Positions 1 through 46,987 of a stretch of 46,987 bases of DNA are shown piece by piece. The notes beneath the pieces are model-generated. The model had not been told where the DNA came from and made no database searches. It saw only the letters and a list, made by a program, of their open reading frames with translations. The first letter of the stretch is position 1. Each line of letters starts with the position of its first letter. The position numbers and the translations under genes are program-made. Where the stretch lies: NCBI GenBank assembly GCA_945877805.1, contig CAMCSM010000010.1:1-46987 (forward strand), written 5' to 3'. This DNA comes from Methylacidiphilum caldifontis (GTDB lineage Bacteria; Verrucomicrobiota; Verrucomicrobiia; Methylacidiphilales; CAMAQI01).

Positions 1-106
1 GGCAAATTTTGGAGTAAAAGGGGTCTATTGCAAAATTTGGGCTCAAGAGTGGGCACAAGAGGGAGGAAAGCGGGAGTAGAAATGTTTACATGAAAGATAA
101 ATTCTT

Positions 107-131
107 GATTTCGGTCTTTGGCCTATTTATG
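107..131. repeat. Copy 1 of a 25-nt hairpin repeat
   Basis: This copy matches the 25-nt segment at 21579-21603 at 22 of 25 positions and also resembles 32046-32070. Its core is a small hairpin, CGGTC-TTT-GACCG in the best copy, followed by ATTTATG. It lies just downstream of the groEL terminator, and the bases before it (about 30-90) look like a decayed relative of the larger repeat family at 13212-13428. All three copies are intergenic and in the same orientation. Confidence 0.55.
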
Positions 132-144
132 GAATAAAAACAAA

Positions 145-174
145 AAACCGCTGGGTCTTGCGACCCAGCGGTTT
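145..174 (-). terminator. Rho-independent terminator of groESL
   Basis: Perfect 13-bp stem (145-157 with 162-174) around a 4-nt loop. On the minus strand it is followed by a run of T residues (TTTTTTGTTTTTA). It starts 31 nt after the groEL stop codon, where transcription of the chaperone operon should end. This is the clearest intrinsic terminator in the window. Confidence 0.93.
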
Positions 175-204
175 AAGTATTTTAAATTTTTTTAAAATTT
201 AAAA

Positions 205-1848
205 TTAATAATCCATTCCACCCATGCCGCCCATTCCACCGCCAGGAGCGCCACCTGCAGGGGCCTTATCCTTTTCGGGGAGATCGGTGATGACTGCTTC
301 TGTGGTCAACAAGAGGCTAGCGATCGATGCTGCATTTTGCAAAGCAGAGCGTGTCACCTTGGTAGGATCAACGATACCGGCTTTGAACATGTCAACATAC
401 GTATCTTTCGCAACGTTGTAACCTTCGGCGCCTTTACGGTTTTTGACTTCGTTGACAACGACACTGGAATCTCCAGCGGCATTGTTAACAAGAGTGCGAA
501 GGGGTTCTTCGATCGCACGACGAATGATGTTTACACCGATGAGTTCGTCGCCTGTGGCAACGACTTTATCGAGAACGCGTTGAGCGCGGATGAGAGCAAC
601 TCCACCGCCAGGGACGATTCCTTCTTCGACCGCTGCACGGGTCGCATGAAGAGCATCTTCAACACGGGCTTTTTTCTCTTTCATCGCTGTTTCAGTCGCT
701 GCACCAACATTGATGACAGCCACACCGCCTGCGAGCTTTGCGAGGCGCTCTTGGAGCTTCTCGGTATCGTACTCTGAGGAGGTTTCTTCGATTTGGCGAC
801 GGATTTGAGCAACGCGACCATTGATGTCGGAGCTTTTTCCAGCACCTTCGATGATGGTGGTGTTTTCTTTGTCGATGACGAGACGTTTGGCACGACCGAG
901 GTCTTCCAATGAAACGTTTTCGAGTTTGATTCCGAGGTCTTCGGTGATCAATTTACCACCGGTGAGGATGGCGATATCTTCGAGCATCGCTTTGCGGCGA
1001 TCTCCGAATCCAGGGGCCTTGACGGCACAGACTTGGATCGTACCACGGAGCTTATTGACAACGAGAGTTGCGAGGGCTTCACCTTCGACTTCTTCTGCAA
1101 TAATGAGAAGAGGGCGGCTTGATTTGGCAACTTTCTCGAGCAAAGGAAGCATATCCTTGAGGCTTGAGATTTTCTTTTCGTGAATGAGGATATAAGCGTT
1201 TTCAAGAACCGCTTCGAGGTCTTCCGCATTGGTCACGAAGTAAGGAGAGAGGTAACCCTTGTCGAATTGCATTCCTTCGACCACTTCGAGAGTGGTGTCG
1301 ATCGATTTTGCTTCTTCAACAGTAACGGTTCCATCTTTTCCAACCTTTTCGAGAGCGTCAGCGATGATTTCGCCGATCGTTTCGTCCCAGTTGGCGGAGA
1401 CTGTCGCCACTTGTTTGATCTCTTCTTTTTCTTTGACCTTCTTGGAGATACGACCGAGTTCTTCGGTGATCGCTTCGACGGCTTTTTCGATTCCACGTTT
1501 GAGGTCAGCAGGAGAGGCTCCGGCGACGACGTTCTTCAATCCTTCGCGATAGATCGCTTCGGCGAGAACTGTGGCGGTCGTGGTTCCATCTCCAGCGTTG
1601 TCGCTGGTTTTGGAAGCCACTTCACGAACGAGTTGAGCTCCGATATTTTCAAAAGCATCGGGAAGTTCGATCTCTTTAGCAACGGTGACACCATCTTTGG
1701 TGATCGTTGGGGATCCGAATTTTTTATCGATGACGACCACGCGTCCGCGAGGTCCGAGGGTTGATTTGACCGCTTTGGAGAGTTTCTCCACGCCTCGTAA
1801 GAGGGCATAGCGGGCATCTGAATCAAAGGCGATTTGTTTCGCTGCCAT
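205..1848 (-). CDS. groEL: Chaperonin GroEL (Hsp60)
   Basis: Large subunit of the cytoplasmic double-ring chaperonin, which encloses non-native proteins and refolds them with ATP hydrolysis together with GroES. At 547 aa the length is standard. The ATP-site segment GDGTTT is near residue 86, and the C-terminus is the usual Gly/Met-rich tail ([12 protein letters not shown]). It lies 40 nt downstream of groES in the same direction and is followed by a strong terminator. An AAGGA motif sits about 11 nt before the start codon. Confidence 0.98.
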
Positions 1849-1888
1849 AAGTTTATTTTCCTTGGGTTAGATTAAATTGAATCGGAGA

Positions 1889-2185
1889 TTATCCGAGGAT
1901 TGCGAGGATATCGTCCTCACGGAGAAGTTGGTAGCTGTTGCCATCATACTTCACTTCGGTGCCACCGTATTTGCTGATCAAAACCTTGTCGCCCTTCTTC
2001 ACTTGGAAGGCGATTTTTTGGCCTTTATCATCGAGTTTGCCCGTTCCGAGCGCGATGACTTTAGCTTCTTGTGGTTTCTCTTTTGCGGAATCAGGGATAA
2101 TGATCCCGCCCTTTTTGACTTCCTGTTCGTCAATCGCCTTAACAAGTACGCGATCTCCGAGAGGCCGGATGGTGATGTCTGCCAT
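1889..2185 (-). CDS. groES: Co-chaperonin GroES (Hsp10)
   Basis: The 98-aa lid of the GroEL chamber. It has the family N-terminus ([11 protein letters not shown]), a mobile-loop region around residues 20-35, and the conserved [12 protein letters not shown]-type segment, here [13 protein letters not shown] strong Shine-Dalgarno (AAAGGAGAG) precedes the ATG. It is the first gene of the groES-groEL operon, with dnaK 110 nt upstream on the same strand. A palindrome at 2219-2246 lies in its leader. Confidence 0.97.
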
Positions 2186-2218
2186 GATATGTCTCTCCTT
2201 TGGTGTTTTCAGTTTGTT

Positions 2219-2246
2219 TCGACCGCCATGAATTCATAGCGGTCGA
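2219..2246. promoter_or_regulatory. 28-bp imperfect palindrome upstream of groES
   Basis: The arms TCGACCGC (2219-2226) and GCGGTCGA (2239-2246) are perfect reverse complements around a core that is itself nearly symmetric (ATGAATTCAT), so only one position pair in the 28 bp breaks symmetry. It lies 34 nt upstream of the groES start codon. No CIRCE element (TTAGCACTC-N9-GAGTGCTAA) is present, so this could be the operator or RNA thermosensor-like structure that controls groESL. Function is inferred from position only. Confidence 0.5.
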
Positions 2247-2269
2247 TTATTAAATTTATTTTTTAAATC

Positions 2270-2292
2270 AACGAACGGTAAAAACGTTCGTT
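2270..2292. terminator. Hairpin after dnaK, possible terminator
   Basis: Eight-bp perfect stem (AACGAACG at 2270-2277, CGTTCGTT at 2285-2292) with a 7-nt loop, 3 nt after the dnaK stop codon. In the dnaK direction the stem is followed by GATTTAAAAAAT rather than a clean T tract, so termination may be partial and some transcription could continue into groESL. Confidence 0.5.
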
Positions 2293-2295
2293 TTG

Positions 2296-4227
2296 TTATT
2301 TCTTATCTTTGTCGACCATTTCAAAGTCGGCATCAATAACGTCCCCCTCTTTCTTGGCTTCCTCTGCCTTTGGGGTTTCCCCAGGGGCTCCTGCGGTTTC
2401 CGCAGAGGCCTTTTGAGATGCGTTACGATAAAGATCTTCAGAGAAGGCTTGCATCTTCTCGTTCAAAGCATCAAGAGTCGATTTGATCTCATCCTGCTTA
2501 TCGCCAGTGATGGCGGTGCGCACTTTAGTGACGAGCTCTTCGATCTCTTTCTTCTTATCTTCGGGAAGTTTATCTCCCATATCCTTGATCATTTTCTCAG
2601 CAGAATAAGCGGCGTTGTCAGCTTGGTTGCGAGTTTCGATCTTCTCTTTGGCGAGCTTGTCCTCTTCAGCAAATTTCTCGGCATCTTGACGCATCTTTTC
2701 GACCTCTTCCTTGGAAAGTCCAGAGGAACCGGTGATCGAGATTTTTTGCTCTTTACCTGTTCCGAGATCTTTCGCCGAGACGTGAAGAATTCCGTTGGCA
2801 TCGATGTCAAAGGTGACTTCGACTTGAGGAACGCCACGTGGAGCAGGAGGAATTCCATCGAGATGGAAGGTTCCGAGACACTTATTATCGCGTGCCATCG
2901 GACGTTCCCCTTGAAGGACCTTGATTTCCACCCCAGGTTGGTTATCGGAGTAGGTTGAGAAAATCTGAGATTTGCGGGTCGGGATCGTCGAATTCCGATT
3001 GATCATCGGAGTCGCAATACCACCAGCCGTTTCAATTGCCAAAGTCAGAGGGGAGACATCGAGAAGGAGAACATCTTTAACATCTCCTTTAAGAACGCCG
3101 CCTTGAATAGCCGCACCAATCGCAACGACCTCATCGGGATTCACCCCTTTATGAGGATCTTTGCCAACGAGGGCACGAGCCGCCTCGATGATCTTCGGCA
3201 TCCGGGTCATTCCTCCGACGAGAACGAGCTCATCGATTTGATCCATTGCCAATTTCGCATCTTTCAAACAGTTTTCGACCGGAGCGATCGTTCGTTTTGT
3301 GAGATCTTCCGTGAGTTGTTCAAGTTTCGCACGTGAGAGCGATTTTTGAATATGTTTCGGACCGGTTTGGTCGGCAGTGATAAAGGGAAGATTGATGTCG
3401 TACTGTTGTGACGAGGAGAGAGCGATCTTCGCTTTTTCTGATTCCTCTTTCAAACGTTGGAGCGCATCCGGTTGACCGCGAAGGTCGATTCCATTTTCTG
3501 CTTTGAATTCAGCAAGGAGCCAATCCATGACCGAGTTATCCCAGTCATCTCCTCCAAGGTGAGTATCTCCATTGGTCGAGCGAACTTCAAAAACCCCGTC
3601 CCCGATTTCGAGAACCGAGATATCAAAGGTACCGCCCCCTAAATCATAGACAGCGATTTTTTCGTCTGACTTTTTATCGAGGCCGTATGCGAGCGAAGCG
3701 GCTGTCGGTTCATTAATAATACGAAGAACTTCGAGACCAGCGATGCGACCGGCATCCTTGGTTGCTTGACGTTGGCTATCATTATAATAAGCCGGAACTG
3801 TGATGACCGCTTGAGTGATTGTTTCGCCGGTTTTTGCCTCGGCATCGGCTTTGAGTTTACCGAGAATGAAGGCAGAGACCTCAGGAGGCGAGAAACGTTT
3901 CTTTTCGCCACCGAATTCAACTTCGATATGAGCATCGCCATTGGCGGCTTCAACAACTTTATAAGGAACGCGTTTGATTTCGTCTTGAACCTCGGCAAAC
4001 TTCCGACCCATGAAACGCTTTACGGAGTAAACCGTATTCTTGGGATTGGTGACCCCTTGACGTTTGGCGGCTTGACCGACCAAGCGTTCACCGGTTTTCG
4101 AGAAAGCGACGATAGAGGGTGTCGTGCGTGCGCCTTCAGAGTTTTCCAGAACAACCGGCTGACCATTTTCCATGATCGCCATACAAGAGTTGGTTGTCCC
4201 CAAATCAATTCCTAGAACTTTTGCCAT
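2296..4227 (-). CDS. dnaK: Chaperone DnaK (Hsp70)
   Basis: ATP-dependent Hsp70 chaperone, 643 aa, full length. The nucleotide-binding domain begins with the signature GIDLGTTNS near residue 6 and contains DLGGGTFD and the [13 protein letters not shown] motif. The substrate-binding domain follows from about residue 385, with a helical lid and an acidic tail ([14 protein letters not shown]). No dnaJ or grpE is adjacent. No clear Shine-Dalgarno precedes the ATG, and a long inverted repeat lies 35-81 nt upstream, which may govern expression. Confidence 0.98.
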
Positions 4228-4261
4228 AGTGCTCAGGGAGCTGCAGGATTTAGTCCAAAGA

Positions 4262-4308
4262 TTTTTAATTTTATAACTTGTTTATAGTAAACAAGATAAA
4301 ATTAAAAA
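4262..4308. promoter_or_regulatory. Long AT-rich inverted repeat upstream of dnaK
   Basis: Left arm 4262-4284 and right arm 4288-4308 are reverse complements over 21 bp, broken only by a 2-nt bulge (AA at 4275-4276), with a 3-nt centre. The inner part reads CTTGTTTA-TAG-TAAACAAG. It ends 35 nt before the dnaK start codon and contains TATAAA-like candidates for a -10 box on the minus strand. It is a candidate heat-shock operator or mRNA structure and is not CIRCE. Confidence 0.55.
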
Positions 4309-4453
4309 CGAGTTTTTAAAGTCACTGTCTTTTCTGTTTTTAGAGACAAAGAGGCGCTTAGGTGAGTCAAAGTGACGCACTTATGAGATAGCGGAATAGC
4401 CTAATCGCTGGATAGCATAAATTCTTTTGATCCGTGTTATTTGTTCCCCCTGT

Positions 4454-4572
4454 ACAAATCTTCGATTTGGTTGTGCCCCCCTTACGCCCCCGCACCAAAC
4501 AGTTAGACCCTGTTTTCTTATTTTTCGTTCCGACGAAAAATAATGCGAAGGATTTTAAGAGTGAGGGACTAA
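4454..4572. repeat. Single-arm copy of the hairpin-rich repeat family
   Basis: Positions 4470-4513 are the reverse complement of 13248-13290 with two substitutions and one 1-nt indel. Beyond it lies a 9-bp hairpin (4519-4542, arms ATTTTTCGT and ACGAAAAAT) identical over 24 nt to 21552-21575, and the end tag AAGAGTGAGGGACTAA (4557-4572). The opposite arm is absent here, so this looks like half an element. It occupies the gene-free stretch 4228-4811, where I see no coding sequence; the rest holds the dnaK repeat and a Gre-gene promoter. Confidence 0.75.
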
Positions 4573-4783
4573 TGCACAAATAAAATCCAAAATAAAGGCA
4601 ATATTTCCTGCGGAGACGCCGCTCCGATAAGTAGCACGGAGCAGGCGAAGAGGTTTTAAATTCCGAAAATAAAGTGAATTTTGTTCCTGAATAAAAAGTG
4701 AATGCTTTTATTAAGATCTATGAGTAAATATCTGACTTTCAAAAATCTTATTTGACGATTTATTCTTTTTACCTTTCCTTTTG

Positions 4784-4792
4784 TGCTAAAAT
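4784..4792 (+). promoter_or_regulatory. Extended -10 promoter candidate of the Gre-domain gene
   Basis: TGCTAAAAT fits the extended -10 pattern TGnTATAAT with one mismatch. Transcription would start near 4799, giving a leader of about 13 nt before the ATG at 4812 and excluding an upstream in-frame TTG at 4752. No Shine-Dalgarno is visible before the ATG. Confidence 0.4.
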
Positions 4793-4811
4793 TTGGCAAG
4801 AACAACCCCCC

Positions 4812-6587
4812 ATGGAAACTCTCTCATCACGACTTGAATCATTAACTGCTGGTAAATATTGCTCCCATAAAAGTTGGGGCTTCGGAAAAGTTCGAGAGGT
4901 TGATTCAGATACGAATCAAATGATCATCGATTTCCAAACTAAAAAAGGTCATGCGATGCAGTTGGATTATGCGGTTGAGTCATTGAACTCGCATCCGGAT
5001 GATCATATTCTTGCATTGCGTTTAGATAAGCTTTCCGCCCTCAAAGCTCAGGCGGAAACCGATCCAGTTGCTGTCGTGAAGAACTGTATTCGAAGCATGG
5101 GAACGCTCGCGACTGCCGAGGGAATTCAAGGAGTTCTTTCTCCTTCTGTTATTTCGGATGCCGCATGGAAAAAATGGTGGGAATCAGCCAAACGGGCGAT
5201 GAAGAAAGATGGATTGGTTATTATTTCGACGAAAAAAGCAGAACCGCTGCGGATCATCGAAGTTCCCGTGGATGAGCCGGCAAAGGCACTCCTTGCCTTC
5301 CGTGATGCCGTCGGATCAAAAGCAGTGCTTCTTGCTGCCTCGACCTTCATGAAGAACTGGGAAGAGATGAAAGGGGAGACCGAAGAGATTCTTCTTAAAC
5401 TTCAAGAGACGATGTCGAAGACCCCCGCATCTCAGCTTTCAACGCTTCTGGAGATGGCGATTGTTCGCGAACAGATTTTAAAATTAGCAGGAAAAGCGAT
5501 CGATCAAGGATCGCACTCTTTAACCTCTTTAATCCCTCGTGATGCGCGCGGATTGGGAAATGTGTTGGATCAACTCGGAATCTCCAAACAAGAACCGATC
5601 ATCGCAACTTTACAACGACTCTTGCCTGAGGGATGGCCACGCCTTCTCTCACAGGTTCTTCCGAAAGCGAATGCCCGTACCGCAGAAGCGATCGCCTCGA
5701 CTTTCGTTGAAGCCGGTCGTGCCGAAGAGGTGCATAATGCGATCGATCGTTTAATTCGTGAACGGAATGTAACCTCAGACTTTTTGTACTGGTTCGGTAA
5801 GAATCGTCCAAAAGACTTAGAAGATTTGATCAACCCAATGCTTTTCATGGCGATCCTCTCGGTACTCGAGCGCGATATGATGGGGGAGACGAAGAAGGGA
5901 ACAAAACTTTACGAACTCCTTTTGAATGACAAAACCTTTGTCGGTGGAATGCTCCGCAATTCCCCTATGGAAGATGTCCGTGATGTGACTCGTGCGACGA
6001 TGTTGTCTCCTGTCTTTAAAGAGTTGGACAAACGCTCGTTCTTAGGAACTTTAGTGAAAATGTTCCCCGAAGTTCAATCGATGATCATCGGCGAGAAATC
6101 AACGGAGGAGACCTCATTAGTGGTTTCATGGGAGAGTTTAGAGCGTCGTAAAAAAGAACTTGAAGAAGTGGTTGTTCGAAAGATTCCTGAAAACAGTAAG
6201 GAGATCGGAATCGCCCGTTCTTATGGCGATCTTCGCGAAAACCATGAATTCAAGGCCGCAAAAGAGATGCAAGCGGTACTCATGCGCCGTAAGTCGGAAT
6301 TAGAGTCGATGTTAATTCGTGCGCGTGGAACCGATTTCAAAGGGGTCGATAGTTCGATCGTTAATATTGGAACCAAAGTCGTATTGAAAGATGTTGATAC
6401 TGGCGAAGTGCTCAACTATACGATCCTCGGGGCATGGGATAGTGAACCGACCCAAGGAATTGTTTCTTACCTGACTCCATTGGCGAAATCGATTTTAAAT
6501 AAAAAAGCCGGTTCTAAGGTTGAGATTTCCACAGACGAAGGGACTAAACGTTTTGTAACCATCGAGAAGATCGAGAGTTACAAATAA
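4812..6587 (+). CDS. greA: Long GreA/GreB-type transcript cleavage factor
   Basis: The C-terminal 150 residues form a complete Gre factor: the coiled-coil with the acidic tip motif GDLREN near residue 472, followed by the FKBP-like domain (GTKVVLKDVDTGEVLNYTILG). Gre factors rescue backtracked RNA polymerase by stimulating RNA cleavage. Ordinary GreA has about 160 aa; this protein has 591. The N-terminus (about 15-60, HKSWGFGKVREVD) looks like a small Tudor/SH3-like domain, and about 400 mostly helical residues join the two. Long Gre proteins are known from Chlamydiae and Verrucomicrobia. The ATG at 4812 is preferred to TTG 4752 because the putative promoter lies between them. Confidence 0.9.
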   Translation: METLSSRLESLTAGKYCSHKSWGFGKVREVDSDTNQMIIDFQTKKGHAMQLDYAVESLNSHPDDHILALRLDKLSALKAQAETDPVAVVKNCIRSMGTLATAEGIQGVLSPSVISDAAWKKWWESAKRAMKKDGLVIISTKKAEPLRIIEVPVDEPAKALLAFRDAVGSKAVLLAASTFMKNWEEMKGETEEILLKLQETMSKTPASQLSTLLEMAIVREQILKLAGKAIDQGSHSLTSLIPRDARGLGNVLDQLGISKQEPIIATLQRLLPEGWPRLLSQVLPKANARTAEAIASTFVEAGRAEEVHNAIDRLIRERNVTSDFLYWFGKNRPKDLEDLINPMLFMAILSVLERDMMGETKKGTKLYELLLNDKTFVGGMLRNSPMEDVRDVTRATMLSPVFKELDKRSFLGTLVKMFPEVQSMIIGEKSTEETSLVVSWESLERRKKELEEVVVRKIPENSKEIGIARSYGDLRENHEFKAAKEMQAVLMRRKSELESMLIRARGTDFKGVDSSIVNIGTKVVLKDVDTGEVLNYTILGAWDSEPTQGIVSYLTPLAKSILNKKAGSKVEISTDEGTKRFVTIEKIESYK

Positions 6588-6633
6588 TTACTATTGAAGT
6601 ATTAACGGAATTTGTTAAAGGATTATAAGTTTC

Positions 6634-7911
6634 ATGAATACGACCATCACCAAAGTCACCGCTCGTCAAGTTTTGGACTCGCGAGGAAACCCGACATTAG
6701 AAGCAGAAGTTTATCTTTTAGGAGGGGCTCGTGGTCGTGCGATCGTTCCTTCAGGGGCGAGTACTGGTGAACATGAGGCTCTTGAGCTTCGTGATGGTGA
6801 AAAGAATCGCTATTTAGGAAAAGGGGTTCAAAAAGCCGTTAATAATGTGATCAATCACATCGCTCTCGAGGTCGAGGGAATGGATGCGGTCAATCAACTT
6901 GAGATCGATCAGTTGATGCTCAAGCTCGATGGAACTCCGAATAAACGCAAACTCGGTGCGAACGCCCTTTTGGGGGTTTCGATGGCCGTTGCTCATGCCG
7001 CTGCGGCAGAACTCGATCTTCCTCTTTATCGTTATCTCGGAGGAACGAATGCACGGACATTGCCCGTTCCGCTAGCGAACGTCATTAATGGAGGCGCTCA
7101 TTCCGATGCTCCGATCGATTTTCAAGAGTTCATGATTGTTCCGATTGGAGCCAAGACCTTTAGCGAGGGAGTTCGCATGGGGGTTGAAACCTTTCATTCC
7201 TTAAAAGGGGTTTTAAAAGATCGTGGGTTAAGCACTGCTGTCGGCGATGAGGGGGGGTTTGCTCCTAAATTGAAATCAGCCGAAGATGCTTTGGAATGTA
7301 TTGCTCAAGCGGTTAAAAAAGCCGGCTATAAATTGGGTTCACAAATTGCGATCGCCCTTGATGTGGCCAGTAGCGAGTTTTACGATAAAGTGAAAAAACA
7401 GTATGTGTTCAAAAAGTCAGATGGTCGTCGTTTGAGTCCTTCTGACTTGGTGAGTTTCTACCAAGATCTTCAAAAAAAGTATCCGATTATTTCAATTGAA
7501 GATGGTCACGCTGAAAACGATTGGGCCGGTTGGAAAGTGTTAACCGAGGCCATGGGAGCGAATACGCAGTTGGTCGGCGATGATCTTTTTGTGACCAATG
7601 TCGATTTCCTTTCGAAAGGAATTAAGCAAGGAATTGCGAATTCAATTTTGGTCAAGGTGAATCAAATCGGAACCTTAACCGAAACCTTTGATGCTGTGGA
7701 AATGGCCAAGAGAGCTGGCTATAGTTCAATTTTAAGTCACCGATCCGGTGAAAGTGAAGATAGTACGATTGCCGATATCGCCGTCGCTTTGAATGTCGGG
7801 CAGATTAAGACAGGATCCTTTTCTCGTTCTGATCGTTTAGCAAAATATAACCGACTTCTTCGAATCGAAGAGGAGCTGGGAGCAGGAGCCGTCTATGGGG
7901 GCACACTCTAA
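6634..7911 (+). CDS. eno: Enolase
   Basis: Glycolytic enzyme that interconverts 2-phosphoglycerate and phosphoenolpyruvate, and a usual RNA-degradosome partner. Its 425 aa are standard. Visible family motifs include [17 protein letters not shown] at the N-terminus, the catalytic-loop segment VGDEGGFAP, the metal-site segment SIEDG, and [19 protein letters not shown] near the C-terminus. It starts 46 nt after the Gre gene with an AAAGGATT ribosome site, so the two are probably cotranscribed, and it overlaps the next gene. Confidence 0.98.
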
Positions 7912-8272
7912 GTTTTTTGATCCGCGTAGCATTCCGCTCCGACCAAAATCGGGAGGGAATCTATGGTCCTCTTTGATGCGTTTATCGAAGGGATTGATGT
8001 TCTTTGCGCTTTTAGGAGCGATTTTCGTTCTTTTCTTGCCTGATATACGACGACTTCAAGTGCTGCAAAAAGAGAAAAAAGAAAACGATCTCAAGATCGC
8101 TTCTGAGGTCACTCTTTATCAAAAAAATAAATCTGATTTCGAAAGACTTCGTGTCGACCGTACTTATTTAGAGCAAGTCGCCCGTGATACCCTGAATTTA
8201 GGAAAGCCCGGAGAGACGATTTTTAGATTTGATTCCTATCGGGATACTGAAAAGTCGATTGCACGACGTTAA
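7895..8272 (+). CDS. FtsB/DivIC-like septum formation initiator
   Basis: Small bitopic division protein, 125 aa. A hydrophobic segment (about residues 33-52, [14 protein letters not shown]) is followed by a charged coiled coil and the hallmark ending [18 protein letters not shown]. FtsB/DivIC proteins bridge FtsL and FtsQ in the divisome. The ATG overlaps the 3' end of eno by 17 nt and has AGGAG six nt upstream. The eno-ftsB order is common in bacteria, which supports the call. Confidence 0.87.
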
Positions 8273-8327
8273 TTCATCAGAGGGAGCGATCTCTTTTTTC
8301 TGATCCTCCTTTTTTAAAATTTCTGAT

Positions 8328-9401
8328 ATGGAGACGACTCACTCAAGGCTTAAGCTTCTCTCAAAAACCCTCTCCGGTTTTTCCGAGCTCGGTTCCCCCT
8401 CCCTTCGCGAGCTTCGCTCTTGGGTCGTGGAGGAGATCGGAGCGCTTGATCTTTTGGACTCATTTCAAAAAAAGGGCAATCGATCGGTGCGGGCGATCGC
8501 TCCTGAGCGATTGCTGATTATTGGTGCGGGGAATTTAGCGGTTTCACTCTGGCAATCTCTTTTAGTGGGCTTTGTTTTAGGGTCGCAGATTTGGGTCAAA
8601 GCCGGATCAGGAACAGAAAATGATTTAGATTTTTTCCTTAAAAAATTTCCGGCTCAATTTCGTCGTCGCGTCACCGTTCTTCAGCAACTCCCTTCAGAAC
8701 TTTTAAAGTTAGCCGATCTCGTGATGGTTTTAGGGAGTGATCAGACGATTGAAACCATTCAAAAGCAGCTTCATCCCAAACAACGTTTCATTGCCTATGG
8801 CCATCGCACGAGTGCTCTTTGGATCGCAGAGATGCCGAAGAGCTCGAAGATTTTTGATCGTATCGCCGAGGATATCTCGGTCTATGGACAGCAGGGCTGC
8901 CTTTCTCCTCGTTGGATTTGGCTCGCGCCATCAATCCATGGAACTCTTTTTTCTGAAAAGTTAGGATTAGCCATGAATCGTTGGAGAGAGCGAAAAGAGG
9001 AATCGATTTCGTTGACTCCGACGCAAGAGGCGCTGATTTACGAACTTCGAGAGACCCACCGTGCGCTCGGCAATGAGGTTTACGCTTCTGTAGGAAATTT
9101 AGATTGGACCGTGATCGATGATCTTCACGGGAATTCGGAACTCACCGATCTTCCTCGAGTGATTTTTGTTCGTTCTTTGAGCGAGAGAGAGCTCCTGAAG
9201 GAGTTTGCTTGGATCAGTGGCGATCTTTCGACCGTTGGGGTCTACGGATCTCCCTCAAAGGCACTGGAGTCGTTGTGGATCCGTTGGGGGGCCTCACGAA
9301 TTTGTCCCGTCGGGAAGATGCAGCGACCGCCGCTTAACTGGTTTCATGATGGAAGGCCGCAGCTCTCCGACCTTGTTCGATGGGTGGAGAGGGAGTGGTA
9401 G
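8328..9401 (+). CDS. LuxC-family acyl-CoA reductase
   Basis: Aldehyde-dehydrogenase-like protein of the LuxC family, 357 aa. LuxC enzymes reduce acyl groups bound to CoA or to the enzyme to aldehydes with NADPH. Visible are a nucleotide-binding-like segment (LLIIGAGNLA, about 62-71), VMVLGSDQTIE, YGHRTSALWIA, and the catalytic-cysteine motif QQGCLSP with Cys191. No LuxE-type ligase or luciferase gene is nearby, so the substrate and pathway are unknown. It follows ftsB by 55 nt. Confidence 0.78.
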   Translation: METTHSRLKLLSKTLSGFSELGSPSLRELRSWVVEEIGALDLLDSFQKKGNRSVRAIAPERLLIIGAGNLAVSLWQSLLVGFVLGSQIWVKAGSGTENDLDFFLKKFPAQFRRRVTVLQQLPSELLKLADLVMVLGSDQTIETIQKQLHPKQRFIAYGHRTSALWIAEMPKSSKIFDRIAEDISVYGQQGCLSPRWIWLAPSIHGTLFSEKLGLAMNRWRERKEESISLTPTQEALIYELRETHRALGNEVYASVGNLDWTVIDDLHGNSELTDLPRVIFVRSLSERELLKEFAWISGDLSTVGVYGSPSKALESLWIRWGASRICPVGKMQRPPLNWFHDGRPQLSDLVRWVEREW

Positions 9402-9442
9402 ATTTGACTTGGGATTTTGTTTTTTTGAACTATTTTTAATTT

Positions 9443-9691
9443 ATGACAGAGAGAGAAATGATTGAAAAATATCGACATTTAGCTTGGTCAAATCCCAATA
9501 TGAATGCCGAGGGACTCCTCAAGCAGGCGCTTCTCCACCCACAATTTGAATCGCTAATCGATTTTGTGTCGATTATGGGTCTTTCCACTGTCGAAAGAGT
9601 TTGGGAGAGTCTACGTTGTTGTGCGAAGAATCCGCTGGCTTTGGAAACAGATCGAATGCTAAAAAAAATCCGTGAAAAATATTCTTCCTGA
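9443..9691 (+). CDS. Small antitoxin-like partner of the AbiEii-type gene
   Basis: An 82-aa soluble, mostly helical protein without recognisable DNA-binding motif. The central part (LLKQALLHPQFESLIDF and STVERVWESL) resembles small proteins I recall as regular upstream partners of AbiEii-family nucleotidyltransferases. It overlaps the next gene by 20 nt, so translation is probably coupled. I infer an antitoxin role from this arrangement only. No Shine-Dalgarno is evident. Confidence 0.6.
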   Translation: MTEREMIEKYRHLAWSNPNMNAEGLLKQALLHPQFESLIDFVSIMGLSTVERVWESLRCCAKNPLALETDRMLKKIREKYSS

Positions 9692-10376
9692 ATCGACTGA
9701 AAAACTTTGGCGGTTTTCTCAAGCAGAGGGACTTCTTCCGGGAGCTTTGCTTATTGGAGGGACTGCCTTAGCGCTTCAAATTCAGCACCGAATGAGTCTT
9801 GATTTGGATGTCATCTGGCTCGATCCCAAGCTTCCCCGTTTTGTGATTTCGCAATATCTTAAATCTTTACGAGAGAATGGCTTTGAAGTTCTCTCAAATG
9901 ACGATCCAGAACTGATCATCGAAGCGATCAATTGTTCGGTCGAGCTTCATGATTTTCGCCAAGACTATTTAATTAATGGGACGAAAATAACTTTTTTTTC
10001 TCCAGATGAGCCCGATCGACGATTGTTCCAGGCAAATCTCTCCAATAAAATTCAAGTAGCGTCGCTGCAGGAGATTTTCGATTCAAAAGCCTATGTGATT
10101 TCAAAACGAACCAAGAGCCGTGATTGGATCGATCTTTATTTTTTGATTCACGATCACGGATTTTCGATTATCGATTTTTATAACGCCTATCAGAAAGCAG
10201 GAGATAAAATGGCTTGGAATACGGGGATGGCTCGACTTATTTCTGCGACTCCATTAGCCAATGACGAGGGCTATCTGTCGCTTTTAGAAAATCCTCCTAC
10301 GCTCTCTGAAATTGGGTGTTTTTTCAAAGAGCAAAGAGATCTTTTAGAGGATTATCTTTTAAATCGTTCGAACTGA
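9672..10376 (+). CDS. AbiEii/MNT-like nucleotidyltransferase toxin
   Basis: A 234-aa protein of the AbiEii/AbiGii nucleotidyltransferase group. The hallmark GGTALALQ-x2-HRMSLDLD covers residues 29-46, with G29/G30, H39, R40, S42 and the paired acids D44 and D46. Characterised relatives act as growth-inhibiting toxins by modifying tRNA or other substrates and occur in abortive-infection systems. A later segment (SKAYVISKRTKSRDWIDLYFLI) is also typical. Translation starts at GTG inside the upstream gene. It converges with thiS only 4 nt away. Confidence 0.82.
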   Translation: MKNILPESTEKLWRFSQAEGLLPGALLIGGTALALQIQHRMSLDLDVIWLDPKLPRFVISQYLKSLRENGFEVLSNDDPELIIEAINCSVELHDFRQDYLINGTKITFFSPDEPDRRLFQANLSNKIQVASLQEIFDSKAYVISKRTKSRDWIDLYFLIHDHGFSIIDFYNAYQKAGDKMAWNTGMARLISATPLANDEGYLSLLENPPTLSEIGCFFKEQRDLLEDYLLNRSN

Positions 10377-10380
10377 TTTT

Positions 10381-10584
10381 TCACCCGCCAGCGACAATGC
10401 GGATGATTTCGATCTGATCTCCGGTTTGTATTTTTTGACTCTCCCATTCAGAACGAAAGAGGGCGACTTCGTTGAGTTCGACGAGGTAAAGATTCGGTTG
10501 GAGTTGGAGTTCGAGCATTAACTCATAAATGGAGAGCGACTTTTCAAATTCCCGAGTCTCTCCGTTAAGCCTCAAGGTGATCAT
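10381..10584 (-). CDS. thiS: Thiamine sulfur carrier ThiS
   Basis: Ubiquitin-fold sulfur carrier of 67 aa for thiazole synthesis; its C-terminal Gly-Gly (ending IVAGG) is adenylated and thiocarboxylated to deliver sulfur. The start at 10584 overlaps the thiH stop in an ATGA arrangement, which decides it against a longer in-frame start at 10629. It follows thiH, and the two are translationally coupled. Confidence 0.9.
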   Translation of the reverse strand: MITLRLNGETREFEKSLSIYELMLELQLQPNLYLVELNEVALFRSEWESQKIQTGDQIEIIRIVAGG

Positions 10585-11735
10585 GGGACGGTCAGCAGTT
10601 CTTCGGAGTGTCCTAAACATTCCTCCCAATCTTTCCAGACTGGTTCAAGTCCGATCGATCGAAGGAGAGCGGAGACCTCAGCTGGGGTTCGCTCATCGGC
10701 GATTTGAAATTGTTCCGTGGCTTGGAGCTTTTCTCCTTCAATTTGGATCAACGGTTTGATGATTCCTTTTTCGGTGTGGTGGAGCGTCGCTTTTTCGACT
10801 CCCGTATAACCCCCCGGTTCTGTATGGGATCCGGCGCTGATGTGAGTGATTCCGAGAGGAAAGAGTCCATTGCGTAGGGCAACTGGTTCGCGAGTCGAGA
10901 GAACGAGTCCGATCTGGGGAAAGGTGATGCGGAGGGCGCAAATCAGTTGAACATACTCCCGATCACTGATCGGATAGCGTGGCTCAAATTCCCCTGCCGC
11001 TGGTCGAAGTCGAGGAAGAGAGATCGTGAGAAAGGATTTCCAACAATTTTTCAGCAAATACTCGGCATGAGTCGCCAGATCGATCGCTTCCTCTTGCCAA
11101 GGAGCAAGTCCCATCAGGGCTCCGATCCCAATTCGTTTAAAGCCAGCATCGTAAGCGCGCTCAGGGCAGTCCAGACGCCAATCGAAATCTCTTTTCGGTC
11201 CAGAGGGGTGCATCTCTTGGTAAATCTCGCGTTGATAGGTCTCTTGGTAAACGACGAGACCTTCCGCTCCGGCTTGGACTAAAGGGAGGTATTGTTCCGT
11301 TTCCATCGGACCTATTTCCAGAGAAATCGAGGGAATTGAGGAGCGGAGTTGAACGATGCACTCTTCGAGGTAGCGGTCGGAAACGAATTTCGGGTGCTCT
11401 CCTGCGACGAGTAGCAGATTGCGAAATCCGAGAGCTGCGAGGTGTTGCGCCTCTTGACCGACCTTTTTGACCTCAAGCGTGGTTCTGAGAATCGGGTTAT
11501 CACGGGAGAAGCCGCAATATTTACAGATATTAACGCACTCATTGGAGAGATAGAGGGGGGCAAAAAAGCGCATCGTATTCCCGAAATGTTGACGGGTAAG
11601 CCGATGGGACTCCTGCGCCATCGCTTCAAATTCAGCCTCGGAACAGGGAGCGATTAACGATATAAATCGTTGAATCAGAGATGTTTCTGTTCTTTTTTCG
11701 TTGCGAAAATGATCGGAAAAGCGTTGTTTTTTCAT
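10581..11735 (-). CDS. thiH: 2-iminoacetate synthase ThiH
   Basis: Radical SAM enzyme that cleaves tyrosine to dehydroglycine and p-cresol for the thiazole ring of thiamine. The cluster motif C-x3-C-x2-C (C67, C71, C74) lies in ECVNICKYCGFSRDN. Other family segments are LLLVAGEHP, VYQETY and GIGALMGL. The ATG at 11735 gives 384 aa; an upstream TTG at 11744 is less likely. thiG and thiC are not in the window, so they must be elsewhere or absent. Confidence 0.93.
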   Translation of the reverse strand: MKKQRFSDHFRNEKRTETSLIQRFISLIAPCSEAEFEAMAQESHRLTRQHFGNTMRFFAPLYLSNECVNICKYCGFSRDNPILRTTLEVKKVGQEAQHLAALGFRNLLLVAGEHPKFVSDRYLEECIVQLRSSIPSISLEIGPMETEQYLPLVQAGAEGLVVYQETYQREIYQEMHPSGPKRDFDWRLDCPERAYDAGFKRIGIGALMGLAPWQEEAIDLATHAEYLLKNCWKSFLTISLPRLRPAAGEFEPRYPISDREYVQLICALRITFPQIGLVLSTREPVALRNGLFPLGITHISAGSHTEPGGYTGVEKATLHHTEKGIIKPLIQIEGEKLQATEQFQIADERTPAEVSALLRSIGLEPVWKDWEECLGHSEELLTVP

Positions 11736-11843
11736 GGAAAGCAAGAAGTATGAAGTAGTCGTATTTTCTAGAAAAACAAATTAAAAAAAAGATTGATTTT
11801 TCCGTTGATTCTCAGAAAAAAGGAGCGTAGCATCCCCAACCTT

Positions 11844-12068
11844 ATGAAAACGGGCATCCATCCAGACTATAACGAATCAAAAATTAATTGCGCTTGTGGA
11901 GCGACTTATGACTCACGCTCAACCCGAGAAGGTTTGCGTATTGGTATTTGCTCCTCTTGCCATCCATTTTTTACAGGTCAGCAAAAATTTGTAGATACAG
12001 CAGGACGTGTAGAGAAGTTCTCTCGCCGCTACGGGAATTCCCGTTTGGCGAGTTCGAAGATGTCGTAA
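11844..12068 (+). CDS. rpmE: 50S ribosomal protein L31
   Basis: Ribosomal protein of 74 aa at the interface of the two ribosomal subunits. It begins [11 protein letters not shown] and contains the zinc-ligand pairs CAC and CSSC followed by HPFFTG, so it is the cysteine-containing (zinc-binding) type. The ATG at 11844 matches the family start. It is followed closely by prfA, an arrangement also seen in other bacteria. Confidence 0.96.
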
Positions 12069-12086
12069 TCTTCGATTGGATTGACT

Positions 12087-13169
12087 ATGAATTTGGCCCC
12101 GCATGTAGAGCGGCTGCGCCAGCGTTTTAAAGAATTAGAGGTAGAGCTTTCACAGCCCACTCTCTACGACAATCACTCGCGGGCCCAAGAAGTCACCCGT
12201 GAACACTCGCGCCTTGCGAAGGTGGTTCCTGAGTGTGATCGTTGGGAAAAGCTGATTCGCGAAATTCAGGAGTCTAAAAATTTAATTTATTCTGCCGAGG
12301 ATCCCGATCTCGTTTCGATGGCTCAAGAGGAGCTCCCGCTTCTGGAGCAGCAGCTCACCAGCTCTCAGGAGCAGGTTCAAATCGCTTTAATTCCACCAGA
12401 CGAAACCGACTCTCGCAATACGATTATTGAGATTCGTGCGGGGACAGGGGGAACCGAGGCGGCGATTTTTGCGGGGGATCTTTATCGGATGTATTGCCGA
12501 TATGCCGAGCGTGTGGGGTGGAAGATCGATGATATGGAGTCGAGCCCTGGCGATATCGGCGGTTATAAAGAGATTATTTTTCAGATGAATGGTCAGGACG
12601 TTTATAAACATATGCGTTTTGAAAGTGGGGTTCATCGAGTGCAACGAGTGCCGATGACGGAGGCTCAAGGGCGGATTCATACCTCCGCGGCGACCGTGGC
12701 CGTTTTACCAGAGGCTAAAGAGGTCGATGTGGTCATTCGTCAGGATGAGCTTCGAATTGAGGTTTGTCGTTCGGGAGGAAATGGGGGACAAGGGGTCAAT
12801 ACCACTGATTCAGCGGTTCAAATTTTGCACTATCCCTCTGGTTTGATCGTTCGCTGTCAAGATACCCGCTCGCAGATTAAAAACCGGGAGCGGGCGATGG
12901 GAATTTTAAGGTCTCGTTTGTTGAAGGCAAAGCAAGATGAAGAGGCGGCACGATATGCCCAACATCGAAAGAGCCAGATTGGAACCGGCGATCGTAATGA
13001 AAAGATTCGGACGTATAACTATCCGCAAAATCGTATCACCGACCATCGAATTAATTTTTCCGCATTTAATCTTCCTGATTTTATGGATGGTAATATCGGG
13101 GAGATGGTGCATCAGCTGGTTTCAGCGGATATGCATGATAAGCTTAGTGCTTTGATGGATTCGAAGTAA
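12087..13169 (+). CDS. prfA: Peptide chain release factor 1
   Basis: Terminates translation at UAA and UAG. The codon-recognition tripeptide is P-M-T (in VQRVPMTEAQGR), fitting the RF1 P-x-T pattern rather than the SPF of RF2, and the catalytic GGQ sits in GGNGGQGVNTTDSAV. The 360 aa from ATG 12087 are the usual length; a TTG six nt upstream is possible. It follows rpmE by 18 nt. No prmC methyltransferase gene follows. Confidence 0.96.
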   Translation: MNLAPHVERLRQRFKELEVELSQPTLYDNHSRAQEVTREHSRLAKVVPECDRWEKLIREIQESKNLIYSAEDPDLVSMAQEELPLLEQQLTSSQEQVQIALIPPDETDSRNTIIEIRAGTGGTEAAIFAGDLYRMYCRYAERVGWKIDDMESSPGDIGGYKEIIFQMNGQDVYKHMRFESGVHRVQRVPMTEAQGRIHTSAATVAVLPEAKEVDVVIRQDELRIEVCRSGGNGGQGVNTTDSAVQILHYPSGLIVRCQDTRSQIKNRERAMGILRSRLLKAKQDEEAARYAQHRKSQIGTGDRNEKIRTYNYPQNRITDHRINFSAFNLPDFMDGNIGEMVHQLVSADMHDKLSALMDSK

Positions 13170-13211
13170 TTTTTCGGTTATCCCTTACTTTTTGAAAATA
13201 AAAAGAGATCT

Positions 13212-13428
13212 CTAAGGAAAACCATTCGTAAAACGAATTATCAGAGAACAGGGTCTAATTGTTTGGTGCAGGGGCGTAGGGGGGCACAACTCTGCAGGGA
13301 AGCAGGAAAAATACTTCTGTTTTTTTGATTTTTTTGCAAATCGAAGATTTGGTTGTGCCCCTCTATGCCCCCGCACCAAACATTTAGCATCCTGTTCATC
13401 GAAGTTGCTTCGCAACGGTTTTCCTTAG
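13212..13428. repeat. Complete 217-bp inverted-repeat element, family reference copy
   Basis: Arms 13212-13290 and 13352-13428 are reverse complements over nearly 80 nt, with perfect outer ends (CTAAGGAAAACC) and a well-conserved inner block (GTTTGGTGC...GGGGCACAAC). Each arm holds its own small hairpin: ATTCGT-AAA-ACGAAT on the left and GTTGC-TTC-GCAAC on the right, so sequences differ but pairing is kept. The centre includes GCAGGGAAGCAGGAA (13294-13308), found inverted at 32830-32844. No transposase gene is present. It fills most of 13170-13462, between prfA and a convergent gene, and looks like a MITE or REPIN-like unit. Confidence 0.85.
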
Positions 13429-13462
13429 TTCCTGATTTCCCTATTTTAAAATCTCTTTGGTT

Positions 13463-14257
13463 TTAATGGCTGTCTGTCCATTGATAGAGCTCATTGAGTT
13501 GCTCCTGAATGTAAGGAACCTCAACATTCGAGATGAGGATTCGATTGAGTGGCTCAGGGGATTCGATTTCTTGAATCGTCGCTGGGGCCTGCCAGGTGTT
13601 GCGAATGAGATGCATCAGTTCGAGGAGTGAAATCGCGGGGTCTGTCGCGGGCTGTAGTAATTTTTTCTCAGAAAATTCACCGTTCATGATCCGCTCTGCA
13701 ATTTTAGCCCATTGCAGCGTGGTAATTCCGTTGAATCGGTGATTTGAGTAACCGGAAAAATCTCCTCCTTGAGCGAGAGTCCAACTCAGCAGATTTTGAG
13801 TCGTTTTAACTTCCGGTCCAATCAGGCAAGCTCGGATGATGAAATGAAAAGGTCTGGAGATCGCCTCTTCTGCCATTTTTTTGGCAAGACCGTAATCCTC
13901 ATCGGGATTTGAAGGATCCTCCGCCCAATAAGGACCGCCCCCTCGTTTAGGGAAAACAGCATCGCTGCTCGATTGAATGAGACCAATTCCATCGGGGAGT
14001 GCTTTTGCCAGGAGAAAGGGGAGGGAGAAGTTTACCTCCCATTGAAGTTGAGTTGAGGTTTCTGGTTTCACCGCAACTGAGGCGCAATTAATCACCCATT
14101 CCGGCTGGAGTTGCAGGAGCTCATCAAACCAGACCTCCGCTTCTGCGACAGAGTAGCTTTTGGTAACAGGGAGGCATTCATGGCCAAGGCTTTTAAAATA
14201 GGCATCTAAAAAGTGACCGAGCATGCCTTGGTGTCCAATAATGCAGATGCGACTCAT
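13463..14257 (-). CDS. RmlD-like NAD(P)-dependent sugar reductase
   Basis: Short-chain dehydrogenase of the extended/RmlD type, 264 aa. The Rossmann motif GHQGMLG is at residues 8-14, a NCASVAV segment follows, and the catalytic YGLAK has Tyr122 and Lys126. RmlD reduces dTDP-4-keto-rhamnose, but this short, divergent protein has no rmlABC neighbours, so its substrate is open. With manA, the gmd pair and the UER1-like gene it suggests deoxysugar synthesis. Confidence 0.72.
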   Translation of the reverse strand: MSRICIIGHQGMLGHFLDAYFKSLGHECLPVTKSYSVAEAEVWFDELLQLQPEWVINCASVAVKPETSTQLQWEVNFSLPFLLAKALPDGIGLIQSSSDAVFPKRGGGPYWAEDPSNPDEDYGLAKKMAEEAISRPFHFIIRACLIGPEVKTTQNLLSWTLAQGGDFSGYSNHRFNGITTLQWAKIAERIMNGEFSEKKLLQPATDPAISLLELMHLIRNTWQAPATIQEIESPEPLNRILISNVEVPYIQEQLNELYQWTDSH

Positions 14258-14350
14258 GGGGTGAGGTTCCCAAGGGAATCTCAGTTCGTCAAGAAGAGAT
14301 AAAAATTCAACTTTTAAATTGGAGAAGTTGGATTAGAATAGAATCACTTT

Positions 14351-14935
14351 ATGAAGAAAATGTTTTTTTTACTACTAGTGATCGGATTTGTCGGCTGTGC
14401 CAAAGAGGAATCGTCGGTAAGTTATGTCGATCCGAATTCCCAAGGGGCTGTTGCTGGGACTGGTGTAGAGTCTCAGGATATTTCAGCCGCTGCTCAAAAA
14501 GCGGTTCAATCGATTCTTTTAACTCCGGCAATCGCTTCCGCAAGTCAACCGCCGATTGTGATGATCACGCCGGTGACGAATAAAAGCGCTTCACCGATCG
14601 ATGTCTCTCTTTACACCACAAAAGTGAGAGGAGCCTTGATGCAGTACGGAGCCGGAAAGGTACGTTTTTTAGCGCGCGATACCGGCGCGAAAACCAATGA
14701 ACGGGAGCAAGAGCTTCGGGAGTCGGGAGAGGTGCATGGGGGACAATCTCGAAAGGCTTCGAGTTATGACTATTTAATGACCGCCGATCTTCAAGGAATC
14801 TCCTCCTCAAGTCGTAAGGGACAAAGTGACTATTTTTTAATCTCCTTTAAGTTAGTGGATTCGAATGATCTTTTGGTTTGGGAAAACCAATATGAGATTA
14901 AAAAAGAGGGTCGTGAAAACTCCGTCTACCGGTAG
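14351..14935 (+). CDS. LpoB-like outer-membrane lipoprotein
   Basis: A 194-aa lipoprotein with a signal peptide and lipobox (IGFVGC, Cys16). The mature part resembles LpoB, the outer-membrane activator of the peptidoglycan synthase PBP1b: GTGVESQDI near the start and, near the end, YLMTADLQGISS and SFKLVDSNDLLVWENQYEIKKEG. The partner synthase is not in the window. The next gene overlaps it, and the LpoB/COG3014 pairing supports the call. Confidence 0.8.
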   Translation: MKKMFFLLLVIGFVGCAKEESSVSYVDPNSQGAVAGTGVESQDISAAAQKAVQSILLTPAIASASQPPIVMITPVTNKSASPIDVSLYTTKVRGALMQYGAGKVRFLARDTGAKTNEREQELRESGEVHGGQSRKASSYDYLMTADLQGISSSSRKGQSDYFLISFKLVDSNDLLVWENQYEIKKEGRENSVYR

Positions 14936-16151
14936 TTTGATTCTTGGAGGATTTGCCTCGATTCTTTTGTTATTCTGGACTGGCTGCGCCACGGAGGGGA
15001 ATCGTTCGGCTTCTGGAAAAGAGATTCCCCTCGAGGCGATTCAAACCGCAAATGCGATGGTGGAGCGAAAGCAAATTCCTCCTGAGCTACGGTCTCACTT
15101 TTTTGCCCTGTATGCCGAGGGACGGCAGAATTCGGTTCTTCATGCGATGCGAGGGGGATTAGCGGCTCTGCGTTTACAGCATCGAGAGCTTGCAAAAGAG
15201 GCGTTTGATCAGGCGATTCGTGAGGTGGAGGCGTTGCAGTATGGGCAGGCTCAGGCGGAGCGAACCAAAAGTAAGTTTGTCGGAGAAAAAGAGAAATGGT
15301 TTAAGGGGGAGCCCTATGAGCGATCGGCTCTCTATCTTTATCGAGGAGTGCTTTATCTACAAGATCAAGACTTTGGCAATGCTGCGGCCTGTTTTAAACG
15401 GGCTCAACTCATGGATATCACCCAAGAGGAGGACCCTCAATTTGCGGGAGATTGGACAATCGCTGAATTGGCCTTGGCCTTGGCCTCTTACGGACAAAAT
15501 GATCCCTTAACGGCCGATCAAGCATTGATGCGAGTGAAGAAGTTTCCCTCTTATCGGGAGGGAATGAGTATTCCAAATCCGGAGACGAATACCTTATTGA
15601 TTTTCGAGTCAGGAAAGGGACCGATCAAGTGGGGGGAGGGACAGTTTGGTGAGAAACTCCGCTTTAAAGAGGTCGCTCCTTCGATTGAAAAAATAAGAGT
15701 GACGAGAGGAGAAAACTCGATCGATTCGGCAACGGAGAGTCTTTATCTTCAGGCGAGCACGCGAGGGGGTCGGCAGATCGATTCAATTTTAGGGGATAAG
15801 GCCAGTTTCAAGGAGGATACCCAAAATGCAACCCTTGGATTAGCAGGGGGGGCGGTGGTCGCGAGTCAGACGGAACAAAGTGGGATTGCTGCAGGGGTTC
15901 TCGGATTGGCGGCGATCGGAACGGGGATTTTTTCAGCCGTGACCCAACCAGAGGCCGATTTGCGATCGTGTGAGAACTTACCGCATTCCCTGCATTTTAT
16001 TTTTTTAAATCTTCCTTCGGAAGGTGGGGAGGTGGAGTGGCAAGGGGTTGGGGCTAGCCCTTCATTAAATGCCAAACAAACATTCAAGATTCTCCCAGAT
16101 CCCCAGAAAAAAATTCAGGTTTTGTGGGTCAAGCGAATGCTTGAAGATTGA
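14892..16151 (+). CDS. COG3014-like lipoprotein with TPR-type repeats
   Basis: About 419 aa from ATG 14892. A hydrophobic stretch ending in FWTGCA is a plausible lipobox, so the protein is probably anchored to a membrane and periplasmic. Residues after about 60 look like helical TPR-type repeats (YRGVLYLQDQDFGNAAACFKRAQ), with a small Gly/Ala-rich hydrophobic segment further on (GAVVASQTEQSGIAAGVLGLAAIGTGI). It overlaps the lpoB-like gene by 44 nt. Similar proteins sit beside LpoB homologues in other diderms. Role in envelope assembly is inferred. Confidence 0.68.
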   Translation: MRLKKRVVKTPSTGSLILGGFASILLLFWTGCATEGNRSASGKEIPLEAIQTANAMVERKQIPPELRSHFFALYAEGRQNSVLHAMRGGLAALRLQHRELAKEAFDQAIREVEALQYGQAQAERTKSKFVGEKEKWFKGEPYERSALYLYRGVLYLQDQDFGNAAACFKRAQLMDITQEEDPQFAGDWTIAELALALASYGQNDPLTADQALMRVKKFPSYREGMSIPNPETNTLLIFESGKGPIKWGEGQFGEKLRFKEVAPSIEKIRVTRGENSIDSATESLYLQASTRGGRQIDSILGDKASFKEDTQNATLGLAGGAVVASQTEQSGIAAGVLGLAAIGTGIFSAVTQPEADLRSCENLPHSLHFIFLNLPSEGGEVEWQGVGASPSLNAKQTFKILPDPQKKIQVLWVKRMLED

Positions 16152-16231
16152 GTTTGAATTTTAAAAAATCATGAGTTGAGGTAATTATTTTCCTCTTGTA
16201 TCTGAGAAAAGTCGGTTATCTTCGGGGAACT

Positions 16232-17233
16232 ATGAAAATCGCCTTCTTTAATGCTAAGTCGTATGACATCGATTTTTTTAATCGAGCGAACGAAGACTAT
16301 CGTCATGAGCTCAGTTATTTTGAATCGAGATTAACACTTCAAACCGTCGAACTGGCGCGTGGCTTTTCAGTAATTTGTACCTTTGTGAATGACGCGTTGG
16401 ATCGGCCTTTGTTGGAGCGACTCGCCACATACGGGATTCGGTTAGTGGCGCTCCGATCTGCGGGATTTAATCATGTCGATTTAAAGGCGGCAGAGGAATT
16501 TCAGATTTCAGTGGTTCGGGTTCCTGCTTATTCGCCATATGCGGTGGCGGAGCATTCTTTGGCGTTGATTTTAACTTTAAATCGTAAAACACATCGGGCC
16601 CATAATCGCATTCGTGAAGGAAATTTTTCTTTAGAAGGTCTTCTGGGGTTTGATCTTCATGGAATGACGGTCGGAATTGTCGGAACTGGAAAGATCGGGC
16701 TCTGTTTTGCGGAGATCATGAGGGGATTTCAATGCCATCTCCTCGCTTTCGATCCTTATCCCAACCCAGAAGCGCTGGCTCTGGGGGTCGAGTACGTTTC
16801 TTTGGATCGGCTGTTCGATCAGGCCTCGGTAGTTAGTCTCCATTGTCCTCTGACTCCGCAAACGCGGCATCTGATTAATTCAACGGCAGTTCAAAGAATG
16901 AAAAAAGGGGTCATGCTCATTAATACCAGTCGTGGAGGGCTCGTGGACACAGGGGCGGTGATCGACGGTTTAAAATCGGGAAAAATCGGCTATTTAGGTC
17001 TGGATGTTTATGAGGAGGAATCGGAACTCTTTTTTGATGATCATTCTGATGAGGTTCTTCAAGATGATTTATTTGCAAGATTGATGACCTTTCCCAACGT
17101 ATTAATTACGGGTCATCAGGGCTTTTTTACAGAGCAAGCCCTTCAAAATATTGCGAGGACGACGCTATCAAATGTGAGCGATTTTGAAAACAACGGCTTT
17201 TCACAAAATAGAGTAAAAATAAAAAACAGTTAA
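16232..17233 (+). CDS. D-lactate-dehydrogenase-type 2-hydroxyacid dehydrogenase
   Basis: NAD-dependent D-2-hydroxyacid dehydrogenase, 333 aa. The nucleotide-binding motif GTGKIG is at residues 151-156. The catalytic set is Arg234 (NTSRGG), a Glu in VYEEES (about 261-263) and His295 (TGHQGF). The N-terminal part (MKIAFFNAKSYD) closely fits LdhA-type D-lactate dehydrogenases, so fermentative pyruvate reduction is the most likely role. The ATG at 16232 is chosen over an upstream start because it matches this N-terminus. Confidence 0.88.
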   Translation: MKIAFFNAKSYDIDFFNRANEDYRHELSYFESRLTLQTVELARGFSVICTFVNDALDRPLLERLATYGIRLVALRSAGFNHVDLKAAEEFQISVVRVPAYSPYAVAEHSLALILTLNRKTHRAHNRIREGNFSLEGLLGFDLHGMTVGIVGTGKIGLCFAEIMRGFQCHLLAFDPYPNPEALALGVEYVSLDRLFDQASVVSLHCPLTPQTRHLINSTAVQRMKKGVMLINTSRGGLVDTGAVIDGLKSGKIGYLGLDVYEEESELFFDDHSDEVLQDDLFARLMTFPNVLITGHQGFFTEQALQNIARTTLSNVSDFENNGFSQNRVKIKNS

Positions 17234-17235
17234 AC

Positions 17236-17251
17236 CAAGAGTGAGGGACTA
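17236..17251. repeat. 16-nt end tag of the repeat family
   Basis: AAGAGTGAGGGACTAA is identical to 4557-4572, and its inverted form covers 13 of the 16 positions at 32010-32022. It stands alone in the 26-nt gap between the dehydrogenase and the next gene, ending 8 nt before that start codon. It may be the scar of a lost element. Confidence 0.55.
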
Positions 17252-17259
17252 AAAATTCT

Positions 17260-17859
17260 ATGGTAAAAGCGGATGAAATTATTGTGGTCCATCCATCGAT
17301 TCGTTGGTGGAGCGCCTTTGATGCTTCGGTGAAGTGTGAGCTTTCCTCGACTGCGTATCGCTCCTTAGAGGGATGGATTTTAATTGATCCGATTGAGTTA
17401 AAGAAAGAGGGGCTCGATGAGCTGATTGCGGAGGCCCCGATCAAGGCGGTTTTTTTAACCAACGAAAACCACGCGCGTGCGGCAGAGTTTTATCGGAATC
17501 GCTTTCAAGTACCGATCTGGAGTTCAGAAAAGGCACGGGAAAAATTGGAGATTAAGGTCGATTTTACATTTCACGAGGCGACCCATGGCGATTTGGAGAT
17601 TCTCCTTATTCCTGGGGCGACCGAAGGAGAGGTCTGTTTTGTGGCCCCTGAGGGGATCGCCATTTTAGGGGATGCGATTGTCAATTTGCCGGATTGTGAG
17701 TTTTCTTTGTTACCTGGAAAATATGCTTGGGATGAGCGGAAAAATCGTCAGTCGCTTCAAGTGCTCTTGGATTATCCGATTGAGATCCTCATTTTTGCCC
17801 ATGGATCTCCGCTTCGCGGTAAGATACGGGATCGAATCGAGAAACTTTTGGGGTGTTGA
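17260..17859 (+). CDS. Degenerate metallo-beta-lactamase-fold protein
   Basis: A 199-aa protein with the layout of an MBL-fold hydrolase: a strand-rich start, LTNENHARA (67-74) where active enzymes carry T-x-H-x-H-x-D-H, LIPGATEGEVCF, ILGDAIVN and a final LIFAHGSPL. Most metal-binding residues of the first motif are missing; only His71 and the later Asp and His remain. It may bind one metal or none. Function unknown. No ribosome site is visible, and a repeat tag lies just upstream. Confidence 0.62.
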   Translation: MVKADEIIVVHPSIRWWSAFDASVKCELSSTAYRSLEGWILIDPIELKKEGLDELIAEAPIKAVFLTNENHARAAEFYRNRFQVPIWSSEKAREKLEIKVDFTFHEATHGDLEILLIPGATEGEVCFVAPEGIAILGDAIVNLPDCEFSLLPGKYAWDERKNRQSLQVLLDYPIEILIFAHGSPLRGKIRDRIEKLLGC

Positions 17860-17909
17860 ATTCTTTTACTTGGCGTTTTTCTGAATAGACGGTATGGTAA
17901 GAAAGTCTT

Positions 17910-19493
17910 ATGGCAAACACGCCGAATATGCCCGCTATTCCTGGGTTTCTAAAGCCTGGCAACTCCCTTGGTAACATTCCTCCGCGTGGAATGCCTCCGC
18001 GGCCGGGGGGTGTCCCTCCACCCATGCGAGCGAATTCAGTTTCCGCTCCTTCCCCTGCAAGTGGAGCTCCCAATCTAATGGGAGGATCCATTCCCGTTCC
18101 TCCAACCATGAACTCAGGGGCTTCTGCCAGTTCGATGGGAGGTCATGGAGTGAGTCATGGAACTGGACCGATTAAGATGCCTGTGGATCCGGTCATCGAG
18201 TTTATTAATCAGTATAAAAAAACCTTGATGCCTTTTATCATTCCCAATATCGAGCCTAAGCTGCTGGACAAGGGGAATGAGGAGCGACTGAGGTCGAGAA
18301 TCGAGGTTTTAGTTGATGAAAAACTAGCGGCAGATAAGGCGCCGATTGGTCGCCAGCTCCGTGTTCGTCTTTTGACGGAAGTGATTGATGAGATGGTCGG
18401 TTTTGGGCCGTTGGAACAACTTTTAAAGGATGATTCGATCTCTGAAATCATGGTCAATGGAGCGAAGACGATTTACATTGAACAAAAAGGGCGTCTGACC
18501 CTTTCCTCAGTGCAGTTTACCGATGAAGAGGCCTTACGGAGAGTGATTGATCGGATCCTTTCTCCCTTGGGACGACGCGTCGATGAATCGACTCCATTGT
18601 GCGATGCTCGTTTGCCTGATGGCTCTCGTGTGAATGTGATTATCCCTCCTCTGGCATTAAATGGGGGAACGATTACGATTCGTAAATTTAGTAAAAGCGC
18701 GATGTCGATGGAAAAACTGATGTCATTTGGGGCGTTATCCCCTGGGATGTCGATGTTTTTGAAAGCGGCAGTGCACTCGACTTTAAATATTGTCATCTCT
18801 GGGGGTACGGGATCGGGTAAAACGACTTTGTTGAATGCTTTGTCTTCATTTATTCCTGATGGGGAGCGAATCATCACCGTTGAAGATGCTGCCGAATTAA
18901 AACTCCAGCAAGAGCATGTGATCCGCCTTGAATCAAGGCCGAAAAATATTGAGGGTAAGGGTGAGATCTCGATTCGAGAACTCGTGAAGAATACCTTGCG
19001 TATGCGTCCGGATCGAATTGTGATTGGAGAGTGTCGAGGGGGAGAGGCTTTAGATATGATCCAAGCGATGAATACTGGGCATGATGGCTCAATGACCACG
19101 ACGCATGCGAATGATCCTCGGTCGGCTCTTTCTCGGCTAGAAACCTTGGTGATGATGGCGGGGATGGATCTTCCACAGTTAGCGATTCGTCAGCAGATCT
19201 CCGGTGCGGTTCATTTGATTGTTCAAATCGGTCGACTTGCCGATGGAAGCCGACGGATGTTGAATATTACCGAAGTCCAAGGGATGGAAGGAAATACAGT
19301 TTTGCTTCAAGATATCTTTAGATTTGAACAAACAGGGACCACCTCCGAAGGGAAAATTAAAGGGATCTTAAAAGGATGTGGACTCGTTCCGAAGTGTATG
19401 GATCGATTTAAGGCGGCGGGGATGCACGTTCCAGTAGAGATATTTTCGAGTGTTGTTTATATTAACTATCCGGAAGAGGAAGAGGGAACATGA
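17910..19493 (+). CDS. cpaF: CpaF/TadA-family secretion ATPase
   Basis: Hexameric ATPase of the tight-adherence (Tad) type IVc pilus system, 527 aa. The first 85 residues are low-complexity and rich in Pro, Gly and Met. After them come the N-terminal domain and the ATPase core, with Walker A GGTGSGKTT at 298-306, the Walker B/Asp-box region RPDRIVIGECRGGEALDMIQAMNTGHDGSMTTTHAN, and HLIVQIGRLADG. It overlaps tadB by 4 nt. Pilin, secretin and prepilin peptidase genes are absent here. Confidence 0.92.
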   Translation: MANTPNMPAIPGFLKPGNSLGNIPPRGMPPRPGGVPPPMRANSVSAPSPASGAPNLMGGSIPVPPTMNSGASASSMGGHGVSHGTGPIKMPVDPVIEFINQYKKTLMPFIIPNIEPKLLDKGNEERLRSRIEVLVDEKLAADKAPIGRQLRVRLLTEVIDEMVGFGPLEQLLKDDSISEIMVNGAKTIYIEQKGRLTLSSVQFTDEEALRRVIDRILSPLGRRVDESTPLCDARLPDGSRVNVIIPPLALNGGTITIRKFSKSAMSMEKLMSFGALSPGMSMFLKAAVHSTLNIVISGGTGSGKTTLLNALSSFIPDGERIITVEDAAELKLQQEHVIRLESRPKNIEGKGEISIRELVKNTLRMRPDRIVIGECRGGEALDMIQAMNTGHDGSMTTTHANDPRSALSRLETLVMMAGMDLPQLAIRQQISGAVHLIVQIGRLADGSRRMLNITEVQGMEGNTVLLQDIFRFEQTGTTSEGKIKGILKGCGLVPKCMDRFKAAGMHVPVEIFSSVVYINYPEEEEGT

Positions 19494-20464
19494 TTTGGGC
19501 GGAGCTCATCGTTCTTTTAATTGCGATTGCCTTTCTCGCCCTTTATTTTTCAAAGCAAGAGGCGGACTCTGATAAAGTGGCGTTGAAAAATCGTTTGGCT
19601 TTTCTTTCAAAAGCACAAGAGCCGAAACAGGATCGAGATAATCCCTTTAGCACAAAAATTCCTGGGGAATTAAAGAAAAAGGAGGATTCCCGTCGCTTTT
19701 TAGTTCATCTCACGGGAGAGGCGATGTTGATGCGACTCGAGAAGCAACTCGCTCAAGCAGATATTCCGATTCGAGCTTCAGAATTTATTTTAATGAGAGT
19801 GGTCTTAGCGGGAGTAGGAGGCGCGTTAGGGTTATCGATGTCGAATCAGTGGATGGTTGCAGGAGGGGCGGGGGTATTAATGTTTTTTATTCATATTCCT
19901 TATATTGCCTTTATGAAGGCGATGCGGATCAACAAGTTTACGAATCAATTAGCCGATTTTTTAAGTTTAATTTGTAATTCTTTAAGGGCCGGGCAAACAT
20001 TTTTACAAGGAGTCGATATGGCCTGTCGCGAATCGCCCGCCCCCATTTCAACGGAGTTTCGACAGCTTATGCGAGAGACAAATTTAGGGCTCCCGATTGA
20101 GGAATCGTTTCAAAACATGTATGTTCGTGTGCCGGGTGAAGATTTAAAGATTGTTTTGAGCGCTTTTAGTATTCAAAGGCAGGTGGGAGGTAATTTAGCA
20201 GAGATTTTGGATCAGGTATCGAAAACGATTCGAGAGCGAATTAAGATTCAAGGTCAGATTAGGGTATTGTCGACTCAAGGAAAGATGTCTGGGGCTGTCG
20301 TCGGCTTAATGCCGATTGCCTTAGTGGTGATCATTTCAGTCGTCAGTCCCGGCTACATGGATCCTCTCCTTACGGGGTATGGGAAAATTTTGGTGGGGGC
20401 AACTTTATTTTGGCAAGGTCTCGGCTGTTTTGCAATTTATAAGATATGCGATATTGAGGTTTAA
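19490..20464 (+). CDS. tadB: Tad inner-membrane platform protein TadB
   Basis: Type II secretion F-family membrane protein, 324 aa. It has an N-terminal transmembrane helix (LIVLLIAIAFLALYF), further hydrophobic segments near 105-140, the cytoplasmic F-domain (LADFLSLICNSLRAGQTFLQGVDMA and SAFSIQRQVGGNLAEILDQVS), and C-terminal membrane helices. With TadC it forms the base that CpaF drives. Its start codon overlaps the cpaF stop in an ATGA arrangement. Confidence 0.88.
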   Translation: MIWAELIVLLIAIAFLALYFSKQEADSDKVALKNRLAFLSKAQEPKQDRDNPFSTKIPGELKKKEDSRRFLVHLTGEAMLMRLEKQLAQADIPIRASEFILMRVVLAGVGGALGLSMSNQWMVAGGAGVLMFFIHIPYIAFMKAMRINKFTNQLADFLSLICNSLRAGQTFLQGVDMACRESPAPISTEFRQLMRETNLGLPIEESFQNMYVRVPGEDLKIVLSAFSIQRQVGGNLAEILDQVSKTIRERIKIQGQIRVLSTQGKMSGAVVGLMPIALVVIISVVSPGYMDPLLTGYGKILVGATLFWQGLGCFAIYKICDIEV

Positions 20465-20472
20465 AAGGGATT

Positions 20473-21402
20473 ATGGAAATACTCATTTCGATTTCGATAT
20501 TGGCCTTTGTTTTATTGGTGGCCTTCTCCTTAAAATCTACGGAGGCGCACAGTTTATTAGATCGACTTGAAAAAGTGGGGCCTGGGAGCGGAGCTCGCAA
20601 AGGATCAAACATTCGAGATCAAGAGGTGATGAATCAAAGTCTAGCAGTTCGGGTTTTGCTTCCTCTTGCCGATAAATGTTCGAAAACATTTTCTCAGTTA
20701 ACGCCGATCGGAATGCTTGAGCAGTGTCGTAAAGATATCGCCTCTGCCGGATTTACCGGAAAAGTGACCCCCGTTCAATTAACGACCCTTTCTTGGATCT
20801 TTTTAATCGGGCTCCCGATTTTCTTTTTTATTTTGACGATTGCGCAGCCGAAGGATCAGATGACCTGGGGATTGATTGCGGTTTCCGGTCTGATCGGATA
20901 TCGGATGCCGTTAGGGATTGTTCAAGGGAAAGCAAAAGGACGTCGGGCACAAATTTTGAAAGCACTTCCCTTTACTTTTGATCTGATCAGTATTGGGGTC
21001 GAGTCAGGAATCTCCTTTGATGGAGCGTTGGCTCTCGTTGCTGAAAAAACAAACGGACCTTTGACCGATGAGATTAATATTACTTTGAATGAGATTCGAC
21101 TCGGAAAATCGCGCAATGAGGCTCTAAAGGATTTTTCAGAACGCATTGGAATCGATGATTTGCGAGTCTTTTTAACCTCCGTGATTTATATTTCAAAAAT
21201 GGGAGGAAGTCTTGTCGATGTGATTCGGGTGCAAACCGAGGCGATGCGTGTGAAGCGCCGTCAGCGGGCAGAGGAGGCGGCGATGAAGGCACCGGTGAAG
21301 ATTATGTTCCCCTTGGTGCTCTTTATTTTTCCCGCAATTTTTGTAGCAATTATGGGGCCCGTGGTGATTCGTGCCTTGAACGGGGAGTTTGGGGGGGGAT
21401 AA
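20473..21402 (+). CDS. tadC: Tad inner-membrane platform protein TadC
   Basis: Second F-domain protein of the Tad platform, 309 aa. It has an N-terminal membrane helix, a central pair of hydrophobic segments, the F-domain (PFTFDLISIGVESGISFDGALALVAEKT and ISKMGGSLVDVIRVQTEAMR), and a C-terminal helix (IMFPLVLFIFPAIFVAIMGP). It follows tadB by 8 nt with an AAAGGGA ribosome site, so cpaF-tadB-tadC form one operon. A repeat element follows directly. Confidence 0.88.
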   Translation: MEILISISILAFVLLVAFSLKSTEAHSLLDRLEKVGPGSGARKGSNIRDQEVMNQSLAVRVLLPLADKCSKTFSQLTPIGMLEQCRKDIASAGFTGKVTPVQLTTLSWIFLIGLPIFFFILTIAQPKDQMTWGLIAVSGLIGYRMPLGIVQGKAKGRRAQILKALPFTFDLISIGVESGISFDGALALVAEKTNGPLTDEINITLNEIRLGKSRNEALKDFSERIGIDDLRVFLTSVIYISKMGGSLVDVIRVQTEAMRVKRRQRAEEAAMKAPVKIMFPLVLFIFPAIFVAIMGPVVIRALNGEFGGG

Positions 21403-21421
21403 CTGAAATAAATAATACGGT

Positions 21422-21603
21422 GATCTCTTAGGAAAAGGATCGTGAAACGATAAGGTAAAGCCGCTGGAAGCGGAAATAATTTTGGTACAGAGGGAGATGG
21501 GGGTACAACTTTGCCGGAAAAAATTCTGTGACCCCCTGCTTGGCAGGGTCATATTTTTCGTTCCGACGAAAAATATTTGGTTTCGGTCTTTGACCGATTT
21601 ATG
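21422..21603. repeat. Divergent copy of the hairpin-rich repeat element
   Basis: It begins with GATCTCTTAGGAAAA, which matches 13207-13221 at 14 of 15 positions, followed by a hairpin ATCGT-GAAA-CGAT in the place of the hairpin in the reference copy. A second hairpin (CCGCT-GGA-AGCGG) is inserted, then the block TTTGGTACAG...GGGGGTACAAC aligns with the reference arm. The right half holds a bulged GGGTCA/TGACCC hairpin, the 24-nt hairpin shared with 4519-4542 (21552-21575), and the 25-nt repeat at 21579-21603. It spans the gap between tadC and manA, where no gene was seen. Confidence 0.75.
21579..21603. repeat. Copy 2 of the 25-nt hairpin repeat
   Basis: GGTTTCGGTCTTTGACCG followed by ATTTATG, with a perfect 5-bp hairpin around TTT. 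It is the best-paired copy and ends the element at 21422-21603. The other copies are at 107-131 and 32046-32070. Confidence 0.65.
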
Positions 21604-21649
21604 TTAAATTGAATTGAACGGTCGGTATTATTTGAGCATGATTTTGGTT

Positions 21650-22597
21650 ATGGATATTTTTACTTTTAAGCCGATTTATCAAAAAAGAATATGGGGAGGC
21701 CAGAACTTAAATACGATTTTGGGACGTTCGATTCCGGAGAATGAAAAAATTGGAGAAAGTTGGGATCTGGTCGATCGGCCAGAGGCTTGTAGTGAAATCT
21801 GTAACGGAACCTTAGACCAATTAACGATCCAAGATCTGTGGTTGAAGAGACGTCTGGAGATTTTTGGTTCGCAATCTCCGGACACCCCCCGTTTTCCTAT
21901 TTTGATTAAGCTATTGGATTGCGTGGAGACCTTGAGCTTACAAGTTCATCCTCCCGCCGATAAAGCAAAGGCCCTTCAAGGGGAGCCGAAGACCGAGATG
22001 TGGTATTTTTTAAATACGACTCCTGAGGCAAAGATTTATGTCGGATTAAAAAAAGGGGTGAGTGCGGAGGATTTTAAAGAGGCAATCGGAAAGCCGAATC
22101 TCGTCGCTAAGCTTCATCCATTGCCGACCCGTCCTGGAGAGGCGATGTTTCTCCCTTCCGGTCGTCTCCATGCGATTGGAGCCGGCAATCTGATTTTAGA
22201 GATCCAACAAAATTCCGATACCACTTATCGAGTCGATGATTTTGGTCGAATTGATGATCAGGGGAAAACTCGAGAACTTCATATCGAACAGGCAAAGGAA
22301 TCGATCCGTTATGATGACTACGAGCCGTTTTTTGCTCAGCCTCACAGTGATCGAGTCTTAGTCTGCGAATACTTTTCCGTTTTGCGTAATTTTATGTTTC
22401 CTGAGGAGGAACACCCTTGGTTTCCCGATGGACGCAGTTTTCAGTATCATTTTGTGGTGAAGGGAGAGATTGAGGTCGGAACAAGGAAGTTTAAGACAGG
22501 TGAGGCCTTTTTAATGGGGGCGAATAATAAGCCCTACGATCTGAAGCCTGGGATCGAAGGGGCAGAGTTAATTACTGTTGAATGGGGAAGAAAATAA
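21650..22597 (+). CDS. manA: Mannose-6-phosphate isomerase, class I
   Basis: Zinc enzyme that interconverts fructose-6-phosphate and mannose-6-phosphate, the entry step to GDP-mannose. About 315 aa from ATG 21650, with ATG 21638 also possible. The N-terminus (FKPIYQKRIWGGQNL), the zinc-site segment SLQVHPPADKA, the substrate-site EMWYFLNT, and FLPSGRLHAIGAGNLILEIQQNSDTTYRVDD are all typical. It fits with the gmd pair 4-6 kb away, since Gmd uses GDP-mannose. Confidence 0.93.
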   Translation: MDIFTFKPIYQKRIWGGQNLNTILGRSIPENEKIGESWDLVDRPEACSEICNGTLDQLTIQDLWLKRRLEIFGSQSPDTPRFPILIKLLDCVETLSLQVHPPADKAKALQGEPKTEMWYFLNTTPEAKIYVGLKKGVSAEDFKEAIGKPNLVAKLHPLPTRPGEAMFLPSGRLHAIGAGNLILEIQQNSDTTYRVDDFGRIDDQGKTRELHIEQAKESIRYDDYEPFFAQPHSDRVLVCEYFSVLRNFMFPEEEHPWFPDGRSFQYHFVVKGEIEVGTRKFKTGEAFLMGANNKPYDLKPGIEGAELITVEWGRK

Positions 22598-22623
22598 TCC
22601 TCTGAGGCGCAGCTCTGACAGTT

Positions 22624-22672
22624 TTTTGAATGCGTTCAAAAGACCTACGAAGAATTTATTCTCTTCGGTCTT
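22624..22672. terminator. Tandem hairpins between convergent genes
   Basis: Two adjacent hairpins: TTTTGAA-TGCG-TTCAAAA (22624-22641, perfect) and a bulged stem of 11 bp (22640-22653 with 22662-22672, AAGAC and CGAAGA arms). They stand between the ends of manA and the DUF6421-like gene, where a two-way terminator is expected. Neither is followed by a long T tract. Confidence 0.45.
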
Positions 22673-22682
22673 AATGCCTGAT

Positions 22683-24830
22683 TTACCCCTTATATCTCAC
22701 CGTGTCCTCATTTATTTTTTTCTGAAGATTCAGATGGAATTGTCCGAGGGGGAATTCATCCGGTTGAATGACTTTCAACCATTGTGCGGGATCTTCTTCG
22801 CTATTGATAGTGCGGCTCTCTTTTTTCCATTGTGAGGCAATGTTGGGTTTGAGATGACGACTGATTAAATCGTGGGCCTCGATCCAGAAACTGATTTTTG
22901 AGCTCTTGGCCGCATTGCGATAGAGAAGGATGATCTCCTCTTCAAGCGCGGCTACGGCTTGGGGAAGGGCTTTCCAGTCGATGGTGAGTTGATTGTCGCA
23001 CCATTTTAAGATTTCTTGGTGATGGAGTGAGGAAAAAAGCAGTTGTCCTCCGAGTGCATCGTAGTTGCGGATCCGAGTTCCGACGATCGGGAAACGGAAG
23101 AGTCGATCAAAGAAAATGGCATAGGTGACATATTCAGCAAAAGGAAACTCCCTCTTCGCCATTTGATCTGCCTCACGAAAGGCTCGGAGATCGACGCGAA
23201 GCTCCTCAAGTGAATAGATCCAATAGGGAGAACGTTGGCGAATCATAAAGGGATCAAAGGGAAGTTCTCCAAGACTGTGGGCTTGATCATGAATCAGATC
23301 CCAAAGCTCTAAAGTCTGTTGTGCGAGGACGGGGGAGGTTAACAAAGCGCTCGCTCGCGGGGGAAGGGAGATATTTAAAATTTCGACCGCTTGATTGCTG
23401 TAATGAAGAAGTCGTTGTGCTTCACGATCACAAAAAATAGTTCCAAAGACGTTGATCGGTTTTCCGGAGATGGAGACGGTTTCTGGAAAAAGGACGGCAC
23501 AATCACTTTGATATCCCTCGGTGTAGTCCAGAAGCTCTCCAGGAACAAATTTCGGATTGGTAAAACGGGTTTTTTCTAATGTGGAGATCCATGCGGGCCA
23601 TGGAGTTCGAAAGAGAATTGCTTCGAAACGGATCTGTAGAGAGGCATTAGGAGTGTACATCGGGAAAAGAGCGAGGTGCCTCATTCCTTCGATCCGATGT
23701 TTTTGCGGTTCAAACTTTTCGAGCGAATTTTTAAAGTCCGGCTTGAGATAGCCTTGTTTTTGCCAGCAATTGAGATCTTCTTCCAGTGCCAGCCAATAGC
23801 GATCTTGATGGGGAAAAAAGGAGGAGAGTTGATGGAGCTCATGAATGATGATCGGGAGCAGATTAGCGGTGAGAGCATGGTTTTTTGGATCGACGGAGCC
23901 ATCGGGATTTTGAAGAACTCTTAAAGAATTGATTGCCGATTTGAGATTGATCCAAGAGGCAGAAGTTTCAGGGAGGCTTCCTAACGGAGTTGTTTGCGGT
24001 GAATTTTTTTCAGTTTTCCATTCATGTCGGAGATAGGCGGGGATCGAAAGCCAATCAATGAGATTGAGCCAAAGGGTTCGATGATCGAATGTATTGAGGA
24101 ACTCATCTCCAAAGAGACGCGAGTCGGTGACGACGGCGACACGACCTTTTCCTGGGGTGGCAACGGCAATCAGACCGGCGTGAGCAGGGGTGGCAGAGTC
24201 GTGGCTGCGACGAACAATCGAGGCCTCTCCGGAGACGGTGCAAGAACCGGCTTGATAAAAACAAACTTCACTGACCGCATGCGCGATTGACTTTGCATGC
24301 TTGGAATTTGTCGACTCGCTTAAGACCCAGCTATGGTTGTCGTGGGTAGAATGAAGTCGGTCTTGAACCGTATTGTTTTCGATTTGGATTCCCCAATGAG
24401 AGAGAAGAAGGTTGAGGTTATCTCCGTATTTATTGTGTTCATATTCCGTGATCAGGAGAAGTGAGCCTCCAGATTCGACAAACTGTTGGATCGCGTCAAT
24501 TTCAGCAGGAGCGAGTTGAGGAGATCCCGTAGGAATTGTTTTTTCCCATTGCGGATCGCAGGGATGGAGGAGAGCCAGAAGGTCAAAATCGGCGAGGGTC
24601 GGGAGGGTGAGCGGTTGATCGAGATTGCGATCACAGGAACAGTCTCGGGCTGTCAAAAGTTCTGCTGCCGATTGATAGGAGGAGTTGAGGGGATCGGTGG
24701 GATTGAAGGAATTAGCCTGTTGCCGAGAGATTGACCAGCTTTCGCTATGGGACTCATCAAAAAGAATGCGAACGGGCTTAGGGCCTCCGTAGGGAGAGGG
24801 GAGGGGATCGAAAGAGGTAAAGTTCTGCAT
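22683..24830 (-). CDS. Two-domain protein: DUF4350/GATase-like plus DUF6421-like
   Basis: A 715-aa cytoplasmic protein. Residues 1-270 resemble glutamine-amidotransferase-like/DUF4350 modules: FDESH at 24-28, DFDLLALLHPCD, FVESGGSLLLITEYEHNKYGDNLN (117-140) and VAVVTDSRLFGDEFLN. Residues from about 290 to the end match what I recall of DUF6421: MRHLALFPMYTPN, GTIFCDREAQR, WDLIHDQAHSLGELPFDPFMIRQRS and NYDALGGQLLFSSLHH. No function is established for DUF6421 that I know. The ATG at 24830 follows AAGGTGG, an excellent ribosome site. It is divergent from the threonine aldolase gene. Confidence 0.68.
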   Translation of the reverse strand: MQNFTSFDPLPSPYGGPKPVRILFDESHSESWSISRQQANSFNPTDPLNSSYQSAAELLTARDCSCDRNLDQPLTLPTLADFDLLALLHPCDPQWEKTIPTGSPQLAPAEIDAIQQFVESGGSLLLITEYEHNKYGDNLNLLLSHWGIQIENNTVQDRLHSTHDNHSWVLSESTNSKHAKSIAHAVSEVCFYQAGSCTVSGEASIVRRSHDSATPAHAGLIAVATPGKGRVAVVTDSRLFGDEFLNTFDHRTLWLNLIDWLSIPAYLRHEWKTEKNSPQTTPLGSLPETSASWINLKSAINSLRVLQNPDGSVDPKNHALTANLLPIIIHELHQLSSFFPHQDRYWLALEEDLNCWQKQGYLKPDFKNSLEKFEPQKHRIEGMRHLALFPMYTPNASLQIRFEAILFRTPWPAWISTLEKTRFTNPKFVPGELLDYTEGYQSDCAVLFPETVSISGKPINVFGTIFCDREAQRLLHYSNQAVEILNISLPPRASALLTSPVLAQQTLELWDLIHDQAHSLGELPFDPFMIRQRSPYWIYSLEELRVDLRAFREADQMAKREFPFAEYVTYAIFFDRLFRFPIVGTRIRNYDALGGQLLFSSLHHQEILKWCDNQLTIDWKALPQAVAALEEEIILLYRNAAKSSKISFWIEAHDLISRHLKPNIASQWKKESRTINSEEDPAQWLKVIQPDEFPLGQFHLNLQKKINEDTVRYKG

Positions 24831-24885
24831 AACCACCTTTTGCTCCGAAAGGTAATCTAATCCAGATTCGGAAAAACACAAATTT

Positions 24886-24913
24886 TTGATCTTTTACAAA
24901 ATCAAGCTATAGT
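24886..24913 (+). promoter_or_regulatory. Sigma-70-like promoter of the threonine aldolase gene
   Basis: TTGATC (24886-24891), a 16-nt spacer and TATAGT (24908-24913). A start near 24920 would leave a leader of only about 7 nt before the ATG at 24927, which has no clear Shine-Dalgarno. Confidence 0.5.
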
Positions 24914-24926
24914 CTTTGGATACGGT

Positions 24927-25985
24927 ATGAATTCCAACTCTCTAGAGGCTCCGATCGTTAGAGGTTTTGCGAGCGATAATTATGCGGGGATCTCTCCAGA
25001 AGCGTTGAAGGCATTGCACTCCTGTAATCAAGGTCATGTTGTTGCGTATGGGGAGGATCCATGGACACAAAAATTAAAGGGATTAGTTCAAGAGATTTTT
25101 GAAACCGATTGCTCTTTTTTTGTCGTTTTTAATGGAACATCCGCAAATTCGCTTGCGTTAGCCCATCTCTGTTCTCCTTATGAAACGATTCTTTGCCATG
25201 AGCAGTCCCATTTGAAAGTGGACGAGTGTGGGGCCCCTCAATTTTTTTCTGGGGGAGCCGGGTTAACGCTTGTCTCTGGGGGAAATGGAAAAATGAATCT
25301 CGATCTACTCAGAGAACGGATTGCCGAAAGAACAGATATTCATGCGCAGTCTCCTCGAGTCATCAGCCTTGCTCAAGTGACGGAGTGTGGAACGGTTTAT
25401 ACGTTAGAGGAGCTTCGAAGGATTCAGGAGATCTGTCGAGATCATGATCTTCGATTTCATATGGATGGAGCCCGTTTTGCGAATGCGTTGGTTTCATTGG
25501 AGGTCACTCCCGCGGAGATGAGTTGGAAAGTGGGGGTTGATGTTTTAAGTTTTGGATTTACGAAAAACGGGGTTCCGATGGGAGATTTGGTTGTTTTCTT
25601 TGATTCCCAGTTAGCCAAAGGATTTGAGTATCGAGTGAAACAGGGGGGACAACTCGCGAGTAAGAGCCGATTTCTTGCGGCTCCCATTTTTACTATTTTA
25701 CAGACAGGGGAGTGGATCCGAAACGCGAGACATGCCAATGCGATGGCAGCTCTTTTAGAGGAGAAAATCAGAAGGCTGAACGGAATCAATTTTTATCATC
25801 CGCGTCAGGCGAATTCACTTTTTTTAGATCTTTCGTCAGGAGTTGCGGATCGGCTTCATCAAAAGGGATGGCGCTTTTATCATTTCGGTTCTTCAGGCTA
25901 TCGTTTGATGACCGCTTGGGATCATACCGAGGAGGATATTAATCGGTTGATGCAAGATCTCGTTGCGGTGATGGAGGTGGATTAA
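24927..25985 (+). CDS. ltaE: Low-specificity threonine aldolase
   Basis: PLP enzyme that splits threonine or allo-threonine into glycine and acetaldehyde. Its 352 aa fit the family. Seen are FASDNYAGISPEAL at the start, FNGTSANSLAL, the His-rich segment CHEQSHLKVDECGAP, HMDGARFANAL and the PLP-lysine in SFGFTKNG (Lys213). Related enzymes cleave other beta-hydroxy amino acids, so the physiological substrate is not fixed by sequence. The start is supported by the promoter just upstream. Confidence 0.9.
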   Translation: MNSNSLEAPIVRGFASDNYAGISPEALKALHSCNQGHVVAYGEDPWTQKLKGLVQEIFETDCSFFVVFNGTSANSLALAHLCSPYETILCHEQSHLKVDECGAPQFFSGGAGLTLVSGGNGKMNLDLLRERIAERTDIHAQSPRVISLAQVTECGTVYTLEELRRIQEICRDHDLRFHMDGARFANALVSLEVTPAEMSWKVGVDVLSFGFTKNGVPMGDLVVFFDSQLAKGFEYRVKQGGQLASKSRFLAAPIFTILQTGEWIRNARHANAMAALLEEKIRRLNGINFYHPRQANSLFLDLSSGVADRLHQKGWRFYHFGSSGYRLMTAWDHTEEDINRLMQDLVAVMEVD

Positions 25986-26031
25986 ATTGAACTTTATTTT
26001 TGCAACAGAACCATTGGAAGCCAGGTCTTCG

Positions 26032-27048
26032 TTAGAGGGAATGAGAGGAAGCCTCTTGCTTTTCAGTAAGGAGTTTGAGGTCGTTATCGACCATATCGGT
26101 AACCATCGATTCGAAGGTGTGGAGCGGTTTCCATCCGAGTACTTTTTGGATGTGGGTCGGATCTCCGAGGAGCCGTGTCGGCTCTTGGGGACGCATGAGG
26201 GCTTCGGAACTTTTCACATGCTGAGTCCAATCGAGTCCAAGATAGGCGAACGATAGGTGAACCCAGTCTTTGACGGAGTGAAGTTTCCCGGTGGCGACGA
26301 TATAGTTGTCTGGCGAATGGTGTTGAAGCATCATCCACATCGCTAGGACGTAATCGCTGGCGTGTCCCCAATCCCGTTGGCTATCGAGATTTCCGAGGAT
26401 CAGCTCGTGATCGAGGCCTACTTTAATTTTCGCGGCCTGCCGCACGATCTTACGGGTGACAAAGTTTTCCCCACGTCGCGGGGATTCATGATTGTAGAGA
26501 ATTCCGTTACAGATGAACAATCCATAGCTGGCTCGATAGACATCGCAAAGTTGAGCGGCAAAGGCCTTAGCGCAGCCGTAGGGACTGGTCGGACGATAGG
26601 CGGTTTGTTCGGTTTGAGGAAAATCCTCCGCAGTGCCGAAAATTTCGGAGGAGGCGGCATGGTACATTTTAACAGGATAATCGAGGTCGCGACAGATTTC
26701 GAGAATTCCTAAAGTGGCAGAGGCAATTTCATGGCAGGTCGATTCAGGGATCTCAAAGCTCAATCCGACATGGCTTTGGCCTGCGAGATGATAAAATTCT
26801 GTCGGGCGAACTTTTTTAAAGATTTTTCGGAGCGAAGTGGAATCGACTAAATCGCTATAGTGAAGGAAAAAACGTTTTCCGTGGAGATCCGGATTGAGTC
26901 GAAGGGTATCAATCCGAAGACGGCTGAGATTGCTGGTACGACGAACGACCCCATGAACCTCATATCCTTTTTGGAGAAGAAGTTCCGCAAGGTAGGAGCC
27001 ATCTTGGCCGGTGATCCCGGTGATCAGTGCAATTGGAGTGGAGCTCAT
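26032..27048 (-). CDS. GDP-mannose 4,6-dehydratase, paralogue 1
   Basis: Extended SDR enzyme of 338 aa that converts GDP-mannose to GDP-4-keto-6-deoxymannose, the precursor of GDP-fucose and GDP-rhamnose. Its Rossmann motif GITGQDG is at 11-17. HYSDLVDS, FYHLAGQSHVGLSFE, the catalytic SSE (133-135) and YGCAK (Tyr157, Lys161), and NHESPRRGENFVTRKI are typical of Gmd. The ATG overlaps the stop of the upstream paralogue, so they are translationally coupled. A longer reading frame upstream is only overlap. Confidence 0.88.
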   Translation of the reverse strand: MSSTPIALITGITGQDGSYLAELLLQKGYEVHGVVRRTSNLSRLRIDTLRLNPDLHGKRFFLHYSDLVDSTSLRKIFKKVRPTEFYHLAGQSHVGLSFEIPESTCHEIASATLGILEICRDLDYPVKMYHAASSEIFGTAEDFPQTEQTAYRPTSPYGCAKAFAAQLCDVYRASYGLFICNGILYNHESPRRGENFVTRKIVRQAAKIKVGLDHELILGNLDSQRDWGHASDYVLAMWMMLQHHSPDNYIVATGKLHSVKDWVHLSFAYLGLDWTQHVKSSEALMRPQEPTRLLGDPTHIQKVLGWKPLHTFESMVTDMVDNDLKLLTEKQEASSHSL

Positions 27049-28025
27049 GACAGTTGCTTTGCCTTTTGAGAGTAGGAATCGACGATCTCGAGAGCGAGGG
27101 ATTGAAAGCTGATCTCCGGTTTCCAGCCGAGGATTGTTTGTGCTTTGGTGGTGTCGCCGATCAGTTTTCCCGGTTCTTGGGGGCGAAACTCTGATTCGGA
27201 AACTTTGACATATTTTCTCCAATCGAGATCGAGTCTGCCAAAGATAATCTCGACCCAATCCAAGAGACGATGGGATTTTCCTGAAGCGATCACGTAGTTA
27301 TCCGGTTTCTCCTGTTGGAGCATCAGCCACATCGCTTTGACATAATCTTGAGCATGTCCCCAATCTCGCTCGGTTTCAAGAGTGGCGAGGGTGAGTTCTG
27401 TTGCTAGGCCTCGTTTGATTTGAACGGCATAGCTGGCAATTTTTCCAGCGACATAATTCGGTCCACGGCGAGGGGATTCATGATTAAATAAAATTCCGTT
27501 ACAAATGTGCATTTGATAGCTTTTGCGGTAGGTATTGCAAAGATGGGTCGCAAAGGTTTTAGCGCATCCGTAAGGGCTGGTGGGACGAAAAGGGCTCTCT
27601 TCATTTTGAGGGGGATTTTGACAGGCCCCAAAGACTTCAGAGGAGGAGGCGTGATAGATGCGGATCGGATAATCGAGATCACGACAGATTTCAAGAATTC
27701 CCAACGTCGAAATCGCGATCTCATGATAGGTCGATTGAGGGATTTCAAAGCTAAATCCGACATGGCTTTGACCTGCGAGATGATAAAATTCAGAGGGTCG
27801 AACGCGATTAAAGATTCGTCTTAACGCCGTAGAATCGGCAAGATCGCTGTAGTGGAGATGGACATGCGGGGTATGTTCGAGGAGTCGATTAATGTTCGAG
27901 GTTTTTCGGACAATCCCATGAATCTCATATCCTTTCTCGAGGAGGAGCTGTGTGAGATAGGTTCCATCTTGGCCGGTGATTCCGGTGATGAGCGCTGTTT
28001 TTTTTGAGAAATCGGTAGAGGCCAT
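27045..28025 (-). CDS. GDP-mannose 4,6-dehydratase, paralogue 2
   Basis: A 326-aa close relative of the next gene, sharing GITGQDG (15-21), HYSDLADST, FYHLAGQSHVGFSFE, YGCAK and NHESPRRGPNYVAGKI. It lacks about 11 residues between the NADP-binding region and HYSDL. Both copies keep the catalytic residues, so both could be active. One might instead have shifted to a different nucleotide-sugar substrate. No reductase (RMD or GMER type) is adjacent. Confidence 0.86.
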   Translation of the reverse strand: MASTDFSKKTALITGITGQDGTYLTQLLLEKGYEIHGIVRKTSNINRLLEHTPHVHLHYSDLADSTALRRIFNRVRPSEFYHLAGQSHVGFSFEIPQSTYHEIAISTLGILEICRDLDYPIRIYHASSSEVFGACQNPPQNEESPFRPTSPYGCAKTFATHLCNTYRKSYQMHICNGILFNHESPRRGPNYVAGKIASYAVQIKRGLATELTLATLETERDWGHAQDYVKAMWLMLQQEKPDNYVIASGKSHRLLDWVEIIFGRLDLDWRKYVKVSESEFRPQEPGKLIGDTTKAQTILGWKPEISFQSLALEIVDSYSQKAKQLS

Positions 28026-28138
28026 GGGATAAGTAGGTGAAAAAGAGGTTTAAATTGCTTTTGAAGGCTGGGCGAGAAAAAAATAAGTTTTAAAAAAACT
28101 CCGTGCGTCTCAGGCTCGTAGCTGTTAAATCATTAAGA

Positions 28139-29014
28139 ATGACCGAGGAACAGTTTATTGAGTCGCTTACTTCAGGATGGAAAACGAAGAATCCAAAATT
28201 TGTTGGAGTGGGGGATGATTGTGCGGTAGTAAGAGGTGAGGCTTCCGGTTCTTCATTGCTGTTGAAAGCCGATGCCGTTGTCGAGGGGGTTCATTTTTTA
28301 AGAACTGCCGATCCGATGTTGATCGGAAGAAAGGCCTTAGCACGGGCAATCAGTGATATCGCCGCAATGGGCGGCACTCCTTTGTATGCTTTAGTGACTC
28401 TTGGGCTGCCAAGTGGGTTTCAACCGGTTCGTATTCAGAAGATTTACAAAGGAATCACCGCTCTGGCGAAGGAATGGAAAATAGAGCTTCTCGGAGGGGA
28501 GACAACGAGGACGCGGGATCTGGTGCTTTCTATTTCATTAGTCGGGGAGTGTTCCGGTTATTCCCCCCTTTTGAGATCCACGGCAAAGGAAGAGGAGGAG
28601 ATTTGGGTGACGGGATCGCTCGGAAACAGTCAGAAATTGAAACATTTTACCTTCGAGCCACGGATCAAAGAGGGGAAATGGTTGGCCGAGAAAAAAATAG
28701 CGACCGCGATGATCGATTTGAGTGATGGATTAGGGATCGATCTTCCTCGTCTTGCTCGTGCCTCTGGGCTCTCCTTTGAATTATCATTGGATTTGATCCC
28801 TTGCGCTAAAGGGGCCACGTTGAAACAGGCAGTTCAGGAGGGGGAGGACTATGAACTATTATTTACCGTTTCTCCGGAAAAGAGTGCCTTGCTCAAAAAG
28901 TTTCCTTTTGAAACCACGATTCAAAAAATTGGGGTAATGAAAAAGAAGGCCTTTAAAGTTTCTGAATCAGTGAAAGAGTTATTACATGGATACGATCATT
29001 TGCAAAAACGTTGA
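28139..29014 (+). CDS. thiL: Thiamine-monophosphate kinase ThiL
   Basis: Makes thiamine diphosphate from thiamine monophosphate and ATP. About 291 aa from ATG 28139; a GTG at 28103 is possible. GVGDDCAVV, LLLKADAVVEGVHF, ALARAISDIAAMGGTPLYALVTLGLP and DLSDGLGIDLPRLA are the metal- and ATP-binding segments of the family. It overlaps tsaE by 29 nt. thiS and thiH are far away at 10.4-11.7 kb. Confidence 0.93.
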   Translation: MTEEQFIESLTSGWKTKNPKFVGVGDDCAVVRGEASGSSLLLKADAVVEGVHFLRTADPMLIGRKALARAISDIAAMGGTPLYALVTLGLPSGFQPVRIQKIYKGITALAKEWKIELLGGETTRTRDLVLSISLVGECSGYSPLLRSTAKEEEEIWVTGSLGNSQKLKHFTFEPRIKEGKWLAEKKIATAMIDLSDGLGIDLPRLARASGLSFELSLDLIPCAKGATLKQAVQEGEDYELLFTVSPEKSALLKKFPFETTIQKIGVMKKKAFKVSESVKELLHGYDHLQKR

Positions 29015-29408
29015 GGAGACGATTCGCTGGGGCTCGGAGCAGATGGCTCCTCGTTTGTCTGCCGGAATGATCATTGCCTTGACCGGAGATTTAGGGGCGG
29101 GGAAAACTCATTTAGTGAAAGGGATTGCACGTGGTCTGGGGTATCAAGGGGAGGTCACCAGTCCTACTTTTACGCTGTTGCACGAATATTTAGGGGGAAG
29201 ATTGACCCTCTATCATTTAGATCTTTATCGAATTCAAGGGGCTCAGGAGGCGATTCGCTTTGGGGTGGAGGATTATCTTCCTGCCGCCGAGGGGGTCACG
29301 ATCGTGGAGTGGCCTGAACGAATTCAGTCATTACTCCCCTCGGGGACGGAGTGGTGGGAGATCCAGATTTTAGAGGATCAATCACGACAGATCAAAATCA
29401 GGATTTGA
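28986..29408 (+). CDS. tsaE: tRNA threonylcarbamoyladenosine synthesis ATPase TsaE
   Basis: P-loop ATPase that works with TsaB and TsaD in making the t6A base at position 37 of ANN-reading tRNAs. At 140 aa the length is typical. The Walker A motif is GDLGAGKT at 34-41, followed by TSPTFTLLHEY, LYHLDLYRI and VEWPERI. It overlaps the end of thiL. tsaB and tsaD are not in the window. Confidence 0.95.
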   Translation: MDTIICKNVEETIRWGSEQMAPRLSAGMIIALTGDLGAGKTHLVKGIARGLGYQGEVTSPTFTLLHEYLGGRLTLYHLDLYRIQGAQEAIRFGVEDYLPAAEGVTIVEWPERIQSLLPSGTEWWEIQILEDQSRQIKIRI

Positions 29409-29443
29409 TTGTCTCAGGGGAGTTTATCGCTAGCGTCCGAAGG

Positions 29444-29926
29444 ATGGATCAACAATTACTCAAGCTCTTGGAGGAGAATGCTTTAGTTTCTCCGGAAACA
29501 TTAGCGAAGCAACTCAATCTCTCCGTCGATCAGGTGAAGTCTCGGATTAAGCATCTTGAGGAGGCGAAGATTATTTTAGCCTATAAAGCGATCATTGATG
29601 ACGATAAAGCTGAGTTTCAAACGGTAAAGGCGGTGATCGAAGTTCGCATTACCCCAGAACGGGGGGGAGGATTTAATCGTCTTTCCGATCGAATCGCCCG
29701 TTATCCAGAAGTGACCTCCTGTTTTTTAATGAGTGGGGGTTACGATCTTTTGGTTTTTGTTGAGGGACGCACTCTGAAAGAGGTCGCGATGTTTGTTTCG
29801 GAAAAACTTTCGACGATCCAAGGGGTTCTTTCAACCGCAACTCATTTCACCCTCAAGACCTATAAGGAACAAGGGGTGATGATCGATCAAGAGATCGCCG
29901 AGGAACGTTTAAAGGTTTCTCCTTAG
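29444..29926 (+). CDS. Lrp/AsnC-family transcription regulator
   Basis: A 160-aa regulator with an N-terminal winged helix-turn-helix (MDQQLLKLLEENALVSPETLAKQLNLSV and onward) and a C-terminal RAM/AsnC effector domain (AVIEVRITPERGG and SGGYDLLVFVEG). Such proteins bind an amino acid and control metabolic genes. It sits 35 nt upstream of an aminotransferase, as AlaR (YugG) does with AlaT (YugH) in Bacillus subtilis. Auto-control and regulation of the aminotransferase are inferred. Confidence 0.88.
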   Translation: MDQQLLKLLEENALVSPETLAKQLNLSVDQVKSRIKHLEEAKIILAYKAIIDDDKAEFQTVKAVIEVRITPERGGGFNRLSDRIARYPEVTSCFLMSGGYDLLVFVEGRTLKEVAMFVSEKLSTIQGVLSTATHFTLKTYKEQGVMIDQEIAEERLKVSP

Positions 29927-29961
29927 AATCGTAAAAACATTTTTTTGATTAAAAGAGCGAT

Positions 29962-31143
29962 ATGAGTGTAAAGAGGAATGCAGTAGTAACCGATTTTGTG
30001 GCGAACCATGTGCGTTCGATTCCACGTTCGGGGATCCGTGATTTTTTTGAGATTGTCCAGTCCATGACTGATGTCGTTTCGTTGGGAATAGGTGAACCGG
30101 ATTTTGCGACCCCATGGCATATTCGGGAGGCGGCGATCTACGCTTTAGAGAAAGGGAAGACGGGATATACCTCGAATCTAGGGCTCCCCCGACTTCGTAA
30201 AAGTATCGCTCGCTACGTTCGTCAGAACTATCATGTTGAGTACGATGCCTTGAGCGAGGTTTTAGTCGCCGTCGGCGTTTCTGAGGCGATGGATATTGCC
30301 TTGCGTGCCGTGATCAATCCGGGAGATGAAGTGCTCTATCATAGTCCCTGTTATGTCTCTTACAATCCAAGCATCTTGCTTGTCCATGGAAAGCCGGTGG
30401 AGATTCCGACCTTAGCGGAGGATCACTTTAAACTTCGGCCAGAGGCCTTGAAGGCAAAGATCACCGCGAAGAGTAAGGTTCTGATTTTGAATTTTCCGAC
30501 GAATCCAACCGGAGCGGTAATGAATCAGCAGGAACTTCTTGCGATTGCTGAGGTTTGTCAGCAGCACGATTTACTCGTCATCACCGATGAGATCTATTCG
30601 GAGCTCAGTTATGGAGAGACCCATTGTTCGATTGCCTCTTTACCGGGAATGAGAGAGCGTTGTATTTTTCTTCACGGATTTTCCAAGGCTTTTGCGATGA
30701 CCGGATTTCGTGTCGGCTATGCTTGTGCCCCCGTGGCATTGATCGAAGCAATGATGAGAATTCATCAATATGCGATGCTCTGTGCCCCGATTATCAGTCA
30801 GGAGGCTGCGATTGAAGCGCTTGAGAATGGGCAGTCAGATATGGAGCAGATGCGAGAGCAATATCAGCTTCGCCGAAATTTCTTACTCAACTCCTTCCGA
30901 GAGATCGGAATTCCCTGTTTTAATGCCCAAGGAGCTTTTTACTTATTTCCCAGAATCGATCAAACGGGGTTAAATTCTCGTGAGTTCGCGGTTCGACTTC
31001 TAGAGGAACAAAAGGTGGCGGTTGTTCCGGGGAACGCATTTGGGGCGAGTGGGGAGGGACATGTTCGTTGTAGTTATGCGACGGGGATGGATCAATTGGA
31101 AGTGGCAGTGGAACGAATCGGAAAATTTGTGAGGTCATTATGA
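29962..31143 (+). CDS. Class I/II aminotransferase, AlaT-like
   Basis: PLP-dependent aminotransferase of fold type I, 393 aa. GIGEPDFATP, the NPTG motif (181-184), Asp209 in ITDEIYSEL, PLP-lysine Lys242 in HGFSKAFAMTGFRVGY, and the C-terminal arginine of HVRCSYATG are visible. Alanine or aspartate aminotransferase activity is likely, with alanine favoured by the Lrp partner. It overlaps the next gene in an ATGA arrangement. Confidence 0.9.
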   Translation: MSVKRNAVVTDFVANHVRSIPRSGIRDFFEIVQSMTDVVSLGIGEPDFATPWHIREAAIYALEKGKTGYTSNLGLPRLRKSIARYVRQNYHVEYDALSEVLVAVGVSEAMDIALRAVINPGDEVLYHSPCYVSYNPSILLVHGKPVEIPTLAEDHFKLRPEALKAKITAKSKVLILNFPTNPTGAVMNQQELLAIAEVCQQHDLLVITDEIYSELSYGETHCSIASLPGMRERCIFLHGFSKAFAMTGFRVGYACAPVALIEAMMRIHQYAMLCAPIISQEAAIEALENGQSDMEQMREQYQLRRNFLLNSFREIGIPCFNAQGAFYLFPRIDQTGLNSREFAVRLLEEQKVAVVPGNAFGASGEGHVRCSYATGMDQLEVAVERIGKFVRSL

Positions 31144-32006
31144 TTTTATTATTAGGGGGCTCTGGTTATGTCGGGGAGGCTTTTCAAAAGCTTTTAACGA
31201 AGCGAGGCATTGTGTTTGCTTCGATTGCTCGTCACGATTGTGACTACAGTCAACCGGAGACTCTTCGGGAGTTGATCCGCAAAACAAAGCCTCATTTTTT
31301 AATCAATAGTGCCGGTTATACCGGAAAGCCGAATGTCGATGGTTGTGAGTTAGATAAGGAAAATTGTCTCCTCGGAAACTCGGTTTTACCAGGGGTTGTG
31401 GCGCGAGTCTGTGCGGAGGAAAAACTTTTATGGGGACATGTCTCTTCCGGTTGTATTTATACAGGGGCTCACCTGGATGGAAGTGGGTTTACCGAAGAGG
31501 AGACTCCTAATTTTAGTTTTCGAACCAATAATTGTAGCTTCTACAGTGGGACGAAGGCGTTAGGAGAAGAGATCTTATTAAGTTATCCCGAATGTTATGT
31601 GTGGCGACTCAGAATGCCTTTTAATGAGTTTGATGGCCCACGAAATTACATTACAAAATTAATGCGTTACGAAAAAATTGTGGAGTTTACGAATTCCCTT
31701 TCTCATTTAGATGAATTTGTCAGCGCCTGTTGGGAGACGTGGGAGCGTCGCGTTCCCTTTGGGATTTACAATGTTGTGAACCCTGGTCCAGTCACCACCA
31801 AGGGAGTCGTCGAGCATATTGTGAAAGCCGGAATTTCGAATAAGAAATTCCAATTTTTTAAAGATGAGGCTGAATTTATGAAAGTCGCTGCAAAGGCTCC
31901 ACGGTCAAACTGTGTGCTCGATGGATCAAAGCTTCTTCGCTGCGGAATCAAAATGAGCGATGGCTATGAGGCCGTTGATCGTGCGTTGAAAATCTGGGTG
32001 AAATAA
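31140..32006 (+). CDS. UER1/RHM-like nucleotide-rhamnose synthase reductase
   Basis: An extended SDR protein of 288 aa. GGSGYVG is at 6-12, and the catalytic YSGTK has Tyr135 and Lys139. The segments GKPNVDGCE, GCIYTGAH, FTEEETPNFSF, RMPFNEFDGPRNYITKLMRY, NVVNPGPVTT and APRSNCVLD strongly resemble the plant UER1 (NRS/ER) and RHM C-terminal domain, which epimerise and reduce UDP/dTDP-4-keto-6-deoxyglucose to rhamnose. The start overlaps the aminotransferase stop. Confidence 0.8.
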   Translation: MILLLGGSGYVGEAFQKLLTKRGIVFASIARHDCDYSQPETLRELIRKTKPHFLINSAGYTGKPNVDGCELDKENCLLGNSVLPGVVARVCAEEKLLWGHVSSGCIYTGAHLDGSGFTEEETPNFSFRTNNCSFYSGTKALGEEILLSYPECYVWRLRMPFNEFDGPRNYITKLMRYEKIVEFTNSLSHLDEFVSACWETWERRVPFGIYNVVNPGPVTTKGVVEHIVKAGISNKKFQFFKDEAEFMKVAAKAPRSNCVLDGSKLLRCGIKMSDGYEAVDRALKIWVK

Positions 32007-32009
32007 ATG

Positions 32010-32070
32010 TTAGTCCCTCACTGTTTTCATTGAGGAGATATCCTTGGTTTCGCTCTTTGACCGATTTATA
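32010..32070. repeat. Repeat-family fragment with copy 3 of the 25-nt repeat
   Basis: It begins with TTAGTCCCTCACT (32010-32022), the inverse of the tag at 4557-4572 and 17236-17251, and ends with the 25-nt hairpin repeat (32046-32070), which matches 21579-21603 at 23 of 25 positions. It lies directly after the UER1-like gene. Confidence 0.6.
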
Positions 32071-32113
32071 ATTAGATTTGATTTCCCTCTTTTTTGTGAC
32101 AATTTAGCGACAA

Positions 32114-32572
32114 GTGATTCGCAAAAAAGTAATTCAGAAGAAAAAAACCGTAACCCCTCAACCCCATCCGATGGTTCGAGAGGTTTCGGTGAAGGCTTGG
32201 ATCGAAGATCCCTTTGGACGAGTGCTGATGGTTCGACATGTGAAAGGGGATCGGTTTTGGACTCTTCCGGGAGGACGCGTTAAAAAACGGGAAGCCCTCA
32301 TGACCGCTTTAAAACGAGAGGTTCGTGAGGAAACCGGTTTTGAGGTCTCTTTAGCGACTCCTGTCGACATTTTTGATCGAGAGAAAAAGAACACCCTCAT
32401 TATTTTGTATCGAGTCATTTTAAAAGTAGGCAAACCGAAGGCCTTTCGCAGACTTGAGGTTGCACGGGTCCAGTTTTACGAGAAGATCCCGGCGAATACT
32501 GCAGAATCCGCAAAATATTTTTGGAAGCGTGCCGACAAGAGTTTTGAGCCGTTGTTTATGATTAAAGGATAG
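32114..32572 (+). CDS. Nudix hydrolase
   Basis: A 152-aa hydrolase with a perfect Nudix box G-x5-E-x7-REVREETGF (residues 54-76), which cleaves a nucleoside diphosphate linked to another group. LMVRH and FWTLPGG lead into the box. The substrate cannot be predicted. GTG 32114 is the longest start; ATG 32171 would give 133 aa with the domain intact. No ribosome site is clear for either. Confidence 0.88.
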   Translation: MIRKKVIQKKKTVTPQPHPMVREVSVKAWIEDPFGRVLMVRHVKGDRFWTLPGGRVKKREALMTALKREVREETGFEVSLATPVDIFDREKKNTLIILYRVILKVGKPKAFRRLEVARVQFYEKIPANTAESAKYFWKRADKSFEPLFMIKG

Positions 32573-32602
32573 GTTCTCCTGAGAAGAGGATCAAAGGCAG
32601 TA

Positions 32603-32859
32603 GACTCTCTAAGGAGCCGACTCCAAAAGGGTTTTGGAGGAGACGATCCGACAGAGGAGGAGATTGCAGGACGCAATCCGAATGAGACGGGCGTCGAATG
32701 AGTCAACATGGAGTTGGAGATAAGCTCAAAGTGTCGGCGTCCACCTACGTTTTCTTTCAAAACTACGGCGGATCTTCGACAGGAAAGCAGGAAAAAACTG
32801 ATTTTGAAATAGGAATATATCGGTTAAAATTCCTGCTTCCCTGCCTTCCTTAGAGAGTC
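32603..32859. repeat. Inverted-repeat element with several internal hairpins
   Basis: Perfect 13-bp terminal inverted repeat (GACTCTCTAAGGA at 32603-32615 and its complement at 32847-32859), related in its CTAAGGA end to the element at 13212-13428. Inside are hairpins CTCCAAAA-GGG-TTTTGGAG (32621-32639) and GATTGC-AGGAC-GCAATC (32662-32678), and an inner pair around AAGCAGGAA (32785-32793, 32830-32838). The 15-nt string at 32830-32844 is the inverse of 13294-13308. It fills the 303-nt gap between the Nudix gene and uvrC; no coding sequence is seen. Confidence 0.75.
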
Positions 32860-32875
32860 GTTTGAAAGAGGCGGC

Positions 32876-34363
32876 TTATTTTTGAGCTTTATCGTCGCTA
32901 AAAAAATGAAAGATTGAATCGGCGGTTTTCGCTCCAATCCCTTCAATTTGTGAGAGCTCAAGGAGAGTCGCTTTTTTAATTCGCTCCACGGAGCCAAAGT
33001 GAGCCAGCAGAAGTTTTTTTCGATGAGCACTAATTCCAGGACAGTCGTCGAGAAGACTCTCCGTCATTTTTTGTCGATAAAGGAGTTCATTATATTTATT
33101 GGCAAATCGATGGGCCTCATCTCGGATGCGTTGGAGAAGCTTGAGTGCCCCTGAGGATTTGGGAAGAAGGATCGGAAAGGAACGCGACGGAAGATAGATC
33201 TCCTCGTTTTCTTTTGCGAGGCCGATGATCGGAATCTGCGGAAGGTCGAGCTTACGTAACTCTTCGATCGCTGAGGAGAGTTGTCCTTTTCCTCCATCGA
33301 CGATGATTAAGTCCGGCTTCTTAAGCGACTCTTTGAGAACTCGGTGATAACGTCGGCGAACGGCCTCTGCGATGCTGGCAAAGTCATCTTGGCCGCGAAC
33401 ACCGATAATTCGATATTTGCGATAGTTGTTTTTTGAGGGACGTCCGTTTTCAAACTGAACCATCGAGGCGACTTTATGATTGTCGGAGATATTGGAAATA
33501 TCAAAACATTCCATGATTTGAGGAGGATTCGGAAGCTGCAGCGCTTTTTGAAGATCGATGACATCTTGGGTCGGATCGATCTGCGATTTAAATTCTCGAA
33601 CAAACCGTTTCACCGGAGCGGTGGTCTTGCGAAGATTATCGAGAGTATCTCGAAGCGAGGCCGCTTTTTCAAAATCGAGGTTTTCTGCCGCCTTAAGCAT
33701 CTCTTGCTCCAGCTCCGAAAATGATTCCTTCGCCTTTCCATCGAGAAAGGCACAAGCCTCCTCCACCAAGGCGTGATAGTTTTCGAGAGAAATCTTTTGT
33801 ACGCAAGGGGCAGAGCAGTTTTGAATCAGATGATCGAGGCAATGTTTAAACTCTTTTTCTCCAGGGGAGAGAGGGGAACATTGTCGCAGTTGAAACTTAA
33901 TGTTCATCATCTTTAAGGTCTTACGAACGGAGGTGGAATGAATGAAGGGACCGAAATAACGAGCTCCATCCTCTTTACGAAATCGAGTCAGAGTAAATTT
34001 TGGGATCGGGTCTTCGAGACGAACCCGAACGAGAAGAAAACGCTTATCATCCTTAAAACTAACATTAAAACGTGGGCGATACTCTTTAATCAATTTCCCT
34101 TCTAAAAGCACTGCCTCCGCTTCCGATTGGACGATATGGATATCAAAGTCCCGAATCGTTTCCATTAAGGCGGCCGTTTTGCGATCGACTTGAGAGTGGC
34201 GAGAGGATTGAAAATAACTGCTGACCCGTTTCTTGAGATCGCGGGCCTTTCCGACGTAGATAATGCGTCCGAGAAGATCTTTGTGAATATAGACCCCGGG
34301 ACGATGCGGGAGGTTCCGCACTTTAAGGAGAAGCTTCTCTCGATCTTCAGTGGAATGGTTCAT
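32876..34363 (-). CDS. uvrC: Excinuclease ABC subunit UvrC
   Basis: Makes the two incisions in nucleotide excision repair with UvrB. The GIY-YIG domain is at about 20-95 (PGVYIHKD and IIYVGKA), the UVR motif near 205-240, the RNase H-like domain with ECFDIS and IIVDGGKGQL, and the C-terminal helix-hairpin-helix (LDDCPGISAHRKKLLLAHFGSVERIKKA). At 495 aa it is about 100 residues shorter than Escherichia coli UvrC, but all domains are present. No uvrA or uvrB is near. Confidence 0.96.
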   Translation of the reverse strand: MNHSTEDREKLLLKVRNLPHRPGVYIHKDLLGRIIYVGKARDLKKRVSSYFQSSRHSQVDRKTAALMETIRDFDIHIVQSEAEAVLLEGKLIKEYRPRFNVSFKDDKRFLLVRVRLEDPIPKFTLTRFRKEDGARYFGPFIHSTSVRKTLKMMNIKFQLRQCSPLSPGEKEFKHCLDHLIQNCSAPCVQKISLENYHALVEEACAFLDGKAKESFSELEQEMLKAAENLDFEKAASLRDTLDNLRKTTAPVKRFVREFKSQIDPTQDVIDLQKALQLPNPPQIMECFDISNISDNHKVASMVQFENGRPSKNNYRKYRIIGVRGQDDFASIAEAVRRRYHRVLKESLKKPDLIIVDGGKGQLSSAIEELRKLDLPQIPIIGLAKENEEIYLPSRSFPILLPKSSGALKLLQRIRDEAHRFANKYNELLYRQKMTESLLDDCPGISAHRKKLLLAHFGSVERIKKATLLELSQIEGIGAKTADSIFHFFSDDKAQK

Positions 34364-34625
34364 GGTTAAGTGACAATCTACGTAATTTGGAAAAGGTGGA
34401 AATTCAAAAAACTATTTATCTTGCGAGTCAAATGCTCATCAGTCATTAACTCTTGGGATCGACTTCTAGAGCTTTTTCGTAACTTGATCGGAACTTTAAA
34501 ATTTCTTCTCAGAAAGTGGGATGTGGATTTTTATAGATTAACGTCGGTGCCGTTTTTGACATAGCCACCGGATTTTAATTCAGAAAATTTTCTTTACAAC
34601 TTTTTTTGTATTACGAAGATTAATT
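34364..34625. other. Intergenic AT-rich stretch between uvrC and a hydrolase gene
   Basis: No convincing gene, RNA or repeat was found in these 262 nt. It is AT-rich and marks the left edge of an AT-richer islet (about 34364-36204). It should hold the promoters of uvrC (minus) and the hydrolase (plus), but no clear consensus pair stands out. Confidence 0.4.
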
Positions 34626-35462
34626 ATGTCGCTGCATTTATTTGTGAAGAAAATAGGAATTTTAAGAATCTATCAATATGTTTTATTTTACTCCATTCTT
34701 TTAGCTTACGTGCTGACAGGGGTCGATATTTTTGCTGAGGAATTAAATCCTATTGGCAAATCATACGAGGTCACCTGTTCATATGATGGTGACGAAAACT
34801 TCAAAAAATTAGGATTCCCTTATTTGCCCGCAAAAGGGAATTATCATTATCAGGCCTATCTGCCAAAAGCCTATGGAGAGCGGACTCAGGATCGTTTTCC
34901 GATTCTCTTTGTCATGAGTCCTGGAGGGAATGTGAATATTGGTGCGTTTGCTTCAATTTTAGAACAACAAGAACTCATTGGAGTTGGACTCCAAGAGGCA
35001 AGGAATGGTGATTGGGAACCTATTATTGGCAATTTTCTAGCAGCTCACGATGATGCCATTGTTAAATTTCGCGTTGACGAAGAAAGAAAATTTACAACCG
35101 GTTTTTCAGGTGGAGCGAGAGGCTCCTCCTTATTTACTCAGGTTCGACCAGGTTTTGCTGGTTTGGTTCTTCAAGGTGCGGGGTATTGGTTTGATGAGGG
35201 AAAATACGCGTATCATAAAACACCTAAGGGATTGAGAGTTTTTATGATTATGGGAAAGGAAGACAGTAATAAAAATGAAACAGAGTTAGCCAAACAAGGA
35301 ATTAGAGGTCGCGGAAAGTTTAAATTAGAGATCATCGAAGGTGGTCACTCTGTCTCTCCACTGGATAAGCTCTTAGAAGCGATTCAATGGGTTATGTTAA
35401 AAGAGGCTAGTGAATTAGGTTCTGAAGCTGAGCCGACGGCGACAAACTCAAGCTCGCCTTAA
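34626..35462 (+). CDS. Secreted or membrane-anchored alpha/beta-hydrolase
   Basis: A 278-aa protein with a hydrophobic N-terminal helix (about 19-38), probably a signal or anchor. The nucleophile elbow is GFSGG with Ser161, and His241 lies in EGGHSVSP; Asp213 is a possible third residue. The layout fits feruloyl-esterase/PHB-depolymerase-like hydrolases (LFVMSPGG as oxyanion strand). Substrate unknown. It lies in an AT-richer stretch next to vapBC, which could mean acquisition by transfer. Confidence 0.65.
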   Translation: MSLHLFVKKIGILRIYQYVLFYSILLAYVLTGVDIFAEELNPIGKSYEVTCSYDGDENFKKLGFPYLPAKGNYHYQAYLPKAYGERTQDRFPILFVMSPGGNVNIGAFASILEQQELIGVGLQEARNGDWEPIIGNFLAAHDDAIVKFRVDEERKFTTGFSGGARGSSLFTQVRPGFAGLVLQGAGYWFDEGKYAYHKTPKGLRVFMIMGKEDSNKNETELAKQGIRGRGKFKLEIIEGGHSVSPLDKLLEAIQWVMLKEASELGSEAEPTATNSSSP

Positions 35463-35497
35463 AGTTTGCGATAGAAGGTCAGTAGTCTATTCTTATT

Positions 35498-35526
35498 TTG
35501 ACATACGTGTGTTAATGCTGTATGTT
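35498..35526 (+). promoter_or_regulatory. Consensus promoter of vapBC, overlapping inverted repeat
   Basis: Perfect -35 TTGACA (35498-35503), 17-nt spacer, then TATGTT (35521-35526). The start would fall near 35533, at the vapB ATG itself. The pair CATAC/GTATG within it forms an inverted repeat that could be the VapBC binding site. Confidence 0.65.
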
Positions 35527-35533
35527 TGTGTGC

Positions 35534-35770
35534 ATGAGGACGACGCTTGTTTTAGAAGATGTTGCTGTCGAAGAGATTAGGAAGATTTCATTTTTAGAAA
35601 AAAAAACGATCTCTGAAATTGTAAACGGTTTTTTAATGGAGGGGCTACGACGGCGCCGTGAAATAAAGCTCTCCCCTCAAAAAAGTGCGATACTCCCCTC
35701 TTTTCATATGGGGGTTCCACGCATTGATATTTCTGACCGTGATGCATTAAACGATGTGATGGATCTTTAA
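35534..35770 (+). CDS. VapB-like antitoxin
   Basis: A 78-aa ribbon-helix-helix type protein (MRTTLVLEDVAVEEIRKIS and ISEIVNGFLMEGLRRRR), with a C-terminal tail expected to wrap the toxin. It neutralises the downstream PIN toxin and should repress its own promoter. ATG 35534 is preferred to 35522, because the latter lies inside the -10 box; the mRNA would then be leaderless. It overlaps vapC by one base (TAATG). Confidence 0.85.
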   Translation: MRTTLVLEDVAVEEIRKISFLEKKTISEIVNGFLMEGLRRRREIKLSPQKSAILPSFHMGVPRIDISDRDALNDVMDL

Positions 35771-36204
35771 TGTCAGGAATCATTGATACCAACCTATTGC
35801 TTTACTCAATTAACAAAGATGCGCCGCAATATTCGGCCGCACGATTGTTTTTAGAGAAAGTAGCACTTTCCTCTGATTGCTATTATTTAACAGAGGGGAT
35901 CCTTTACGAGTTTTTAAGAGTCTCTACGCATCATCGAGTTTTTTCGACCCCATTGAGCCCAAAACAAGGATGGCAGTATTTAAAAGAGCTCACTGCTTTT
36001 CCCTCAATAAATATCTTAGGAATCACGACGGTCCATTGGGAAAAGCTGGAAGCTGAACTATCTCAAAGAGAGGACATTCGCGGAAATTTATTTTTTGATA
36101 CAAGAACCGTGATTCAGATGCGAGAACATGGCTTGAAACGAATTTATACCGCAGATCATGACTTTAAACGGTTTTCAGAGATCGAAGTGGTTAATCCATT
36201 TTAA
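35770..36204 (+). CDS. VapC-like PIN-domain toxin
   Basis: A 144-aa ribonuclease toxin of the PIN fold. The acidic residues that bind metal are visible: Asp6 in IIDTNLLLYS, Glu47 in LYEFLRV, and Asp110 in FFDTRTV, plus TADHDF near the end. VapC toxins cut tRNA or rRNA, but the target here cannot be read from sequence. The start overlaps the vapB stop, which is typical of the module. Confidence 0.9.
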   Translation: MSGIIDTNLLLYSINKDAPQYSAARLFLEKVALSSDCYYLTEGILYEFLRVSTHHRVFSTPLSPKQGWQYLKELTAFPSINILGITTVHWEKLEAELSQREDIRGNLFFDTRTVIQMREHGLKRIYTADHDFKRFSEIEVVNPF

Positions 36205-36241
36205 AATGCCTTTGGTTTTGGGTTCTATTGCAAGAATTTGT

Positions 36242-37555
36242 TTATTCGTAGCGAAGGGCTTGGAGCGGACTCATCCGAGAGGCATGCCAAGCGGGATAGA
36301 GACCGGCAAAGAATCCGACGGCAAGTGCAAAGGAAAAACTGATGACGATCGCTTGAACTTCGATAATCGGATTATTTTGATTGGGGGCAAGAAGGACAAT
36401 TCCATTGGCCAGTCCGTAGCCTAATCCGATCCCCAAGAGCCCTCCAAGGAGAGCAAGGACGATCGACTCAATGAGGATTTGAATAAAGATATCGATTTGA
36501 CGGGCTCCGATCGCACGGCGGATTCCAATCTCTCGGATTCGCTCGCTAATACTGGCGAGCATCGTGTTGGCGATCCCGAGCCCCCCGACAAGGAGGCTGA
36601 TCCCCGCGATAATTCCCCCTGTAATTTTCATCGATCGATTATAGCTTTCGATCGATTCAAAATAATCTTCACGAGTGTTTAACCCAAAATCTTGGATACC
36701 ATGATGCGTTAGAAGAATGATATTTCGGATTTGTTCGATAGCCTCGGGAAATTGGTCAATATTTTTCACTTGGACATTGAGGTCATTGAGCTTGAGATCT
36801 GGCCCTTGTTCCACCCCATTTTCAACGCGGCTCGATTTAAAGATCAGTTGCATGGTCGTAATCGGAATGGCAACCAAGTTGTTTTTTGGCCAAAAAGGAT
36901 CCCAACGAGAGGATCTTTTGCTCATCTTACGGGAAGGTATTTTTGGGGAGTTTCCGATATTTTGTTGAGAATATGCGGAGAGGATTCCAACAACGGTAAA
37001 CGGTTCTCCGTTTATGCGAACTGTTTTATTGACGTGGTTTGCTGAGGAACTCCCAAAAAGTTCTTCACTGACACTGTTACCAAGAACGCAAACTCTCTTA
37101 GAGAGTTCAATATCAAGAGGGGTTAGATAACGCCCGTATTCAAGGGTATGTTTATCGACTTTAAAAAGATCGGGCTCTACCCCTGAAATCTTCGGTTTCA
37201 TCTGTTTATTGAGATAAGTTATTTTCGCATCTGCAAGGCCTACCTCAGGTGAGATGTAGGAAAGAAGGGGGGCATTTTGACGCAGCGCAATGACATCGCG
37301 ATAGGTTCTCCCTGTGCTGAGCTCTTGGAGTCCCTCCTGAGATTGGGGGATTGGGGAATCAATGATCCCCACTTTTTCGAGTCCGCCAATTCCTTCGAGA
37401 ACCTCCTTGCTTCCCGCAATCGCTCCTGCGGTGAGTCCGAACATCGAGAGAAGGGAGGCAACCCCGAGAATCACGCCAAACATCGTGAGAAAAGAGCGGA
37501 ATTTATGGGAGAAAATTTCCCGGATGCCTTCAGTAAATCCGGTCGTGAGATTCAT
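36242..37555 (-). CDS. MacB/FtsX-family ABC transporter permease
   Basis: Inner-membrane permease of 437 aa with the MacB layout: a first helix (FRSFLTMFGVILGVASLLSMFGLTAG), a periplasmic domain of about 230 residues, and the FtsX domain with three helices near the C-terminus (GGLGIANTMLASISERIREIGIRRAIGAR, then IESIVLALLGGLLGIGLGYG). Such permeases drive export or lipoprotein removal with an ABC ATPase, which is not encoded here. It follows ruvB by 3 nt. Confidence 0.88.
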   Translation of the reverse strand: MNLTTGFTEGIREIFSHKFRSFLTMFGVILGVASLLSMFGLTAGAIAGSKEVLEGIGGLEKVGIIDSPIPQSQEGLQELSTGRTYRDVIALRQNAPLLSYISPEVGLADAKITYLNKQMKPKISGVEPDLFKVDKHTLEYGRYLTPLDIELSKRVCVLGNSVSEELFGSSSANHVNKTVRINGEPFTVVGILSAYSQQNIGNSPKIPSRKMSKRSSRWDPFWPKNNLVAIPITTMQLIFKSSRVENGVEQGPDLKLNDLNVQVKNIDQFPEAIEQIRNIILLTHHGIQDFGLNTREDYFESIESYNRSMKITGGIIAGISLLVGGLGIANTMLASISERIREIGIRRAIGARQIDIFIQILIESIVLALLGGLLGIGLGYGLANGIVLLAPNQNNPIIEVQAIVISFSFALAVGFFAGLYPAWHASRMSPLQALRYE

Positions 37556-37558
37556 GAT

Positions 37559-38566
37559 TTAAAACAGATCCTGCTGTTTTTTAGGCATGATCACCCCGAG
37601 TTTTTCGTAAGCCTTTTTGGTGGCTACTCTTCCTTGAGGAGTGCGATGAATAAATCCTTCAAGAATTAAATACGGTTCATGAACCTCCTCAATCGTTCCA
37701 GACTCCTCGCCAACAGCAACCGAGAGAGAGTTGAGACCCACAGGAGCGCCATCAAATTTATGAATTAAGGTTTCGAGGATTCGAGTATCCATTTCATCTA
37801 GTCCATCGGAATCAATTTCAAGCATTTGCAGTGCCGCATCGGCGACTTCACGATTGATTTTTCCTTTGGCGCGAACGGCGCCGAAATCACGAACCCAACG
37901 AAGAAGATTATTCGCAACGCGTGGAGTTCCTCGTGAGCGACGGGCGACTTCGGCACAGCCTTCGCGGTCGAGATCGACATTGAGAATCATCGCCGAACGT
38001 TGAACCACCTGATGGAGTTCTGCGGCGGTGTAGTAGTCGAGTCGATTCACCATCCCAAATCGTGAGCGTAACGGTGCGCTCAGCATCCCTGCCCGTGTTG
38101 TCGCGCCGATCAGGGTAAATTTAGGAATCGGAAGGCGAACACTGCGGGCGTTGGGGCCAGGCTCAATGATGATATCGACCCGGTAATCCTCCATCGCTGG
38201 ATAAAGGTACTCTTCAATGGTTTTATTCAGACGATGGATTTCATCAATAAAGAGTACCTCCCCAGGCTCTAGCGTGGTGAGCAGACCAGCAAGATCTCCC
38301 GCTTTTTCGATGACAGGTCCAGAGGTGGTTTTGAGATTGGCTCCCATCTCTTTGGCGACGATATTCGCTAAGGTCGTTTTCCCTAATCCGGGAGGACCAC
38401 AAAAGAGCAGATGTTCGACCGGTTCCGAGCGTTGTTTGGCTGCCTCGATAAGAACATTGAGTCGTTCTTTGATCTTACTTTGACCGATAAAATCGGGAAG
38501 ATCTCCAGGACGAAGGGTCATCTCGGCGACGGGATCTTCAGCAACAATGCGATCGTTGGATTTCAT
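37559..38566 (-). CDS. ruvB: Holliday junction helicase RuvB
   Basis: Hexameric AAA+ motor of branch migration, working with RuvA. Its 335 aa are standard. The Walker A motif is GPPGLGKT (57-64), with DEIHRL as Walker B and the typical ends [11 protein letters not shown] and [13 protein letters not shown]. The ATG overlaps the asmA-like stop by one base, and a permease gene follows immediately. ruvA and ruvC are not in the window. Confidence 0.97.
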
Positions 38567-39963
38567 TATTTTTTAAAGAGATCCAGAAGGCCAGGAGCCT
38601 TTTTTTGAAGTTCATCGGTGATGTTTTTAACTTTATCCCCAACTCCATTCGGAAGTTTTTCAAGAAATTCCGAAACCGCGGCCACTGCCAGTCGTTCCGT
38701 GAGATCTTCCTTGAGATCCGATTTTGTTCCGGAAAGGATCACAGGTGTCGCGGCATAATCTCCCGTGGGCTGATTGAAGACTTTGTCGATTAATCCCGGA
38801 ACAAGCTCGATCGTCTTCGGATTTGAGCCGACGAGAAGAGTTCCCGCGACTGCCTCTCCCTCGATTTCAATCTTTCCTTGAAGCAGAAGAAGCTTTTTGG
38901 ATTCGAAATCAATTTGATCCAAGGTCATTTTTTGAGGAGTCCAATGGAGGTTTGTTTTTGCGCGATCCAACGGAACGCTTCTCCAACGTTCGACTTGAGT
39001 CGTATCGACGAGTTTTAACATTTCTCCAATTTGATTAAAGATCGGAAGAGCCTCAATTTTTCCATGAGTCAGTTCAACCGATCCAGTGACTTGAGGGACT
39101 CCATTGGTTTTTTCATCTTGGTCGAGTTTGATCTTTCCGTTGATATTTCCGAGAAGTCTAGCCTTCCAGTCGCCTCGGAGGAAAGGGGTAATCGGAAGGC
39201 CACTGATCTCAATATTTAAATGAGCGGTCGTGGGGCTCCCCATTCCGAGCTCACCATCGAGATTGAGCGTGCCTTGATTTTCATATTGAAGGGCGGCGGT
39301 CGTAATAAAAATATTTTGCTGATGGGCACGACCTTTGAGTGTTTTTAAAACGAAAACAGGGAGTTGAGGGATCTCTAGCTTTCCATCGCTCATTAAAAGA
39401 TTAAAATCATCCCCATCAACAGAGGCGAGTACCTTAAATTGGGTGAGTTGACCAAAGTCGCTCTCCCCCGAGGGCCAACGAAGTTTTCCCTGTTGGATGG
39501 CGATTTCTCCGATCTCTACTTTTTGCGGGGCGATCGATTGAATCCATGCTGGGGGAGGGGAGGAAGGGGCCTCCGAGGCTTGAGGCGCTTCTGTTTGTGG
39601 CTCAGGGAGTTGGAATTCGATCGCCAAGCTTTGCATTTCAATGAGATCGACACGGGCGACTTTTTGAAGGAGCGGTCGGAGGGCGATTCCGATCCGGAGT
39701 TGCTGCGCATCGAGGGATTTAATCGCGACCTTCGAGTCTCCCACGGTTTTCAATGAATTTGTAAAGACCGTCAGACCGTTCCATTGTAGGGGCTCGAACT
39801 TGACATTGACTTGGAGTTTTTTTGAGACCTCTGATTCTAGCAGAGATCGAAAAGAATCACTCGAGAGATACGGTTTGACCGCAAAATAAAGAGCGATTCC
39901 GGCGATCAGCAGTAGAGCGAAGAGTCCTCCGAAGAGAATTCCGAGCCATTTAACAATTTTCAT
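38566..39963 (-). CDS. AsmA-like protein
   Basis: A 465-aa protein with one N-terminal membrane helix ([21 protein letters not shown]) and a long, strand-rich periplasmic body typical of AsmA/YhdP-type bridge proteins, which take part in phospholipid transport and outer-membrane homeostasis. A Pro/Glu-rich linker lies near residues 123-138. Segments such as [22 protein letters not shown] and [16 protein letters not shown] match AsmA C-terminal repeats. It heads the operon with ruvB and the permease. Confidence 0.75.
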
Positions 39964-40033
39964 TTGATGATCCCTTTTGTTTCGAATCCCTCAGATTTAA
40001 CGGAGGGGCTTTTTTTCTAAGTAACCTAAAGAA

Positions 40034-40885
40034 TTAGAGTCCGAGACGCTCAAAAATGAGATGGAGAGGAAGAGGCATTCCTGTAAAAAACTCTCCAAAT
40101 TCACCGTATTTACGGCTCACCTTATCGAAACGCATCTCGTAGAGAATCGCTTTTACTTCGACAGGATTATGAGCAAAGAGAGTCACTCCCCATTCCCAAT
40201 CATCGAGTCCCACAGAACCGGAGATGACTTGTTGGATCTTGCCTGCGTATTTACGCCCGATCATTCCATGGCCGATCATCATTTCATGTCGGGTCTCTTG
40301 ATCTTGAGCATACCAATTTTGTCCCTCATTACGTCGTTTGGACATCGGATAGAAACAGAAAAACTCCCAATCGGGGAGATTTGGATAGAGTCGGAAAAGG
40401 GTGTAGCCATTGTAACGTTCTTGGAAGGCTTTGATCTTTTGTTCAAATTCAGGGGTCCCTTCTGTCATCTTTTCTTTTTGAATCAGCATCTCACGGTATT
40501 GCGGTTCCGTTTGGGTATACTCAGAGAGTTCAGTGAGAGAATAATAGGAGTAGGTAAGCGAGAGAACATCCGGTCCGAGGGCGCGTTGAATTTTTTTCTC
40601 GAGAGCATTCACTTCATGGAGATCAGGAGCAATAATCATGATCCCAAGGTCGGCGCGTCCGATCATGGAGATCGTAGTGACCTGGGTCTTTTCTTTTCCT
40701 TTTGCCTCTTGAATAAGGTCGTTGAACTGTTGTTTTCGCTGCTGCTTTTCTTCTGGAGAAAGAAGCTCCCAGGCGCCGTAGTTCAGTTCATAAAAAAGAT
40801 GAAGAACATTAAGTCCTTCTGAGGGGATTAGGGGAGTGATCGATTCGCTCATAGATAATGAGAGAATGGGGGATGTTCGGATCAT
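40034..40885 (-). CDS. hemQ: HemQ, coproheme decarboxylase
   Basis: Chlorite-dismutase-fold protein of 283 aa that turns coproheme into heme b in the coproporphyrin-dependent pathway. The proximal heme ligand is His206 in GHGMIGRKY, and the YPMSKRR segment (Tyr179) carries the reactive tyrosine of HemQ. True chlorite dismutases lack this tyrosine. ATG 40885 follows GGAG with ideal spacing; ATG 40852 is an alternative. No other heme gene is nearby. Confidence 0.87.
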   Translation of the reverse strand: MIRTSPILSLSMSESITPLIPSEGLNVLHLFYELNYGAWELLSPEEKQQRKQQFNDLIQEAKGKEKTQVTTISMIGRADLGIMIIAPDLHEVNALEKKIQRALGPDVLSLTYSYYSLTELSEYTQTEPQYREMLIQKEKMTEGTPEFEQKIKAFQERYNGYTLFRLYPNLPDWEFFCFYPMSKRRNEGQNWYAQDQETRHEMMIGHGMIGRKYAGKIQQVISGSVGLDDWEWGVTLFAHNPVEVKAILYEMRFDKVSRKYGEFGEFFTGMPLPLHLIFERLGL

Positions 40886-40954
40886 TTCAACTCCGAAATT
40901 ATTCTAAAAAGAAAGTTTGTTGTTTGCCTTGTTCACGGCTAGTCAAAAAAGAGA

Positions 40955-41278
40955 ATGACCCACACAATCGATCAAAATTTTCTAGCCCCCTATCTCTCAG
41001 GGCATCTGCCATGGCTTTACGTTGATTCGAGTATTTGGACTGCTATTGGATTTATGGGAACCTTGACTTTTGGCTCTCGATTTGTAATTCAATGGTGGCT
41101 CTCAGAGCGGAAAAAGAAAATCGTGATTCCCGCAGTTTTCTGGTATCTGAGCTTTTTTGGAAGCTTTTTGACCTTAATCTACGTGATTCACCTCGATAAG
41201 GCTCCCTTGATTTTTGGAAACCTCTTCTTACCGTTCCTTTACGCAAGAAATATTATTTTGCACCGCAACGGAAAGTAG
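40955..41278 (+). CDS. LAB_N (lipid A biosynthesis N-terminal) domain protein
   Basis: A 107-aa membrane protein with three predicted helices. The motif FGSRFVIQWWLSERKKKIVIPAVFWYLSFFGS is typical of the LAB_N domain found alone or fused to glycosyltransferases and lipid A proteins. The helices suggest a carrier or flippase-like role, unproven. It is transcribed divergently from hemQ, 69 nt away. Confidence 0.85.
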   Translation: MTHTIDQNFLAPYLSGHLPWLYVDSSIWTAIGFMGTLTFGSRFVIQWWLSERKKKIVIPAVFWYLSFFGSFLTLIYVIHLDKAPLIFGNLFLPFLYARNIILHRNGK

Positions 41279-41387
41279 AAATAAATCGTTGATTATTTAA
41301 ATTGTTTTTAAAAATCCAGCTTCACAAAGGTGTCATTCCCCATTACATAGGGACACTTGCTCTTAGGGGAGTCGATTTTACTCGATT

Positions 41388-41579
41388 TTAACGTCCGCCA
41401 CCGAGGGCGCCGCCGAGAGCTCCACCACCCTCCCAAGACTGGGGCTTATTCCAAGGAATATTGGAGACGCGATCAGTTTCTGTCCCTGTCGTCTCTTTAG
41501 AGGAGGCACAGCTCACGAAGAAGAGCGCCGTGGTCGAGAGCAGCAGAGTGAGAAAAGTTTTCTTGAAAAATGAATTCAT
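41388..41579 (-). CDS. Small lipoprotein
   Basis: A 63-aa protein with an N-terminal signal and lipobox (FFVSCAS), followed by a short polar stretch and a Gly/Ala-rich end (GGGALGGALGGGR). No family recognised. It lies 51 nt upstream, in transcription order downstream, of the coiled-coil gene at 41631-42392 and may be in the same transcript. Confidence 0.6.
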   Translation of the reverse strand: MNSFFKKTFLTLLLSTTALFFVSCASSKETTGTETDRVSNIPWNKPQSWEGGGALGGALGGGR

Positions 41580-41630
41580 TTTTAAAACTTAAGCTCAAAA
41601 TATAGGTTTGCGACAGAAAAGTTTTTAAAA

Positions 41631-42392
41631 TTAATTAAAAACTTCATCTCCCTCTTGGACAGGAGCCTTGGTCATCTCAGGAATGATATCAGCGACACAG
41701 GTGTGTGCCTCTGTTGAAACTACTTTTACTTTCCCGATAAATGTTTTGTCGCGGTAGACGACGAGGATTCCGTTTTCAACAACTCCATCCAGATTTCCGA
41801 CGTTCAGAACGACAAAGTTCCACGCTTGATTCAGTTTGAGAACCTTCCCGTTGATACCAGGAGGCATTTCACCCGTCTTTGCACGTTCTATGCGGTCACT
41901 GAGGCGAGCGACTTCAGCTTTTTGTGCGCTCAGATCATCTTCGATTTTCTTTTTATCACTGATGACGCGATCAACTTCTTTTTGGGTTTGAGCCACTGCT
42001 TCTTTAAGTTGTGCAGGGGTTTTTCCTCCGAGATCGCTCTCCATCTTTGTCAAACGATCCATTGTTGAGGTCAATTGTTGTTTGCTATCATTAAGGCTTT
42101 TATCCAGTTCCCCAAGCTTAGTGGTTAATTCCGTGACCTTTGTGTTTAAAGAGCTGTTTTGAGTTGTTGCTTCGGAAAGTTTTCCGTCGAGATCTTTGAT
42201 TTGTCCTTGAGCGGTCTCAAGTTCTTTCTTGGTCCCTTCCCAGTTCTTTGTCGTTGTCGTCAGTTTTGACTTCGTCTCGGTTAATTGATTTTGGCACTCA
42301 TCCCGTTGGAGGATGATTTGATAACCGAAATATCCACCCGCCAGTGAAGCGAGGATAGAAATCACGAGACATATTTTTGCGATAAGAGACAT
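41631..42392 (-). CDS. Membrane-anchored coiled-coil protein
   Basis: A 253-aa protein with one N-terminal membrane helix (KICLVISILASLAGGYFGYQI), a long coiled coil (about 35-175, rich in Gln, Thr, Lys and Glu), and a compact strand-rich C-terminal domain (VLKLNQAWNFVVLNVGNLDGV and onward) that looks like small barrel domains of MreC-type proteins. An envelope or cytoskeletal role is plausible but unproven. An AAAGGAA ribosome site is 10 nt before the ATG. Confidence 0.6.
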   Translation of the reverse strand: MSLIAKICLVISILASLAGGYFGYQIILQRDECQNQLTETKSKLTTTTKNWEGTKKELETAQGQIKDLDGKLSEATTQNSSLNTKVTELTTKLGELDKSLNDSKQQLTSTMDRLTKMESDLGGKTPAQLKEAVAQTQKEVDRVISDKKKIEDDLSAQKAEVARLSDRIERAKTGEMPPGINGKVLKLNQAWNFVVLNVGNLDGVVENGILVVYRDKTFIGKVKVVSTEAHTCVADIIPEMTKAPVQEGDEVFN

Positions 42393-42628
42393 AGTACTAT
42401 TCCTTTTTTTAGGATATAATGTAAAAACTTCCAGAATTAGGCAATAAAGTCAATCTATTTTTGTTTTTATTTAGCGTTCATTAAGTGATAATAAGAACGT
42501 ATAAAAAATTTATTAAGTCATTTGTAGGTAATTATTTATGGTTTTATTAGATGTGGGCTAATAAGGGGGATTAAGTTGTTTTTAAGATTGTGAATAAAAT
42601 TATCTTTTAATCTTTAATTGAAATAATC
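42393..42628. other. AT-rich intergenic stretch
   Basis: These 236 nt, unusually rich in A and T, hold no coding sequence I can support. They should contain the promoter of the coiled-coil gene (minus strand). A TTGACT at -35-like distance from the ATG exists, but no well-spaced -10 box pairs with it. Confidence 0.3.
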
Positions 42629-43102
42629 CTAATGGCCTCTTTTAAAATCGAATTGAGTGAGTGGAAGTTTTTTCGGAAGTGATTTTAGGGTCGACTCAAT
42701 TTGATTTTGACACGATTCAATCTCATATTCTAACCATTCTGCCGATTCGGTATGCGCCCCAAGAGAAATGACGGTTTGAGCCTCTGCACGATCGTTGGTG
42801 ACGACACAAATTTGATCCGGATGAGGAAAAGCGCCTACCGTTCTCTCGATAAGGCTATCTGCGGTTTCATCTTCAGAGGCGTAGGCGATAATCATCTCAT
42901 GGGGACGAGAAGGTTCGCTTCCTCTGGTTTTTCCATCAAAAACAAGGGTGACTTTCCACTTTCCTGAATCATGGAGAATTTGAACTCTTTTGATCAGTTG
43001 CTCACGAGCGCTTTGAGGCTTGCGCTGATGAAGGGTACGGAGAGTGCTCCAGGCAAAAAGCACACTATGTCCGTCAATGAGAAGATATTTAAGCGCCGAC
43101 AT
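42629..43102 (-). CDS. NYN-domain (YacP-like) ribonuclease
   Basis: A 157-aa PIN-like NYN nuclease. LLIDGHSVLFAW at the start, VTLVFDGKTRG, DETADSLIERTV and CVVTNDRAEA place the acidic residues of the active site. YacP (Rae1) of Bacillus cleaves mRNA in the ribosomal A site. It lies 60 nt after the ECF sigma operon genes, on the same strand, and may be part of that transcript. Confidence 0.82.
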   Translation of the reverse strand: MSALKYLLIDGHSVLFAWSTLRTLHQRKPQSAREQLIKRVQILHDSGKWKVTLVFDGKTRGSEPSRPHEMIIAYASEDETADSLIERTVGAFPHPDQICVVTNDRAEAQTVISLGAHTESAEWLEYEIESCQNQIESTLKSLPKKLPLTQFDFKRGH

Positions 43103-43162
43103 GAAGAACGACTTTGGAATCGAGGAGCGGGAATGTAAATAAAACTAATTTTTAAAAATCGA

Positions 43163-43675
43163 TTATTTTGCAAAATCTTTACGAAGTTCTTCATTCGATT
43201 TTTGCTCTAAAGTTTGCATGAGTTCTTTCATTTGAGATTGAACGGATAAGCGGTTTGTCTTTCTCTTTTCGAGGAGAGATTTTTGAAATTCCTTTTTTTG
43301 TTCCTCGTTAAGTTCGAGCTTTAATTCTTTGATTTTCTGATTTGTGAGCTCGACCTGCTTTTGTCTAAAGCGATGCAGACGCTCCATCAGTTTTGATCGT
43401 TCCTCCAGTGAGAGTCGCTGGTAAAAAGGAAGCGATTCAATTTGAGTGGCGAGTTCGAGATCAGGGAGTTGGAGGGTTTGTTCCGCTTTTTCAAGTACCT
43501 GGGGAGGAAGTCGATCAAACTTCAGGTTATTTCCATACTGAGAATCGAAAAAAGAGTCTTTCTTAGACTCAATTTTATTTTGCCAAAGTTTTTTATGATG
43601 TTGATGGACGCAAACCGCACCCAAGAGGATTCCCAGAATCAGGGCAAGAATGAAGAGACCTATTGTTCGAACCAT
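43163..43675 (-). CDS. Membrane-anchored periplasmic helical protein
   Basis: A 170-aa protein with one membrane helix (LFILALILGILLGAVCV) and a charged, helical periplasmic part (LSLEERSKLMERLHRFRQKQVE and NEEQKKEFQKSLLEKRKT) resembling CpxP/heavy-metal-sensor-like proteins that often sit downstream of ECF sigma and anti-sigma genes in PVC bacteria. It overlaps the preceding gene by 16 nt. Role as a sensor of envelope stress is inferred. Confidence 0.55.
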   Translation of the reverse strand: MVRTIGLFILALILGILLGAVCVHQHHKKLWQNKIESKKDSFFDSQYGNNLKFDRLPPQVLEKAEQTLQLPDLELATQIESLPFYQRLSLEERSKLMERLHRFRQKQVELTNQKIKELKLELNEEQKKEFQKSLLEKRKTNRLSVQSQMKELMQTLEQKSNEELRKDFAK

Positions 43676-44028
43676 ATTTCCTCATGATCATCAGGATTGT
43701 TGAATGTATCGAGAGAGGTTAAGGTCATGATCTCCCGATCACTTTGTTCTTGAATTTCAAACCCTGTATAAATGAGGAGACAGACAGCAAAGGTGACGGC
43801 ACTCCAGATCCATCGGAGAGACCGGCGTTCGAGAGAGTGCTGTTCCCGCCGGAGGCGTGATACCGTTTGTGCCATAAACCATGGAGGAGGCTCCTGAAGA
43901 GGGGATTGGGCGAGAAGTGAGTCTAATGAGTCTAATGAGTCGATATTCAATAGAGCACTGAATCGATCGGGGGCTAATGGCTCATTCGAAGAGGAATGAG
44001 GGGGTGAGTTTGGATCGATTGGTTTCAT
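43660..44028 (-). CDS. Anti-sigma-like single-pass membrane protein
   Basis: A protein of about 122 aa from ATG 44028 with a soluble N-terminal half, one membrane helix (WIWSAVTFAVCLLIYTGFEI) and a short acidic tail. A repeated DSLDSLDSLL segment is seen. It has no zinc-binding anti-sigma motif. The position 25 nt after the ECF sigma gene and the topology suggest an anti-sigma factor. Confidence 0.55.
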   Translation of the reverse strand: MKPIDPNSPPHSSSNEPLAPDRFSALLNIDSLDSLDSLLAQSPLQEPPPWFMAQTVSRLRREQHSLERRSLRWIWSAVTFAVCLLIYTGFEIQEQSDREIMTLTSLDTFNNPDDHEEIWFEQ

Positions 44029-44053
44029 TGAGTGATATAACCCCATGAATGAA

Positions 44054-44683
44054 TTAAGGTTGCAGATATTTTGATAATGACCCTTTTAAAGTCTCGCGGG
44101 CACGAAAAAGAAGTGATTTCGTGGAGGCGAGAGAGATTTTCAATGTTTTTGATATTTCTTCGTAAGGCATTTCTTGATAACGACTTAGAATCATGGCAAG
44201 TCGTTGCTTTTCTGGCAAAGCGAGAAGGGCTTTGTCGATCGCCTCTCGGAGTTCGAGCTCTTGAAGATTTTGGTCCGGTGTTCGCTGTCGTGAGTCGGCA
44301 AACTCCCTCGGTTCCTCTTCGTCAGAGGAGAAGAGAGAGTCCCACGGCTTTCGCTGTCGCCTCCGATATTCGTTGAGAACGAGGTTTCGAGTAATGGTCA
44401 TCAGCCATGTCGTAAATTGGGCCTCGGGGCGATAGCGTGCAGCCGATTGGTAGACACGAATAAAGACCCTTTGAGAGAGATCCTCGGCCTCAGTCGCATC
44501 TCCGATCATTTTAAAAATCGTTCCGTAAACCGCTTTTGAATGGCGTTCGATCAAGAGCCGTAAAGCCCTCTCATCCCCTTGCGCAATGGTGCTCATGAGA
44601 TGATGATCTGGGATTTCCTCCGTCATGCGTCTTCGTTTCATACTCGTTTCACGATCAGTAGTCGAGTCCTCTTTAGACGACAA
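44054..44683 (-). CDS. ECF-type RNA polymerase sigma factor
   Basis: A sigma-70 family factor of the extracytoplasmic-function type, 209 aa. Region 2 is at about 30-110 (VYGTIFKMIGDATEAEDLSQRVFIRVY and FTTWLMTITRNLVLNEYRRR), and region 4 is at about 150-205 (ALLALPEKQRLAMILSRYQEMPYEEISKTLKISLASTKSLLFRARETL). It directs polymerase to a small stress regulon. The gene heads the operon with the anti-sigma-like, CpxP-like and possibly NYN genes. Shorter starts near residues 15 and 20 are possible. Confidence 0.93.
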   Translation of the reverse strand: MSSKEDSTTDRETSMKRRRMTEEIPDHHLMSTIAQGDERALRLLIERHSKAVYGTIFKMIGDATEAEDLSQRVFIRVYQSAARYRPEAQFTTWLMTITRNLVLNEYRRRQRKPWDSLFSSDEEEPREFADSRQRTPDQNLQELELREAIDKALLALPEKQRLAMILSRYQEMPYEEISKTLKISLASTKSLLFRARETLKGSLSKYLQP

Positions 44684-44804
44684 GGACTCTCGAATCGGTT
44701 TCGAGGCCTTTACCGATTCAAGAGGGTAAGGAAGAGTTTCAATTATTTTGGTCCGATCGAACTTTTCCCTTGTCGAGAACCGATCTGTCGACTAACAGGG
44801 GGCA

Positions 44805-46769
44805 ATGCGATATTTTTTAAAGATTTTCTTTCTAATAAATTTAGTGATCCCCTTTGTTTTAGGGATCGATGAGATTACCTTAACTAATGGAGAATTGGTC
44901 AAGGGACGTCTGGAGGATAAACGTGAGACGCCGACGGAGATTCAGATCGATGTTTCGACGATGAAGGGGGTTTCTGATTTTAAGACCATTTTGAAGAGTG
45001 ATATTGCTTCAATTAAAAAAAGTGATGGAGCCGAAGATCCCGCGACAAAGCTGGAGATTCCTCAGGAATCGATTGAAGTAAAATGGTATGAAGAGCAGAT
45101 TGAAAAAGTTTTAAAACCTTGGATTGCGAAATATCCACAAAGTCCTCTTTTGCCTGAGGTTCAACAAAAGTTAACGGATTTAACGGGGGAGCTTGTTCGA
45201 GTCAAGTCGGGGGACATTAAGATGAGCGGAAAATGGTATACACGCTCTGAGTTTGAAGAGGTGCGGATCGATGTGGATACGCTTAAGTTTATTGACCAGG
45301 TCAAGGATTTGGTTGATCGCAAGGATTTTAGCGAATTATTGAAAGTGAAGACAAAGATTGCGACCTATAAAACATCGGATCATTTTGATAAACTGATCGA
45401 AATTTTTCAAACGGGCTTCAAAGAGTTTCAAACGGGCGGCTATGAGGAGATCATTCGAAAACAGGTTTCCGATTTGGGTTTTTCGATTTCTCAAAACGAA
45501 AAATTCATTCGGGAGATGATTAATGAATCGATTCCCTCAACCACCTTTGCAAATGATGATGTGATGGATTGGGATATATTAAGGTCCTCTGGCCCTGATG
45601 CCGCAATGAAACGGAAATCAAAAAACAGAAACTCCAGTTCAGAATATTCGTCAACGACGAATCGAGAGTATAATGCGAGTAGCGATGAGGGTCGTTATTA
45701 TGTCAGTTTTAACGGAGGCTACTGTCGATTGAGTGATGTACTCGCCGAATGGAATAAGTCCGATTCAGCGATTTCGGAATTTATTAAAGATTTTAAGCCC
45801 TATTATAACGATCCCAATGCCCCCAAATATCGTATTAGTTCCAACCGAATGGCAGATGCGAGACGGCTTTTGGAATCAATCGCTGAAGCAAAAGAGAAAG
45901 TCAAGACGGTGAATAAAGAGTCTCAATCGATTGGGCAATTTGAAGATCGGATCACGAAAGCCTCCGCAGAGATTGAAGCCTTTAAAATAGAAAACTTTGC
46001 GCGTGCAAAAGAGTCATTAAAAGCGGCTTTACTCGCTCACGAGAATCGTGATTTTGCCGTCACGAACTCTGAGTTGCGAAGTTCCTCTCAAGTTTGGCCA
46101 GGATTAATTTCTGTGGATCGCGCCGTGAAACAAATGGTCGTCGACTATTTTAATGAGAGCAAAGAGGAGTTGAAGAAAGGGGACTTTAAAAAAGCGGCGC
46201 TCCTTTCCACAAATGCCACTCAATTGATTCCTTTAGCAAAAGCAAAATTTTTCGCCTTAGTCTCTTTAAAGACTGAGATCAATAAATTCATGATCGATAA
46301 CAAGCAAATGATGGAGGAGCTTAAAAAACAGGAGGAAGCTCAAAGGAAGAAAGAGCAGGATCAAAAACTGTTTGCAGCGAAGTTTGAAAGTGATTTTAAT
46401 CGCGGCGACTACGTGGCGGTCTCTAAGTTAGATCCAGCGATCATGGAAGGGGATGAGAAATATCAAAGTTTTGTCGACCGCAAAAAATCGGCGGAAGAAG
46501 GCATCAATCAATCCAAAGAGTTGCAGCAACAAATTAGGCCGTTCATCGTTGGAAAGAAGCTCGTTGAAGCAGGAGATCATTTAGCGAAGGCCAAAACGCT
46601 TTGGCCCTTAAATCCTGGATTAGCAGAGCTGAATGGATTGCTCGCAGAGGCAATGAAGCCAAGAACATTTCTCGATGAGATGGAAGATCATATGGCAATT
46701 ACGGTGGGCGTTTTACTTGCGGTTTTTTTAGGGGTTACGTACGGCGTTTCTCGATATTTGGCCAAATAA
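44805..46769 (+). CDS. Large membrane-anchored protein divergent from the ECF sigma gene
   Basis: A 654-aa protein with a signal-like N-terminus (YFLKIFFLINLVIPFVLG), a long helical and charged body with Lys/Glu/Gln-rich coiled-coil segments (about 490-600), and a C-terminal membrane helix (AITVGVLLAVFLGVTYGVSRYL). It begins like PVC proteins that open with a small strand-rich module (EITLTNGELVKGRLEDK). No function known. A GGGGG ribosome site precedes the ATG. It could be a target of the sigma factor, as its start lies 121 nt away. Confidence 0.6.
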   Translation: MRYFLKIFFLINLVIPFVLGIDEITLTNGELVKGRLEDKRETPTEIQIDVSTMKGVSDFKTILKSDIASIKKSDGAEDPATKLEIPQESIEVKWYEEQIEKVLKPWIAKYPQSPLLPEVQQKLTDLTGELVRVKSGDIKMSGKWYTRSEFEEVRIDVDTLKFIDQVKDLVDRKDFSELLKVKTKIATYKTSDHFDKLIEIFQTGFKEFQTGGYEEIIRKQVSDLGFSISQNEKFIREMINESIPSTTFANDDVMDWDILRSSGPDAAMKRKSKNRNSSSEYSSTTNREYNASSDEGRYYVSFNGGYCRLSDVLAEWNKSDSAISEFIKDFKPYYNDPNAPKYRISSNRMADARRLLESIAEAKEKVKTVNKESQSIGQFEDRITKASAEIEAFKIENFARAKESLKAALLAHENRDFAVTNSELRSSSQVWPGLISVDRAVKQMVVDYFNESKEELKKGDFKKAALLSTNATQLIPLAKAKFFALVSLKTEINKFMIDNKQMMEELKKQEEAQRKKEQDQKLFAAKFESDFNRGDYVAVSKLDPAIMEGDEKYQSFVDRKKSAEEGINQSKELQQQIRPFIVGKKLVEAGDHLAKAKTLWPLNPGLAELNGLLAEAMKPRTFLDEMEDHMAITVGVLLAVFLGVTYGVSRYLAK

Positions 46770-46834
46770 TTAAAATACAATTTTTACCGTGGGGAAACCA
46801 AGAGGAGCGTTAACCTAAAAACCGCAGATGATTT

Positions 46835-46969
46835 AACCACGGATAACACAGATATCACGGATTGAGGAGGTTATGAAAATGGAGTTTCTTTTTTTTATTC
46901 ACCCAGAGGGTGAAGTTCTTCTTTTATGTAAATCCCTGAAAATCCGTGTGATCCGCGTTATCCGTGGTT
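46835..46969. repeat. 135-nt inverted-repeat unit at the window end
   Basis: Arms 46835-46863 and 46941-46969 are reverse complements at 25 of 29 positions (AACCACGGATAAC at one end, GTTATCCGTGGTT at the other). Between them lies a small hairpin (TTCACCC-AGA-GGGTGAA). The CACGGAT-type sequence is a widespread bacterial intergenic repeat, often found near small genes. No gene is inside. It is unrelated to the family at 13212-13428. Confidence 0.75.
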
Positions 46970-46987
46970 CCAACTGCTTTTTCTAGG

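Follow-up and report, generated by a model that had tools for sequence, protein, structure and literature searches.

The 217-bp palindrome at positions 13212–13428 of the window (the whole 46,987-nucleotide stretch of Methylacidiphilum caldifontis DNA analyzed here, contig CAMCSM010000010.1) is not a single mobile element but a patchwork of small folding cassettes inserted into older palindromic repeats. At least three repeats make up the composite, with two host palindromes, P and N, and one copy of a cassette, E, in each arm. The unit that repeats in the genome is the single arm, the 75–95-nt cassette E, and not the palindrome. A sequence-only reading of the window had taken the 217 bp as a complete element and the unit of a new family; however, E arms face each other at only two loci, the window copy and C6:23103-23320, and the best other single match to the 217-bp sequence spans 135 of the 217 bp.

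Organization of the window palindrome

The palindrome is intergenic and carries no transposase, both as first described, and it lies between a peptide-chain release factor gene (12081–13169, forward strand, with PCRF and RF-1 domains) and an RmlD/epimerase-like gene (13463–14257, reverse strand), the two being convergent. The pairing of its arms over nearly 80 nt is also borne out, with 77.5% pairing over 80 columns between 13212–13290 and 13352–13428, and complementarity of 89% in the inner 36 nt and 93% in the outer 15 nt. The predicted DNA fold has an energy of -65.6 kcal/mol, compared with -24.0 ± 3.4 for shuffled sequences (z = -12.2; 0 of 200 shuffles as good). The arms pair over ~80 nt because each carries one E, in opposite orientations. 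The termini do form a perfect 12-bp inverted repeat (CTAAGGAAAACC / GGTTTTCCTTAG), but these are host/cassette junctions and not transposon ends: CTAAGGAA belongs to the host palindromes (P/N) and AACC to E, because 13193–13219 is a P end, 13220 onward is E, and 13421–13464 is an N end. The true extent of the repeat sequence is about 13193–13464, beyond the boundaries first drawn, and the 217-bp arrangement in full is essentially unique in the genome.

The leftmost part is a P-type host end (...AAAGAGATCTCTAAGGAA; 13193–13219, forward strand), the 'cap' of a palindromic host repeat, which has a 34-bp match to locus L130 of the related genome G001 and includes AAAGAAATCTCTAAGGAA, also present in L132, L015 and L134. 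In sampled DNA the sequence after the cap TCTCTWAGGAA is P's own at 21 ends (TCTCTWAGGAA-NGCANGAA), E in six true cases and a cousin cassette, K, in six true cases, always from the same base; one automatic assignment in each cassette class was removed as not a true cassette. The left E cassette (AACC ... CACAACTCT; 13220–13293, forward strand, 74 bp) lies within P between AGGAA and GCAGGGAAGCAGG, is matched by nhmmer and by a covariance model (100.6 bits, E = 1.7e-16), and has junctions set by comparison with the P end at window position 32846 on the reverse strand. It contains hairpin 1 (ATTCGTAAAACGAAT; 13224–13238, forward strand), which is helix 1 in our alignment A1, and stem 2 (GTT(TG)GTGC / GCACAAC around a G-rich loop; 13261–13290, forward strand), which RNAalifold recovers without guidance and which shows compensatory changes. 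A small hairpin, CTGC-AGGGAA-GCAG (13292–13305, forward strand), has host P as its second half, and there are similar junctions in L019, L021, L086 and L089.

The centre of the palindrome (GCAGGGAAGCAGGAAAAATACTTCTGTTTTTTTGATTTTTT; 13294–13333) derives from the P and N hosts: it has a 15-bp exact match, GCAGGGAAGCAGGAA, to the P end at 32830–32844, and N copies read ACCTCTGAATTTTTTGTTTT. The right E cassette (AACC-GTTGCGAAGCAAC-...-CAACC-AAATCTTCGATTTG; 13334–13420, reverse strand, covariance model match of 87.7 bits) is inverted and sits in N after AAGGAA, as read from N copies empty of E in L129 and L141 and an E-occupied N in L009. Its parts, all on the reverse strand, are hairpin 2 (CAAATC-TTC-GATTTG; 13337–13351), which most A1 members have, stem 2 (13352–13381; RNAalifold and paired-change counts) and hairpin 1 (GTTGCGAAGCAAC; 13404–13416; A1 alignment and paired-change counts), a compensated variant of the left one. 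The N-type host end (AAAACCAAAGAGATTTTAAAATAGGGAAATCAGGAACTAAGGAA; 13421–13464, reverse strand) is repeated in the related genome G002 at 86–100% identity.

Three further matches to the arms had been noted in the window, and all are real, but only that at 4470–4513 (88%, E = 2e-15) is to the same cassette, the second E of the window (4448–4552, reverse strand). The match at 21422–21510 is a P cap (TCTCTTAGGAA) followed by K (AAAAGG-hairpin...GGTAC...GTACAACT; cap and cassette at 21424–21510, forward strand), and the 15-bp match at 32830–32844 is to the host part, a P-family end with no cassette (32830–32856, reverse strand). We note that the window also has a further palindromic family, T (TAAATCGGTCAAAGACCGAAACC...), at 21551–21609 and 32021–32076, adjoining TATTTTTCGTTCCGACGAAAAATA hairpins and TAGTCCCTCACTGTTTGAATTCTTCGCA motifs, and a ~175 bp member of palindrome family C (CCACGGAT...ATCCGTGG) at 46812–46987. 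In a 611-aa protein encoded at 4752–6587, the GreA/GreB domains are confined to the final ~150 residues; at E 1e-3, Pfam gives no match to the long region N-terminal to them.

Cassette E is a two-helix unit present mostly as single copies

The layout of E is AACC, hairpin 1, ACAGGGTCT, GTTTG-stem-G-rich loop-stem-CAAC and usually hairpin 2; in alignment A1, which contains 27 diverse copies, the consensus opens with GGAA-(A/T)ACC, has a linker between hairpin 1 and ACAGGGTCT, reads CAACC at the end of stem 2, and mostly includes hairpin 2. The core of both helices is recovered by RNAalifold without guidance. In A1, 96.2% of helix cells are paired and six pairs have two-sided changes (three in helix 1 and three in stem 2), with 27 two-sided-change cells compared with 8.6 in shuffles. 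Covariation is 0.265, against 0.141 ± 0.013 for shuffled alignments and at most 0.119 for slid controls. Both helices are thus backed by covariation, and since the E copies are related sequences these figures are supportive and not a formal probability. In a variant, E2, stem 2 reads GTTTGGAAT...ATTCAACC.

The palindrome had been suggested to be common in the genome, and a search of its own genome (G000; 2.94 Mb in 169 contigs) with the 217-bp sequence confirms this with 73 HSPs that merge to ~40 loci, well beyond a few copies. There are 61 arm matches in 646 kb of sampled DNA, and 992 kb of sequence from G000, chosen partly around known copies, contains 45 non-redundant E units and 43 of K. 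Four of these 45 E units are in facing pairs and 41 are not, and almost all E copies are single arms in differing hosts. These copy numbers are underestimates because the composites break the assembly at contig ends. About twelve E copies are within 160 bp of a contig end (C15, C68, C83, C97, C103, C124, C147, C154, C168 and others).

Neither E nor K has a preferred orientation relative to replication (leading versus lagging strand 13:14 for E and 17:13 for K, where skew is strong, with the strand assigned from strong GC skew of the contigs), and E has none relative to neighbouring genes (++ 4, -- 8, +- 7, -+ 7). Tandem head-to-tail copies of E, or of a hairpin-2 unit (GGGGCACAACC-hairpin-GTAC), are present in L020 (1244–1361), L025 (254–428) and L194 (1020–1367), and may represent a second growth mode of the cassette.

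Cassettes are nested within several host families

A 447-kb sample contains 81 repeat segments that account for 2% of the sequence and belong to several families: M (CCCATTTCTTGCATTAGAAC... ends), N, P, C (CCACGGAT...) and T (TAAATCGGTCAAAGACCG...), plus the cassettes E and K. M has 96 end matches genome-wide, terminal inverted repeats (CCCATTTCTTGCA ends), and 5-bp target site duplications (TTAAA, TTCAA, ATAAA, ATAAT) in five of about nine copies; a duplication is also present where M is inserted into T (GGTTTAT shared). The palindromes N and P have no coding capacity. E and K are found within at least five other repeat families, usually right after GG(A)A.

Exact junctions were read by aligning repeats with and without the insert. 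Where E is the insert, it occupies 90 bp in K (with GGA replaced), 88–90 bp in N (TTT or TTTAG replaced) and ~74 bp in P (1 bp replaced); T hosts an E-like unit of 71 bp (TA replaced), and E itself hosts the E2 variant as an insert of 94 bp. K is present in M and C as an insert of 76–79 bp, with CTTT or GG replaced. There is no target duplication at the E and K junctions, and instead 1–5 bp of host sequence are replaced. The cassette start, A-A-x-A-C-C, lies immediately after GG or GGA in all but one of the six host contexts; in the remaining one, the C host, the junction is AACCAC|AAAAGG, without GGA. Nesting reaches up to four levels (P>C>K>E). E has the same 5′ start in different hosts, two conserved helices, no target duplication and 1–5 replaced host bases. 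Loop targeting of the insertions was considered and is not claimed, as some insertion points are in stems of the predicted host folds. The nesting is a record of the order of insertion, and the presence of occupied and unoccupied hosts within one genome gives base-level resolution of the junctions of very small mobile DNAs, something seldom achievable.

Distribution and differences among genomes

The closest relatives of G000 are two genomes of the same genus, G001 and G002, the latter giving the same matches as the MAG 'Methylacidiphilum sp. Phi'. Pieces of the 217-bp sequence are present in both, and among 57 relatives a single weak 36-bp piece lies outside the genus. A covariance model of one arm identifies copies in the three genomes of the genus (at least 34, 13 and 17) and none in 113 further relatives or in 288 other genomes of the phylum. 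The counts are minima, as scoring was confined to the best candidates and many copies lie at contig ends. Family C is shared by the three genomes of the genus, and at E 1e-6 none of the other relatives among the 95 tested has it. A 22-nt core has no match among viral contigs, and its matches in the genome collection are to five contigs of Methylacidiphilum sp. Phi and to one contig of Legionella; the latter match is limited to the 22 bases, about chance expectation, in a genome where no element was found, and was discarded. Among the genomes searched, the layered pattern of cassettes in palindromes is thus limited to one genus.

Repeat-bearing loci differ between the species, and these differences are insertions or deletions of whole repeat clusters. 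At the window locus, the genes on either side are 92% and 87% identical in G002, where only 12–13 bp separate the matched parts compared with ~282 in the window; the segment missing from the orthologous site is 13176–13457. This empty site agrees with the proposal that the repeat was formerly mobile, and comparison of the two sites reveals no target duplication at the window copy. The choice between insertion and deletion at this locus is a matter of interpretation, and a deletion in G002 is possible because the 12 bases of the empty site, AAATACAAGAAC, which adjoin TGGTTTT, look like a host end. In G001 the flanking genes are on different contigs, making it uninformative for this site. A comparison over 20 kb of C1 provides two other examples: at one site P>C>K>E nesting takes up 578 bp, compared with 44 bp in G002, and at a second it is G002 that has the longer sequence, 342 bp against 4 bp in G000. 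At one further locus N is present in G002 and absent from G000.

Transposase candidates

We found no transposase in the genome that matches E, K or the composite, and no IS-sized element with ends related to those of the palindrome. Two Y1 transposase genes are present, neither with E at its sides in the available sequence. One encodes a 150-aa RAYT in L084 (G000:C20), between ABC-transporter genes, and has at its sides a separate set of inverted 34-bp REPs (GGACGACTTCCACGTCGTCC...; 1349–1382, 1881–1914 and 1924–1953), which are unrelated to E; this is an ordinary REP/RAYT locus. The other, a 320-aa Y1-type transposase in L167 (G000:C40:21328-22287), is not bordered by an inverted repeat as far as the available sequence reaches, its contig ending at the gene start. 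A dispersed repeat (CGACCCTTCGGGTCGTCCACAACC...GGAACGCCCTTTACA), with at least five further occurrences, makes up the first ~50 codons of this gene, and in L022 a fragment of the repeat replaces the linker of an E copy. The fragment suggested a link between E and the transposase, but this was rejected, because it belongs to a separate repeat from which the beginning of the 320-aa gene is also built. No convergent pair of M ends was seen to frame a transposase; the only 2.7-kb pair observed holds ordinary genes, and the assembly breaks at repeats.

Possible origins of the composite

The reading that we favour, with moderate confidence, is that E and K are small structured cassettes hitch-hiking in MITE-like palindromes. 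P and N, as MITE-like hairpin repeats, would supply the outer ends and centre of the composite, and E and K would be non-autonomous, dependent for insertion on a trans-acting enzyme or repair reaction that recognizes their folded single strand; the host palindromes would afterwards carry and multiply them, giving the nested layers. The nearest model for the insertion step is HUH transposition of the IS200/IS605-RAYT type, and such a single-strand route is possible. However, neither Y1 gene is tied to E, the C host junction lacks the GGA of a fixed motif, and 1–5 host bases are replaced, whereas HUH transposition should remove none. E and K also lack a leading/lagging bias, although movement of a double-stranded host would erase one. 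Since there is no strand preference and no E beside the Y1 genes, we tie insertion to no particular enzyme and give substantial weight to recombination, in which E, K, M, N and P are modules shuffled by template switching, microhomology-mediated repair or hairpin gene conversion at GGAA-type microhomology, with no dedicated enzyme for E. The replacement of 1–5 bp at every cassette junction, the GG(A)A common to host and cassette edge, the tandemly duplicated hairpin units in L020, L025 and L194, and the foreign fragment in place of the E linker in L022 all fit such shuffling. Against it, the left junction is at the identical base across different hosts, and some 40 dispersed loci of one unit would be hard to reach by local repair alone. 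We regard shuffling as possible rather than probable.

The alternatives that treat the palindrome or its arms as a familiar type of element fare less well. The original view, a classical MITE that has terminal inverted repeats and relies on a transposase acting in trans, accounts for the perfect 12-bp ends, the palindromic form, the intergenic position and the empty site in G002, but is largely refuted and now improbable: the ends divide into host and cassette parts, full-length copies sharing the inverted ends are lacking, with two facing pairs among 45 E units, the window copy has no target duplication, and we found no IS-sized element with related ends. The likeness to REPINs, inverted REP doublets moved by a RAYT, draws on the inverted pair of hairpin-bearing arms and the two Y1/RAYT-like genes; however, inverted doublets predominate in 17 of 20 REP classes (PMC3116915), whereas E is mostly single, is a 75–95-nt unit with two helices and not a short hairpin tagged with GTAG/CGTC, and the 150-aa RAYT has REPs of its own, so this too is improbable, if marginally less so. 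Conserved and covarying helices, and the position of the window copy between convergent genes, might suggest a cis-acting RNA (a terminator, an mRNA-stability element or a small RNA) that spread through its usefulness. But most E copies are nested in other repeats, no Rfam family matches in the window at the gathering threshold, and the absence of a gene-orientation bias speaks against a fixed regulatory RNA, which we consider very improbable.

Under the favoured reading of structured cassettes carried in host palindromes, E and K are probably selfish, and no role for neighbouring genes is indicated. Tentatively, they might be the founders of a minimal class of mobile DNA, of 75–95 nt, with a covarying two-helix fold but no terminal inverted repeats or target site duplications, whose insertion after GG(A)A, via a structure-reading enzyme, would favour other palindromic repeats as targets, E and K themselves among them. 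If the structured-cassette reading holds, the fold, start motif and GG(A)A junction offer a target for finding an enzyme that moves palindromic repeats lacking a known transposase. The composites, which sit at many contig ends, probably help to fragment assemblies of genomes of this genus.

Comparison with known systems

Bacterial MITEs such as RUP, NEMIS/Correia and ERIC resemble host M in its terminal inverted repeats and 5-bp duplications, and N and P as non-coding palindromes, but E and K have neither inverted ends nor duplications, and no parent IS was found. Non-autonomous elements derived from IS200/IS605 (e.g. PATEs) make no duplication, insert beside a short left-hand motif, and have subterminal hairpins on one strand. 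E and K are comparable in their subterminal hairpins, in the absence of a target duplication and in a start beside GG(A)A, seen for five of the six hosts; they differ in replacing 1–5 host bases, showing no replication-strand bias and having no matching transposase identified. With the REP/REPIN-RAYT and TIR-TIRYT systems the repeats share a short, palindromic, non-autonomous nature; however, E has no GTAG/CGTC tag (AACC precedes hairpin 1 in A1), is dominated by singlets, is longer with two helices, and flanks no Y1 gene that we could see. Pneumococcal BOX repeats are modular. They differ from the repeats described here, as do RUP and SPRITE, in sequence and in phylum, and the likeness is one of behaviour, with small repeats inserted into each other in clusters. 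E and K are in at least five host families, with a fixed junction type and up to four nesting levels.

Several unrelated small structured intergenic repeats cluster and insert mutually in Streptococcus pneumoniae (BOX, RUP and SPRITE; PMC10969869, section 3.3). REPs within other palindromes have been reported (e.g. in H. neapolitanus and T. roseum; PMC3733652), so that small repeats inserting into one another are already known, and Verrucomicrobia carry REPs (PMC3116915, PMC3733652). The genome paper for Methylacidiphilum fumariolicum describes repeats, with dispersed ones filtered at 500 bp and 95% identity (PMC4210602), and repeats of the size of E are outside its scope because of this filter. 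In agreement with the initial impression of an undescribed family, we found no description of the E, K or host sequences in the open-licence literature. What seems to be new here is the depth of nesting, the base-exact junctions in several hosts, and a covarying two-helix cassette without inverted ends.
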